From NCBI GenBank assembly GCA_021820105.1, contig JAKAED010000006.1:1-52712 (forward strand): 52,712 bases of DNA, read 5' to 3'. This DNA comes from Actinomycetes bacterium. Its GTDB lineage: Bacteria > Actinomycetota > Thermoleophilia > Solirubrobacterales > Solirubrobacteraceae. Both the position numbers and the translations under genes were made by a program. Positions 1 to 52,712 of the stretch are shown in pieces. A model generated the notes under the pieces. The model worked only from the letters and a program-made list of their open reading frames with translations. It had not been told where the DNA came from and made no database searches. Every line of letters begins with the position of its first letter. Position 1 is the first letter of the stretch.

Positions 1-2
1 CG

Positions 3-1397
3 CTGCTGGCGGCGCTGCTGGCGATGTACGCCGCCAAGCGCTCAGGAAAGAACAGCTTTCACGTGCACCGCAGCCAGCCCGCCGATCAACTGGACGCGCC
101 CTCCGAGCAGAGCCCGACGCCACTTCTGGACCTGGAGGAACTCAAACGGATCATCCGTGAACGCTCGGTCCAGACGGTGTTCCAGCCGATCGTGACGATC
201 GCGACAGGTGAAACGGTCGCATATGAGGCCTTGAGCCGCGGCCCGCGCGGATCATCACTCGAGCGGCCGGACAGACTGTTTGCGGCCGCGAGGGCGGCTG
301 GCATGGTGGTTGAACTGGATTGGCTGTGCCGGATCACAGCCGTTGAGTCCGCGCTCTCAGCCGGACTCGGCCGCAACCGCAGCCTGTTCATCAACTGCGA
401 GCCGACAGCCATCGGCGAGCGGTGTCCCGAACAGGACGCCTCGACCTGGAGTCGCGCGCTGCGTGAGCTCGACCTGGTCCTTGAGATCACGGAGCGGGCG
501 GTCACGCATCGGCCAGCGGAGCTCTCCGTCACGGTCGCCGAGCTGCGTGCTGCCGGCTGCGGCATCGCGCTTGACGACATTGGGGCTGACGTGCGCTCGC
601 TCGCGTTGCTGCCGTTCCTCGAGCCGGACGTGATCAAGCTGGACCTGAGCCTGGTCCAGGACCGCCCCTCAACCGATCAGGCCGCGATCATCAGCGCTGT
701 GGCCGCAGAGAGTGAACGGACCGGAGCGGCGATCCTTGCGGAGGGCGTCGAAACCGAGACCCATGCCGCCGTGGCCCGGACGCTCGGAGCCACGCTCGGA
801 CAGGGCTGGTTGTGGGGCCGCCCAGGACCGCTCCCGCCCGTGGCCGCCAACGCGTGGCGACATCGCTCGCGGCTGCGCCGCGCCAACCTCGGTGACACTC
901 CCTTTGAGATCGTCACCGCTGGGCGCAGCACGGAATTGGCGACCAAGGAGCTGCTGCTGCCGATGAGCCACCACCTTGAGAACCGCACCCTGAAGATCGG
1001 CGAGGGTGCGGTGATCCTCTCCGCCTTTCAGGATGCCGCACACTTCACGCCGGCCACCGCCCGCCGCTACGAGACACTCGCGCGAACCGCGAGCCTGTGC
1101 GGCGCGCTGGGCGTCGGGTTGGCGCAGGAGCCGGTCCCTGGCGTGCGTGGCGCCTGCCTGTCCGAGGATGACCCGCTGGCCGGTGAGTGGAGTGTGCTCG
1201 TGATCGGGCCGCATTTTGCGGGAGCGTTGGTCGCTCAGGATCTGGGGGACTCAGGCCCGGACCGCGGCAGACGGTTCCAGTTCACCACCACCTATGAGCG
1301 GAGCCTGGTGATTGATGCGGCGCGAACACTGCTCCGGCGGATTGCTCCGATGCCGGAACAGGAGCAGTCATCGCCCGATGCCAGCCTCGCCGTCTGA
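3..1397 (+). CDS. GGDEF (end)-EAL-DICT c-di-GMP signalling protein, 5' end outside window
   Basis: Likely cyclic-di-GMP phosphodiesterase or degenerate receptor. The frame is open to the window edge. Its first residues, ending MYAAKRSGKN, are the typical last helix of a GGDEF domain, so the true start lies upstream and the ATG at 24 is internal. Counting from that Met, the EAL domain covers about residues 35-280, with YEALSRG (EAL at 68-70), LEITERA, IALDDIGA, DVIKLD and ILAEGVET. These are metal- and substrate-binding signatures, which favours an active phosphodiesterase. About residues 290-445 resemble a DICT sensory domain (FEIVTAGRSTELATKELL, then MSHHLENRTL). The gene converges with a histidine kinase gene 35 bp away. 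Family knowledge: GGDEF-EAL proteins control motility and biofilm. Whether the missing GGDEF part is active cannot be seen. Confidence 0.85.
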   Translation: MLAALLAMYAAKRSGKNSFHVHRSQPADQLDAPSEQSPTPLLDLEELKRIIRERSVQTVFQPIVTIATGETVAYEALSRGPRGSSLERPDRLFAAARAAGMVVELDWLCRITAVESALSAGLGRNRSLFINCEPTAIGERCPEQDASTWSRALRELDLVLEITERAVTHRPAELSVTVAELRAAGCGIALDDIGADVRSLALLPFLEPDVIKLDLSLVQDRPSTDQAAIISAVAAESERTGAAILAEGVETETHAAVARTLGATLGQGWLWGRPGPLPPVAANAWRHRSRLRRANLGDTPFEIVTAGRSTELATKELLLPMSHHLENRTLKIGEGAVILSAFQDAAHFTPATARRYETLARTASLCGALGVGLAQEPVPGVRGACLSEDDPLAGEWSVLVIGPHFAGALVAQDLGDSGPDRGRRFQFTTTYERSLVIDAARTLLRRIAPMPEQEQSSPDASLAV

Positions 1398-1432
1398 TCT
1401 CCTCGAGGACTCCATCTGAGACGCCACCGGCC

Positions 1433-2833
1433 TCACGGCAGCTGAGGCAGGCTGACCGTGAATCTGGCGCCGCGTTCCGGCAGGTTCTCAACCGTGACCG
1501 AGCCTCCCATCGCTTCGCTCAGCTCCCTGACGATGGCGAGCCCCACACCGGCGCCGGAACCTGAACTCCGACCGATCCGGTCGCGGAGATGGAAGCGCTC
1601 GAACGCGCGTGGGAGCTCATCGGCCGGGATGCCCGGCCCCTCATCACTGACAGCGACCGTTCCCGGCCCGACCGTGACCGTCACAACCGTTCCCCTGGGG
1701 GTCAGGCGGATTGCGTTCTCAAGGAGATTGGAGAGGACCTGCAGCGTGCGACCGTGATCGGCCTGGACGACGCTCCCCTCACCCTCCACGTTGACCTGCA
1801 CGCCCGCCTCATTGGCCGCGGGGCCCAGGCGCTGCTGGGCCTCATGAGCGACAGCCCTCAGATCCACCGCCTCACGATGGATCTCAAGCACTCCCTGGCG
1901 GAGCCTCGCGAGTGCGAGCAGGTCGCCGACCATGCGCTCCAGCCGGCCGGCCTCGCGACCGATCACGGTTGCTGCCGGAGCCGGCTCGATGGTGCCGTCC
2001 TGGATGCCCTCCGCGTACCCCCGGATCGACGTCAGTGGGGTACGCAGATCATGCGACACGGAAAGCAGCAGGCCACGCTCGGCATCCCGGGAGAGCGCGA
2101 GTTGCTCAGCCATCGTGTTGAAGGACGCCGCGACACTGTCAATCTCCCTGGGCCCGTCGAGCCGCAGCGGTTCTGGATGACGTCCCGCCGCCAACTGCCC
2201 GGCGGCCGCCGCCAGATGGCGTAGCGGACCGTTCACCCGCCGTGCCAACAGCATCGCCAGCAGCGCCGCCAGCAGCGCGGCAACGCCACTGGCAATGAAC
2301 AGCGCGGAGAGGTAGCTGCTGAAGTCCGATCGACTGATCAGGTTCGGGCGCGTCACCAGGATCACGCGCCTGCCGTCACGCCGCGCAGCGAAGATCAGCT
2401 CGTGGCCCTCTATCCTCGCCGTCCCGCTGACCACCGGTTGCCGGCGCAGCCGAGCGATAACAGCAGACGGCAGCAGCTCGACCGCCCTGGCGAACGTCAC
2501 CACCTGCAGTGGCCGCGGCACCAGAACGCCGCCGATCCCACCGGCCGCGCCGTCCCCACCGGCCCCACCGGCCTGGCCTGGACCCGAACCGAGGACCGGC
2601 GCTGGTGCCGGCCCCGCTGCGGGTCGCGGGCCGCCTCCCTGAAACTGAAGGCCACCGGCCTGCCGGGTGAGCAGTGACCCGTAGACTGCATCAGCCTGCT
2701 GGATGACGTCAGCGCGCAGCGTGGACCGAACCGCGTTACGGGTCAGCACGATACCCAGCGCGAGTGAGGCGCCAACGGCAAGCAGGACCGCCGCGAGGAT
2801 CGACAGGAACAGACGCCCCTGCAGAGAGCGCAT
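1433..2833 (-). CDS. Two-component sensor histidine kinase
   Basis: Membrane histidine kinase of 466 aa. Visible in order: TM1 at about residues 8-30; an extracytoplasmic region with a Gly/Pro/Ala-rich insert at about 65-102; TM2 at about 172-196; a HAMP linker; a HisKA domain with the phospho-acceptor H261 in SVSHDLRTPLTS; and a HATPase_c domain with NLLENAIRLTPRG (N box), DEGPGIP (G1) and GVGLAIVRELSEAMGG (G2). Its start codon overlaps the stop of the upstream response regulator by one base (TGATG), so the pair is translationally coupled. The gene next upstream encodes a secreted DUF5666-like protein, suggesting an envelope or metal stress signal. The ligand is unknown. Confidence 0.93.
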   Translation of the reverse strand: MRSLQGRLFLSILAAVLLAVGASLALGIVLTRNAVRSTLRADVIQQADAVYGSLLTRQAGGLQFQGGGPRPAAGPAPAPVLGSGPGQAGGAGGDGAAGGIGGVLVPRPLQVVTFARAVELLPSAVIARLRRQPVVSGTARIEGHELIFAARRDGRRVILVTRPNLISRSDFSSYLSALFIASGVAALLAALLAMLLARRVNGPLRHLAAAAGQLAAGRHPEPLRLDGPREIDSVAASFNTMAEQLALSRDAERGLLLSVSHDLRTPLTSIRGYAEGIQDGTIEPAPAATVIGREAGRLERMVGDLLALARLRQGVLEIHREAVDLRAVAHEAQQRLGPAANEAGVQVNVEGEGSVVQADHGRTLQVLSNLLENAIRLTPRGTVVTVTVGPGTVAVSDEGPGIPADELPRAFERFHLRDRIGRSSGSGAGVGLAIVRELSEAMGGSVTVENLPERGARFTVSLPQLP

Positions 2834-3510
2834 CAGCTCGCCAGCGCCTTGTAACCGGCCCCGCGCACCGTCCTGATCAGATCCGGGCGCCCCAGCTTCG
2901 CTCGGAGCTGCGCGACGTGGACATCAACCGTGCGAGTGCCCCCGGCAAAGGGTCCTCCCCAGACGAGCTCAAGCAGCCGGTCCCGGCTGAGCACCACTCC
3001 CGGATGTGCCAGAAACGCGGCGAGCAGCTCAAACTCGCGGGAGGTCAGCTCGCACGGCGCGCCCCCCACAGAGACCGACCTGGCCGCGCGGTCGAGTTGC
3101 ACATCCGCGAGTGAGAGAACGCCGTCGGTCAGCAGCTCGCTCGCGCCGCCTGTACGGCGCAGGATCGCTTTGACCCGGGCGACAAGCTCCCGTGGTGAGA
3201 ACGGCTTGGTCACGTAGTCATCAGCACCCGCCTCCAGCCCCGCCACGCGCTCGACCTCGTCGTCGCGCGCGCTGAGGATGAGGATCGGCACCCCGGTCCG
3301 GGCTCGGAGTCGCCGGCAGACCTCGAACCCGTCAATACCAGGGAGGCCGATGTCCAGGACGACCAGCTTGACGGGATTGCGGGTCATCTCGTCGAGTGCC
3401 TGCTCGCCGCTGCTGGCCCAGACGACGCCGAACCCGTCGCGCTTGAGATAAGCGCGAACGAGCTCGGCAATCGCCTGTTCGTCCTCCACCACGAGGATCA
3501 CGCCCTGCAT
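2833..3510 (-). CDS. OmpR/PhoB-family response regulator
   Basis: DNA-binding response regulator of 225 aa, the usual length. The receiver domain has the acidic pair at residues 10-11 (ED), the phospho-acceptor D53 in VVLDIGLPG and K102 in TKPFSPREL. The C-terminal winged helix carries TSREFELLAAFLAHPG, RTVDVHVAQLRAKLG and IRTVRGAGYKA. It is the cognate partner of the histidine kinase that begins at its stop codon. It lies 53 bp downstream of the secreted DUF5666-like gene on the same strand, so all three may be one transcript. Confidence 0.95.
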   Translation of the reverse strand: MQGVILVVEDEQAIAELVRAYLKRDGFGVVWASSGEQALDEMTRNPVKLVVLDIGLPGIDGFEVCRRLRARTGVPILILSARDDEVERVAGLEAGADDYVTKPFSPRELVARVKAILRRTGGASELLTDGVLSLADVQLDRAARSVSVGGAPCELTSREFELLAAFLAHPGVVLSRDRLLELVWGGPFAGGTRTVDVHVAQLRAKLGRPDLIRTVRGAGYKALAS

Positions 3511-3563
3511 CTGACTAGCGTCTCATACCCGGCCGCGGAAGCGATGCTGAGGGCCGTGCAGCC

Positions 3564-4190
3564 TCAGTTGGTCGTGCCAGAGCCGGACTGCTGGCCGGAC
3601 TGCTGGCCGGACTGCTGGCCCGCCGGTGGCAGCGGCGCGTTCGGTCCGGGGCGCTGTCCACCCTGAGGACCGCCGGGACGACCGCCGGGCATTCCGCCGG
3701 GCATTCCGCCGGGCATCCCGCCCATCTGGCCCCGCTTGCCAAGCACGACAATGCGCTTTGCAGCAGACCCAGCCTGGCCGGAGACCACCACCTCCTGGCC
3801 CTGCTTGAGCTGATCCACCGTCAGCGACTTGCCTGGGCCGGCCAGCACCTTCGTGGCGCTGTCCACCGTCGTCGTCACCTGGGTGCCGTCGTTCTCGGTG
3901 ATCGTCACCGAACTGGCGCTGGCGGAAACGACCTTCCCGCGATCCACGCGGATCACGACCTCCTGCCCGTTGAGCTTCACGTGATACTCGGCGTAGGTGA
4001 GGTCGCCCGCCAGTGGACCGCCCAGCCCATGCCGCATCGGGGGCGCGAGGCGCTGCGGCGCGGAATTGGTGTTGGTGTTTGAGCTGGTGCCGGAACTGCC
4101 CTGGGCCAGCGCAACACCGCCGACCGTCATCGCAGCTGTGGTTGCGAGCATTGCACCGGTCGCCGCGCGACCTCTGATTGAAGCGAACAT
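3564..4190 (-). CDS. Secreted DUF5666-like protein with GGMP and GQQS repeats
   Basis: Exported protein of about 208 aa. I chose the ATG at 4190 because AGGAGG lies 8 nt upstream and the N-terminus MFASIRGRAATGAMLATTAA is a clean signal peptide; a longer in-frame version starting at 4259 lacks both. The middle, YHVKLNGQEVVIRVDRGKVV to VTITENDGTQVTTTVDSATK, resembles DUF5666-type beta domains. The C-terminal third is low complexity: three GGMPG units (M-rich, conceivably metal-binding), then Pro/Gly/Gln sequence and three GQQS units. The units are encoded by 12-bp tandem repeats. It is probably the first gene of an operon with the two-component system and could be its sensor accessory or target. 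No catalytic function is recognised. Confidence 0.7.
   Translation of the reverse strand: MFASIRGRAATGAMLATTAAMTVGGVALAQGSSGTSSNTNTNSAPQRLAPPMRHGLGGPLAGDLTYAEYHVKLNGQEVVIRVDRGKVVSASASSVTITENDGTQVTTTVDSATKVLAGPGKSLTVDQLKQGQEVVVSGQAGSAAKRIVVLGKRGQMGGMPGGMPGGMPGGRPGGPQGGQRPGPNAPLPPAGQQSGQQSGQQSGSGTTN
3584..3620. repeat. 12-bp tandem repeat (about 3 copies) encoding GQQS units
   Basis: The unit GGACTGCTGGCC is repeated three times in tandem on the + strand. It encodes the GQQSGQQSGQQSG tail of the secreted protein on the minus strand. A second 12-bp array (GGGCATTCCGCC, three copies, about 3690-3722) encodes the GGMP units. Both keep the reading frame, so the copy number could vary without frameshift. 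Confidence 0.8.
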
Positions 4191-4287
4191 CTCGAGGACC
4201 TCCTGGGTCTGGGTTGGTAACACCCAGATCGTGTGCTCGACACGTACGCGGAGCGTCATCGCTCTGTAATGCGGTTGTAAGCGCTGA

Positions 4288-4312
4288 CCGGCCGGTGTGC
4301 AGCACCGGCCGG
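4288..4312 (-). terminator. GC-rich hairpin after the phosphodiester glycosidase-like gene
   Basis: A perfect 10-bp stem, CCGGCCGGTG (4288-4297) with CACCGGCCGG (4303-4312), closes a 5-nt TGCAG loop. It lies 13 bp past the stop of the minus-strand gene at 4326. No T-run follows on that strand, so it is a strong hairpin terminator or RNA 3' stabiliser rather than a textbook intrinsic terminator. Confidence 0.55.
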
Positions 4313-4325
4313 CCAGGAGACGTGC

Positions 4326-5642
4326 CTACTTCAGCGGGTCGCTGATCAGCCCTGGAAGACGCCGGTAGACGGTGAAGAAGTCACGGTCGTCCGGCACCAG
4401 GTAACGGGTGGCCGACTGCATGACCTGAGGCTCGACCATCTTCGGCTGCAGTGCGCCGTTCTTGTGGGTGTAGGTGATGAACGTGTGCCACTCAGGGTTG
4501 ATGTCGAACTCCATGGCCCGGACCGCGCCCACGTGCTTGAGGATCTGAGCGAGGCTGATGACGGTCTGGTAGTTGGCGACAACGTAGATGAGGTTGCCAT
4601 GCTTGTCGATCCCGACGCCTGTTCGCCATACCTGAGTGACGCCACCAAGCGTGTAGCCCCACTGCGGGCTGTTTGGGTCGGTGTTGAGCAGCGGGTTGAG
4701 CTTCCCGTTCCAGACGATCGGAGTCAGGCTCTGGCGTGCCCACGCGACGTTCGGTCCCACGTTCGGACCTCCGTGCCACTTGAGCAGCGCGATGGTTCCG
4801 TTGCGATACCCGACCAGGGTTGCGTTGCCGTCGATCATCGGTTCGTTGGTGACGCCATTGACGGCTGACCCATTGTTCCCGTCGACGTGTGTGAAGCCGC
4901 CGTTGAAGCTGGCCAGCAGCCGGTAGCGCTGGTCGACCGGGATCATCATCGGGCCGCGTACCTTTGCGACCGGCGGCTCATAGCGGCCTGGGTAGTAGCC
5001 GATCGCCGTGCGGGTGTGGTCAAACCAAGCCACATAGGCGACGATGCTCGGATACGCAGTGGAGGGACGATAGGTTGTGACCAGCATCGGCGGGCCGCCG
5101 TTGACGATCGGGCCGGTGGGCTTCCAGACGCCCTCACCCGGCAGCGCCTTGGCGAACACCGGCTTCACGCGCGGAGGCAGTTGGCTCACCTGCTTGGTGT
5201 GCTTCAGCGCCGCCTTTGAGGTCTTGGAACCCGAGCCCGAGAGCCCCACGGTGGGCAGGAACTTGATACCCGGTCCGCCCTTCTTGGGCGCGTTCAGCGA
5301 GTAGTAGTAGTGCTCGGTCGTGTCGACGAACCAGTTGCCGAACGGCACGTCGTTGCGCAGCCACTCAGCACTGCGCTCTGACCAGTTCATGCTCGTTGGC
5401 TGCACCATCCAGACCACGTATGAGATCAGCGCCCAGGTCAGGAATCCCAGTACCGGGGCGGCGAACAGCAGGCGCCGTCTCCGCCGGCGGCGGCGTCTGG
5501 CAAGCTCGCGCCGCCGCGAGGAGCGATCCATCCCGACAGAGAGTCTGGGTGGCGGTGTTCGGTAGCCGCCCCCGTTGCCGCCGTTTCTGGACGTGCTCGA
5601 GCTCCGCGCCGCGGTCTCTTCTTCAAAACGCTGGGACGTCAT
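4326..5642 (-). CDS. Membrane-anchored phosphodiester glycosidase-like (NAGPA/DUF2233) protein
   Basis: 438-aa protein. A low-complexity Ser/Gly/Arg-rich N-terminus (about 1-57, ending in a run of Arg) precedes one TM helix at about 58-80, giving a cytoplasmic positive tail and an exported body. The C-terminal half has hallmarks of the NAGPA/DUF2233 fold: ASFNGGFTHVDG, RTGVGIDKHGNLIYVV and MEFDINPEWH. Family members cleave GlcNAc-phosphodiesters or act on cell-wall glycans; the substrate here is unknown. AAGGAG lies about 11 nt upstream of the ATG. Upstream, TAGTAT at about 5685-5690 (minus) could be a -10 box, but I see no convincing -35. Confidence 0.72.
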   Translation of the reverse strand: MTSQRFEEETAARSSSTSRNGGNGGGYRTPPPRLSVGMDRSSRRRELARRRRRRRRRLLFAAPVLGFLTWALISYVVWMVQPTSMNWSERSAEWLRNDVPFGNWFVDTTEHYYYSLNAPKKGGPGIKFLPTVGLSGSGSKTSKAALKHTKQVSQLPPRVKPVFAKALPGEGVWKPTGPIVNGGPPMLVTTYRPSTAYPSIVAYVAWFDHTRTAIGYYPGRYEPPVAKVRGPMMIPVDQRYRLLASFNGGFTHVDGNNGSAVNGVTNEPMIDGNATLVGYRNGTIALLKWHGGPNVGPNVAWARQSLTPIVWNGKLNPLLNTDPNSPQWGYTLGGVTQVWRTGVGIDKHGNLIYVVANYQTVISLAQILKHVGAVRAMEFDINPEWHTFITYTHKNGALQPKMVEPQVMQSATRYLVPDDRDFFTVYRRLPGLISDPLK

Positions 5643-5763
5643 CGGGCGTCACTCCTTAAATCTGTAGCCCCGGACCGGCAGCCATACTAGCCAGCCTCAG
5701 AGTCGGCAACCTAAGCCACCTGTGAGTTTTTCCTAAGCCTCTCCCAGATTCCTGCAGATGCGG

Positions 5764-5815
5764 CAGCCCGGGGCAGACAGCTTCTGAGCACATCAGCTCC
5801 GGAGCTCCCGGGCTG
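5764..5815. terminator. Long inverted repeat downstream of the aldehyde dehydrogenase gene
   Basis: A perfect 9-bp arm pair, CAGCCCGGG (5764-5772) and CCCGGGCTG (5807-5815), encloses a 34-nt interval that holds a 12-bp palindrome, AGCTCCGGAGCT (5795-5806). It sits 27 bp past the stop of the minus-strand gene at 5842 and before the promoter region of the next gene. A terminator role is inferred from position; no T-run is seen. Confidence 0.4.
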
Positions 5816-5841
5816 TCGACATCTGTTCCCTTCATCCTTGG

Positions 5842-7212
5842 TCAGCCAACCCTGATCAGTTTCTTGTTGACGAACTCATCTGCTCCGTAGCGGCCGAGCT
5901 CGCGGCCGAAACCCGAGGCTTTGACCCCGCCAAAGGGCAGCTCTGCACCGTCAGCGCCGACGATGTTCACGTAGACCATCCCGGCCTCGATCCGATCCGC
6001 GACGCGCTCAGCCTGCTCCTGATCGGTGGTGAACAGGTACGAGCCGAGGCCAAAGCGGGTGTCATTGGCGATCCTGATCGCTTCGTCCTCCGAGCTGACC
6101 CTATAGACCTGCGCCACCGGACCGAAGAGCTCCTCCTGATAGACCGGGTTATCGGGAGTGATCTCAGCGAGCACCGTGGGCGGATAGAAGTTCCCCTGAC
6201 GCTCACCGGCACGACCCACAACCCTGGCGCCCTGGCCGATGGCGCTCTGCACCTGCTGGTCGAGGCGCTCGGTTGCGATGCTCGATGAGAGCGGGCCGAT
6301 CGGGCTCTCGGACGAGGTGGGATCACCCGGCTGCACCGCCGTCATCGCGGCCGTGAACTTCTCCAGGAACGCGTCATAGAGCTCGTCGATGACGATGAAC
6401 CGCTTGGCGGCGTTGCAGGACTGTCCGGTGTTGTCCAGGCGTGCCGCCACAGCGGCCTCCACGGTGGCGTCCAGGTCGTCGGTCGACAGCAGGATGAAGG
6501 GATCAGAGCCGCCGAGCTCGAGCACGACCTTCTTGAGGTATTTGCCGGCCAGCTGCGCCACGGCAGCACCGGCCCGCTCCGAGCCTGTCAGCGACACACC
6601 GCGCACCCGCGGATCCGCGATCACAGACTCAATCTGTTCGGGAACGGCGAAGATGTTGTTGTAGGCACCGTCGGGAAAACCCGCGTCAGCGTAGATCTGC
6701 GCGATGGCGAGCGCCGACTCGGGGCACTGGGGCGCATGCTTGAGCAGGATCGTGTTGCCGATGATCAGGTTCGGCCCGGCGAAGCGCGCCACCTGGTAGT
6801 AGGGGAAGTTCCACGGCATGATCCCCAGCAGCACGCCGTAGGGGCTCCGGCGGATGATCGCCGAACCCTCGCCGTCGAGCAGCGTGATCGGCTCGTCCGC
6901 GAGCAGCTGCTCCGCGTTATCTGCGTAGTAGTCGTAGATTGCCTGCGAGAAGTCGACCTCGCCGAGCGCCTGCTCCATCGGCTTGCCCATCTCGCGCACG
7001 ATGATCTTGGCGAGCTCCTCACGGCGCTCGCCGTGCAGCTCACCAACGCGACGGATCAGGGCCGCCCGCTCAGACACCGTGGTGGTGGGGATCCACTGCT
7101 TCCAGGAGTCGTAGGCCGCCCCAACGGCCGCATTGAGATCCCCATCGCTGATGGTCGGGTACTCCTTGACCGTCTCCCCCGTTGCCGGGTTGATCACCGC
7201 AAAATCAGCCAT
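5842..7212 (-). CDS. NAD(P)-dependent succinate-semialdehyde dehydrogenase-like enzyme
   Basis: Aldehyde dehydrogenase superfamily, 456 aa with the chosen start, matching the short GabD1-like subgroup. Catalytic features: PWNFP (N135), the general base E232 in LELGGSDPF, and the nucleophile C266 in NTGQSCNAAK. The ATG at 7212 is preferred over the in-frame ATG at 7233 because AAGGAGG ends 8 nt before it and the protein then begins MADFAVINPATGE, as in homologues. Likely reaction: succinate semialdehyde to succinate, feeding the TCA cycle; other aldehydes are possible. It stands alone, without a GABA aminotransferase nearby. Confidence 0.85.
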   Translation of the reverse strand: MADFAVINPATGETVKEYPTISDGDLNAAVGAAYDSWKQWIPTTTVSERAALIRRVGELHGERREELAKIIVREMGKPMEQALGEVDFSQAIYDYYADNAEQLLADEPITLLDGEGSAIIRRSPYGVLLGIMPWNFPYYQVARFAGPNLIIGNTILLKHAPQCPESALAIAQIYADAGFPDGAYNNIFAVPEQIESVIADPRVRGVSLTGSERAGAAVAQLAGKYLKKVVLELGGSDPFILLSTDDLDATVEAAVAARLDNTGQSCNAAKRFIVIDELYDAFLEKFTAAMTAVQPGDPTSSESPIGPLSSSIATERLDQQVQSAIGQGARVVGRAGERQGNFYPPTVLAEITPDNPVYQEELFGPVAQVYRVSSEDEAIRIANDTRFGLGSYLFTTDQEQAERVADRIEAGMVYVNIVGADGAELPFGGVKASGFGRELGRYGADEFVNKKLIRVG

Positions 7213-7310
7213 CCCGCAATCCTCCTTGCTCATTTCCAGCTCAGCATCCGTTCAAAGCCGCAACGGCCGAACGGTCTGAATGTTCGAATCCTGCTCTCAT
7301 TGTCATGCAC

Positions 7311-7952
7311 TCACCCATCAGCACGGCGCGCGGTGCCAAGCACATGCGGCAGGAGCGGCCTGCCGCCCTCTCCCCTGAACGTGACCCGCTCAACGTGCTG
7401 CAGCTCAAAGCCCGCCCGTTGGATCGCCGCGGTCGTGTCGCGCGCAAGATGACAACCGGCGGAGAGCCTCGTGTAGAGCGTGGCATCGAGCAACCGCTGA
7501 AGCCGAGCCCGCACCGGGTCGCTGCTGCGAACGTGCTCATAGAACCGGAGCTCTCCCCCGGGTCGCAGGACACGCCAGATCTCCCTCAGTGCAGCCTCCT
7601 GGTCGGGCACCGAACAGAGCACGAGCGACGCGACGGCCGCGTCAAAGCCGCCGTCAACCTCAGGCAGAGCCGAGGCGGTGCCGTCGATCACCTGAATGTT
7701 GGCCGCCGCTCGTGCGGCTGCCACCAACGCCAGAGCTCTGAGATGAGGCTCGGGCTCAACGGCGATCACGTCGCTGACCGCGGCCGGGTAGTGGGGGAAG
7801 TTCATGCCGTTGCCGGCACCGACCTCAATCACCCGGCCGGAGAGCCCGCTGAGCAGACGCTCGCGGTGCTCCGCGCCGCCACGCGTTTCGGCAGCCCGAG
7901 CTATCGGCGGGTAGATCCGCGCGAAGATCGGATGGCTTTGTGAGGCCGGCAT
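7311..7952 (-). CDS. Class I SAM-dependent methyltransferase
   Basis: 213-aa methyltransferase with motif I VIEVGAGNGMNFPHYP, acidic motif II AVEPEPHL, and GGFDAAVASLVLCSV followed by LREIWRVLRPGGELRFYEH. This pattern is typical of the UbiE/Methyltransf_11 group. No Shine-Dalgarno precedes the ATG. It lies 99 bp downstream of the HpnR-like gene on the same strand, so co-transcription and a role in lipid modification are possible. The substrate cannot be told from sequence. Confidence 0.8.
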   Translation of the reverse strand: MPASQSHPIFARIYPPIARAAETRGGAEHRERLLSGLSGRVIEVGAGNGMNFPHYPAAVSDVIAVEPEPHLRALALVAAARAAANIQVIDGTASALPEVDGGFDAAVASLVLCSVPDQEAALREIWRVLRPGGELRFYEHVRSSDPVRARLQRLLDATLYTRLSAGCHLARDTTAAIQRAGFELQHVERVTFRGEGGRPLLPHVLGTARRADG

Positions 7953-7978
7953 TGGTGAGAATCACCCGGTACTTGGGG

Positions 7979-7996
7979 TCACCCGAAAATGGGTGA
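7979..7996. promoter_or_regulatory. Small inverted repeat upstream of the methyltransferase gene
   Basis: TCACCC (7979-7984) and GGGTGA (7991-7996) form a 6-bp perfect inverted repeat with loop GAAAAT. A further TCACCC copy lies just before it, at about 7962-7967. Located 27 bp upstream of the methyltransferase start, it could be an operator or the 3' hairpin of the upstream gene. Confidence 0.3.
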
Positions 7997-8051
7997 GCGC
8001 CCCGAAACAAGATGCTACTGCGGCACTGCCCCAGCCTGCCTTCAAGCCTGA

Positions 8052-9542
8052 TCAGCCGGCACCTGCGGCCGAGACGCGACTGTGCACGTAGAGCTGCTCC
8101 CGCGTGGGCGCCGGCTGCTCTGGCGGAGGTGGTTGCGGAAGCTCGTACCTGAGCTCACGGCCATGGTCGGCGAACTGCCGCTCAGGGTTGTACACGGACT
8201 TGAATTTCCAGAGACTCATCAGGAAGTTGGTCTGACCCCGGGCGAGCTGTCCGGCGATCAAACCGGCAGCGCCAACCATGGCGCTCAGGCCCAGGTGCTT
8301 GCGGTTGAGCACGCTCTGGGTCTTGACCAGTTCCTCATAGAAGCGCTGGAGCGGCAGGCGCGTGGGGAGCACCGCGTGTTGGATGTCAAAGAGCCTGTAG
8401 TCGCGGGTTGTGAGCTTCTGAGACTCGCTGTGCCACAACTGTGTGCCCGGGTAGGGGGTGATGACGGTGAGATGCACTATCTCCGGGATGGAGAGGGCGA
8501 ACTCCCGTACCAGCTGGAACTGTTCCTCATCCCATTGCGGATCGACGATCAGGTTGATCGCGACGGTGATCCCGAGCTTGCGCGCCAGTTCCAGCGCACG
8601 GATGTTCGCCTCCGGGCTGACACGCTTGCGGTAGAGCTCCAGCCCCTCAGCATCGAGCGCCTCAATTCCCAGGAACATGTAGGCGAGGCCAAGCCGCTGC
8701 CAACGCTCAAAGACCTCAGGGTTTCGCAGCAGCACATCCGCACGGGTCTCCAGGTAGTAGCGCTTGTCGACCCGCAGACGCTCCGTCTCCTGGGCGATCG
8801 CCTCACCATGATGCGCCTTGATGAACGCAACATCGTCGACGATGAAGACGTTCGGCTCCTGGATCGACTGCAGCTCGCGCGCAGCCGCATCCGGACTGGA
8901 GCGCCGGTAGCTGCGTCCGTAGAAGGTCCACGCCGAGCAGAACGAACAGTCCCAGGGACAGCCGCGGGTGAACTCGATCGACGCGCATGGATCCAGCTCG
9001 CCGATGAAGTACCTGTTGCGGCGGCGCAGAAGGTCGCGGGCGGGCGGGCACTCGTCGAGGCTCTCCAGCATGAGCGGGGCTCCGGGTCCGTCACCCGAGC
9101 TCGTCATGACGCCCGGTAACTCAATCTGTTCAGCGTCCTCCACGGCGCGCAACAGCAGCGGCGTGACCACCTCACCGTCGCCGCGGATGATGGCGTCAAG
9201 GCCGCCCTCCGACTGCTCCAGCACGTGCGCCGCGATGAATGAGACGCTGTGTCCTCCAGCGAACTGAAAGCATGACGGCAGCAGCCTGCGAACCCGGTGA
9301 GCCAGGTCCAGCACCTCCGGCACGTTCGCCAGGTAGTTCAGACCGTAGCCGACCGCCTCCGGCCTGAAGCTGATCAGCTCACGCTGCAGCTCCGTGCTCG
9401 AGCAGACCTGCAGATCGATGATCCGCACCCTATGGCCCGCGCGACGGGCCGCGGCTGCGACACGCTCAAGCCCCAATGGCTCAAGCCGCAGGAAGACCTG
9501 CGAGTACATGAGCGGGCTTGGATGGATGAAGAGAACCCGCAC
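8052..9542 (-). CDS. hpnR: B12-binding radical SAM methylase, HpnR-type (hopanoid C-3 methylase)
   Basis: 496-aa cobalamin-dependent radical SAM protein. The N-terminal B12-binding domain (about 1-130) begins VRVLFIHPSPLMYSQVFLRL and contains GLNYLANVPEVLDL and FAGGHSVSFIA. The radical SAM domain follows, with FTRGCPWDCSFCSAWTFYGR (cluster cysteines C195, C199, C202). This exact neighbourhood, with LDPCASIEF before it, is what I recognise from HpnR. HpnR methylates bacteriohopanepolyols at C-3 using SAM and methylcobalamin. Start chosen: GTG at 9542, where homology begins; the in-frame region upstream is antisense to other sequence and not HpnR-like. No squalene-hopene cyclase is in the window, so hopanoid substrate supply is assumed. 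Confidence 0.75.
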   Translation of the reverse strand: MRVLFIHPSPLMYSQVFLRLEPLGLERVAAAARRAGHRVRIIDLQVCSSTELQRELISFRPEAVGYGLNYLANVPEVLDLAHRVRRLLPSCFQFAGGHSVSFIAAHVLEQSEGGLDAIIRGDGEVVTPLLLRAVEDAEQIELPGVMTSSGDGPGAPLMLESLDECPPARDLLRRRNRYFIGELDPCASIEFTRGCPWDCSFCSAWTFYGRSYRRSSPDAAARELQSIQEPNVFIVDDVAFIKAHHGEAIAQETERLRVDKRYYLETRADVLLRNPEVFERWQRLGLAYMFLGIEALDAEGLELYRKRVSPEANIRALELARKLGITVAINLIVDPQWDEEQFQLVREFALSIPEIVHLTVITPYPGTQLWHSESQKLTTRDYRLFDIQHAVLPTRLPLQRFYEELVKTQSVLNRKHLGLSAMVGAAGLIAGQLARGQTNFLMSLWKFKSVYNPERQFADHGRELRYELPQPPPPEQPAPTREQLYVHSRVSAAGAG

Positions 9543-9677
9543 ACAGTCGGCGTACCCCGGGGGCTCGTGCCTTATCGGCAGCGCGGCGCGCGATGTTCGC
9601 AGAACAACACGCCGACTCTGTTTGATCGCCCGGCGCCTGAAGGCAACCCCACGGCTCGACCGGGTAGCTGCGCGAGA
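9543..9677. promoter_or_regulatory. Divergent promoter region between hpnR-like and flippase-like genes
   Basis: 135 bp between two divergent starts (GTG at 9542 minus, GTG at 9678 plus). It must hold both promoters unless the plus-strand gene starts further upstream. I see no clear -35/-10 pair, operator or riboswitch fold in it. Confidence 0.4.
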
Positions 9678-10808
9678 GTGGAGAGCTCTACCGACAGCGA
9701 CCAGAGCCCGCTCAAGCTGGACGGGCGCAAGGCGATGATCGGCGTCATCGCCGCGGTGCTGCTCGCGAGCGCGGCGTTCACCGGCCTCAGCCAGTTCACC
9801 GGCAGCAACAATGTCGGTCAGGCTGTCAGCCGCTCCAACAAGCTCCTGGCCGGCATCTGTGTGTTTGGCCAGCTGCTGGCGTACGCGGGCTACACGTTCG
9901 CCTACCGCGGAGCGGCCCGTGCGAGCGGGGGCCCACGCTATGGCTACCTGACGGCGCTGAGGATCGTCGTGTTCGGCTCCGGGACCGCAATCCTGGGGGC
10001 CAGCGTGGGCGGCCTGGCGGTTGACTTCTGGGCGCTGCGTCGCAGCGGCAGCGATGCGCGGGTGGCCGCCAGGCGGGTGCTGGCGATCGGCACGCTCGAG
10101 TGGTCGGTGCTCTCGATCTATGCGTTCCTTGCCGCGCTGCTCGTCCTGATCGCCGGCATCCGAGCCCCGATGCAGATGGCGCTGGGGTGGCTGCTGGTCA
10201 TCCCGGCCTGCTTTGCAGCGGCGATCTACCTCTCCTCGCCGCAGCGTGTGGAACCGCTGATGAACCCACAACTGCAGGCGAGTGACGACACCGCCCCGGT
10301 GGCCAAGCGCACGGCCCGGTGGCTGCTCAACAAGCTCAAAGCGGGCCTCGGCGACAGTCTCGCCGGAGTCGTTCTGGTCCGGCACATACTCGCCCACCCA
10401 GGACGCTACCTGGATGCGGCGGTCGGTTACCCCATCTACTGGGCCGGCGACATGTTCACGCTGTACCTGGCGACCCGCGCCTTTGGCAGCTCACCTGACG
10501 TGATCTCACTGATCCTGGCCTACGCGACCGGCATCGTGATCAGCTCGCTGCCCCTGCCCGCCGGAGGCGCCGGCGGTGTCGAAGCGACCGTTGCGCTTGC
10601 GCTGCACGCGACCGGGGTCGCGTGGACGCCCGCCCTGTTGGGCGTGTTCCTTTACCGGCTGTTGACCTTCTGGCTGCCCGCGATCCCGGCCCTGGCGTTG
10701 CTGCCGACGATCCGTCGCCTCAACGATGAACTCGAGTCGACACCCCATACCCAGCACGACCCGGACGAGCAGCCGCCCTTCCGCCCCGATGCCGGCACCG
10801 AGCACTGA
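9678..10808 (+). CDS. LPG-synthase-TM-domain (UPF0104-like) integral membrane protein
   Basis: 376-aa polytopic membrane protein of the lysylphosphatidylglycerol synthase transmembrane (AglD/MprF flippase-like) family. Hydrophobic helices start at GVIAAVLLASAAFTGL and continue to the C-terminus. Family-type segments include SSLPLPAGGAGGVEATVALA near the end, the usual PxPGGxGxxE region. There is no synthetase domain, so it is a transporter- or flippase-like module. GTG at 9678 is chosen because it leaves a short polar N-terminus; ATG at 9735 is an alternative. Diverges from the HpnR-like gene and resembles the protein at 13325-14416, so two related membrane proteins flank this lipid/envelope block. 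Confidence 0.72.
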   Translation: MESSTDSDQSPLKLDGRKAMIGVIAAVLLASAAFTGLSQFTGSNNVGQAVSRSNKLLAGICVFGQLLAYAGYTFAYRGAARASGGPRYGYLTALRIVVFGSGTAILGASVGGLAVDFWALRRSGSDARVAARRVLAIGTLEWSVLSIYAFLAALLVLIAGIRAPMQMALGWLLVIPACFAAAIYLSSPQRVEPLMNPQLQASDDTAPVAKRTARWLLNKLKAGLGDSLAGVVLVRHILAHPGRYLDAAVGYPIYWAGDMFTLYLATRAFGSSPDVISLILAYATGIVISSLPLPAGGAGGVEATVALALHATGVAWTPALLGVFLYRLLTFWLPAIPALALLPTIRRLNDELESTPHTQHDPDEQPPFRPDAGTEH

Positions 10809-10901
10809 ACACAGCACGCGCTCCTGGCAGCGGGAGCATCCGCGTCAGCACACGATCAGACCGCATTTAGCCGCTCGCCGTCCGTGGTAGGGAGCAGTCA
10901 G

Positions 10902-12131
10902 ATGCCGAGTCTTCCTGCTGCTGTGACCATCCAACGACCGGAACGGTTCACAGCACCCGCAACGGAGCTGGTGGCCCGCTCACCGGGAGCGCTGGCGGAG
11001 ATCTCGAGCTCCGCCTGGGACGAACTGCTGGGCCCAGGCAACACGCCACTCCGGCACGGATTGCTGCGGGCCTGGGAACAGGCGGAGCTGAGGGGCCTGC
11101 AATCGCATCCGCTGACCGTCAGAGATCAGCGTTCTGGAGAGCTGCTCGGGGCCTGCCCCGGCTACTTCTACGATCTTGACCTGCTGACGATCCGCTGGCC
11201 CAGGACGGCAGGGGTGATGCGCACGCTGCGGCGCGGATGGCCGGGCCTGCTGTACACGCGGGCTTATGAGCTCGGCACGGCGGTGCCGCTGTCAAATCCC
11301 TTCCTGGTGTCCGGCGATGCCGATCGGAAGGATGCGATCGCGGCCCTGCTCCGAGGCGGCGTGGACCAGGCACGAGCGGGCGATGCCGCCTTCCTGCTGG
11401 TCCAGAATTTCACATCGTGTGAGGGTCTGATTGCGCAGCAACTGCGCAATCAGAACATGGCGCCAGTTCCAATTCCACCAACCGCGGTGATCGACATCGT
11501 CCACGAGTCGTTTGAGGACTACCTGAACGCGATGCGCGCCCCCTACCGCCGCCGTGCACGACTCACGTTCGCCCGCACGGAGCACCTCGTGATCGAACAT
11601 CACACCGAGTTCTCAATGCTCGCAGAGGAGCTGGCTCGCCTGTGGCGGGCGATCTACGACCGCGCGACAGAGATCCGCCGGGAGGTCTTGACCGCGCAGT
11701 TCTTCCGTTGGGCCTCAGCCGTGGATGAGAGCAGTGTGCTCCTGGCTCGTCGTCCCGATGATTCAATTGCTTCGTTCGCACTGCTGTTCGACGACGGCCC
11801 AACGCTCTCATTCGTGCAGTGCGGTTTTGAGGAGCGAGCCGGCCGCGAGGAGGGCGCCTACTTCCGCCTGCTGTATGAGATCGTGCGGCTGGGCATCGAA
11901 CGCGGGCACCGACTGGTGGATCTGGGCGTGACGACACTGCCACCGAAACTCGACGTCGGCGCGATCCCCGTGCCGCTCTTTGCCTGGGTCCGGCACCGCA
12001 ACGCGGCGGTGCAATGGGCAATCGTGCAACTCGCCAGAGGTCCGCTTCAGCGTGTTGACGTGCTCACGCCGAGACGAGTCTTCAAGAAGCCGACCCGGAC
12101 GGCGGGCGAGTTGGTCCGGGAGCTTGGTTGA
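10902..12131 (+). CDS. GNAT/FemAB-like N-acyltransferase
   Basis: 409-aa protein. It resembles the peptidogalycan/FemAB-like acyltransferases with two GNAT folds: SFEDYLNAMRAPYRRRARL in the middle and EGAYFRLLYEIVRLGIERGHRLVDLG towards the C-terminus. Those families add amino acids or acyl groups to cell-wall or lipid precursors. ATG at 10902 is chosen because GGGAG precedes it at normal spacing; a GTG at 10884 is in frame but lacks this. It follows the LPG-synthase-like gene by 93 bp on the same strand. A perfect 13-bp inverted repeat lies inside it at 11426-11454. The substrate is unknown. Confidence 0.65.
   Translation: MPSLPAAVTIQRPERFTAPATELVARSPGALAEISSSAWDELLGPGNTPLRHGLLRAWEQAELRGLQSHPLTVRDQRSGELLGACPGYFYDLDLLTIRWPRTAGVMRTLRRGWPGLLYTRAYELGTAVPLSNPFLVSGDADRKDAIAALLRGGVDQARAGDAAFLLVQNFTSCEGLIAQQLRNQNMAPVPIPPTAVIDIVHESFEDYLNAMRAPYRRRARLTFARTEHLVIEHHTEFSMLAEELARLWRAIYDRATEIRREVLTAQFFRWASAVDESSVLLARRPDDSIASFALLFDDGPTLSFVQCGFEERAGREEGAYFRLLYEIVRLGIERGHRLVDLGVTTLPPKLDVGAIPVPLFAWVRHRNAAVQWAIVQLARGPLQRVDVLTPRRVFKKPTRTAGELVRELG
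11426..11454. repeat. Perfect 13-bp inverted repeat inside the acyltransferase gene
   Basis: TCTGATTGCGCAG (11426-11438) and CTGCGCAATCAGA (11442-11454) are exact reverse complements separated by CAA. The element encodes part of EGLIAQQLRNQN. A 13-bp stem with a 3-nt loop is unlikely by chance in a window this size. Confidence 0.85.
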
Positions 12132-12164
12132 GCCGGCGGCGCTCGCCCTTTGACCGGCGTCCTC

Positions 12165-13322
12165 TCAGGGGCCCGTGGCGAGTCTGCGCACGACCCGCTC
12201 ACACAGTTCGAATGCGTGCTCCAGCGTCCGTTGGTCGATGCGATCAGGTGTGTCGGTCGGCCAGTGGTAGTTGGACGAAAACCCGTGGTCATCCAGCGAC
12301 ATCAGCAAAGCCGTGGGAAAACCGCGCCGCGCCGAGATGTAACCGTCGGTCCCGAACCGCATCCGCAGCCCCCGCCGCAGCGGTATGCCGGCGTCCTGCG
12401 CACATTCTGAGACGAGCCGGTTGAGGTCGGGATCGTGGGTCACGAGTCTGAGCATGCCCTGCTCCTCGGCCAGCGTCAGCTGCGAGGAGCCGACGCTGTC
12501 AACGCAGAGGACGTGGGTGCAGGTTGGATCCAGGGTCGCTAAGTGGTCTCGCGCAAAGGCATGCATGCCATCCATGAGCGCCTCCTCCGCGCCGGTGGAG
12601 AGCAACAGCACCCGCAGCCCGGCGATGGGCTCTGACTGAAGCCGACGTGCCAGACCCACAAGAATCGCGACGCCCGTCAGATTGTCATTGGCCCCGGGCA
12701 CGGTCGGACTGCCGGCGATGTTCAGCACCGACAGGATGATTCCGGCGCAGACCAGCCGCCCCAGGTCGGCCAACCGCCGCAGTCCGGGAAGCGCCCCGAT
12801 TGCACAGAGCCCGGGACCGAGCGCAAGCGGCAGCATGATCGGCGGCGCCTGCGCCTCCGCAGACCAGTGAGCTCGGCGAGACAGCGCATCGGTGATGGCG
12901 GGATTGAAGAAGATCCCGGTGTGCGCCGCGTCGTGATGCGCGACCACGATCAGCGTTGACCGCGCGGTTGGGTCTCCGACCCAGGCCAAGACGTTGGCGG
13001 TGCTGCGCTTGGGGAGCACCGCTCGCAGCCAGCGCCTGCCGGCGTTGATGTCGTCAACCACCGCGGCGGTGGCCAGCGCCGCAAGTGCCACCGCCACGCC
13101 ACGGCGACCGGCTCGGGCGGCTCTGGCGGCCAACAGCCCGGTGGTGGAGGTGATCACCCATGGCCACCAGTAGGTTCCATGTACTCGAGGTCTTTCCACC
13201 ACCGCCTCGACGCCATGCCGGCGCAACTCCGCCGCGATCAGCTGCGCCGCCTCCAGTTCGCCGGCTGAGCAGGAGGCACGGTCCATTGCAGCCAGCCGCT
13301 TGATCAGGTCGTGTTCATCCAT
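12165..13322 (-). CDS. M28-family zinc aminopeptidase
   Basis: 385-aa protein of the M28 (PepD/aminopeptidase Y) type. Metal-site signatures are VVAHHDAAHTG, GANDNLTGVAILVGLARRL (bridging Asp) and STGAEEALMDGMHAF (catalytic Glu-Glu). A C-terminal segment with GTDGYISARRGFPTALLMS and YHWPTDTPDRIDQ supplies the last His. Hydrophobic stretches at about 90-125 and 190-240 suggest membrane association, unusual for a soluble aminopeptidase. Its ATG lies 2 bp past the stop of the upstream membrane protein (13325-14416), so both are probably one operon. It acts on peptide or amide bonds, with substrate unknown. Confidence 0.82.
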   Translation of the reverse strand: MDEHDLIKRLAAMDRASCSAGELEAAQLIAAELRRHGVEAVVERPRVHGTYWWPWVITSTTGLLAARAARAGRRGVAVALAALATAAVVDDINAGRRWLRAVLPKRSTANVLAWVGDPTARSTLIVVAHHDAAHTGIFFNPAITDALSRRAHWSAEAQAPPIMLPLALGPGLCAIGALPGLRRLADLGRLVCAGIILSVLNIAGSPTVPGANDNLTGVAILVGLARRLQSEPIAGLRVLLLSTGAEEALMDGMHAFARDHLATLDPTCTHVLCVDSVGSSQLTLAEEQGMLRLVTHDPDLNRLVSECAQDAGIPLRRGLRMRFGTDGYISARRGFPTALLMSLDDHGFSSNYHWPTDTPDRIDQRTLEHAFELCERVVRRLATGP

Positions 13323-13324
13323 CG

Positions 13325-14416
13325 CTATCCACCCACGAGCTTCCCGTTATGGGTGCGGGCATGTCGCAAGGCCACGTATCCGACCGCTCCGGCCGGCAGC
13401 GTGGCCCAGTAGCTGAGCCCCCGGTAGAGCAGGATCGCCGCCAGCACCTCGCTCAGGCTGCGGCCACCGCCGGTCAGGGTCACGGCGAGGCTACCCTCGA
13501 CAAGACCGAGTCCGCCGGGTGTCACGGGCAGGAAGGCGACCAATTGCGCGATCGCGTAGGCGACGGGCAGGGAGTCCCATGGTGGGAGCACGCCCACAGC
13601 ACCAAACCCGCAGGCCAGACAGCCGGCATCACTCAGCCAGCCGATCGCGAACAGCACCGACGCTTGAGCAACCTCGCCGCGCGTGAGCCGCACCGCCGCC
13701 ATCTGGCGTGCCACGTCCCGGGAGCCTCCGGCGAGCCTCGCTGGAAGTCCCTGGCGTCGCTCCAACCAGGCGATCAACGCGAGCGGCACACGTCGGAGCG
13801 CAGGCAGTGGCCCTCCGGTCAGCGCGCCGGTGCTGACCGCTGCAATGGCGGCGATGGCCACCAGCGCCAGGGCCCCAAGCAGACGCGGCACCCAACCGCC
13901 ATGTGCGTCAATCACAGCACCGGCGCAGGCGATCACAAGCAGAGCGCCGATGTAGAGCAGACTCGTCAGGCCCAACAACCAGGCACAGATCGCTCCGGCG
14001 AGCCCGCGCCTGCGCAACTCCCGAAAGTTGAGCACGTTGGCGGGGATGTAGCCGGCCGGCAGGAAGTCCAGCAGCGCCTGAGCCGAGATCGCGAGCGCCG
14101 CCAGCCACGGAAGCCTGAGCGTGCGGCCGGTGGCACGTGCCAGGACCTGCTGGCCGCGAGCGTAGCTCAGGTACGACAGGACCTCCAGTAACACCGCCAA
14201 CGCGACGAGACCCGGCTCCGGATTTGCCAGCAGATGCAGCGAGCGGCTGATATCGCTGCTCTTGCCCAGGACGGCGCGCACCACGAGGCCAACAACGACC
14301 AAGAGCCCCAACGTTGGCAACAACCGCTCCAGCACCGCCTGTAGCCGCCGCGGCCGAGGTTGCCCGGAGGCGGTTGCGGCGGAGGACTCCGTGGGAGGTT
14401 CGGTCGGTCTGCACAA
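13325..14416 (-). CDS. LPG-synthase-TM-domain (UPF0104-like) integral membrane protein
   Basis: 363-aa polytopic membrane protein. After a Pro/Arg-rich N-terminus (1-30) it has about eight hydrophobic helices. The family-type stretch FLPAGYIPANVLNFRELRRRG sits after the third helix, and FLPVTPGGLGLVEGSLAV (the conserved PxPGGxGxxE element) sits near the C-terminus. Same family as 9678-10808. It is followed directly by the M28 peptidase gene, suggesting a shared envelope function. Likely a lipid flippase or lipid-linked transporter; the substrate is unknown. Confidence 0.75.
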   Translation of the reverse strand: MCRPTEPPTESSAATASGQPRPRRLQAVLERLLPTLGLLVVVGLVVRAVLGKSSDISRSLHLLANPEPGLVALAVLLEVLSYLSYARGQQVLARATGRTLRLPWLAALAISAQALLDFLPAGYIPANVLNFRELRRRGLAGAICAWLLGLTSLLYIGALLVIACAGAVIDAHGGWVPRLLGALALVAIAAIAAVSTGALTGGPLPALRRVPLALIAWLERRQGLPARLAGGSRDVARQMAAVRLTRGEVAQASVLFAIGWLSDAGCLACGFGAVGVLPPWDSLPVAYAIAQLVAFLPVTPGGLGLVEGSLAVTLTGGGRSLSEVLAAILLYRGLSYWATLPAGAVGYVALRHARTHNGKLVGG

Positions 14417-14545
14417 GGTTCCCCGCTACGACCGTAGCGTCGCCGGCCGTCCTGCTCCGGACTTGGTCAGCACTCCTACCCTCGGAGTACCAGGATCTGG
14501 ACGCGGGCGTCCAAGCATCGGTCGCGACGCTTGCGGCGAGGAGAC

Positions 14546-17236
14546 TCAGACGGCACCCAATGGGGGCACCAATGCCGGCGGCTGCAGCCGGATCCGCGCG
14601 TCGCTCACACAGACGCCGTTGCGGCTGACCGTGAGCGGGTTCAGGTCCAGCTCGGCAATCTCAGGATGCCCTTCCACCATCGCACTGACTCGCAGCAGCA
14701 CCTCCTCGACGCCGCCAACGTCAAGCTTCGGCGCGCCACGGTAACCATCCAACAGCGGGAACGTGCGCAGCGATCGAACCTGCTCGGCGGCTGCCACGTC
14801 CGTGAGCGGCGTGATCCTGACCGCCACATCGCCGATCAGCTCCGCCGTTGTGCCACCGGCTCCGCAGGCCACCACCGGCCCGAAACTGGGGTCATTGACG
14901 ACACCGACGATCAGTTCCACACCGGGGTCCGCCATCTGCTGGACAACAAGCCCATCAAGCTCATACCCGTTGGCGGCGACAGCATCCCGGATCAGCCCGG
15001 CCGCCTCCCGAACCCTGTCCGGGCCCTGAACGCCCAACAGCACACCGCCGGCATCGCTCTTGTGGACCAGCCCCGGGGCGATCGCCTTCAGCGCAACCGG
15101 ACCACCCATCTCGCCCGCCAGTTGGACCGCATCCTCAACCGTGTCGGCGACCTCGGTGCGCAGGCACGGGATGCCGTAACAGTCGAGCAGCGCAAAGGTT
15201 TCAGCCGGCGAGAGCCAGCGACCACCGCCTGCGATTGCTGCGGCCACCAGCTCGGCGGCATCGTCTCGGCGGCAGCCGTCCAGCTCAACCGCCTGGCCCT
15301 TGGGGCTGGCGAGCCAACGTGAGTAGTCGACGGCGTGTGCAAGTGCGCGGACCGCATCCTCCGGTAACTGAAAGCGAGCAGCGCCGCCGCTGCGTGGAGC
15401 TCCGGACACCTCGGCGCGAGCACCCATGACCACCGACGCAACCGGCATCTCACTGCCGGCCACAACCGTATCGATCGCCTGCTCCACCTCCTCAGCGCTG
15501 TAGCCCAGCGCCGGCACGAACAGCGAGATGATGGCGTCACACGCAGCTGCATCAATCAGCTCCCTGATCACCCTGGCGTAGTCCTCCGGCTGGCCTCCCG
15601 CAGTCATATCGATGGGGTTGCCCACGGCCGCGTGATCGGGAACGATCCGCGCCAGGCGCGAGCGCACCTCCGCTGTCAGCTCGACCACGTCAAGCCCGGC
15701 GGCCTGACAGCCATCGGCGCACATGATCCCGGGCCCGCCACCGTTGGTGACGATCGCCACGCGGGCACCACCCGGCAGCGGCTGCGTGCCGATCAGCGCC
15801 GCGGTGTCGAGCAGCTCTCCGAGTGTGTCCACACGGATCACTCCGGACTGGCGGAACAGCGCGTCAACGGTGATGTCGGAGGTGGAAAGCAGCGCCGCCG
15901 TGTGCGAGGAGGCCGCGCGCGAACCGGCCGGCGTGCGGCCTGACTTCACCGCCAGGATCGGCTTGCGAGCGCCGATCCGCCTGGCAACGCGGGCGAACCG
16001 CCGCGGGTTGCCGAAGGACTCGAGGTAGAGGGCAACCACCGTGGTGTTGTCGTCCTCCTCCCAGTATTCGAGCAGATCATTGCCGGAGAGATCGGACTTG
16101 TTGCCAACTGACACGAATGAGGAGAGCCCGATCCCGAGCTGCGAGGCCACATCCATCAGCGCGATCGCCACACCGCCGCTCTGCGACATCAACGCCACAT
16201 GTCCAGCCGGCGGCACCTGCCGTGAGAAGGTGGCGTTCAGGCGAACCTGCTCATCGGTGTTCAGGATCCCCAGGCAGTTTGGCCCGATCAAGCGCATCCC
16301 CGACTCACGGCAGACTCCGATCAGCTCTCGCTGGCGCCGGGCACCCTCATCACCGACCTCCGCAAATCCGGCTGAGATGACCAGCAGCGCACGCGTGTGG
16401 CGTCGCGCGCACTCCCGCGCCACGGAGACCACCGATGCCGCGGGTACGGTCACGACCGCGAGGTCAACCGCCTGGGGAAGGTCGAGCACCGACGGATACG
16501 CGGCGAGTCCCTGGATCGCCTCCGCCTTGGGATTGACCGGATAGATCGCACCACCGAAGCCACCTCCTATGAGGTTCTTAAGCAGCGCGCCACCCACCGA
16601 GTTCGCGTTCCGCGAAGCGCCGATGACGGCAACCGACGAGGGTCGGAGAAAGCTCGCCACGGCGCTCCGCGACGCGGTGTGTTCGCGCTGAGCAAAGGCC
16701 ATCAGCACCTGCTCGGAGACCTCCGTCGGCAGGCTGATCTCGATCATGTCAGGAGCGTCGATGCGCGTCACCGGGAAGCCGCTGTCGTTGAAGACCTGCA
16801 GCATCTTCCAGTTCGACGACAGCACGCTGGCGACCAGCGTCGAGATTCCGTTGGCGGCCGCAACCGCCGCCAGCTGTCCCAACAGGAGCGTGGCAATGCC
16901 CTGGCCGTGAAGCGCATCGGCGACTTCAAAGGCGACCTCGGCGCGTGCCTGGTCAAGGCGCACATAGGCGCCGTGGGCCACAACGCGCTGCTCCAACCCG
17001 CTGGTGGCGACCAGTCCGTAGTGCTCAGACTCGCCTGACCTCAACGCCCACTCCGAAAGCCAGGAGACGTCGGTCTGGCCGCCGACCCGGAAGTAGATCG
17101 ACTCCGGAGAGAGCGAGGCCAGGAACTGCTCGATCGCAGGGCGGTCTTCACGCGACACGGGACGCACGTGCACGGTGGAGCCGTCGCGCAGCGCAACATC
17201 CACCGACTCCTGCAGCGGCTTGGAGATGGAGGTCAT
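14546..17236 (-). CDS. GNAT-ADP-forming acyl-CoA ligase fusion (acetate-CoA ligase-like)
   Basis: 896-aa fusion. The N-terminal GNAT acetyltransferase domain (about 1-170) carries VAFEVADALHGQGIATLLLG, the acetyl-CoA-binding loop. Then follow a CoA-binding domain (SSVAVIGASRNANSVGGAL), a ligase domain with the candidate phospho-His in SRAASSHTAALL, and a C-terminal ATP-grasp half with GGPVALKAIAPGLVHKSDAGGV. All ADP-forming acetyl-CoA synthetase parts are present, so it could make ATP from acetyl-CoA (or related CoA esters) plus ADP and Pi. The GNAT-first order is also that of some actinobacterial protein lysine acetyltransferases. Start: ATG at 17236, where GNAT homology begins; no Shine-Dalgarno is seen. 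It diverges from the 2-oxoacid oxidoreductase operon. Confidence 0.82.
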   Translation of the reverse strand: MTSISKPLQESVDVALRDGSTVHVRPVSREDRPAIEQFLASLSPESIYFRVGGQTDVSWLSEWALRSGESEHYGLVATSGLEQRVVAHGAYVRLDQARAEVAFEVADALHGQGIATLLLGQLAAVAAANGISTLVASVLSSNWKMLQVFNDSGFPVTRIDAPDMIEISLPTEVSEQVLMAFAQREHTASRSAVASFLRPSSVAVIGASRNANSVGGALLKNLIGGGFGGAIYPVNPKAEAIQGLAAYPSVLDLPQAVDLAVVTVPAASVVSVARECARRHTRALLVISAGFAEVGDEGARRQRELIGVCRESGMRLIGPNCLGILNTDEQVRLNATFSRQVPPAGHVALMSQSGGVAIALMDVASQLGIGLSSFVSVGNKSDLSGNDLLEYWEEDDNTTVVALYLESFGNPRRFARVARRIGARKPILAVKSGRTPAGSRAASSHTAALLSTSDITVDALFRQSGVIRVDTLGELLDTAALIGTQPLPGGARVAIVTNGGGPGIMCADGCQAAGLDVVELTAEVRSRLARIVPDHAAVGNPIDMTAGGQPEDYARVIRELIDAAACDAIISLFVPALGYSAEEVEQAIDTVVAGSEMPVASVVMGARAEVSGAPRSGGAARFQLPEDAVRALAHAVDYSRWLASPKGQAVELDGCRRDDAAELVAAAIAGGGRWLSPAETFALLDCYGIPCLRTEVADTVEDAVQLAGEMGGPVALKAIAPGLVHKSDAGGVLLGVQGPDRVREAAGLIRDAVAANGYELDGLVVQQMADPGVELIVGVVNDPSFGPVVACGAGGTTAELIGDVAVRITPLTDVAAAEQVRSLRTFPLLDGYRGAPKLDVGGVEEVLLRVSAMVEGHPEIAELDLNPLTVSRNGVCVSDARIRLQPPALVPPLGAV

Positions 17237-17417
17237 GTAATGAACGTACGCGCGCGTCTGCCAAGCGGCGACCGTAGCCGCGACCCGGGCGCCACCGTAG
17301 ATATCCGAGGTGGGTTCAGCACACCTCACCGATGCCTCAGAGGGCTCCAGGTCCGAGCCTTGGAGATACAACGAACCGTTGCGTCGCCGCACGGTTCCAG
17401 AGACCAGGAGCGTCACC
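17237..17417. promoter_or_regulatory. Divergent regulatory region with two inverted repeats
   Basis: 181 bp between the acyl-CoA ligase start and the universal stress protein start. It holds GAGGTG (17307-17312) paired with CACCTC (17322-17327), and GAACCGT (17373-17379) paired with ACGGTTC (17391-17397, 11-nt spacer). Either could be an operator controlling both transcription units. No promoter boxes are convincing. Confidence 0.4.
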
Positions 17418-18284
17418 GTGTTCACGCGCATAGTTGTTGGAGATGACGGCGGCCCCCAGGGTGAGGACGCTGTGGTCTTGGGCGCCGCGATCGCCCGCGC
17501 GATGGGTGCCGGAATCACGCTGCTTCAGTCCTATCCACCGTTCCCGGTGTCCATCGAGGGACACACGGATCGCGATACGCAGACCCGCAGCGCACACGCG
17601 CAGCTGGCCGCTCACCGCGACAGGCATGCCCCCGACGCGCACGTGGAGGTGGTGTGGGACACGCAGCCGGCCCGCGCGCTCAGTGAGTACGCCGAGAGTT
17701 GGCATGCGGACCTGGTTGTGATCGGCTCGAGCCACCGCGCACCGGCGGGCCGCACCGCACTCGGGCAGACCGGCCGCGCTCTGATCGAGCGAGCCCCCGC
17801 CGCCCTCGGCGTCGCAAGTCGGAAGCTGCACGAGCGGGGCCTCGATCTGGCCCGGGTCGCCGTGGGGTTCGACAGCGGACCAGAGTCGGAGCTGGCGCTG
17901 CGACTGGCGGATGAGATCGCCGCCGCAGCAGACGCTGAGCTGCTGCTGGAAAGCCTCGTGCGCAGCCACGGCGACCTGAGCGAGCGCGATCGCCTGGATG
18001 CCCTGGAGCTCGGCCGCAGAGCCGCGTTCGGGACAGCCGCCCGTGCGCGGGCGGACGCTCGTGTGGGCGATCCCGGACTGGAGCTGCGAGCGCTGTCAGA
18101 GACCGTTGACCTGATGGTGATCGGCTCACGCCGTTGGGGCGCACTCGCGCGCGTGGTGCTGGGTGGGGTCGGAGAGACCCTGGCCAGCGATTGCGGCAGC
18201 TCAATGCTCATCACCTGCCGGGCGCTGCGTCACCCCAACGCCCGACCGCTGGCCGCGCTCAGCGGCGAGGAGGAAAAGCCATGA
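17418..18284 (+). CDS. Tandem universal stress protein (UspA)
   Basis: 288-aa protein with two Usp domains. Nucleotide-binding signatures are VIGSSHRAPAGRTALGQTG in the first and VIGSRRWGALARVVLGG in the second. GTG at 17418 is chosen because GGAG precedes it at good spacing and the protein then begins VFTRIVVGDDGG as in the family. Its stop overlaps the next ATG (ATGA). As the first gene of an operon with CBS and 2-oxoacid oxidoreductase genes, it probably senses ATP or energy state for that pathway (inferred from context). Confidence 0.85.
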   Translation: MFTRIVVGDDGGPQGEDAVVLGAAIARAMGAGITLLQSYPPFPVSIEGHTDRDTQTRSAHAQLAAHRDRHAPDAHVEVVWDTQPARALSEYAESWHADLVVIGSSHRAPAGRTALGQTGRALIERAPAALGVASRKLHERGLDLARVAVGFDSGPESELALRLADEIAAAADAELLLESLVRSHGDLSERDRLDALELGRRAAFGTAARARADARVGDPGLELRALSETVDLMVIGSRRWGALARVVLGGVGETLASDCGSSMLITCRALRHPNARPLAALSGEEEKP

Positions 18285-18685
18285 CCGTTCACGAGGATCG
18301 ACTCTCCACCATGCGGGTGCACGAGGTCATGCACACCGGCATCCTCACCACTGACTCAGACACGCCGCTGCGGATCGTTGCCCGGCTGATGGCCTCCCAA
18401 CAGGTCCACGCGGTCGCTGTCGTCGACCCCGAGCATGCACGCCGACCGTGGGCGGTGGTGACCGCGCTTGACGTCGTCAAGGCCGCCGCTGAGGACGCGG
18501 ATCTGACCGCGGCGGAGGCGGTCTCCAAGGAGCTGGTGACCGTGCCTGACACCGAATCCCTGGGCTGGGCGGCGCAGCTTATGACGGAGAGCGGCAGCTC
18601 CCACATCGTCGTTGTCGATGCCGTCACAGGTCACCCGAGCGGGATCCTGTCGTCGCTCGACATCGCCGCTGCCTACGGCGCCTGA
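18281..18685 (+). CDS. CBS-domain pair protein
   Basis: 134-aa protein made almost only of two CBS motifs (VHEVMHTGILTTDSDTPL and AVSKELVTVPDTESLGWA). Such modules bind adenosine nucleotides or SAM. GGAGG lies just upstream of the ATG, and the start overlaps the Usp stop by 4 bp (ATGA). Likely a cytoplasmic energy-charge sensor acting on the downstream oxidoreductase; this is inference from the operon. Confidence 0.85.
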   Translation: MTVHEDRLSTMRVHEVMHTGILTTDSDTPLRIVARLMASQQVHAVAVVDPEHARRPWAVVTALDVVKAAAEDADLTAAEAVSKELVTVPDTESLGWAAQLMTESGSSHIVVVDAVTGHPSGILSSLDIAAAYGA

Positions 18686-18688
18686 CGG

Positions 18689-19285
18689 ATGTTCGAGACT
18701 CGCATCCACGGGCGCGGCGGACAGGGTGTCGTGACATCGGCGGAGCTGCTGTCGGTGGCAGCGTTCCGCGAGGATCGACACGCGCAGGCCTTTCCCAGCT
18801 TCGGCTCGGAGCGAACCGGAGCCCCCGTCATCTCCTTCTGCCGGATTGACGACCGAACCATCCGGACCCGTGAGCCGATCAGCCTGCCCGACGCCGTGAT
18901 CATCGTTGATCCGACGCTGCTGCACCACGTGGATGTGTTCAGCGGGCTGCGAGCGGACGGTTACGTGCTGATCAACAGCACGCGCAGCTTCGCCGAGCTG
19001 CAGCTCGGGGAGCTCTGCGACGGGTTCCGGCCCGAGCGGCTGTGCACGATCCCCGCGACCGAACTCGCCCGGGAGCACCTTGGCCGGCCGCTCCCCAATG
19101 CGGCGATGCTCGGCGCCTTTGCACAGCTGACCGGAGTGGTCACCGTCGAGTCGGTCGCGGCCGCAATCCGCCAGCGGTTCAGCGGTGAGGTCGCGGAGGC
19201 GAACGTGCGCGCGGCGCAGGCTGCGGCTGGGCTCGTGCCGCCTTCCAGCGGGAAGGCGGCACAGGAGGAGGCGATCAATGCTTGA
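18689..19285 (+). CDS. porC: 2-oxoacid:ferredoxin oxidoreductase, gamma subunit
   Basis: 198-aa gamma subunit. The N-terminus MFETRIHGRGGQGVVTSAEL is the family hallmark, followed by FPSFGSERTGAPVISF. It forms part of the CoA-binding body of pyruvate- or 2-oxoacid:acceptor oxidoreductases. It starts 3 bp after the CBS stop and overlaps the alpha-subunit start by 8 bp. The separate gamma, alpha and beta genes show the multi-subunit form rather than the fused PFOR of anaerobes. Confidence 0.9.
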   Translation: MFETRIHGRGGQGVVTSAELLSVAAFREDRHAQAFPSFGSERTGAPVISFCRIDDRTIRTREPISLPDAVIIVDPTLLHHVDVFSGLRADGYVLINSTRSFAELQLGELCDGFRPERLCTIPATELAREHLGRPLPNAAMLGAFAQLTGVVTVESVAAAIRQRFSGEVAEANVRAAQAAAGLVPPSSGKAAQEEAINA

Positions 19286-20531
19286 ACAGATAGAGGGCTC
19301 GCAGGCGGTTGCCAGAACGGTGGCGATGTGTCGGCCGGAGGTGATCTGCGCCTACCCGATCTCACCGCAGACGCACATCGTGGAAGGACTCTCAAGGCTC
19401 GTCAAGGCAGGTGAGCTGAGGCCGTGCGAGTTCGTCAACGTCGAGTCTGAATATGCCGCCATGTCGGTGGCGATCGGCGCCAGCGCAACCGGGGCGCGCA
19501 GCTACACGGCCACCGCCAGCCAGGGTCTGCTGTACATGGCTGAGGCGCTCTACAACGCCTCGGGGCTGGGGCTGCCGATCGTGATGACGGTCGCCAACCG
19601 CGCGCTGGGTGCACCGATCAACATCTGGAACGACCACTCCGACTCAATGTCGCAGCGGGACTCCGGCTGGATTCAGCTCTACGTCGAGTCCAACCAGGAG
19701 GCGGTGGACGTGCACCTACAGGCCTTTCGCATCGCGGAGACGCTCTCGCTGCCGGTGATGGTCTGCATGGACGGCTTCATCCTCACCCACGCGGTCGAGC
19801 GCGTCGAGCTTCCCGAGCCCGAGCAGGTCGACGCGTTCCTGCCACCGTACGAGCCTCGCCAGCTGCTCGATCCGGCGGAACCGATGACGATCGGCGCCAT
19901 GGTGGGTCCCGAGGCCTACACCGAGGTCCGCTACCTGGCGCACTACAAGCAGATGCAGGCGCTTGATGTGATCCCCGAGGTGGCGGCCGCCTTCGAGCAG
20001 CGCTTCGGGCGCAGCTCAGGGGGCCTGCTGCGCAGCTACCGTAGCGACGACGCCGAGACGATCGTGGTGGCACTCGGCTCGGTGCTCGGCACGATTGAGG
20101 ACGTCATCGACGAACTGCGTGACCAGGGCGTGAGCATTGGTGCGCTCGGGATCCGCACGTTCAGACCGTGGCCTTCCGAGGAGGTGCGCAGCGCGCTGGA
20201 GCACGCCAAGCGCGTGATCGTCGTGGAGAAGGCGCTCTCGATCGGGATCGGCGGCATCGTCTCCCAGAACGTGCACGGGGCACTGGAGGGAACGGCCGTC
20301 ACGATCCATACGGCGATTGCCGGGCTCGGCGGCCGCCCCATCACGAAGTCCTCGCTGCGACGCCTGTTCGCCGATGGGATCGCGGGTGAGCTGACGGGAA
20401 CGACCTTCGTGGACCTGGATCACTCGCTGGTGGACGGGGAGAGCGAGCGGATGATGCAGACCCGCCGCTCCGGCCCGCACGCGGAGAACATGCTGCGCGA
20501 CGTGGGCATCGTCGGCGCCGGCCCGGTTTAG
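19278..20531 (+). CDS. porA: 2-oxoacid:ferredoxin oxidoreductase, alpha subunit
   Basis: 417-aa alpha subunit. It starts MLEQIEGSQAVARTVAMC and has CAYPISPQTHIVEGLS, the typical pyrimidine-binding region, and FVNVESEYAAMSVAIGAS. The length suits PorA. The C-terminal transketolase-like portion contains VALGSVLGTIEDVIDELRD. Its substrate is likely pyruvate or a related 2-oxoacid; sequence alone does not separate pyruvate from 2-oxoisovalerate. It is followed after 33 bp by the beta subunit. Confidence 0.9.
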   Translation: MLEQIEGSQAVARTVAMCRPEVICAYPISPQTHIVEGLSRLVKAGELRPCEFVNVESEYAAMSVAIGASATGARSYTATASQGLLYMAEALYNASGLGLPIVMTVANRALGAPINIWNDHSDSMSQRDSGWIQLYVESNQEAVDVHLQAFRIAETLSLPVMVCMDGFILTHAVERVELPEPEQVDAFLPPYEPRQLLDPAEPMTIGAMVGPEAYTEVRYLAHYKQMQALDVIPEVAAAFEQRFGRSSGGLLRSYRSDDAETIVVALGSVLGTIEDVIDELRDQGVSIGALGIRTFRPWPSEEVRSALEHAKRVIVVEKALSIGIGGIVSQNVHGALEGTAVTIHTAIAGLGGRPITKSSLRRLFADGIAGELTGTTFVDLDHSLVDGESERMMQTRRSGPHAENMLRDVGIVGAGPV

Positions 20532-20564
20532 AGACAGATTGGTGAGCGTGGAGGCAGATCGAGG

Positions 20565-21599
20565 ATGACGGCAACGAGGCTCAAGTACTTCCAGACCGGC
20601 AGCTTCGCGGCCGGCAACCGGCTCGTGAACCCCGAGTCCCGCTCCGTGCAGTCGGGCGCGGAGCGCGCCAACGCGATCACCTGCGGGCACCGGGCGTGCC
20701 AGGGTTGCGGAGAGGCGCTGGGCGCCCGCTACGCGCTGGATGCCGCGATGCGCGCCACCGGCGGCGACCTGATCGCCGCCAACGCGACCGGCTGCCTCGA
20801 GGTCTTCTCCACGCCCTATCCGGAGAGCTCATGGCAACTGCCGTGGATCCACTCGCTGTTCGGCAACGCAGCCGCCGTCTCCACCGGGATCGCGGCGGCG
20901 CTGCGAGCCAAGGGCAACACGCACACGCGCGTGGTCGGGCAGGGCGGTGACGGTGGGACCGTCGACATCGGCTTTGCCTGCCTCTCCGGGATGTTCGAGC
21001 GCGATGACGATGTGCTGTTCATCTGTTACGACAACGAGGCCTATATGAACACGGGGGTGCAGCGCTCCGGTGCGACCCCGCCGGCGGCCTTCACGACCAC
21101 GACTCAGGCCGTGGGCGAGGAGCCCGGAGCGCCCTGGGGGCAGGGCAAGAGCGCGCCCCTGATCGCGCTCGCGCACGAGATCCCATATGTGGCCACGGCC
21201 ACGATCGCGGACCTGCGGGATCTGGAGGCGAAGGTGCAGCGCGCGATGTCGATCCGTGGCGCGCGTTACATACACGTGCTCGTGACCTGTCCGCTCGGCT
21301 GGGGCACGCCGTCCAGCGACTCGCTGAGGGTCGCGCGCCTCGCCGTTGAGACCGGCATCTTCCCCGTATGGGAAGGGGCTTACGGCGATGTGACCGCGGT
21401 CACGAAGATCCGCCACCGGCTGCCTGTGGAGGACTACCTGCAGGCACAGACGCGCTTTCGCCACCTGTTCAAGCCAAGGCGACGAGACGCCCTGATCGAG
21501 CGCGTCCAGGCGCGCGCCGACCGCAACATCAGGCGTTTCGGACTGATCGACCCCGTCGAGTACGACCCGGTCGCACTGCACGTGGAGGGTGGTTCATGA
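20565..21599 (+). CDS. porB: 2-oxoacid:ferredoxin oxidoreductase, beta subunit (TPP, 4Fe-4S)
   Basis: 344-aa beta subunit. TPP/Mg signature GQGGDGGTVDIG at about 126-137, with NEAYMNTGVQRSG following. Cysteines C45, C48, C77 and C242 fit the ligands of the proximal 4Fe-4S cluster. The enzyme decarboxylates a 2-oxoacid with CoA and passes two electrons to ferredoxin. The stop overlaps the next start (ATGA), so the adjoining oxidoreductase is made in step. The C-terminal tail (about 300-344) is Arg-rich. Confidence 0.9.
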   Translation: MTATRLKYFQTGSFAAGNRLVNPESRSVQSGAERANAITCGHRACQGCGEALGARYALDAAMRATGGDLIAANATGCLEVFSTPYPESSWQLPWIHSLFGNAAAVSTGIAAALRAKGNTHTRVVGQGGDGGTVDIGFACLSGMFERDDDVLFICYDNEAYMNTGVQRSGATPPAAFTTTTQAVGEEPGAPWGQGKSAPLIALAHEIPYVATATIADLRDLEAKVQRAMSIRGARYIHVLVTCPLGWGTPSSDSLRVARLAVETGIFPVWEGAYGDVTAVTKIRHRLPVEDYLQAQTRFRHLFKPRRRDALIERVQARADRNIRRFGLIDPVEYDPVALHVEGGS

Positions 21600-23287
21600 G
21601 CTCGCTGGAGAAGCCGTTTGCCATCACGCTGGAGGTGGGTTCAAGCCGCGCCAACCACACGGGGTCGTGGCGCACCGAACGACCCGAATATGTACGCCTC
21701 ACAGCCCCCTGCGGTGGCGCCTGTCCCGCCTCAGAGGACGTGCAGCAGTGGCTCTATCACGCCGAGGAGGGCGCCTACGAGCAGGCCTTTCGCAAGATCA
21801 TGGAGCGCAACCCGTTCCCGGCGATCTGCGGCCGGGTCTGCTACCACCCGTGCGAGACGGCCTGCAACAGAGTGCAGCTGGACGAGGCCGTGGGCATCAA
21901 CTCCGTCGAGCGCTTCCTGGGCGACCAGGCGATCGCCGGCGGCTGGAGCTCGCCGGCACCAGCCGCCGCCAGCGGCAGGCGAGTACTGGTGATCGGGGCC
22001 GGCCCCTCAGGGCTCTCAGCCGCTTACCACCTGGCGCTGCTTGGCCATGCGGTGACCGTCCGCGACGCCGCCCCGGCGGCGGGCGGGATGATGCGTTACG
22101 GCATTCCCAAGTACCGGCTCCCGCGCGAGGTGTTGGACGCCGAGCTGGCTCGCATTGCCGCGCTGGGCGTCCAGTTCCAGCTTGGCCGCAACGTCTCAGA
22201 TGTGATCAGCGAGCAGCTCGAGGGCCGCTTCGACGCCGTCTTCCTGGCGGTCGGCGCACGGCTGGGCAGCCGCACGAACATCCCTGCCGGGTCAGCCGCA
22301 AAGATCATCGACGCGCTGTCACTGCTGCGCGACATGGAGGATGACGCCGCCGGCCCGCCGCTGCTGGGCCGGCGGGTCGCGGTCTATGGCGGCGGCAACA
22401 CGGCAATGGACGCCGCCCGTACCGCCAAGCGGCTCGGCGCTGAGGACGCGGTGATCGTCTACCGGCGGACCCGCGACCGCATGCCCGCGCACGAGTCCGA
22501 GCTCGAGGAGGCGCTCCAGGAGGGCATCCAGGTCCACTGGCTGACGACCATCAAGCAGGCCGACGCGGGACGGCTGACGGTCGAGCGCATGGAATTGGAC
22601 GAGCACGGCTTCCCGCAACCGACCGGCCAGTTCGATGAGCTCCAGGCGGACACGCTGGTGCTGGCGACCGGTCAACAGACTGACCTGTCGCTGCTGGAGG
22701 GGGTCTCCGGGATCGAGCAGGAGGACGGGGTTGTGAAGGTCGACCACAACCTGATGACCGGGCATGATGGGATCTTCGCGGGTGGGGACATGGTTCCGGC
22801 GGAGCGGACGGTGACCGTCGCAATCGGCCACGGTCGCCGCGCGGCCCACGGAATCGACCGCTGGCTGCGAGGCGCCCCCGACACCGCCACCGGCGAGCCG
22901 GAGGGCAGCGCCAGCCACACCGGGGTGGGGCCGGCACCCCAGCCCGTGGAGGTGCCGTTCGAGCGGCTCAACACCTGGTACTACTCAGACGCGCCCAAGA
23001 CGGTGCGCGAGCAGCTGGACGCGGTGCGGCGCTCATCGACCTTTGACGAGGTCGTGCTCGGACTGGATGAGTCAACTGCGCTGTTCGAGGCCCGCCGCTG
23101 CATGTCTTGCGGCAACTGCCTGGCCTGTGACAACTGTTACGGAGTGTGTCCTGACAACGCGGTGATCAAGCTCTCCCGCGGTGGTGCCTACGCCTATGAG
23201 ATCGACTACGACTTCTGCAAGGGCTGTGGCCTGTGTGTGCAGGAGTGTCCGTGTGGGGCGCTGGAGATGCAGCCCGAGTTGATCTGA
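21596..23287 (+). CDS. GltD-like NAD(P)H oxidoreductase with ferredoxin-type 4Fe-4S tail
   Basis: 563-aa flavoprotein. Domains in order: an N-terminal GltD-type Fe-S segment (APCGGACPASEDV and CGRVCYHPCETACNR), an FAD domain (VLVIGAGPSGLSAAYHLALLG), an NAD(P) domain (VAVYGGGNTAMDAARTAKRLG), and a C-terminal ferredoxin module with six-Cys CMSCGNCLACDNCYGVCP and CKGCGLCVQECP. It most likely links the 2-oxoacid oxidoreductase to NAD(P)H, replacing a separate ferredoxin or delta subunit. Start chosen at 21596 (ATGA overlap with porB). No glutamate synthase large subunit is nearby, so a glutamate role is unlikely. Confidence 0.88.
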   Translation: MSSLEKPFAITLEVGSSRANHTGSWRTERPEYVRLTAPCGGACPASEDVQQWLYHAEEGAYEQAFRKIMERNPFPAICGRVCYHPCETACNRVQLDEAVGINSVERFLGDQAIAGGWSSPAPAAASGRRVLVIGAGPSGLSAAYHLALLGHAVTVRDAAPAAGGMMRYGIPKYRLPREVLDAELARIAALGVQFQLGRNVSDVISEQLEGRFDAVFLAVGARLGSRTNIPAGSAAKIIDALSLLRDMEDDAAGPPLLGRRVAVYGGGNTAMDAARTAKRLGAEDAVIVYRRTRDRMPAHESELEEALQEGIQVHWLTTIKQADAGRLTVERMELDEHGFPQPTGQFDELQADTLVLATGQQTDLSLLEGVSGIEQEDGVVKVDHNLMTGHDGIFAGGDMVPAERTVTVAIGHGRRAAHGIDRWLRGAPDTATGEPEGSASHTGVGPAPQPVEVPFERLNTWYYSDAPKTVREQLDAVRRSSTFDEVVLGLDESTALFEARRCMSCGNCLACDNCYGVCPDNAVIKLSRGGAYAYEIDYDFCKGCGLCVQECPCGALEMQPELI

Positions 23288-23291
23288 GCGG

Positions 23292-24422
23292 CTAGCCCTG
23301 ATCGATGGCGTCCAGATAGGGCGCCAGCCGCGGAGCGGCGAGCTTGCGCGCGTCGGACCACAGCGGCTCCTCACTCGCCTCCGAGTCTGTGGCAACGCCG
23401 TCCGTCAAACGTGCACGCAGGTAGAGCGGGCGTGGCCCGCCGATCAGCAGTCCCTGGATCGTTGGACGCAGCGGCTGAGCGTCGATCTGGGCGCCCGCCA
23501 GCACCGCAATGGCCTCAGCGGCAGCCTGGGCCTGTTGCGCCGCCAGCCCACCGTGCTTGATCGGAAAGCTCGTCAGATCGCCGGCGGCGAAGACCCGCTC
23601 GACGCCGCGTACGGCGCAGTGGCCATCCACGGGCAGGAATCCGCGGTCGTCCGCACCAGGAACCCCTTTGAGCAGCGGGCCATACAGCTCCGGGAGCGCG
23701 ACGATGCGATCCACCCGCAGCACGCGGTCGGCCGGATGCACCAGCAGCTGACCGTCATCGGTGACGGCGGCGCTTGAGCGCGTGAGCGTCGTGACCCGCG
23801 AATCGGCCAGCAGCTTGACGACGGCTGTGCTGGCGGCGGCCCCAAAGACCGCCAGCGGGGCCGGCTCGGGAGTGATGATGGTGACGTGAACGTCGACCCC
23901 CATCTCATATGCGCGGCGGGCGGTCTGCAGAGCGAGCTCATAGATCGGCAGCGGCCAGCTGGGCTCCGACGGGATGACGAACGCCAGGCGCCGGCTGATC
24001 CCCGCCTCCACGTCCTGAATCAGTCCGTGCAGCTGCTCGTCCAGGTTTCGATCGTCAAGGTTGAGCGCGTGTCGAAAGCGCGGTTGCTGACGAGCACCCA
24101 CGGCCAGCAGCAGCGCGTCGAACTCCAGCAGGTCTCCGGTATCGGTGGTGACGGTGCGGGCGTCGATCTCGACGGATGCCAGGCCCGCCCGATGATGCTC
24201 GAGGTTGAGGTCGTCAACCAGACGCGCCAGCGGGTGGCGGCGAGCGACCGGACCGGCAAATGGCTCGCGGACAGCCTGCGCCCTGTAGACAAACTCCTCC
24301 GCCGAGGTCAGCAGCGTGATCCGTGCCCGTTCACCCGCCAGATAGCGGAGCGTCAGCGCGGCCTCCAGGGCCGCAACACCGCCACCGGCGATCACCGCCC
24401 GGAACGCGGCCTGCTGGCTCAC
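23292..24422 (-). CDS. FAD-dependent pyridine nucleotide-disulfide-type oxidoreductase
   Basis: 376-aa flavoprotein of the NDH-2/sulfide:quinone reductase-like group. It has AVIAGGGVAALEAALTLR at the N-terminus, a second dinucleotide region and VERVFAAGDLTSFPIKHGG near the C-terminus. It lacks the usual second GxGxxG and obvious SQR catalytic cysteines, so sulfide oxidation cannot be claimed. Its ATG overlaps the stop of the phosphofructokinase gene (ATGA), giving a glycolysis-linked operon. It converges with the oxidoreductase operon with a 4-bp gap. The electron acceptor is unknown. Confidence 0.75.
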   Translation of the reverse strand: MSQQAAFRAVIAGGGVAALEAALTLRYLAGERARITLLTSAEEFVYRAQAVREPFAGPVARRHPLARLVDDLNLEHHRAGLASVEIDARTVTTDTGDLLEFDALLLAVGARQQPRFRHALNLDDRNLDEQLHGLIQDVEAGISRRLAFVIPSEPSWPLPIYELALQTARRAYEMGVDVHVTIITPEPAPLAVFGAAASTAVVKLLADSRVTTLTRSSAAVTDDGQLLVHPADRVLRVDRIVALPELYGPLLKGVPGADDRGFLPVDGHCAVRGVERVFAAGDLTSFPIKHGGLAAQQAQAAAEAIAVLAGAQIDAQPLRPTIQGLLIGGPRPLYLRARLTDGVATDSEASEEPLWSDARKLAAPRLAPYLDAIDQG

Positions 24423-25453
24423 TCGAAGAACACCTCGGCCACGTCATAGAGGCTGAGATCCAGCTCCTTCTTCCCTGGAGCCAGTGCTTCCGCCAGATCC
24501 ACCTCACAGATGGCGTCACCGGTGAAGGACATCATCTTTCCGAACCGCCCCGCGGTCAGGGCCTCGGTGGCCGCGACACCGTAGCGGGTGGCCAGCAGGC
24601 GGTCAAAGGCGACCGGCTTACCCCCGCGCAGCACGTGACCGAGGATCGTAACGCGGGTCTCATAACCGGTCAGCTCCTCAATCTGCTTACCCACGTCAAA
24701 GGCGACGCCCTCGGCCGGGCGGGTGCTCAGCTCGTGACGCTCTTCCGGATTGGTCACCCGCGCCGGTCGTATACCGGATGCGCCCTCGGCAACGACCACG
24801 ATCGAGAAGCTGTGCGGTCCGGCGTGACGCCGGCGCAGATGCGCACAGACCTTCTGGATGTCATATGGCTGCTCGGGCACGAGGATCATGTCGGCGCCGC
24901 TGGCCATCCCGGCAAAGGTCGCGATCCAGCCTGTGTGGCGGCCCATCACCTCGACGACCATCACGCGGTTGTGAGACTCAGCGGTTGTGTGCAGGCGGTC
25001 TATGGCGTCGGTCGCGATCTTGACGGCCGTGTGAAAGCCGACGCTGAAATCGGTACCCGGCACGTCATTGTCGATCGTCTTGGGCACCGCCACCAGCGGC
25101 ACGCCTCGGCGCGAGAGCTCGCGCGCAGCCCCCAGCGTGCCGTTGCCACCGATCACCACGAGCCCGTCGATGCCGCGACGCTCGAGCGTCGCCCGGAGTT
25201 CATCCACGCCAGCCTCGCCGTCGGCCAGTGGGTCGGTGCGCGATGTGCCGAGGATGGTTCCGCCGCGCGGCAGAAGCCCTGACGTGTTCTCGTGCGTCAG
25301 CTCGTAACCCTTATCGATGCGGACACCAAGCCAGCCGCTGTTGAAGCCGAAGAAGCGGTGACCGTCGTGCAGGCCACGGCGAACGACAGCCCTGATCACG
25401 GCGTTCAGCCCTGGGCAGTCGCCGCCTCCTGTCAGCACCCCGTACGTTGCCAT
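24419..25453 (-). CDS. pfkA: 6-phosphofructokinase (actinobacterial mixed type)
   Basis: 344-aa PFK. MATYGVLTGGGDCPGLNAVI is the phosphodonor loop, GGNGT is at 102-106 and PKTIDND at 124-130 with catalytic D130. Gly at the second position after GG (GGNG) matches ATP users, while the Lys in PKTIDND is shared with PPi-type enzymes. This combination is known from actinobacterial ATP-PFKs; ATP use is favoured but not certain. The ATG at 25453 is chosen because the protein there begins exactly as in the family. No clear Shine-Dalgarno is seen. Confidence 0.88.
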   Translation of the reverse strand: MATYGVLTGGGDCPGLNAVIRAVVRRGLHDGHRFFGFNSGWLGVRIDKGYELTHENTSGLLPRGGTILGTSRTDPLADGEAGVDELRATLERRGIDGLVVIGGNGTLGAARELSRRGVPLVAVPKTIDNDVPGTDFSVGFHTAVKIATDAIDRLHTTAESHNRVMVVEVMGRHTGWIATFAGMASGADMILVPEQPYDIQKVCAHLRRRHAGPHSFSIVVVAEGASGIRPARVTNPEERHELSTRPAEGVAFDVGKQIEELTGYETRVTILGHVLRGGKPVAFDRLLATRYGVAATEALTAGRFGKMMSFTGDAICEVDLAEALAPGKKELDLSLYDVAEVFFE

Positions 25454-25649
25454 CAGTGAAAATCTCGCATATTCATCGCCCGGATGGTCCGCCGATCGGC
25501 CCCCGCGAATCTCAAGGAAGGTTCGGACACGCAGGCCGCTCACGCAAGACGGTGGATTCCCAGGATTCTGCGTACTTGGCCGCAGGCCGTGACAGCTGGC
25601 CTTACTGAGGCGATGACTAAGCCCGTCCTTCAGTGGGCAGCTTGATGGG
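25454..25649. promoter_or_regulatory. Divergent promoter region between pfkA and lldD-like genes
   Basis: 196 bp separating two divergent starts. It should contain both promoters. I looked for riboswitch-like pairing, operators and -35/-10 boxes and see nothing convincing. Confidence 0.35.
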
Positions 25650-26900
25650 GTGGAAGCACAGGGTGTGAGATCGCTCCGTGAGACGTTGCCGCTGCTGCGG
25701 ATGCGGCGCCCTTCCACCACGCGTGGCGCTGAACGGCTCGCGCGCTGTTTCAGCATCGAGGATGTGGCGCGCCATGCTCGACGGCGGCTGCCACGGGGCG
25801 CGGCCGCCTATCTGGAGGGTGGCGGCCTGGGCGAGTACACCCTGCGGCGCAACCGTGAGGCCTTTGAGCGTCTGGAGCTCGTTCCTCACATGCCCCGCGA
25901 CGTGAGTCGGGTCGACCTGCGCACGACCGTGCTCGGTCGCAGCCTGCCGCTGCCGTTCGCGCTCTCCCCCGTGGGCGCGCCGCGAATGTTCCATCATGAG
26001 GGAGAGCTGGCGGTCGCGCGGGCAGCCGGCCGCGCCGGCGTGCCATATGGGGTCTCAACGCTCGCCACCACCTCGGTGGAGGCGATCGCGACCCAGAGTG
26101 ATGCGCCGCTCTGGTACCAGCTCTACATCTGGGGTGACCGCGGTGAGGCTCGGGAGGCGCTCATGCGCGCTCGCGCGTCCGGCTTTGAAGCGCTGTTGTT
26201 CAGCATCGACACCAACGTGCGTTCCAAGCGCGAGCGGGAGAAGCGGGCCGGCCTTGAGCTACCGCTACCTGACCTGTCACTCCCGACCTTCCTGGACGGA
26301 GTCCTGCATCCTGAGTGGTCGTGGAGGTTTCTGACCTCGCCGACGATCAGCTTCCCGAACATCGGCCCGGCCGATCATCGCTCCCGCGAGAAGCTCTCCG
26401 AGATGTTCGACGGAACCGTGAGCTGGGACGACATCGAATGGATTCGCGAGCTCTGGGACGGACCGATCCTGGCAAAGGGCGTGCTGCACCCGGACGAGGC
26501 CCTGCAGGCCGCTGAGCTGGGCCTGGACGGCGTGATCGTCTCAAACCACGGTGGCCGTCAGCTCGACCACGTGCCGGCGACGATCGATGTGCTCCCGGCC
26601 ATCGTCGAGGCAGCTGGCGACCGTTTGGAGGTGCTGGTCGATTCAGGCTTCCGGCGGGGCACTGAGATCGTGACCGCACTGGCGCTCGGCGCCCGCGCGG
26701 TCCTGCTCGGCCGCGCCCATCTGTACGGCCTTGCGGCCGCAGGAGAGGCCGGAGTCCGCCACTGCATCGAGCTGCTCGCGGACGAGATCGAGATGACAAT
26801 GGCCCTGCTCGGCGCGCGCAGCGTCGAGGAGCTCAATCCGTCATTCGTGCGTCTGCGCTCGGCGGATCGGTCCGCAGCCGGTCGATCCCAGGTGTCGTGA
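25650..26900 (+). CDS. lldD: FMN-dependent L-lactate / 2-hydroxyacid dehydrogenase
   Basis: 416-aa FMN enzyme. RLPRGAAAYLEGGGLGEYTL at the N-terminus contains the substrate Tyr. LWYQLYIWGDRGEAREAL, GPILAKGVLHPDEA and SNHGGRQLDHVPATID (active-site His and Arg) follow, and DSGFRRGTEIVTALALGA binds FMN phosphate. The enzyme oxidises L-lactate to pyruvate, which would feed the 2-oxoacid oxidoreductase upstream. GTG at 25650 is chosen because actinobacterial homologues have an N-terminal LPLLRxRRP segment; ATG at 25701 would cut this. No Shine-Dalgarno. Its last 68 bp overlap the 3' end of the convergent apbE gene. A mycofactocin-type relative (MftD) is unlikely without the mft genes. Confidence 0.85.
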   Translation: MEAQGVRSLRETLPLLRMRRPSTTRGAERLARCFSIEDVARHARRRLPRGAAAYLEGGGLGEYTLRRNREAFERLELVPHMPRDVSRVDLRTTVLGRSLPLPFALSPVGAPRMFHHEGELAVARAAGRAGVPYGVSTLATTSVEAIATQSDAPLWYQLYIWGDRGEAREALMRARASGFEALLFSIDTNVRSKREREKRAGLELPLPDLSLPTFLDGVLHPEWSWRFLTSPTISFPNIGPADHRSREKLSEMFDGTVSWDDIEWIRELWDGPILAKGVLHPDEALQAAELGLDGVIVSNHGGRQLDHVPATIDVLPAIVEAAGDRLEVLVDSGFRRGTEIVTALALGARAVLLGRAHLYGLAAAGEAGVRHCIELLADEIEMTMALLGARSVEELNPSFVRLRSADRSAAGRSQVS

Positions 26901-27636
26901 GCATGGTGTCGTCGTCGCGGATCAGCACCGCGTCGTAACCCTCAAGCTCCGCGCAGAAGTACTCGGCTCGGTCCGAGCCCATTGCAAAGACCGCCGTTGC
27001 ATAGGCGTCCGCGGTGGCGATATCAGGCCCAACGATGGTCACCGAGAGCAGCCCACCTGCCTGCTCCCCACGGGGATCGCTGATGTGTGCGCCACGGGCG
27101 TACGCCCCTGATGTTGCGATCGCCACGTCCCTCAGCGCGAGTGTGAGGGCGATGTCAGAGCTCAGACGGGGATGCTGGATGCCGATCCGCCAGCGGTCGC
27201 CGCTCTCCGGGTGACCGCTCAGATAGGCGTCGCCGCCGGCGTTGACGGAGAAGTTGTGGGCGCCCGCCTCCCGCAGGCGCGCGGCGGCGCCGGCGATCGC
27301 CCAGCCCTTCACGAGCCCTGAGGGCTCGACTGCACCCGGGCCCCCGGCGCCCTCGGGAGGGGCGTTCCCGTCCCGGTAGGGCGCGGTGATGTCAAAGTAG
27401 CCATCCGTCTGCTGGCGCAGCACCTCGCAGCGGTCCAGCACATCCCGTACGTCCGGATGCAGATCCGCAAGCTCAAGCTCACCGCGATTCAGGCGACTCA
27501 CCTGACTGTCACGGCGGTAGGTTGAGAAGGTGCTGTCAACCCAGTGCAGCCAGTCGATGACTGCCTGAAGCTCCCGGGTACCGACAGCTGTGTCGCAGAC
27601 GTCGAACATCCACGGCAACCCCATCACATGTTCCAC
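26833..27636 (-). CDS. apbE: FAD:protein FMN transferase (ApbE)
   Basis: 267-aa ApbE-like protein starting VEHVMGLPWMFDVCD (GTG at 27636, where homology begins). STFSTYRRDSQVSRLN, SGLVKGWAIAGAAARLREAG, NFSVNAGGDAYLSG and TADAYATAVFAMG are family signatures, the last with the metal-binding Asp-Ala-Tyr. ApbE enzymes attach FMN to Thr in a [S/T]GAT-type motif; the neighbouring FMN-binding protein has exactly that motif. It has no signal peptide visible with this start, so export or a longer N-terminus is unclear. Its 3' end overlaps lldD by 68 bp in antisense. Confidence 0.9.
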   Translation of the reverse strand: MEHVMGLPWMFDVCDTAVGTRELQAVIDWLHWVDSTFSTYRRDSQVSRLNRGELELADLHPDVRDVLDRCEVLRQQTDGYFDITAPYRDGNAPPEGAGGPGAVEPSGLVKGWAIAGAAARLREAGAHNFSVNAGGDAYLSGHPESGDRWRIGIQHPRLSSDIALTLALRDVAIATSGAYARGAHISDPRGEQAGGLLSVTIVGPDIATADAYATAVFAMGSDRAEYFCAELEGYDAVLIRDDDTMLTTPGIDRLRTDPPSADARMTD

Positions 27637-27737
27637 GTGGCGCAGACCATCGCGAGTGGTCTGCAGGAACCCGGACGGGGGGCCCGTGAGCGGCGTCTGC
27701 GAGCTGCTGCTGCTGCGCGGCGGGAAGCTGCGATAAC

Positions 27738-28196
27738 TCAAACGAGGTGTGCCTTCTTCATGGCCGAGTACAGGGACTGATCGAAGCCCATGCTCGTGAT
27801 CGTCGCACCGGAGACGCCGTTGATCTTGTAGCTCTGTGACTTCAGGGCCTCGGAGCGGAGGATCGGCAGCGACTGGGACTGCAGCTGGTAGGAGAGCTGC
27901 GTGTGAGGGCCGGCGCTGATTGCGATGGCGGTCATCTTCTTGCCGGCGACGGTGATCTTGACGCCCACGGGCCCCCACATCGTCTGAGCGGTTGAGCCCG
28001 CGTAGACCTTCGATGCGCCCGCCTTCTGGTTCGCCTTGCCCTTGGCCTTGTGCTGCGTTGCCTTGTGATGTGTGGACTTCTTGTGGGTGGTCTTCTTATG
28101 GGTCGTGCTTGCGCTGGCCGCGGGTACGGCGCCGGTGCCGATGGCGGCCACAGCGGTGGCGCCGATACCGGCGAGTTTGAGGGTCTTGGTGGTCAT
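27738..28196 (-). CDS. Secreted FMN-binding domain protein with His/Lys-rich linker
   Basis: 152-aa protein. Signal peptide-like start MTTKTLKLAGIGATAVAAI, then a His/Lys/Thr linker (about 31-60) with THKK/THHK units. The FMN_bind domain follows, with GVKITVAGKKMTAIAIS and INGVSGATITSMGF, where T132 in SGAT is the expected flavinylation site. ATG at 28196 is chosen because GAAAGGA lies about 6 nt upstream. It is placed between a ferric-reductase-like flavocytochrome and ApbE, giving a complete extracytoplasmic flavin relay. Confidence 0.9.
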   Translation of the reverse strand: MTTKTLKLAGIGATAVAAIGTGAVPAASASTTHKKTTHKKSTHHKATQHKAKGKANQKAGASKVYAGSTAQTMWGPVGVKITVAGKKMTAIAISAGPHTQLSYQLQSQSLPILRSEALKSQSYKINGVSGATITSMGFDQSLYSAMKKAHLV

Positions 28197-28231
28197 CGTG
28201 GTCCTTTCGGTGGTGGGAGGAGGAGGTGGTG

Positions 28232-29650
28232 TCAGCTCACTGCGAAGGCAAAGCTCTCCCAGTGGATCTGGTGCTTTGGAACACCGAGCTGCCTGAGGCT
28301 GTCGATCGTGTGGTGCATCATCGGCAGCGGTCCGCACAGGAACACGTCCGAATTTGCGATGTGGGGCGCGAGCGCCCTGAGGTTCTCCGGTCCGAGGAGA
28401 TCCGCGTAGCGGGGGTCGGCGTGGTCACCGACGAGCTCGTGCAGCTGGGCGCCACGGCTGGCGGTGAGCTGCTCGATCTCATCGCGCAGCACCAGATCCG
28501 CGTCCGACACGCCGCGATAGATGAAGGTCACGTCGCAGTCATCGAGCTCCTCGAGGATCGCTCGCAATGGCGTGACGCCGATGCCACCGGCGATCATCGT
28601 GACGTGCGGCCGCTGCCGGCGCGTGGCCACGAATCTGCCAAACGGCCCCTCTGCGAAGACACGCGTGCCAACGGGCACCTGCAGCAGCGAGCGCGTGTAG
28701 TCGCCCACAGCTTTGACGGTGATCCGCAGCGTCCGACCGTCGGGCGCAGCGGACAGTGAGAACGGGTGCGACTGCCACCAGAGTCCCTTGGACATGAAGC
28801 GCCAGAGCAGGAACTGTCCACCGGCGGCATGCACGCGGTCGAGCCGCTTACCGGCCACTGTGATCGTGACGACATCAGCGGAGACGCGCTCAACCGACTC
28901 CACCCGGAGTCCCTCGCGATAGAAGCGCACCAGCGGAATCAGCACCCGATAGACGATCAGCAGCGCCAGCGTTGCGACGTAAAGCGCAACCCACCAATCA
29001 GACTGGAGCTTGGCGGCGAGCGGCATGTTGTGCCAGGTGTTGTTGGCCTTGAAATCCCAGCCGGTCGGAAGCTGATGCAGGTAGGCGAGGAAGATGCCTC
29101 CGTAGACAGTCAGGTGCACGGCATACCAGGCCTCATAGGAGAGCCGGCGCCGCGCGATCACCAGCGAGGTGATCACCGTCACGATCATCAGCACGGTGCC
29201 GATCGTGGCCGTGACCATGCCCTTGTAGCTGGACAAGAAAGACCCGAACTGGCTGATCCAGCCGGTGTGACCCAGACCCGCGTACCCGATCGTGATCAGG
29301 ATCACGTGGGCCACGACCAGGTAGATCACCAGCTTGCCGTTGATGCGGTGCCAGACGGCGAGCCGATCCATGCCGATCCGCCGCTCGAGTGGTGGCAGCC
29401 GCGCGAGCAGCAGCACCTGGAGCAGCGCGAAGTAGGCCCCGATCAGACCGGTGATGCGGCCCGCCGTGGTGAGCGCGCCGGCGACGCCGATGACCTGGCC
29501 GGTGACGCCACCGTCACGCAGCCAAAACCAGATCATCACGCCGAAGTTGGCGACCACCGCCAGTGCGAAGATGACCATGAACAGGTTCGCCGCGCCATGA
29601 TCGCCGCGACGTGGCGTTCGGAGTGCCGTCTGCTGTGTCTGAGTTGCCAT
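28232..29650 (-). CDS. Ferric-reductase-like membrane flavocytochrome
   Basis: 472-aa membrane protein. TM helices span about 22-45, 60-85, 105-125, 148-168, 175-195 and 222-240. Two histidine pairs (H101/H115 and H179/H192, 14 and 13 residues apart on neighbouring helices) fit two b-haem sites. The cytoplasmic C-terminal half is an FNR-type FAD/NAD(P) reductase: SHPFSLSAAP (FAD), MIAGGIGVTPLRAILEEL (NAD(P)) and DVFLCGPLPMM. It moves electrons from cytoplasmic NAD(P)H through haem to the exterior, where the flavinylated partner can take them. The start at 29650 has no Shine-Dalgarno. Confidence 0.88.
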   Translation of the reverse strand: MATQTQQTALRTPRRGDHGAANLFMVIFALAVVANFGVMIWFWLRDGGVTGQVIGVAGALTTAGRITGLIGAYFALLQVLLLARLPPLERRIGMDRLAVWHRINGKLVIYLVVAHVILITIGYAGLGHTGWISQFGSFLSSYKGMVTATIGTVLMIVTVITSLVIARRRLSYEAWYAVHLTVYGGIFLAYLHQLPTGWDFKANNTWHNMPLAAKLQSDWWVALYVATLALLIVYRVLIPLVRFYREGLRVESVERVSADVVTITVAGKRLDRVHAAGGQFLLWRFMSKGLWWQSHPFSLSAAPDGRTLRITVKAVGDYTRSLLQVPVGTRVFAEGPFGRFVATRRQRPHVTMIAGGIGVTPLRAILEELDDCDVTFIYRGVSDADLVLRDEIEQLTASRGAQLHELVGDHADPRYADLLGPENLRALAPHIANSDVFLCGPLPMMHHTIDSLRQLGVPKHQIHWESFAFAVS

Positions 29651-29862
29651 ATGCGGGGGGTTCGTTGAGTCGGGCTGTTTCTCGGACTACTGAAATTGCG
29701 TAGACACACAACACCAGCGCGCTGTAAGACGCCTCTAAGACTCGACCGAATGGCCAGTTCGGTTGATTGCTGGGCGGAATCTGTGACTCTCGCTGCGTTG
29801 ATCGGCTCACACTGCCGATCACTCAAGCCATCAACCGCCGCGCTCGACCTTCAATCCGAACT
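29651..29862. promoter_or_regulatory. Divergent promoter region upstream of flavocytochrome and DUF1800 genes
   Basis: 212 bp separating divergent units. The DUF1800 start may be earlier than chosen, which would shorten this region. No clear promoter, operator or riboswitch structure is seen. Confidence 0.35.
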
Positions 29863-31221
29863 GTGAGCACACTGCCACCGTCTCCAAGCACCGTCTACAC
29901 AGGACCATTCGGAGAGGCACAGGCCACAAGATTGCTGTGGCGGGCCGGCTTCGGTCCCCGGCCTGGCGACGCGGAGCGCCTGGCCCGGCTGGGGCTGGAC
30001 GCGGCAGTCAGCTCGTTGACACGCCCCGCTGAACCGGCGCAGCTGCTGGACAGACCGCCCCATGACGACAAGGGCCACCCGCTGGATCCGCTCAACGTCT
30101 GGGGCCAGGATCACTGCTGGTGGCTGGACCGGATGGTGCGCTCCACCCATCAACTGGTCGAGCGCATGACGCTGGTATGGCACAGCTGGTTCGCAACCTC
30201 GGAGGAGGCCTCAAACGCACGCCTGATGATCAATCAGAACTGGACGCTGCGCCGGAACGCGCTGGGCAACTTCCACCAGCTGCTGTCAGACGTGACGATC
30301 GACCCGGCGATGCTGCTGTGGCTGAACGGCAACACCAACAACCGTTACGCGCCCAACGAGAACTACGGCCGCGAGATGTTCGAACTGTTCACCCTCGGCC
30401 AGGGACGCGGCTATGACCAACATGACGTGCACCAGAATGCGCGTGCACTTACCGGTTGGACCAACGACTGGAGCGACTCCCGCGGCCCGATCAACTTCCG
30501 CTTCGATCCGAAGCTGCATGATGATGGGGTGAAGCGGATCTTCGGGCAGACCGGCCGCTTCAACTGGAAGGACAGCGTGCGTCTGGCGGTCACCCACCCC
30601 TCCCACCCCTCATTCTTCGTCGGCAAGCTGTGGGCCTACTTCGTCGGTGCCGAACTCCCCGCGCGGACAGCACACGAGCTCGAGCTCGCCTATGTGCGCA
30701 GCGGCTTTGAGATACGACCGGTGGTCGAAGCGATCCTTCGCCATCCACTGTTCTACGAGGGACCGAGGCTGGTCACTCCGCCTGTGGTCTGGACGGCGGG
30801 CCTGCTGCGCGCCAGCCGCCAGACGATCACCACCACCGACTGGGCGTGGATCGCTCAGCTGACCGGCCAGGTGCTGTTTCAGCCGCCGAACGTTGCCGGC
30901 TGGAACTACGCCCAGTGGCTTGACACCTCGCGCTGGGCCGGCCGCCTACAGGCGGTCAACACCGCACTGGCCCGGCACACGCTGGACGGCAAGCACTACC
31001 CCTTTGGCATTGACGAGACCGCCTCCCAGGCCTATGAACACGCGCTGGCATTCTGGGGCGGCCAACCCCTGTCAGATACTGCACAGCGGCATCTGCTGAA
31101 GCTCAGCCGGCGCTTTGCCCGCGGCCAGCATCAGCCCTGGCAGCAGGTGCCGTTTCGCAACCTGCGCCAGAACGCGCTGCGGGCGCTGGTCCCGATGACA
31201 CCAGACTGGATGACGGCGTGA
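29863..31221 (+). CDS. DUF1800 domain protein
   Basis: 452-aa protein with the chosen GTG start at 29863 (about ATRLLWRAGFGPRPGDAERL); an in-frame ATG at 29767 is possible but precedes any homology. DUF1800 signatures: TLVWHSWFATS, RNALGNFHQLLSDVTIDPAMLLWL, YGREMFELFTLGQG, ARALTGWTNDW and FFVGKLWAYFVG. The family always pairs with DUF1501 and is of unknown function. The stop overlaps the next GTG (GTGA). No signal peptide is evident at this start. Confidence 0.85.
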   Translation: MSTLPPSPSTVYTGPFGEAQATRLLWRAGFGPRPGDAERLARLGLDAAVSSLTRPAEPAQLLDRPPHDDKGHPLDPLNVWGQDHCWWLDRMVRSTHQLVERMTLVWHSWFATSEEASNARLMINQNWTLRRNALGNFHQLLSDVTIDPAMLLWLNGNTNNRYAPNENYGREMFELFTLGQGRGYDQHDVHQNARALTGWTNDWSDSRGPINFRFDPKLHDDGVKRIFGQTGRFNWKDSVRLAVTHPSHPSFFVGKLWAYFVGAELPARTAHELELAYVRSGFEIRPVVEAILRHPLFYEGPRLVTPPVVWTAGLLRASRQTITTTDWAWIAQLTGQVLFQPPNVAGWNYAQWLDTSRWAGRLQAVNTALARHTLDGKHYPFGIDETASQAYEHALAFWGGQPLSDTAQRHLLKLSRRFARGQHQPWQQVPFRNLRQNALRALVPMTPDWMTA

Positions 31222-32675
31222 GCGAGCGGTCAGCGCAGTCGGCCAACTCTCCAGCGGCGCACTGCGACGCGTTTGGCCGTGCACGTGCTGTCCACAAGGC
31301 CCTGGCCGCAGGACAAACCGTGCAGCGGGAGTGGGACCCGCGCATGCCGGTCCCTGCGGGCGTTGGGATTGATCGGCGTCGTTTCATCTCCGCCGCTCTG
31401 GGTGGCCTGGCGATCGTCTACGGGGCAGAGCGGGCCGGCCTGACCGACCAGATGCTGGGTGACGGGGTGGCACAGGCCGCTGCACTGCACGGCGCGCACG
31501 ACCGGATTCTCGTCTCGCTGTTTCTTCAGGGCGGGATCGACTCCCTGTCGCTGCTCGCGCCTGCCGGCGATCCGCTCTACACCAAGCTGCGCCCGACGCT
31601 CGCGGTCGCTCCCGGATCCGGGGTTCAGTTCCGCGAGGATCCGAGCCTGACCTGGCATCCCATGGCGGCGTCCCTGGCAGAGCTGCACAATGCCGGCAAG
31701 GTGTTGGTGTTTCCGGGCATCGGATATGCCGGGGAGGACATGTCCCACTTCACCTCACGCCACTATTGGGAGGTCGGCGCCACCGATGCGTCGCTCACCA
31801 CCGGGTGGCTGGGCCGCTACCTGGACATCGTGGGAAACCCCCACAATCCGCTGCAGGGCCTCTCCCTGGACGGGCAGATGAACCCCACACTCGCCACCAC
31901 GCGCCAGCCGGTGGCCGCCATTGACCAGCCCAACAACTTTGCCGTCTGGATCAATGGGCTCTGGGGAGACTCCGCGCAGTGGGCGCTGCAATCCGCGTCC
32001 ACGCTCGGTGATGCGCAACGACATGCAGCTGACCCGGCAATCCAGCAGGTGGCGGCCGCCGCCTCGGAGGTGGGCATTGTGCGACGGACGCTGAAACCGT
32101 GGGCGGGAAAATCGAGCGCTTCCAAGCCGGGATCCAATCCGGGCGCCGCCTATCACGCAAAGGTCGCCTACCCTGCCTCATCCAGCGACGATCTTCCGGC
32201 TCGCCTGGCCGGACTTGCGGCGATGATCGACCGGGGCGTGCCGCTCCACTGCGTCGCGTTGAGCACGGGGGTGCAGTTCGACACCCACTCCGGGCAGGCC
32301 GGCACCTTCAACTCCGGGGTGAAGCTGGTGGCTGACTCGCTGGCCGCCTTCCAGGCCGACCTGGAGGCGCGCGGGATCGACCAGCGCGTGCTGGTCCACG
32401 TGTGGTCTGAATTTGGGCGACGGGCGCAGGAGAACGGCTCTGACGGGACTGATCACGGCGCGGCGGGGATGTCACTGCTGATCGGCAGCCGCGTCAGGGG
32501 AGGGATGATCGGGGAGTTTCCGGCTCTCAACAGGCTCGACGCAAACGGCAACCAGCGGGTGAATGTCGACTTCCGGGGGGTTTACGCGTCGCTCCTGGAG
32601 CAATGGTTCAACCATGAGGCGGCGGCGATCATCCCCGGAGCCGGACGCTTCCACCGGTACCGGCTGCTCGCGTGA
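31218..32675 (+). CDS. DUF1501 Tat-exported protein
   Basis: 485-aa protein. An unusually long N-terminal tail (about 50 aa) precedes a twin-arginine signal: RRRFISAALGGLAIVYGA (53-70). Family marks include VSLFLQGGIDSLSLLAP, YWEVGATDASLTTGWLGRYLD and HVWSEFGRRAQENGSDGTDHGAAG (alkaline phosphatase-like fold). The start overlaps the DUF1800 stop, and its own stop overlaps the third gene. Tat export suggests a folded, possibly metal-bound protein acting outside the membrane. A start nearer the RRRF motif is possible. Confidence 0.88.
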   Translation: MSERSAQSANSPAAHCDAFGRARAVHKALAAGQTVQREWDPRMPVPAGVGIDRRRFISAALGGLAIVYGAERAGLTDQMLGDGVAQAAALHGAHDRILVSLFLQGGIDSLSLLAPAGDPLYTKLRPTLAVAPGSGVQFREDPSLTWHPMAASLAELHNAGKVLVFPGIGYAGEDMSHFTSRHYWEVGATDASLTTGWLGRYLDIVGNPHNPLQGLSLDGQMNPTLATTRQPVAAIDQPNNFAVWINGLWGDSAQWALQSASTLGDAQRHAADPAIQQVAAAASEVGIVRRTLKPWAGKSSASKPGSNPGAAYHAKVAYPASSSDDLPARLAGLAAMIDRGVPLHCVALSTGVQFDTHSGQAGTFNSGVKLVADSLAAFQADLEARGIDQRVLVHVWSEFGRRAQENGSDGTDHGAAGMSLLIGSRVRGGMIGEFPALNRLDANGNQRVNVDFRGVYASLLEQWFNHEAAAIIPGAGRFHRYRLLA

Positions 32676-33073
32676 GGCGCCTGCTGGGGACCCTGGTGTG
32701 TGTCGGGATGGTGGCCGGCCCGTCGGCCGCTAATGCCACCACGCCGATGGCAGGGCGGCGCCACCCGCCCGCGCACCTGATGATCGACGCGCAGGAGTAT
32801 TCGCTATGGCCGTCCCGCGCACGCTTGCCGGCAGGAGCAGTGCTGGTGGAGCTGTGGAACCGAGGACAGGACCCTCACTCGACACAGATCCGGCGCCTCA
32901 ACCGGGCGGGAGCGATGACCGGCCCGGTGCTGGGCCGCTTGCGCGTGACGCTGCCCGGACGCGTCAGCAGCGCCACCTGGCACCTGCGGACTGGACGCTA
33001 TGAGCTCTACAGCTCGCTCTTCGGCCACATCGAGCCTGGCATGCAGGCCGAGCTGACCGTGACGCATCGCTGA
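32672..33073 (+). CDS. Secreted cupredoxin-like protein with a Cys-to-Ser change in the copper site
   Basis: 133-aa protein starting GTG (GTGA overlap with the DUF1501 stop). A signal peptide covers about residues 1-22 (MRRLLGTLVCVGMVAGPSAA). The rest fits a plastocyanin-type fold: VLVELWNRGQDPHS carries H69, and LYSSLFGHIEPGMQ aligns with the usual YYCxxPGHxxxGM, so H119 and M124 are kept but the copper Cys is S114. It probably cannot bind type 1 copper. It is encoded last in a three-gene unit with DUF1800/DUF1501, so may act with them outside the membrane. Confidence 0.7.
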   Translation: MRRLLGTLVCVGMVAGPSAANATTPMAGRRHPPAHLMIDAQEYSLWPSRARLPAGAVLVELWNRGQDPHSTQIRRLNRAGAMTGPVLGRLRVTLPGRVSSATWHLRTGRYELYSSLFGHIEPGMQAELTVTHR

Positions 33074-33078
33074 GCGGT

Positions 33079-34827
33079 TCAGCCGGCAGCTGCCCGCTCC
33101 TCGTAGGTCAGGCAGGCGTTGATCAGAGCCGCATGGGTCAGGGCCTGCGGAATGTTCCCCCAGGCGCTGCCGTCCGGCCCAGCCTCCTCTGAGAACAAAC
33201 CCAGTGAGCCAACCGCTCCGATGAGCTGATCCAACAGCGAGCGTGCCTCATCCAGCCGCTCCAGGCGGACCAATGCATGCGCTCGCCAGAATGCGCACGG
33301 GAGGAAGGTCATCTCCTGGTCGCGCAGCTGCGATGTGCGGTAGACGTACGGCCCCACGCTGAGCTCCCGGTCGATCGCCGCCAGCGTCCCGTGCCAGCGG
33401 TCGGGCGAGCTTGGTTCGTACCCCATGAACACGCCGAGCAGAACCGCCGCGTCAAGGCCGTCCTCGCCTGCGGCAGCGACGTAGGTGTTCTGCGCGCTGG
33501 AGAAATGGTCGCGTTCGATCCGGTCGCGCACCTGCTTGGCGGCCTCCGACCAGGCGCGGGCGTCGCCCTCGATCAAGCCCTGCTCGCGCAGCTCGGCCGC
33601 CCGTGTGAACGCGATCCAGGCTGACATCTTGGACCAGGTGTGCTGGCGCGGCGGCTGCACTTCCCAGATGCCGTGATCCGGCTCCTGCCATACGTCAACC
33701 AGATGATCAACGGCGGTCGGAATCCCACGTCTGAGCGGTCCGGGCAGCTCGATCTGATGCCTGAGCAGCAGGGCGCAGCTCTGCAGCATGTCGCCGGCGG
33801 AGCCGAGCTGCAGCTGACGGTAGGCACGGTTGCCGATCCGGACAGGCGCCGAGTCCTGGTAGCCGGATAGGGCCGACTCTCGCTCCTGCGCCCGCCGGTC
33901 TCCGTCCAACCGGTAGAACGGCTGCAATCTTGGGCTGCTGGAGTGGAGCGCGCGCCCCAGCCAGTCAAGGAAGCGCCGGGCCGACTCCCGCGCGCCGACG
34001 CTCGCCAGCGCGTCCACGACAAAGGAGGCGTCACGCAACCAGCAGTAGCGGTAGTCATAGTTGCGTTGGCCGCCTGGGTGCTCGGGCAAGCCGAGCGTAC
34101 CGGCGGCCGCGATTGCGCCAGAGGTGTCCCGGATCAACAGCCGCAGCGCCAGGGCGCTGCGCAGGATGGCCTCCGCCCAGCGGCCTTCACAATGCAGCGA
34201 GGCGGCCCAGGCGCGCCAGGCGCGAAGCGTGGTCTCCAGGAAGAGCCGAGCGTCCTGCGCAGTGATCGGCTCCGCGCCGACACCGAACGTGAGCACAGCC
34301 TCCTCGCCGGCCCGCAGCTCGTGCTCGCCGCAGAATGCACCGTCCTCCCAGACCGTGTGGTCAGCGCCGAATGCGAGCGTCAGGCCGTGGCCGTCCACGC
34401 GGTGGCCACGCTCGACCGGCTGGACGGCATCTGGCGGAGTGAGACCGTCCTGGAACCTGGGCACAAGGCGGTGGCCAAAGCGCATGCGACCACTCAGACA
34501 ACGAATCTGGCGCACCAGCGTGGAACTGGCAGCCTCCCCCCCGGGCCCTCCGATCAGGCCGTCCATCACCAACGCCACACCCGTCTGGGACTGCCAGCGC
34601 GTCACGGTGACGTTGCTGTTCCTGGCGTAGCGCAGGTCGGCGCTGGCGGCCTCCAGCGGTCGCAGTTCGAACACGCCTGCATTGCGGTCCAAGAGCCGGC
34701 CCAGGACGATCTGCCCGTCCAGGCGCGGCAGACACAGCAGCTCCACCGCACCGTCGGGTCCGATCACCGCGGTGGTGCGGGCGTCGCCGATCACCGCAAG
34801 CCTTCCAATCTCCGGAAAATCGCTCAT
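33079..34827 (-). CDS. Glycoside hydrolase family 15 protein (glucoamylase/trehalase-like)
   Basis: 582-aa GH15 enzyme. It begins MSDFPEIGRLAVIGDARTTA (ATG at 34827), the typical start of bacterial GH15 proteins; a longer start at 34875 would overlap the divergent gene's promoter. The (alpha/alpha)6 barrel includes GGQRNYDYRYCWLRDASFVVDAL with the general acid region, and GSAWGNIPQALTHAALINA near the C-terminus. No signal peptide, so it acts inside the cell, on maltooligosaccharides, trehalose or dextrins. Converges with the cupredoxin-like gene (5-bp gap). Confidence 0.88.
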   Translation of the reverse strand: MSDFPEIGRLAVIGDARTTAVIGPDGAVELLCLPRLDGQIVLGRLLDRNAGVFELRPLEAASADLRYARNSNVTVTRWQSQTGVALVMDGLIGGPGGEAASSTLVRQIRCLSGRMRFGHRLVPRFQDGLTPPDAVQPVERGHRVDGHGLTLAFGADHTVWEDGAFCGEHELRAGEEAVLTFGVGAEPITAQDARLFLETTLRAWRAWAASLHCEGRWAEAILRSALALRLLIRDTSGAIAAAGTLGLPEHPGGQRNYDYRYCWLRDASFVVDALASVGARESARRFLDWLGRALHSSSPRLQPFYRLDGDRRAQERESALSGYQDSAPVRIGNRAYRQLQLGSAGDMLQSCALLLRHQIELPGPLRRGIPTAVDHLVDVWQEPDHGIWEVQPPRQHTWSKMSAWIAFTRAAELREQGLIEGDARAWSEAAKQVRDRIERDHFSSAQNTYVAAAGEDGLDAAVLLGVFMGYEPSSPDRWHGTLAAIDRELSVGPYVYRTSQLRDQEMTFLPCAFWRAHALVRLERLDEARSLLDQLIGAVGSLGLFSEEAGPDGSAWGNIPQALTHAALINACLTYEERAAAG

Positions 34828-34892
34828 CAGAGGTCTGCTACCCGGTTTGCAGCTCAACACCATCTTTGAACGCAAGCCGGGTAGCGTTGGAC
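34828..34892. promoter_or_regulatory. Short divergent region (GH15 / ferredoxin reductase)
   Basis: Only 65 bp separate the two divergent starts, so promoters must overlap or one gene is leaderless. No clear boxes are seen. Confidence 0.3.
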
Positions 34893-36119
34893 ATGGACAT
34901 GAACGAACGGACCTTTGTCATCGTCGGTGCCGGACTGGCAGGCGCCAAGGCTGCCGCCGAGCTGCGCGAGCGTGGTTTTGACGGTCGCGTGGTGTTGATC
35001 GGAGCCGAAGCTGAGCCTCCTTATGAGCGTCCGGCGCTCAGCAAGGACTACCTGCGCGGTGAATCCGATCGCGAGGCTCTGCTGGTGCAGGATGAGTCGT
35101 TCTATCGCGACCAGGAGATCGAGCTGCTGGTCGGTCAGGCGGTGAGCGAGATTGATCCGCGCGCACGACGCGTGCTGGTTGACAGCGGCGCCCGTGAGCT
35201 CCACTTTGACGCGCTGCTGCTGACAACCGGCGCGAGCGCCAGGCGCCTCCAGTTACCGGGTGGCGAACTGGAGGGCGTCCATTACCTGCGCACGATCGCC
35301 GACAGTGATGCGATCCGCCAGCGCCTTGAGCATGGAGGCCACGTCGCGGTTGTCGGCAGCGGATGGATCGGCTCCGAGATTGCGGCCAGCGCCAGGCAGA
35401 GGGGCCTTGAGGTGACGATGATCTCTGCGGAGGCGCTGCCCAACGGGCAGATCTTCGGAGAGGAGATCGGCCAGTTCTACCGCGACCTGCACGCGGGTCA
35501 GGGGGTCGAGCTGATCCTCGGTGACGCGGCCGTGGCGTTTGAGGGTGAGCGGAAGGTGCAACGGCTACACACCCGATCCGGGCGCGTGGTCGAGTGCGAT
35601 TTCGTGGTTGTCGGCGCCGGAGCCACGCCCAATGTCGAGCTCGGCCAGCGGGCCGAGCTCGATGTCGACGACGGGATCCTGGTGGACGCGCGGCTCGAGA
35701 CATCGGCTCCAGGAGTCTTTGCCGCGGGCGACGTGGCTTCCCATCTGCACCCCTTCTACGGGCGCAGATTGCGTGTCGAACATTGGGCCAACGCCCTCAA
35801 TCAGGGCCCGAGCGCGGCGCGCGCCATGCTCGGCGACCGCAGCCCGTACGAGGATCTGCCCTACTACTTCTCAGATCAATATCACGTGGGCATGGAGTAC
35901 TGCGGGCTGTCTCAGCCAGCGGACAGAGTCGTGTTTCGCGGGGACTTCGACGGCGGAGAGTTCATCGCCTTCTGGCTCCAGAACGGCAGGGTCACCGCCG
36001 GCATGAACGTCAACGTCTGGGACGTGAACGACAAGATCCAGGCGCTGATCCGCTCCCGGGTCGTGGTGGATGAGCGGTTGCTGGCCGACCCGCTCACGCC
36101 GCTTGAGCTGCTCGCCTGA
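34893..36119 (+). CDS. Ferredoxin/rubredoxin-type NAD(P)H reductase (rhodocoxin-reductase-like)
   Basis: 408-aa FAD protein. It starts MDMNERTFVIVGAGLAGAKA (ATG at 34893; earlier TTG at 34866 is unlikely). PPYERPALSKDYLRGE is the hallmark of putidaredoxin/rhodocoxin reductases. VAVVGSGWIGSEIAASARQRG is the NAD(P) motif and GVFAAGDVASHLHP the second FAD motif. C-terminal domain DQYHVGMEYCGL. It probably supplies electrons to a ferredoxin for an oxygenase; no P450 or oxygenase is adjacent. The stop codon takes part in a hairpin shared with the convergent CBS gene. Confidence 0.9.
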   Translation: MDMNERTFVIVGAGLAGAKAAAELRERGFDGRVVLIGAEAEPPYERPALSKDYLRGESDREALLVQDESFYRDQEIELLVGQAVSEIDPRARRVLVDSGARELHFDALLLTTGASARRLQLPGGELEGVHYLRTIADSDAIRQRLEHGGHVAVVGSGWIGSEIAASARQRGLEVTMISAEALPNGQIFGEEIGQFYRDLHAGQGVELILGDAAVAFEGERKVQRLHTRSGRVVECDFVVVGAGATPNVELGQRAELDVDDGILVDARLETSAPGVFAAGDVASHLHPFYGRRLRVEHWANALNQGPSAARAMLGDRSPYEDLPYYFSDQYHVGMEYCGLSQPADRVVFRGDFDGGEFIAFWLQNGRVTAGMNVNVWDVNDKIQALIRSRVVVDERLLADPLTPLELLA

Positions 36120-36133
36120 GCGGCATCCGCTCA
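36117..36133. terminator. Hairpin built from both stop codons of a convergent pair
   Basis: TGAGCGG (36117-36123) and CCGCTCA (36127-36133) form a perfect 7-bp stem with loop CAT. The first TGA is the plus-strand stop and the TCA is the minus-strand stop. It could act as a bidirectional hairpin terminator. No T-run follows on either side. Confidence 0.5.
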
Positions 36134-36601
36134 GGCCTGCTCCCGCCTGGCCCCGGATTGTTGCTGCCGGTCGGCTGGAGCTGTGTCAGCAAGCGAATTC
36201 AGCAGGTCACTCTCCGCGACGATCCCGATGGGCTGACCTTCACGGTTGACCACCACCGCGTGGTGCAGACGCAGAAAAGCCTGGTTTGCAAGCAGCTCCC
36301 CGGCATCGAGCCAGGGCTCGACGAGCAGCGCCGGATCCGTATCCGCTATCTGGCTGACAAGCAACGCGTAGCACTCGTGGCGCGCTCGCCCAAGCGCGCC
36401 GGTGGTGACCAGGCCGATGGCGCGCCCGTCATGCCCACTGACGGGATAGGCGTCGTGCACCTGATGAGCGAGCTGGTGCAGCGCATCCGCGGAGGTCGAC
36501 TCGGCCGGTAAGACAACGACCGGACTTGACATGATCGAGCCGATCGTCAACCCGATAGGGCTGCTGGTTCGCTGCGCCGCCGATCTGCTGTGGGCCCCCA
36601 T
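36131..36601 (-). CDS. CBS-domain protein
   Basis: 156-aa protein with two CBS motifs: TIGSIMSSPVVVLPAESTSA near the N-terminus and LLVEPWLDAGELLANQAFL further on, with HAVVVNREGQPIGIVAESDLL. Length and layout fit a stand-alone regulator or a channel/transporter partner. No TM helix. It converges with the ferredoxin reductase, and lies 100 bp downstream of the malic enzyme stop on the same strand, so an operon with malic enzyme is possible. Confidence 0.8.
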   Translation of the reverse strand: MGAHSRSAAQRTSSPIGLTIGSIMSSPVVVLPAESTSADALHQLAHQVHDAYPVSGHDGRAIGLVTTGALGRARHECYALLVSQIADTDPALLVEPWLDAGELLANQAFLRLHHAVVVNREGQPIGIVAESDLLNSLADTAPADRQQQSGARREQA

Positions 36602-36701
36602 TGCCGCAGCGTCTCAGCCCGCCCCCTCAGGCACATCCGGATTCCGGAGTCACCTCTCTACGGAACCCTACGGAGGATCGGCCGGACGCCCGCGGCCGGC
36701 G

Positions 36702-38048
36702 TCAGACGCCGAACTCCGGATCGGCGGCCAGCCGCTCAGCGTTCGCGACGCCACTCTCGACCGCGGCCTGCCGGACGGCCTCGGCGACGACCTCGTGCAC
36801 CTTACGGTCAAGCACCTCCGGGATCAGCTCTGAAGAGACCGTCAGGCCCGCCAGTGCCCAGGCGGCGGCGCGCTTCATCTCGAGGTTGATCTCACTGGCA
36901 CCGGACATCAGCGCGCCCTTGAAGATGCCGGGATAGCCGAGCACGTTGTTGATGCTGGTGCCGTCGGCGGCAAACGCCGCGCCGGCCTCGACGGCAGCGT
37001 CCGGGTCGATCTCGGCCGCCGGGTTGGTGAGCGCGAAGATGACCTGCCCGGGACGAACCATCTCCGGCGTGATCAGGCCGGGACGGCCGCTGGTGGCGAC
37101 GACCACATCCGCCTCGCGCATGAGCGTGTCAAGGTCCGTGATCTCCAGGCCGCGGTCGCGGGCGAGTTGCTGTGCAGCCGTGTTTGGGTCGGAGGCGAGC
37201 ACTCGCTTCACGCCGGCGTCGTGGATCAGCGTCGCAATCCCCAGGCCGGCCGCACCAAGTCCGATCTGGCCCACCACGGCCTCATCCAGCCTGATATCGA
37301 CCTGACGACAAGCCGCGATCAGAGCCGCGAGCGTTACCACGGCGGTGCCGTGCACGTCGTCATGCATGACGGGCTGCGGGAGCGCCTCAATCAGGCGACG
37401 CTCGATCTCAAAGCAGCCTGGCGTGGCTATGTCCTCAAGGTGAATTCCACCGAAGCCTGGCGCGATCCGGACGACGGTCTCAACGAACTCATCCACGTCC
37501 TTGGTGTCGATCAGGATCGGAACGGCGGCGAGGTCAACGAGCTGTGAGTAGAACATCGCCTTGCCCTCCATGACCGGCATCGCGGCGAGCGGCCCGATGT
37601 CGCCGAGACCCAGCACGCGGCTGCCGTTGGTGCAGATCGCGACGCTGCGCCCGATCATGGTGAACCTCGGCGCCAACTGCGGGTACTCATGGATCGCCTC
37701 AGAGACGCGGGCGACGCCAGGGGTGTAGACGTCGCGCACCTCCTGAGTGGTGGTGACCGGACGCCGCGGCCGCACCTCCAGCTTGCCCCCCATATGGGCG
37801 ATGAAGGCGCGGTCGTGGTACCAGACGACTCGCACGCCGGGCAGCTCACCGAGCGCCGCGGCCAGCTGATCGGCATGCTTCTTGTCACGCAGCTCCACGG
37901 TGATCTCGCGGATCGCCTCGCGGCGCGCGACGGTGATGGTCTGGACGTCCCCGATCAGCCCATCCACCTCACTGATGCGCTGCGCCACCCGAGCGAGCTG
38001 ACCTGCCTCATGCGGGATGCGCAGGCGGTATGTGCAGTCCATCGACAT
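36702..38048 (-). CDS. NAD-type malic enzyme with N-terminal ACT domain
   Basis: 448-aa protein. The N-terminal ACT-like domain (about 1-75, [20 protein letters not shown]) is a likely amino-acid sensor. The malic enzyme follows: [57 protein letters not shown] and [19 protein letters not shown] for substrate/metal, and [20 protein letters not shown] for the dinucleotide. The short size fits bacterial NAD(P)-malic enzymes. It decarboxylates malate to pyruvate, linking TCA and acetyl-CoA supply. ATG at 38048 is chosen because ACT homology starts there. Confidence 0.9.
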
Positions 38049-38141
38049 CGATGGAATCCTACGGTGCGGAGGTTCCGCGGGTCGTTTCCTCGCGGTCACA
38101 GTGGTCGCCTGGAGCTCCCAGCGGCCGGGGCCTCACAGCGG

Positions 38142-38179
38142 TCAACCTGAGTTCCGAGCGCTCCCGGAACTCAGGTTGA
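38142..38179. repeat. Perfect 15-bp inverted repeat
   Basis: TCAACCTGAGTTCCG (38142-38156) is the exact reverse complement of CGGAACTCAGGTTGA (38165-38179), with an 8-nt spacer. GCGG (38138-38141) and CCGC (38182-38185) can extend the stem past a 2-nt bulge. It lies just upstream of the malic enzyme, so it could be an operator, a leader hairpin or a factor-dependent terminator. Confidence 0.85.
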
Positions 38180-38321
38180 AACCGCAGCCGGCAGTCTGGC
38201 GGTTCGCCGGACGTGGGTTAGCTGAGCGAGCGGAGCTGAGCCAAGCGGGCTGAGCGAACCCGGGCGGAGCAGACCGACAGTGCAGAAACGCACAACTTCG
38301 ACAATGTGGCTCAAAGTTGTC

Positions 38322-38346
38322 AAAAACCGCCCGTTAGACGGGACGG
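38322..38346 (-). terminator. Intrinsic terminator for the ABC/6-TM operon
   Basis: On the minus strand the sequence forms CCG-T-CCCGT, loop CTA, ACGGG-CGG (8 bp with one bulged T), followed at once by TTTTT (38326-38322). It sits about 70 bp past the 6-TM gene stop. An outer 10-bp inverted repeat (CAAAGTTGTC 38312-38321, GACAACTTTG 38351-38360) encloses it and may stabilise it. Confidence 0.72.
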
Positions 38347-38415
38347 ATCTGACAACTTTGGGTCAAGCAAGTGGAAGTTGGCAGATGCGTCCCGGCCAGG
38401 GCAAGCCGGTGGCGG

Positions 38416-39153
38416 TCAGAGCGGCCAGTTCCAGCCGAGCGCGAAGTTGACGGTGGCCGCAAAGGCCAGATACATCAGCCAGGAACCAACGAGGATGTGG
38501 GTCAGGCCCAGCATGCGCTCGGCGATCTCAACGCCGAAGCTCGCCATGCTCTCCCAGACATAGACGGCACACAGTCCGAAGAAGAGGGCCGCCACGGGAA
38601 TATCGCTCACTGTCAGAAAGACGGTGGCGCCCATTGCGGAGATGGTGAAGAACGCGATTGACATCAGCCCATTCGGCCGCGCGTCTCCGTTGAGCGCGCG
38701 GCCCATGCCGATCGCCCACCAGTGCACCCCGTACGCGGTGAACGCAAGCGCTGCCATGTAGAGGGCGGGCGTCTGAATCGACCTGAACCAGACGAGTCCA
38801 ACCCAGAGGTAGGTGCCGGTGAGGAACTGCAGGAAGCCGGGCATCCAGACACCCCAGATGCCGGTGGTGATATCCACGCGGCGATCCCGCGGTGGCACCT
38901 TCAACAGTTCCTGCGGCCCGTAGATCAGGTATCCGGTGCCGAGGCCGAAGAAGCCGAGCGCCAGAGGTATGTAGGGAGTCGCCGTGAACTTGATGGTGGT
39001 GACGGCTGGAAGCAGGGTTGCGATCATCAACATCCAGCTATCCAGCGCGAGGGGCCCTAACCGGTCACGAGCGGTGGGGAGCACAAAGCGGTCAGGTTGC
39101 TGACTGGCCGCGCTGCCGCCGCCGCTGCGACCGCGCTGCTGCAGTCGGGCCAA
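38416..39153 (-). CDS. Six-TM membrane protein (weak GPR1/FUN34/YaaH resemblance)
   Basis: 245-aa polytopic protein. After a polar N-terminus (about 1-38) come six hydrophobic helices, from DSWMLMIATLLPAV to HILVGSWLMYLAFAATVNFA. The arrangement with WMPGFLQFLTGTYLWVG and AFTAYGVHWWAIG recalls acetate/succinate channels of the GPR1/FUN34/YaaH family, but the NPAPLGL-type motif is absent; I rate this as weak. TTG at 39153 is chosen because AGGAGG precedes it. It lies 14 bp after the permease stop, and the Shine-Dalgarno is locked in a hairpin that includes that stop, indicating coupled translation. Confidence 0.6.
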   Translation of the reverse strand: MARLQQRGRSGGGSAASQQPDRFVLPTARDRLGPLALDSWMLMIATLLPAVTTIKFTATPYIPLALGFFGLGTGYLIYGPQELLKVPPRDRRVDITTGIWGVWMPGFLQFLTGTYLWVGLVWFRSIQTPALYMAALAFTAYGVHWWAIGMGRALNGDARPNGLMSIAFFTISAMGATVFLTVSDIPVAALFFGLCAVYVWESMASFGVEIAERMLGLTHILVGSWLMYLAFAATVNFALGWNWPL

Positions 39154-39164
39154 CTGCCCGTACC

Positions 39165-39180
39165 CTCCTATTCGTAGGAG
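39165..39180 (-). promoter_or_regulatory. Shine-Dalgarno-sequestering hairpin (translational coupling)
   Basis: On the minus strand CTCCTA pairs with TAGGAG (6 bp, loop CGAA). The hairpin holds the permease stop codon TAG and the AGGAG ribosome-binding site of the 6-TM gene. A ribosome finishing the permease would open it and free the site. The CTCCT arm is complementary to the Shine-Dalgarno itself. Confidence 0.6.
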
Positions 39181-41725
39181 AGCGCCGCCAGGACGTTCAG
39201 CTTCCCGGCACGGCGGGCGGGCCAGATCGCCGCAATGAGCCCGGTGATGACCGCGAGGAACACGAAGACGACCAGTGTCCCCACCGGAACGGTGAAAGTT
39301 CCGAAGTTGATCGTCGCCCCGATCAGCGCGGCCAGCAGCACCCCGAGCGGGATGCCGAAGGTGGCACCGAGCAGAGCGGTGATGACGCTCTCATGGCGGA
39401 TCATGCGCCGGACCTGCCGGCGGCTCATGCCGATCGCGCGGAGCATGCCGATCTCGCGAGTGCGCTCGAAGACCGTCAAGACGAGCGTGTTGACGATCCC
39501 GAACAGGCTGACAACGACTGACAGCGACAGCAGCACGTACAACAGGTTGAGCAGTGACGTGAGCCCCTGCAGCTGGTTGTTGATGAACTGCGTCTTGTCC
39601 TGCACCTTCGCGTCCGGGAAGCCGGCGAGCGCGGCAGTCAGCCGCGCAGAGTTGGCCGCCGTGACGCCGCCACTCATGTTTACGAACGTGAACAGGTTCT
39701 GAGGGTTCTGGTAAGCGCGATCAAAGGTGGCCTCAGAGATTGAGATGTCGCCGTAGGGCGATGCCCCCTTGGGCGGATTGGTGATTCCGATCAGCTTGAG
39801 CTGCAGGTGGCTGCCTGAAGGAGTCTCGAGCGAAAGCGGTGAGCCAACGTGCAGGTGCTGAGCACGGGCGTACGCTTGGCTCACAAATGCTCCGTTTGAG
39901 CCGAGTTGCGCCGGGATCTGAGGCCCGCCGTGCGCCCAGTCCACACGGATCGCCCGGCTCGCGTTCGGAGGCACCCCGGTGACGTTCACGTTCGAGCCAA
40001 ACGCCCGCCCCGCACCCGCACGGACGCCGACGACCGCGGTCACTCCTGGGATCCGCGCGGCCCGCTGTTCGGACGCAAGGCTGATGGGTGAGAAGTTGTT
40101 GGCGGCGGTGATCGCGTAGTTGGCGATGAAGGCACTGTTCACGCTGCTTTCAAACCCGCTCCGCAGACCCGCAGCAAGCACGCTGACAAGCGTCACCAGG
40201 GCAAGCCCGATCATCAAGGCGGACGCTGTGGACGCGGTCCGCGCCGGGTTACGGGCAGAGTTTCCCTGGGCCAGCTGACCCGGGGCTCCACCAACGCGGG
40301 TGGCGGGCCAGCCGAGCAAGCGCGCGAGCGGTGGCACGAGCTGCGGGGCGAGCATCGCGACACCGATGAATAGCGCGAGCGCTCCGGCCCCGACCCCGAG
40401 CAACCGCAGCCCGGTGGAAAGAGTCGAGACGAACAGCCCGATCAGCATCAGGGCAATCGCCCCGAGGATCGTCCCGAGCGCGGCTTGAGTGCCATACCGC
40501 GACCACCGGGAGGGCGGCAAAAGCGAGCCTTCCCGCACCAGTGAGATCGGAGCGACGCGCGTGGCCCTCAGCGCCGGTCGGAGCGCGGCGATCAGAGTGA
40601 TCACGATCCCAACCGCGAGCGCAACGATGACGGTGCGCGTCTTGAACACGGTCGCGGTCTGAGGCAGGTCGATCCCGAACGACGCAAGCAGCGAGTTGAG
40701 TCCCTTGGCCAGCAGTAATCCGAGCGCCAAGCCAATTACGGAGGCCAGCGCTCCGATCAGCAGCGCCTCCAGCAGCACCGAGCCGAGGACCTGCCTTCGC
40801 GAGGCTCCGAGGGTCCGCAGGATTGCCAGCTCACGGGTGCGCTGCGCGACGGTGATGGAGAGCGTGTTGGCGATCACGAAACTGCCGACGAAAAGGGCGA
40901 TGCCACCAAACGCCAGCAGGAAGTCCTGAAAGATATTGAGGAATCCGCTGGTGTCCTTGGTCGCCTGGCGAGCCTGAGCGCGGCCGGACCGGACCTGAGC
41001 ACTGGGGCCGAGCAGCGGCCTGATCGCCTGCACCAGCCGGTTGCTCGTGTAGCCGTGGCGAGCGGCGACGCTGATCTGGTCGTACCTCCCGACCTTGTCA
41101 AACAGCCGCTGCGCCTCGGGCAGCGTGAAGATCGTCATGGTCGCACCACCGAGCGATGAGACGCCCCCGATCTCAACCGTGCCGACGATCTGAAACCGCC
41201 TGACCGGTCCGCGGGCAACGACGCCGATCCGCTGACCGACCCGAAAGCCGTACTTGCGGGCTGTCGAGGCGTCGATGTCGATCTGGTCAGCCTCGCGCGG
41301 GAACCTCCCACTGGCCAGCGTCAAGGGACTGAACCGCCGACCGGACGGCGCGTAACTGAACGCCAGCCCAGGCGCGCCGCCGCTGGAGATCACCTTGCCG
41401 TCGCGACCGACCAGCTGCGCGGTGTCCGAGATGCTCCCTGACGCGCTCGCCACCTCCGGCAGCGCCCGCACTCTGCCCAACAGCGACGCCGGCAGCGATG
41501 GGGGTGACTGGGCGTTGCCGTTCGAGCTGCGCGAGATCGCGCTCCTGCCGCTGATCACCGCGTCGGTGTTCTGGTAGACCGCCGTGAAGACCGTTGAGAA
41601 GGCCGCTTTGATCGTGTCCGTGAGCACGAATGTGCCGCTCACCATCGCGACACCGAGGACGATCGCGAACGCGGTCAGACCCGCGCGGAGCTTGCGCCCG
41701 AGCAGACCGCGCAGAGCGACGCGCG

Positions 41726-41729
<4 letters not shown>
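39168..41729 (-). CDS. ABC transporter permease, FtsX/MacB-type
   Basis: 853-aa permease. TM1 at about 13-35, then a large extracytoplasmic domain (about 40-265), TM helices at about 270-380 with LAILRTLGASRRQVLGSVL (FtsX motif), a middle TM pair, a second outer domain, and a C-terminal FtsX block with REIGMLRAIGMSRRQVRRMI. Duplicated FtsX halves fit exporters of lipoproteins, antibiotics or peptides. GTG start overlaps the ATPase stop (GTGA), so the two form one transporter. The substrate is unknown. Confidence 0.9.
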
Positions 41730-42493
<764 letters not shown>

Positions 42494-42573
42494 CGAGCGG
42501 TGTATACCACACACCGCTGTGGTCGCCAACGGGATGATTCGCGCCCGGGAGAGGTGGGTAAGCGTGGCCGCAG
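42494..42573. promoter_or_regulatory. Divergent promoter region with overlapping inverted repeats
   Basis: 80 bp between the ABC ATPase and formate dehydrogenase starts. AGCGGTGT (42496-42503) pairs perfectly with ACACCGCT (42511-42518), and ACCAC (42506-42510) pairs with GTGGT (42519-42523) as an overlapping alternative. An operator for one or both units is plausible; a switch between two hairpins is also possible. Confidence 0.45.
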
Positions 42574-45500
42574 ATGGATCTACGTGACCTTGTGGAGAAC
42601 CTACCGCTGGCCCGGCAGCTGCGAGGCGACACGCTCGCGCTGGGTCCCGCAGCGCAGTCAGGCCCAACAGCCTCCCTGCGGCCGCGGACCGCGACAGCGG
42701 ACCGGGTGGCCAAGTCGGTGTGCCCGTACTGTGCCGTCGGCTGCGGGCAGCGCGTGTACGTCAAGGACGAGCGGGTGATCCAGATCGAGGGTGACCCCGA
42801 TAGTCCGATCTCCCGCGGGCGGCTCTGCCCAAAGGGCTCAGCCTCCCTGCAGTACGTCCACAGCCCGATGCGGGAGTACGGCGTTCTGTATCGCCGTCCG
42901 CACGGAACCGATTGGGAGCCGCTGTCGCTCGAGCAGGCGATGGACATGATCGCCGACCGCGTCATTGACACGCGTGCGCGCACCTTTGTGGGGCCGGATC
43001 CTGATGAGCCGGAGCGCAAACTCAACCGCACGCTCGGCTTTGGCCACCTGGGCGGCGCGACACTTGACAACGAGGAGAACTACCTGATCAAGAAGGGGTT
43101 CTCAGCGCTTGGCGCCATCCAGATCGAAAACCAGGCCCGCATATGACACAGCTCCACGGTCCCCAGTCTGGGGACCTCGTTCGGGCGCGGCGGCGCCACC
43201 ACCTTCCAGCAGGATCTGCAGAACGCTGACTGCATCGTCATCCAGGGCTCCAACATGGCGGAGTGCCACCCGGTCGGCTTCCAGTGGGTGATGGAGGCGA
43301 AGCTGCGGGGCGCCAAGATCATCCACGTCGACCCGCGGTTCACCCGAACAAGCGCAGTGGCGGACCTGCACGTGCCGCTGCGAGCCGGGACAGACATCGC
43401 CTTCCTCGGCGGGATCGTCAACTACATCATCGAGCACCGCCGCTGGTTCGATGAGTACGTCCGCCGCTACACCAACGCCGAGGTGATCATCGACGAGCGC
43501 TACGCCGACACCGAGGACCTGGATGGCTTCTTCTCCGGCTGGAATCCGGAGTCCCGCTCCTACGATCCCACATCCTGGCAGTACGACGGCATGGAGACCT
43601 TCTCCGCCGGTGGCCAGCGGGAGGAGGGAGCGATCCTCGGCGAGGCCGCGCATTACGCGCAGGGCGGGCAGCTGCAGGGCGGCGAGCCGCCGAACATCGA
43701 CCCGACCCTGGAGCACCCACGCTGCGTATTTCAACTGCTCAAACGCCATTACGCGCGCTACACGCCGGAGGCTGTGGAGGAGATCACCGGAGTGCCACGG
43801 GAGGTCTTCATCGAGGTGGCCGAGAGTCTCTGCGATAACTCGGGCCGAGAGCGCACCTCCGCCTTCTGCTATGCGGTGGGGTGGACACAGCACAGCGTCG
43901 GCGTGCAGTACATCCGCACCGCCGCGATCGTGCAGTTGCTGCTGGGCAACATCGGGCGGCCGGGTGGCGGGATTCTGGCGCTCCGCGGGCACACGTCGAT
44001 CCAGGGTTCGACGGACATCCCCACGCTCTACAACATCCTGCCCGGCTACATCCCGATGCCGCACTCACACAGCCACCAGAACCTGGCCGAGTTCATAGAC
44101 AACAACTCTGCCGCCACCGGCTACTGGGGCCACATGGATGCCTATATGACGAGCCTGCTGAAGGCCTGGTGGGGTGACACGGCGACAGCTCAGAACGACT
44201 ACTGCTTTGACTACATGCCGCGAATCACCGGTGATCACTCCGTCTACCAGCAGATCCTGAAGATGCGTGACGGCGAGGTCGAGGGTTTCTTCGTGATGGG
44301 CGAGAACCCGGCCGTGGGCTCCGCAAACTCAAAGCTGCACAGGCTGGCGATGGCCGAACTGAAATGGCTGGTGGTGCGTGACACCAGCATCACCGAGAGC
44401 GCCTCGTTCTGGAAGGACGGTCCGGAGATCGAGACCGGGGAGCTGCGCGCCCAGGACATCGAGACCGAGATCTTCTTCCTGCCGGCCGCATCGCACGTGG
44501 AGAAGGCCGGCAGCTTCACCAACACCCAGCGCCTGCTGCAGTGGCGTGAGCAGGCGGTAGAGCCACCGGGTGACTGCCGCTCTGAGCTGTGGTTCATGTA
44601 CCACCTGATCAGACGGATACGCGAGAAGCTCGCAGAGTCCACCGAGGCGAGAGATCGACCGATCCTCGACCTCACGTGGAACTACCCGACCCAGGGGCCG
44701 CACGACGATCCGGATCCGGAGTCTGTCGTTGCCGAGATCAACGGCTGGGACGCGGACGGGAAACCACTCTCCGCATACACGCAACTGAAGGCCGATGGCT
44801 CCACCGCATGCGGCTGCTGGATCTACTGCGGCTGGTACGCGGACGGAGTCAACCAGGCGGCAAGGCGCAAGCCGGGCTCGGAGCAGAGCTGGGTGGCCCC
44901 GGAGTGGGGTTGGGCGTGGCCGGCGAACAGACGCATCCTCTACAACCGTGCCTCGGCGGACCCCGATGGCAACCCCTGGTCTGAGCGCAAACGCTACGTC
45001 TGGTGGGACGCCGAACAGGGCAAATGGACGGGCCACGACGTCCCCGATTTCAAACCTGATACCTCACCGGACTACCGCCCTGCCGAGGGAGCCACCGCCG
45101 AGGATGCGATCCGCGGGGACAAGCCCTTCATCATGCAGGCTGACGGGCGTGGCTGGCTGTTCGTGCCCAGCGGGCTCACCGACGGACCGCTACCGACCCA
45201 CTTCGAGCCGCACGAATCACCGTTTCCCAACCCGCTCTACGGGCAGGCGGCAAACCCAGCGCGCCAACAGTTCCCGCGGCCGGACAACCCGTCGAATCCG
45301 ACCTTTGGCGAGCCGGGAACGGAGGTATTCCCTTACGTGATGACGACCTACCGGCTCACCGAGCACCACACGGCCGGCGGCATGTCCAGGGTCGTGCCAC
45401 ATCTGTCGGAGTTGCAGCCAGAGTTCTTCTGCGAGGTGAGCCCCGAACTGGCGGCGGAGCGGGGGCTGCAGCACGGCGGCTGGGCCACCATCGTGAGCTC

Positions 45501-45798
45501 GCGCAGCGCGATTGAGGCGCGTGTGCTGGTGACCGAGCGGATCCGCCCACTGCGGATCGGCAGCGATCCGGCTCGGACCGTCCATCAGGTCGGTCTGCCC
45601 TATCACTGGGGGACCAGGGGCCTGCGAACAGGCGACTCCGCCAACGACCTCTTCCCGCTGGTGCTTGACCCCAACGTACACATCCAGGAGGTCAAGGCGG
45701 CCACCTGTGACATCCGCCCGGGCCGGCGCCCGCGTGGAGCTCAGCTGCTGGAACTGGTGGACGACTACCGGCGCCGCATGCAGGGCGAGGCGGCCTGA
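42574..45798 (+). CDS. fdhA: Formate dehydrogenase catalytic subunit, selenocysteine-containing (TGA read-through)
   Basis: Molybdenum/tungsten-bisMGD formate dehydrogenase, 1074 aa with one Sec. N-terminal 4Fe-4S ligands C50, C53, C57 and C85 (CPYCAVGCGQ, RLCPKG). The frame meets a single TGA at 43144-43146 (residue 191), then continues in the same frame as HSSTVPSLGTSFGRGGATTF and GSNMAECHPVGFQWV, exactly the sequence that follows the active-site Sec/Cys in FdnG/FdhF. No Cys is present there, so U is needed. A SECIS-like hairpin follows. Unlike E. coli FdnG there is no twin-arginine signal. Neighbours encode the Fe-S and membrane subunits. It oxidises formate to CO2. Without recoding it would look like two genes. 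Confidence 0.92.
43144..43176 (+). promoter_or_regulatory. Selenocysteine TGA codon with bacterial SECIS-like hairpin
   Basis: TGA at 43144-43146 is followed by 11 nt and then a perfect 7-bp stem, GGTCCCC (43158-43164) with GGGGACC (43170-43176), closing the loop AGTCT. In E. coli fdhF the minimal SECIS hairpin also begins 11 nt after UGA with GGU and has GU in the loop. The element is wholly within coding sequence, as expected for bacteria. SelB would bind it; selA, selB, selC and selD are not in the window. Confidence 0.85.
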
Positions 45799-45799
45799 G

Positions 45800-46702
45800 A
45801 TGCAGCTGACGCTTCATCGCAGCGCCGCGCCGTATCCACCGGAGCGGCAGCGACCACGGGTCGGCTTCTTCACCGATACGTCGATCTGCATCGGCTGCAA
45901 GGCATGTGAGGTGGCCTGCAAGGAGTGGAACAACGTCCCGGCGGATGATTGCGGCTTCAGCGGCGACTCCTATGACAACACGCTGGCACTTGGGGCCGAT
46001 ACGTGGCGCCATGTCGCCTTCATCGAGCAGCGTCGGCCACTGGGCCTCCGTGAAGAGCCCGGGACATCGCTGGTGCAGGAGGCCGCAGCTGGGCAGCTGG
46101 GGGCCGACGGGGAGCTACCGGTGCATGAGGACGCCGGCTTCCGGTGGCTGATGAGCTCAGACGTGTGCAAACACTGCACCGAGGCAGCCTGCCTGGAGGT
46201 CTGCCCCACCGGGTCCCTGTTCCGCACGGAGTTCGGTACGGTCGTTGTTCAGGAGGATGTGTGCAACGGTTGCGGCTACTGCATCCCGGCATGTCCATTT
46301 GGGGTCATCGACCAGCGCAAGGATGACGGTCGTGCCTGGAAGTGCACGCTCTGTTACGACCGGCTGCGGGATGACATGGAACCCGCGTGCGCGCAGGCCT
46401 GTCCCACAAAGTCGATCCAATTCGGCGAGCTGGAGGAACTGCGCGCTCGAGCCGAACGGCGGGTCGAACAACTGCGGGGCGCCGGGGAGCCCGGAGCGCA
46501 GCTTTATGGGGCCGACCCCCAAAACGGGGTCGGCGGAACCGGAGCGTTCTTCCTGCTGCTCGACGAACCTGAGACGTACGGCCTGCCGCCCGATCCTGTC
46601 GACACAACCCGCGACCTGACCGAGATCTGGCAGACGGCGGCCCTGGCTGGAGCCATGCTGGTCGCGGGATCGGTCCTCGCGCTGATCGGGAGCCGCAGAT
46701 GA
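45800..46702 (+). CDS. fdhB: Formate dehydrogenase iron-sulfur (beta) subunit
   Basis: 300-aa electron-transfer subunit. Four 4Fe-4S cysteine groups are visible: CIGCKACEVACKEWN; CKHCTEAACLEVCP; CNGCGYCIPACPFG; and CTLCYDRLRDDMEPACAQACP. The order is that of FdnH/FdhB. A C-terminal TM helix (TAALAGAMLVAGSVLALIG) anchors it to the membrane. ATG at 45800 lies 1 bp after the catalytic subunit stop, and its own stop overlaps the next gene. A 9-bp hairpin is embedded at 46511-46534. Confidence 0.92.
   Translation: MQLTLHRSAAPYPPERQRPRVGFFTDTSICIGCKACEVACKEWNNVPADDCGFSGDSYDNTLALGADTWRHVAFIEQRRPLGLREEPGTSLVQEAAAGQLGADGELPVHEDAGFRWLMSSDVCKHCTEAACLEVCPTGSLFRTEFGTVVVQEDVCNGCGYCIPACPFGVIDQRKDDGRAWKCTLCYDRLRDDMEPACAQACPTKSIQFGELEELRARAERRVEQLRGAGEPGAQLYGADPQNGVGGTGAFFLLLDEPETYGLPPDPVDTTRDLTEIWQTAALAGAMLVAGSVLALIGSRR
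46511..46534. repeat. 9-bp inverted repeat inside the formate dehydrogenase beta gene
   Basis: GCCGACCCC (46511-46519) and GGGGTCGGC (46526-46534) pair perfectly, with a 6-nt loop. It encodes ADPQNGVG in a linker region after the last Fe-S motif. It could slow ribosomes before the membrane helix, or be chance in GC-rich coding sequence. Confidence 0.6.
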
Positions 46703-47670
46703 CCGAGGTACGTCGTGGACCGGGACAGGTCGGCGCCTCACCCACCGGCGCCGGCAAAGGCGGCAGGGGAGAACGCCGTATGGTCGAGCCAGATCGACCG
46801 CGCTCCTACTACGGTCGTTCCGTCATCAAGGAGCCGGTCTGGAGCTGGGAGATTCCGACCTACTTCTTTGTCGGGGGTCTGTCGGGTGGCTCCGCCGTGC
46901 TGGCCCTGCTGGCCGATGTGTCCGGTCGGCCTGAGGTGGCCCGCCGCGCATGGCCGGTCTCGCTCGCATCAGCGGCCGTCAGTCCGGCTCTGCTGATTTC
47001 CGACCTGGGACGGCCCGAGCGGTTCTACAACATGCTGCGCGTGGCCAAGGCGACCTCGCCGATGAGCACCGGGACCTGGATTCTCACCGGGCTCAGCGGC
47101 AGCAACGTGGTTGCCACCGCAAACTCGCTGTTCGGCTGGTTTCCGCGGCTGGGGCCGTTCTCAAAGCTCTCGGCAGCGCTGCTCGGCCCACTGCTCAGTA
47201 CCTACACCGCCGTGCTGATCGCCGACACGGCGGTGCCGGTCTGGCATGAGGCCAGACGCGAGCTGCCATTCGTCTTTGCAGCCAGCTCGGCCGCAAGTGC
47301 CGGCGCCGCAGCTGCCCTGCTCTCACCGCGGTCTCAAGCCGGTCTGGGCCGGCGCCTGGCGATCCTGGGCGCCGCCGGCGAGACCGCGGCGAGCCGGCTC
47401 ATGGAGCGCCGGCTCGGGACACTCGCAGCGCCTTACAGAACGGGCACCGCGGGGCGGCTCTCAAAGCTTGCAACCGGCATGACCATTGCCGGCGCGGGAA
47501 TTCTCGCCGTCGCCGGTCGGCGGCGACCCGCCGGCCGGGTCGGCGGCAGCCTGCTCGTGCTCGCGGGCGCCGCCACTGAGCGGTGGTCGATCTTCAAGGC
47601 CGGCTTCCAGTCAGCACGGGACCCGCAGCAGACCGTCGGACCGCAGCGCGAGCGGCTGGCGAACAGCTGA
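46699..47670 (+). CDS. NrfD/PsrC-type membrane subunit of formate dehydrogenase
   Basis: 323-aa protein. A Gly/Arg-rich N-terminus (about 1-40) leads to the NrfD signature EIPTYFFVGGLSGGSAVL and SDLGRPERFYNMLRV, with several TM helices up to about 300. It lacks the b-haem ligands of FdnI-type gamma subunits as far as I can see, so quinone reduction would follow the NrfD/PsrC mode. The start (ATG 46699) overlaps the beta-subunit stop by 4 bp. It completes a membrane formate dehydrogenase. Confidence 0.88.
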   Translation: MTEVRRGPGQVGASPTGAGKGGRGERRMVEPDRPRSYYGRSVIKEPVWSWEIPTYFFVGGLSGGSAVLALLADVSGRPEVARRAWPVSLASAAVSPALLISDLGRPERFYNMLRVAKATSPMSTGTWILTGLSGSNVVATANSLFGWFPRLGPFSKLSAALLGPLLSTYTAVLIADTAVPVWHEARRELPFVFAASSAASAGAAAALLSPRSQAGLGRRLAILGAAGETAASRLMERRLGTLAAPYRTGTAGRLSKLATGMTIAGAGILAVAGRRRPAGRVGGSLLVLAGAATERWSIFKAGFQSARDPQQTVGPQRERLANS

Positions 47671-47730
47671 ACGCAAGCCGGATGCGTGCCGAACTGGTGC
47701 GCTGCATGCAGGGTGCGATAGCTTGCGCCT

Positions 47731-48654
47731 ATGACCACGCACCCGACGCCGAGCGAGCGGGCCCGCGAACTCGTACGTGGCGGCTACGACATGCATGTCC
47801 ACATCGATCCCGACTTTGTGGCGCGGATCATCGATGATGTCGGGCTGGCACACCGCTGTCTCGAGCTGGGCATCGCCGGCTTTCAGATGAAGTCGCACTA
47901 CTGCTCAACTGCTGAGCGGGCACGAACCGTAAACGCAGCCGTGCCCGGTGTGCACGCAATCGGCGCGATCGTGCTCAACCAAGCCGTTGGTGGAATGAAC
48001 CCGCTGGCGGTGGAGATCGCCGCGCGGGAGGGCGCCAGGACCGTTTGGATGCCGACCGTCAACTCGACCTGCGAGATGGAGGAGGTCCACAGCTTCGCTC
48101 CAGGCGCGCCCATGCCGGTGTGGATGAAGTTCGAGGTCTCGTTGCGCGAGGCCGGGGTGCAGGCTGAGCCGGTGGCGGTTCTGGGCCCCGACGGGAAGCT
48201 GCTGCCGGCGGTGCTGAAGGTCCTGGAGGTGGCAGCTCGCCACCAGCTTGTACTGGCGACAGGCCACCTTGCCCGGCACGAGATATTTGCCGTTGTGGAT
48301 GGCGCGCGCGCGGCCGGAATTCGCGACGTGGTGGTGACCCATCCCGAGTTCCCCTCTCAGAACCTGACTCTCCATGAGCAGGCTGAATTGGCCGAGAGAG
48401 GAGCGTTGCTCGAGCGATGCTTCACCACGCCCTACACGGGCAAGGCGAGCTGGCAGCACGTGTTTGAAGGTGTGCGAGCCAGCGGAGTCGAGAACAACGT
48501 TCTCTCGACGGACCTCGGCCAGGTGTTCAATCCACCAGTGGAGGACGGGCTGGCGCTGTTCATCGATCGGTTTCTGGAAGCCGGCTTCAGTGAGGAGGAG
48601 GTCCACATGATGGCGGTTGAGAACACGCGCAGGCTCGCGGGAGTGACCCAATGA
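47731..48654 (+). CDS. DUF6282-like metal-dependent hydrolase-type protein
   Basis: 307-aa protein of the DUF6282 type (amidohydrolase-like TIM barrel). The N-terminal D20-x-H22-x-H24 (GYDMHVHIDPDF) is a metal site, with SHYCSTAERARTV, ATGHLARHE and VVVTHPEFPSQNLTL giving further His, and LSTDLGQVFNPPVEDGLALF a likely catalytic Asp. No Shine-Dalgarno is seen. It is the first gene of an operon: its stop overlaps the GalB-like start (ATGA). By context, it may hydrolyse a lactone or other ring-cleavage intermediate, as LigI does in the 4,5-cleavage pathway; this is inference. Confidence 0.7.
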   Translation: MTTHPTPSERARELVRGGYDMHVHIDPDFVARIIDDVGLAHRCLELGIAGFQMKSHYCSTAERARTVNAAVPGVHAIGAIVLNQAVGGMNPLAVEIAAREGARTVWMPTVNSTCEMEEVHSFAPGAPMPVWMKFEVSLREAGVQAEPVAVLGPDGKLLPAVLKVLEVAARHQLVLATGHLARHEIFAVVDGARAAGIRDVVVTHPEFPSQNLTLHEQAELAERGALLERCFTTPYTGKASWQHVFEGVRASGVENNVLSTDLGQVFNPPVEDGLALFIDRFLEAGFSEEEVHMMAVENTRRLAGVTQ

Positions 48655-49364
48655 GCCGGAGGATCCAGGTCATTGGAGCTCACTCAGCCGATTTTGTCTG
48701 GCGCGCCGGAGGGGCAATAGCCAAGACGGTTGAACTGGGTGGCAAGGCTGAGGTCGTGGCGATCTCATACGGCGAACGTGGCGAGTCAGGTGAGCTCTGG
48801 AAGGTGGAGGGCCAGACCATTGAGAACGTGAAGCGAATCCGCCACCAGGAGGCGGAGGCTGCAGCGGCCGAACTGGGGGCGACGTTCAGGGCGCTTGACC
48901 TGGGCGACTATCCGCTGCAGATCGGCGCACAGGAGCTGGCAGTGATCGCCGAGACCATCCGCGAGTTCGCACCCGACGTGCTCATCACCCACACCGACAC
49001 CGATCCGTTCAACCCTGACCATCCGGTTGCCTTCCATGCAGTCGACCGCGCGCGCTCGCTGGCCGCCGGTGCCGGCGTGCAGAGCGCGTTCAGGACGATC
49101 AGACCGCCGCAGCTGTTCCTGTTCGAGCCCCACCAGCCAGAGCTCTGCAACTTCGTGCCGACTACGTTCGTGGACATCACCTCAGTCTTTGAAAGGAAGC
49201 GTGCGGCAATGGCCCATATGCAGGCGCAGGCATATCTGCAGACCTACTACGCGCAGCGTGCCGAGCACCGGGCCAACCACGCGCGGCGCGCCAGCGGCAA
49301 CCAAGAAGTTCGTTATGCCGAAGCGTTCCAGCGCGTCATCCCGCAGGTGGTGACGGAGCTGTGA
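48651..49364 (+). CDS. PIG-L family hydratase, GalB-like (4-oxalomesaconate hydratase)
   Basis: 237-aa PIG-L superfamily protein. The usual AHPDDE motif is AHSADF (H11, D14), and VWRAGG, SYGERGESGELWK, DLGDYPLQ, FLFEPHQPELC and RYAEAFQRVIPQV follow. These are the marks I associate with GalB-type oxalomesaconate hydratases rather than deacetylases. H124 and H129 (NPDHPVAFH) supply further metal ligands. It adds water to oxalomesaconate to give 4-carboxy-4-hydroxy-2-oxoadipate. Start and stop overlap its neighbours (ATGA and GTGA), tying it to the aldolase and dioxygenase. Confidence 0.75.
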   Translation: MSRRIQVIGAHSADFVWRAGGAIAKTVELGGKAEVVAISYGERGESGELWKVEGQTIENVKRIRHQEAEAAAAELGATFRALDLGDYPLQIGAQELAVIAETIREFAPDVLITHTDTDPFNPDHPVAFHAVDRARSLAAGAGVQSAFRTIRPPQLFLFEPHQPELCNFVPTTFVDITSVFERKRAAMAHMQAQAYLQTYYAQRAEHRANHARRASGNQEVRYAEAFQRVIPQVVTEL

Positions 49365-50026
49365 CCGGGGGTGGCGCTGATGCCGCAGGTGCCGGCCCGC
49401 TGGCCGGCACCTACCGTGAGCTCGCAAGGTTGGGGTCGGCCACCGTTTACGAGGCCGGTGGCCGCGGGGGCTACGTGGACGCCGACCTCGTCCAGGCGGT
49501 GCCCGGAAGCCGCGCCTGCGGACCGGCCCGCACGGTGATCTGCGGGCAGGATGACAACCTGATGGTCCACGCGGTGATGGCCGAGTGCCTACCTGGCGAG
49601 GTACTCGTGCTGACGATGCCCGAACCGCGTCCGGTGGCGCTTGTTGGTGACCTGCTGGCCACCCAGGCACAGGCTGCGGGGGTCGCTGGAATCCTGGTCG
49701 ATGCGGCGATCCGCGACGCTGAGGAACTGGCCGAGATGGGCCTGCCGATCTGGGCGCGATGGGTGCGCATCAGAGGGGCGGCAAAGGCGACAGCAGGTCA
49801 GATCAACGTGCCGGTGACGGTCGGAGGCGCACAGATCAATCCGGGAGACGTGGTTGTGCTCGACGCCGACGGCGTGGCGATCGTGCCGGAGAACCGCGTG
49901 GCCGAGGTGCTCGAGGCATCGCTGGCACGCGAGCAGAAGGAACAGAAAAAACGCGCCCAGCTTCAGGCCGGGGCCAAGTCATACGAGTTGGACGGCCTGA
50001 GAGCCGTCGTGGAGGCACAACGATGA
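49361..50026 (+). CDS. RraA-type aldolase (4-carboxy-4-hydroxy-2-oxoadipate aldolase/oxaloacetate decarboxylase-like)
   Basis: 221-aa protein starting GTG (GTGA overlap). GDLLATQAQAAGVAGILVDAAIRD is the class II HMG/CHA aldolase signature, with Arg-Asp at its end as catalytic residues. Members cleave 4-carboxy-4-hydroxy-2-oxoadipate to pyruvate and oxaloacetate and also decarboxylate oxaloacetate. It follows the hydratase that would make this substrate. The stop overlaps the dioxygenase start (ATGA). RraA of RNase E control is the same fold, but the context supports catabolism. Confidence 0.82.
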   Translation: MTGGGADAAGAGPLAGTYRELARLGSATVYEAGGRGGYVDADLVQAVPGSRACGPARTVICGQDDNLMVHAVMAECLPGEVLVLTMPEPRPVALVGDLLATQAQAAGVAGILVDAAIRDAEELAEMGLPIWARWVRIRGAAKATAGQINVPVTVGGAQINPGDVVVLDADGVAIVPENRVAEVLEASLAREQKEQKKRAQLQAGAKSYELDGLRAVVEAQR

Positions 50027-51000
50027 GCGAACTCAGGCCACCGGACATAGCGCACCTCGGTCCGCTTGAGATGTTCACGCCAAAGCCGCAGGAGAGCGTC
50101 ACCTTCTTCACCGAGATGATGGGGATGGAGGTTGTTCACCAGGAGGGTCAGTCCGCGTATCTCCGCGGCTGGGACGACTACCAGATCTGGTCTCTGAAGC
50201 TGACTGAAGCGCCACTCCCGGGGCTCGGCTACTGCGGCCTGCGCACCTGGAGTCCGGAGGCACTGCAGCGTCGGGTGGCTCTGATCGAGGCGACCGGCCT
50301 GGGCGACGGCTGGCACGAGCGCGGTGACTTTGGCCTGGGACGGGCGTATGCCTTCCGCGACCCAGACGGGCACCACTTCAAGATCTACAGCGATGTGGAG
50401 CGCTACGTCAAGCCGGTCGCGACGGACTTCAAGAACGTTCACGGCAAGCAGCCAAACAAGGCGATCGCGGTCAAGCGCTTTGACCACCTGAACATCCTGG
50501 CGGGCGACATCCGGGCGCAACGCGACTTCTGCGTGGAGACGCTGGGGTACCGTGAGTACGAGCGCATCGAGCTGGATGACGGCACCCTCGGCGGCTCATG
50601 GATGTCAGTGTCGATTGCTGCGCACGAGCTGATCTACACCAGGGACGCCTACGCGCCGCAGGGGGCGCATGGCCGTCTGCACCATGCCGCCTTTTGGGTT
50701 GACACGCGCGAGGAGTGCCTGCGTGCTGCGGACATCTGGATCGAGAACGATGTCTACGTGGAGTTCGCACCGTCCAAGCACAACGTCGCGCAGGGCTTCT
50801 TTCTGTACGGATATGAGCCCGGTGGAAACCGGATCGAGGTGACCTCGGGCGGTCGCCTGGTCTACGCCCCTGACGAGCCCTGCGTGATCTGGACGCAGGC
50901 CGATCGGGCCAAGGGTCAGGCGTGGCACAACGCAACCGTGGCGACCTTCCACACCTACGGCACGCCACCGTTCGAGCCCGCCGAACCGGTGACTCACTGA
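50023..51000 (+). CDS. Extradiol ring-cleavage dioxygenase (catechol 2,3-dioxygenase-like, VOC type)
   Basis: 325-aa type I extradiol dioxygenase with two VOC modules. Fe(II) ligands expected at H155 (RFDHLNIL), H220 or H221 (GRLHHAAFWVD) and E272 (NRIEVTSGG), with the catalytic Tyr in YGYEPGGNR. It opens a catechol ring adjacent to the hydroxyls, giving a semialdehyde or oxo-acid. In 4,5-protocatechuate pathways this step is normally done by LigAB-type enzymes, so the VOC form here is unusual. Last gene of the operon. Confidence 0.88.
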   Translation: MSELRPPDIAHLGPLEMFTPKPQESVTFFTEMMGMEVVHQEGQSAYLRGWDDYQIWSLKLTEAPLPGLGYCGLRTWSPEALQRRVALIEATGLGDGWHERGDFGLGRAYAFRDPDGHHFKIYSDVERYVKPVATDFKNVHGKQPNKAIAVKRFDHLNILAGDIRAQRDFCVETLGYREYERIELDDGTLGGSWMSVSIAAHELIYTRDAYAPQGAHGRLHHAAFWVDTREECLRAADIWIENDVYVEFAPSKHNVAQGFFLYGYEPGGNRIEVTSGGRLVYAPDEPCVIWTQADRAKGQAWHNATVATFHTYGTPPFEPAEPVTH

Positions 51001-51088
51001 CAGCCGCTGCTCAGACTCCCCGGCGACCCGTACCCGTGCTGGTACCGGCTCGCATGGTGACCTTACCCGTGCCCATTACCGGCGGACC

Positions 51089-52243
51089 CTAGGGGGCTGG
51101 CACAGGCGTCGTAGTCGTGGTGGTCGTACCCGTGGTGGTCGTCCCGGTGGTGGTTGTGCCGGTGGTCGTCGTCGGGGTGGTCGTCGTCGGCGTGGTGGTG
51201 GTCGTCGTGGTCGGGGTGGTGGTCGTCGTGGTCGGGGTCGGCTCAGCCGTGACCGTCACATCAGCAACGGTGAGGGACGGCTTAGTGATGAAGCTGACCA
51301 GCACCCTGTCGCCCACCGCGATCTGACCGCCGCTCAACTCGCGAACCAGGATCGGATTGTCCCCGACGTCGAATCTGAACCTGTGACCAGCACGCGTAAC
51401 AACGGTGAAGGCCGTTGCGTCGGTTCTGATCCGGCGAACTGTGCCCCTGACCCTCTGCAGACCCGCGAGCGTCAACTGCTGAGCGACCATCGTCCCCTCG
51501 TTGGTGGTCCTGTAGGCGACGTTCACCCTTGCGCCCGGCGGGATCGTGGACAGCGGCGCGACTCCCGGACCGAACTGGAATGAGAGTGCGTAACCGGCGG
51601 TGGTGGTCGCCCGCAGCACCGACGGCAACAGGTGGTAGCGCCGGAAGCGACCGCTGCGGGCATCGGTGGCTCCGTCATCAAGCCAGCCGGGGCCACCCCG
51701 GCGGTTGGCCCCGCCGGCTCCGTCGGAGGTGCCGAAGAACCGACCGTCGATGTTCATGAAGATATGGACTCCAGGCTGGTCGTAGAGCGTCACCTCATGC
51801 GGGCCCACGCCCGCACCGGTCGCGATCTCACCGTGCTGGCGCAGGTAGAGGATCACTCCAGCGTCGTTCGGCACTCCGGAGCCAGCGGGCCAGAGTCCAG
51901 CCCCGGCGAGCACTGCGGCCACCGAACCGGAACAGTCGAAGCCTCGGCGTCTGCCGTTGTGGCCCGGGCCCTTGCTGCCCACGCTTGCGACGCCGGCTTC
52001 CGCATGTCCTCCACCCCAGACGTAGGGAAAGTCCCCAGCGCTCAGTTTGTCGGCGGCCGCCGCCAGGGCATTGATGACGCCGACCGGTCTGCCCTGGGTT
52101 TGAACGGTGAATGAGTACGCGCCCGTCGATGTCAGCACCCCGGTGACGCGACCATCACGCGTAGGCAGCGGCGTTGACCAGGCGGCACCAGGTGAGACGG
52201 CGAGCAAGCCAACGAACAGAACAGTGAACAGAGAACGACGCAC
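51089..52243 (-). CDS. Secreted NlpC/P60-like protein with Thr/Pro-rich tail
   Basis: 384-aa exported protein. Signal peptide MRRSLFTVLFVGLLAVSPGA (GTG start with AGGTG just upstream). An NlpC/P60-like core has the nucleophile C104 in GFDCSGSVAAVLAGAG and a candidate His at 160 (PGVHIFMNIDGRFFG). A beta-rich domain (about 230-335) follows. The last about 45 residues are almost only Thr with Pro and Gly, likely a wall-spanning or glycosylated linker. A peptidoglycan hydrolase is expected; the catalytic set is incomplete to my eye, so activity is uncertain. Confidence 0.7.
   Translation of the reverse strand: MRRSLFTVLFVGLLAVSPGAAWSTPLPTRDGRVTGVLTSTGAYSFTVQTQGRPVGVINALAAAADKLSAGDFPYVWGGGHAEAGVASVGSKGPGHNGRRRGFDCSGSVAAVLAGAGLWPAGSGVPNDAGVILYLRQHGEIATGAGVGPHEVTLYDQPGVHIFMNIDGRFFGTSDGAGGANRRGGPGWLDDGATDARSGRFRRYHLLPSVLRATTTAGYALSFQFGPGVAPLSTIPPGARVNVAYRTTNEGTMVAQQLTLAGLQRVRGTVRRIRTDATAFTVVTRAGHRFRFDVGDNPILVRELSGGQIAVGDRVLVSFITKPSLTVADVTVTAEPTPTTTTTTPTTTTTTTPTTTTPTTTTGTTTTGTTTTGTTTTTTTPVPAP
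51117..51240. repeat. Low-complexity GTGGTCGTC-type repeat encoding the Thr/Pro tail
   Basis: Short GTGGTGGTCGTC-like units, read on the minus strand as ACC/ACG codons, encode the (T)n tail. On the plus strand it would be poly-Val, which is only an artefact of the repeat. Prone to slippage and to length change. Confidence 0.75.
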
Positions 52244-52365
52244 TGAAACACCTGTATCGGCAAGGTCGGCGCCCGACTTCAGCCAGCGCAGAGCCGGGGG
52301 ACAACTGTTGGAGCCCTGCCGGCACCGGATCCTCCAGCCTTACCGCCGCAGACTGGAACCCGTGG
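52244..52365. other. Intergenic spacer between AKR and NlpC/P60-like genes
   Basis: 122 bp on the same strand orientation. It should hold the NlpC/P60 promoter and perhaps the AKR terminator. No hairpin with a T-run is seen. Confidence 0.3.
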
Positions 52366-52712
52366 TCAGGAGGGTTTCACCGCCGCCGAGTGCTCCCAGA
52401 GGTTGAGGTGACCCTCCTGGGCGTGCCTGTCTATCTCCGCCAGCTCGTCAGGCGTGAAATCCGGACCGTCAAGCGCTTTCAGGTTCTGCTCCAACTGCTG
52501 CAGGCTGGATACCCCGACAAGTGTGGAGGTCACGCGCGGATCACGCAGCGTCCACGCGAGCGCCATCTGCGCAAGCGTCTGACCGCGTCCCGCTGCAAAC
52601 TCGTTCAAGGCACGGACGCGACTGAGGTTCGCCTCCGAGAGCATCGACTCATCGAATTCATCGCCGATCCGGACACGAGAGTCAGCGGGGATCCCGTGGA
52701 GGGGCCGATTCG
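52366..52712 (-). CDS. Aldo/keto reductase, C-terminal part (5' end outside window)
   Basis: The open frame runs to the window edge, so only the last about 115 residues are visible. It ends with TLAQMALAWTLRDPRVTSTL and VGVSSLQQLEQNLKAL, the NADPH-binding end of an AKR, with IPADSRVRIGDEFDESMLS before it, as in YghZ-like L-glyceraldehyde-3-phosphate reductases. The ATG at 52644 is internal. It probably reduces an aldehyde with NADPH. Transcribed towards the NlpC/P60 gene. Confidence 0.85.
   Translation of the reverse strand, partial: NRPLHGIPADSRVRIGDEFDESMLSEANLSRVRALNEFAAGRGQTLAQMALAWTLRDPRVTSTLVGVSSLQQLEQNLKALDGPDFTPDELAEIDRHAQEGHLNLWEHSAAVKPS

What the first reader, a model, noticed from the sequence alone, without database searches (positions are those of the whole stretch)
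43144..43176. In-frame TGA plus SECIS hairpin: formate dehydrogenase is a selenoprotein
Seen: two open frames, 42574-43146 and 43255-45798, are in the same reading phase, and between them only TGA at 43144 interrupts. The residues after it (HSSTVPSLGTSFGRGG) match the sequence after the catalytic Sec/Cys in FdnG/FdhF. Seen: a perfect 7-bp stem GGTCCCC/GGGGACC with loop AGTCT begins 11 nt after the TGA, the same spacing as in E. coli fdhF. Known: SelB-dependent recoding needs such a hairpin. Inference: this organism inserts selenocysteine, and automatic annotation would split the gene.
Basis: partly seen in the sequence, partly recalled or inferred. Interest (0 to 1): 0.85.

Follow-up and report, generated by a model that had tools for sequence, protein, structure and literature searches.

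The report
Selenocysteine-containing formate dehydrogenase gene

Summary
Confirmed and ordinary. An in-frame TGA (43144-43146) interrupts a 1074-codon gene (42574-45798) that matches NCBIfam NF041513, formate dehydrogenase, end to end (1918 bits); residue 191 aligns with selenocysteine in solved enzymes. A hairpin begins 11 nt later. The same genome bin holds selD, tRNA-Sec (anticodon TCA), selB and selA side by side on another contig. Of 110 homologous loci, the window's included, 103 have TGA here, 1 TAG, 6 a Cys codon. Two facing synonymous stem positions pair in 101 of 104 Sec-type loci; 0 of 10,000 shuffles reach that; the six Cys-type loci form only 4-6 of the 8 pairs. The hairpin alone is weak evidence: about 1% of the window's TGAs have one as long. 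Against: no intact tRNA-Sec was found in 9 of 31 class genomes with a TGA-type gene; three of these carry 3' halves of it. The claim that annotation would split the gene fails in three plasmid records examined. Closest characterised case: the selenium-dependent formate dehydrogenase of Actinomycetospora chiangmaiensis (PMC7176365).

The parts
42574..45798 (+). fdhA: formate dehydrogenase large subunit, 1074 residues with selenocysteine at 191; ordinary TGA stop at 45796-45798
   Evidence: (NF041513, 1918 bits against a 1400 cut-off); ATG 42574 is the first start codon after the in-frame TAA upstream
43144..43146 (+). TGA read as selenocysteine (residue 191)
   Evidence: aligned with X = Sec of 1kqf and 1h0h; 103 of 110 loci TGA, window included
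43158..43176 (+). bacterial SECIS hairpin: 7 bp around AGTCT, or 8 bp around GTC
   Evidence: covariation; Rfam SECIS_3, 30.8 bits, E 2.7e-5 for 251 bases, but under the gathering score of 63
45800..46702 (+). fdhB: 4Fe-4S electron-transfer subunit, 300 aa, with a hydrophobic C-terminal stretch; starts 1 nt after the fdhA stop
   Evidence: (run on the longer ORF 45665-46702); ATG 45800 is my choice of start
46699..47670 (+). NrfD/PsrC-like membrane anchor subunit, 323 aa
   Evidence: (PF03916, E 3e-14); same gene order fdh / 4Fe-4S / nrfD in three named plasmid records

Best explanation
The gene encodes a membrane-associated, molybdopterin-dependent formate dehydrogenase whose metal-binding residue 191 is selenocysteine. 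SelD makes selenophosphate, SelA turns Ser-tRNA-Sec into Sec-tRNA-Sec, and SelB carries it to the ribosome, where it binds the hairpin at 43158-43176 and lets UGA 43144 be read as Sec rather than stop. The finished enzyme oxidises formate; electrons pass through the 4Fe-4S cluster of FdhA and the clusters of FdhB to the NrfD-like membrane subunit and, presumably, quinone. Shown by sequence: frame, position, hairpin and its covariation, all four sel genes in the same genome bin, operon order. Inferred from known families: every biochemical step, Mo rather than W, the cytoplasmic side, and the direction of electron flow.
For: NF041513 over residues 7-1068 at 1918 bits. Residue 191 aligns with X (Sec) in E. 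coli FdnG 1kqf and in 1h0h. selD, tRNA-Sec, selB, selA in one cluster, L131 9357-10418, 9207-9297, about 7671-9122, 6313-7674, all minus strand; tRNA-Sec has anticodon TCA and G behind the acceptor stem; SelB carries the SelB-wing_3 winged helix. 103 of 110 loci have TGA (two pairs of loci give identical proteins, 108 distinct). Val3/Gly3 in the stem form standard pairs in 101 of 104 Sec-type loci, shuffled mean 69.3, 0 of 10,000 shuffles reach it; for 46 distinct stem regions 43 of 46, mean 27.9, 0 of 10,000 (shuffles ignore relatedness). On the protein tree the pair state needs at least 24 changes, Val3 alone 19 and Gly3 alone 16. Published bSECIS limits (3-9 nt loop, G in its first two positions, 16-37 nt from UGA, at most -7.5 kcal/mol; PMC13188914, section 5) are all met: AGUCU or GUC loop, 18 or 19 nt, -15.4 kcal/mol. 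SelA is over its cut-off in 29 of 31 class genomes with a TGA-type gene, G000 included.
Against: No intact tRNA-Sec was found in 9 of these 31 genomes (G077, G091, G104, G110, G159, G185, G189, G191, G195), and G077 and G091 also lack SelA. They are relatives, not the window's genome; G104, G185 and G191 hold 3' halves of tRNA-Sec, the other six nothing by that pattern. Conversely many class genomes have tRNA-Sec without a long match to this enzyme, so co-occurrence is weak evidence. The own genome is a 264-contig bin, 88.9% complete, and its sel cluster lies on another contig than the window, so a binning error is possible, though composition agrees and its tRNA-Sec is closest, 9 differences in 91 positions, to that of same-genus G163 among the 23 others aligned. 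Folding energy alone is unremarkable for longer stretches. The SECIS_3 score is under Rfam's gathering cut-off. No protein data.
Confidence: 0.97

Rival explanations
1. Sequencing or assembly error in a Cys codon (TGC or TGT), so the gene is an ordinary Cys-type formate dehydrogenase.
For: Cys-type relatives with TGC or TGT at this codon exist: 6 of 110 loci, one in the same genus.
Against: 102 other loci carry TGA at the codon. The Cys-type loci have lost the stem (4-6 of 8 pairs against 7-8 in 101 of 104 Sec-type loci) and have Ala or Val at codon 197, where the window, like 102 of 104 Sec-type loci, has Pro. On the tree the window falls outside the Cys clade.
Confidence: 0.01
2. UGA is a real stop here: a pseudogene, or a short 190-aa protein with a separate downstream gene.
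For: UGA is an ordinary stop elsewhere in this genome, for example at the end of this same gene.
Against: Both halves are intact over the full NF041513 profile; conserved residues begin directly behind the TGA, before ATG 43255; the hairpin is kept by covariation; sel genes are present.
Confidence: 0.01
3. UGA is read as some other residue (Trp or Cys) by a changed genetic code or a suppressor, without selenium.
For: None found; no search for suppressor tRNAs was made beyond the tRNA calls listed.
Against: The only TGA inside the frame is the Sec position, while the gene ends with TGA and fdhB starts 1 nt later; tRNA-Sec with anticodon TCA and selA, selB, selD are present.
Confidence: 0.01

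Closest known systems
Selenocysteine-containing FDH1 of Actinomycetospora chiangmaiensis DSM 45062 (PMC7176365; search listing, passages and section 7 seen)
   Same: Predicted Sec in a FdhA of 1078 residues (window 1074), with FdhB and a membrane subunit, and sel genes in the genome; formate removal by the strain needed selenite, and FdhA1 was detected in its proteome at low abundance.
   Different: There selA and selB sit in the FDH1 cluster; in the window's genome the sel genes are on another contig. The strain has three Sec-type enzymes, so the selenium effect is not FDH1's alone. I did not align the two proteins.
NCBIfam NF041513 formate dehydrogenase (formate_DH_Act)
   Same: Full-length match, 1918 bits over a cut-off of 1400.
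   Different: Nothing seen.
E. coli formate dehydrogenase N alpha subunit FdnG (1kqf)
   Same: Same family and Sec position.
   Different: The window protein lacks a twin-arginine signal, has Pro rather than Ala at 197, and its membrane partner matches NrfD.
fdh / 4Fe-4S / nrfD / selD / selA / selB cluster on Arthrobacter sp. YA7-1 conjugative plasmid pYA7-1a (NZ_CP110115.1)
   Same: 63% identical protein, TGA at the codon with a hairpin, same three-gene order.
   Different: selD, selA and selB directly follow the fdh genes there.

Membership tests
Bacterial selenoprotein gene (SelB-dependent recoding) | In-frame UGA at a catalytic Sec/Cys position | tested here: met
Bacterial selenoprotein gene (SelB-dependent recoding) | bSECIS hairpin within published limits (loop 3-9 nt, early G, 16-37 nt from UGA, at most -7.5 kcal/mol; PMC13188914 section 5) | tested here: met
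   bSECISearch itself was not run
Bacterial selenoprotein gene (SelB-dependent recoding) | Hairpin under selection, shown by covariation | tested here: met
   101 of 104 Sec-type loci pair Val3 with Gly3; 0 of 10,000 shuffles
Bacterial selenoprotein gene (SelB-dependent recoding) | selA, selB, selC, selD in the genome | tested here: met
   (another contig of the same bin)
Bacterial selenoprotein gene (SelB-dependent recoding) | Selenium present in the protein | not testable with these tools
   needs mass spectrometry or selenium labelling
NF041513 formate dehydrogenase | Score over curated cut-off along the whole profile | tested here: met
   1918.4 over 1400, profile 3-1067 of 1067
Rfam RF01989 SECIS_3 | Score over gathering threshold (63 bits) | tested here: not met
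   30.8 bits, E 2.7e-5; alike, but not a member by Rfam's rule
Formate dehydrogenase N (FdnG type), periplasmic | Twin-arginine export signal | tested here: not met
   N-terminus read by eye has no twin arginine; ATG 42574 is the first start in the frame

The most novel reading that the evidence does not exclude
In this group of enzymes the RNA hairpin has dictated an amino acid: Pro197 (CCC, half of the stem) is there because the stem needs those letters, not because the enzyme needs proline. Pro is found in 102 of 104 Sec-type loci; the two exceptions are the two most distant Sec-type rows (Thr, Ala). Solved Sec enzymes outside the group have Ala there (1kqf, 1h0h), and when the group swapped Sec for Cys, once on this tree, the residue is Ala (5) or Val (1). 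With one swap on the tree this is a correlation of one event.
Probability: 0.5. Interest if true: 0.3.

Novelty: new member of a known kind. Interest (0 to 1): 0.15.

Why it matters
It secures the reading of one gene: this bacterium probably needs selenium to oxidise formate by this enzyme. As a class it is textbook; the formate dehydrogenase alpha subunit is described as the most widely distributed selenoprotein family of bacteria (PMC13188914, passages; similarly PMC5029168, passages). The comparative set gives a clean small example of covariation at two synonymous sites and of one Sec-to-Cys replacement that goes with loss of the hairpin.

Tried and rejected
Rfam at gathering thresholds over the window gave nothing and ARAGORN found no tRNA in the window; neither speaks against the reading, since the hairpin scores under the cut-off and tRNA-Sec is on another contig. 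Folding the 53-nt stretch gave z -1.08, so energy alone is no argument. RF01852's gathering score (47 bits) is no yes/no test across genomes, because tRNA-Ser genes reach 52.7 bits; I counted only hits above 55 bits, a line I drew myself. cmscan of six stretches around selA in genomes without such a hit found no tRNA-Sec. A model from 24 tRNA-Sec sequences gave one further hit at E 1e-8 or better, in G191; ARAGORN calls it tRNA-Sec, but its 5' half does not match that of the others, so I do not count it as intact. A search for papers with selenocysteine, Solirubrobact and formate dehydrogenase gave 0 in the held library. I considered a base error, a pseudogene and a changed code, and rejected them as given under rivals.

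Full report
What was checked. The frame 42574-45798 is open apart from that TGA and ends with an ordinary TGA; fdhB can start 1 nt later.

What it is. The read-through protein matches NCBIfam NF041513 from residue 7 to 1068 at 1918 bits, three Pfam domains of molybdopterin oxidoreductases, and solved selenium formate dehydrogenases, whose Sec (X) aligns with residue 191. Downstream lie a 4Fe-4S subunit and an NrfD-like membrane subunit, the same order as in three named plasmid records. Unlike FdnG there is no twin-arginine signal, so the enzyme probably faces the cytoplasm (inference from the translation).

The genome can insert selenocysteine. G000 (264 contigs, 88.9% complete) holds tRNA-Sec at 64.6 bits, anticodon TCA, followed by G, and selB, selA and selD over their cut-offs at 300.6, 457.5 and 374.6 bits. 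All four lie side by side on contig C239, in the order selD, tRNA-Sec, selB, selA. SelB has the SelB-wing_3 domain. Composition of C239 and of the window agree as well as pieces of the window agree with each other, and the tRNA-Sec is closest to that of same-genus G163, 9 differences in 91 positions, among 23 others aligned; so a binning error is unlikely though not excluded.

Relatives. I took 30 loci from a draw of 199 genomes of the same class (the best matches) and the best 80 of at least 585 in named genomes: 110 loci, the window's own (L021) included, 108 distinct proteins; all 110 gave a readable codon. 103 have TGA, 1 TAG, 5 TGC, 1 TGT. The sample is of close relatives by design and does not measure how common Cys forms are. 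Shorter, distant matches (140 bits or less, many with a TGA inside) were left out.

Covariation. In the stem the third base of Val196 faces the third base of Gly200. Among 104 Sec-type loci they pair C-G 43, T-A 37, T-G 12, G-C 9, and fail in 3; shuffling gives a mean of 69.3 of 104, and 0 of 10,000 shuffles reach 101. With identical stem regions collapsed it is 43 of 46 against a mean of 27.9. Shuffles ignore relatedness; on the protein tree the pair needs at least 24 changes against 19 and 16 for its two sides, which suggests that a number of changes fell together. The lowest pair (43158/43176 in the window) is not kept: it forms in 52 of 104. The six Cys-type loci form 4-6 of the 8 pairs, and Val3/Gly3 pair in 2 of 6.

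Sec and Cys on the tree. The six Cys rows are one clade (SH-aLRT 99, quick tree, midpoint root), needing one change. It includes G160 of the window's own genus, whose copy is only 62% identical and lies far from the window's; so the genus has two formate dehydrogenases of different descent. No SelA was found in G160 and no tRNA-Sec, its best RF01852 hit being tRNA-Ser. Transfer of the Sec trait between actinobacteria, with formate dehydrogenase close to the sel genes, is in print (PMC5029168, passages), and one such cluster sits on a plasmid typed as conjugative.

Machinery in the class. 31 of the 199 genomes have a long match with a TGA inside; the TGA was checked to be at the Sec codon in 29 of them (G016 and G104 were not fetched). 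SelA is over the cut-off in 29 of 31 (missing in G077 and G091), and in 1 (G163) of four congeners without a TGA-type gene. tRNA-Sec scores above 55 bits in 22 of 31. In the other nine no intact copy was found; eight were re-searched with laxer filters and with my own model at E 1e-8, G104 only by pattern. Seven of the nine have SelA (all but G077 and G091). Three of the nine (G104 four copies, G185, G191) carry a 3' half of tRNA-Sec that starts at or near the anticodon loop, with foreign sequence in place of the 5' half; G079 has two such halves beside an intact gene. This looks like integrative elements that use tRNA-Sec as attachment site; with breaks in draft assemblies it could hide the intact copy. 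I did not show that.

How strong is the hairpin alone? Weak: 15 of 1,673 TGAs of the window's two strands have one as long. The case rests on the sum of evidence.

Annotation.

Verdict. It is a new member of a known kind, closest to the selenium-dependent formate dehydrogenase of A. chiangmaiensis (PMC7176365, passages and section 7).

Noticed in passing
L130 6001-9270 (Geodermatophilus sp. LHW52908): This relative has TAG, not TGA, at the Sec codon with the hairpin intact. UAG-coded selenocysteine in Geodermatophilaceae is already published (PMC5330540, section 17, which cites earlier work).
   Followed up: partly
L205, L212, L214, L216 (G104), L207 and L213 (G079), L208 (G191), L209 (G185): 3' halves of tRNA-Sec starting at or near CTTCAAA of the anticodon loop, several copies in a genome, some a few kb apart: they look like attachment-site copies of integrative elements that target tRNA-Sec. 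No integrase was looked for.
   Followed up: partly
Six of the nine genomes without an intact copy (G185 and G191 counted) lie in one family, f7.
   Followed up: partly
G160:C1:2992395-2995574 (L038): A genome of the window's own genus has a Cys-type formate dehydrogenase of different descent; no SelA or tRNA-Sec was found in it.
   Followed up: yes
L131 7671-9122 (-): SelB looks short, about 483 aa against 614 for the E. coli chain 5lzb; about 147 residues follow the barrel domain, so it may keep only the last winged helices. Start codon uncertain.
   Followed up: partly
48651-51000: Downstream lie a PIG-L deacetylase-like gene, an RraA/4-carboxy-4-hydroxy-2-oxoadipate aldolase-like gene and a catechol 2,3-dioxygenase-like gene (278.6 bits, under its cut-off of 320.2); meta-cleavage pathways can release formate (recalled), which could link them.
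   Followed up: no
47731-48654: DUF6282 protein of unknown function directly after the NrfD-like gene.
   Followed up: no
39168-42667 (-): MacB/LolCDE-like ABC transporter (ATPase and double FtsX permease) on the opposite strand just upstream of fdhA.
   Followed up: no
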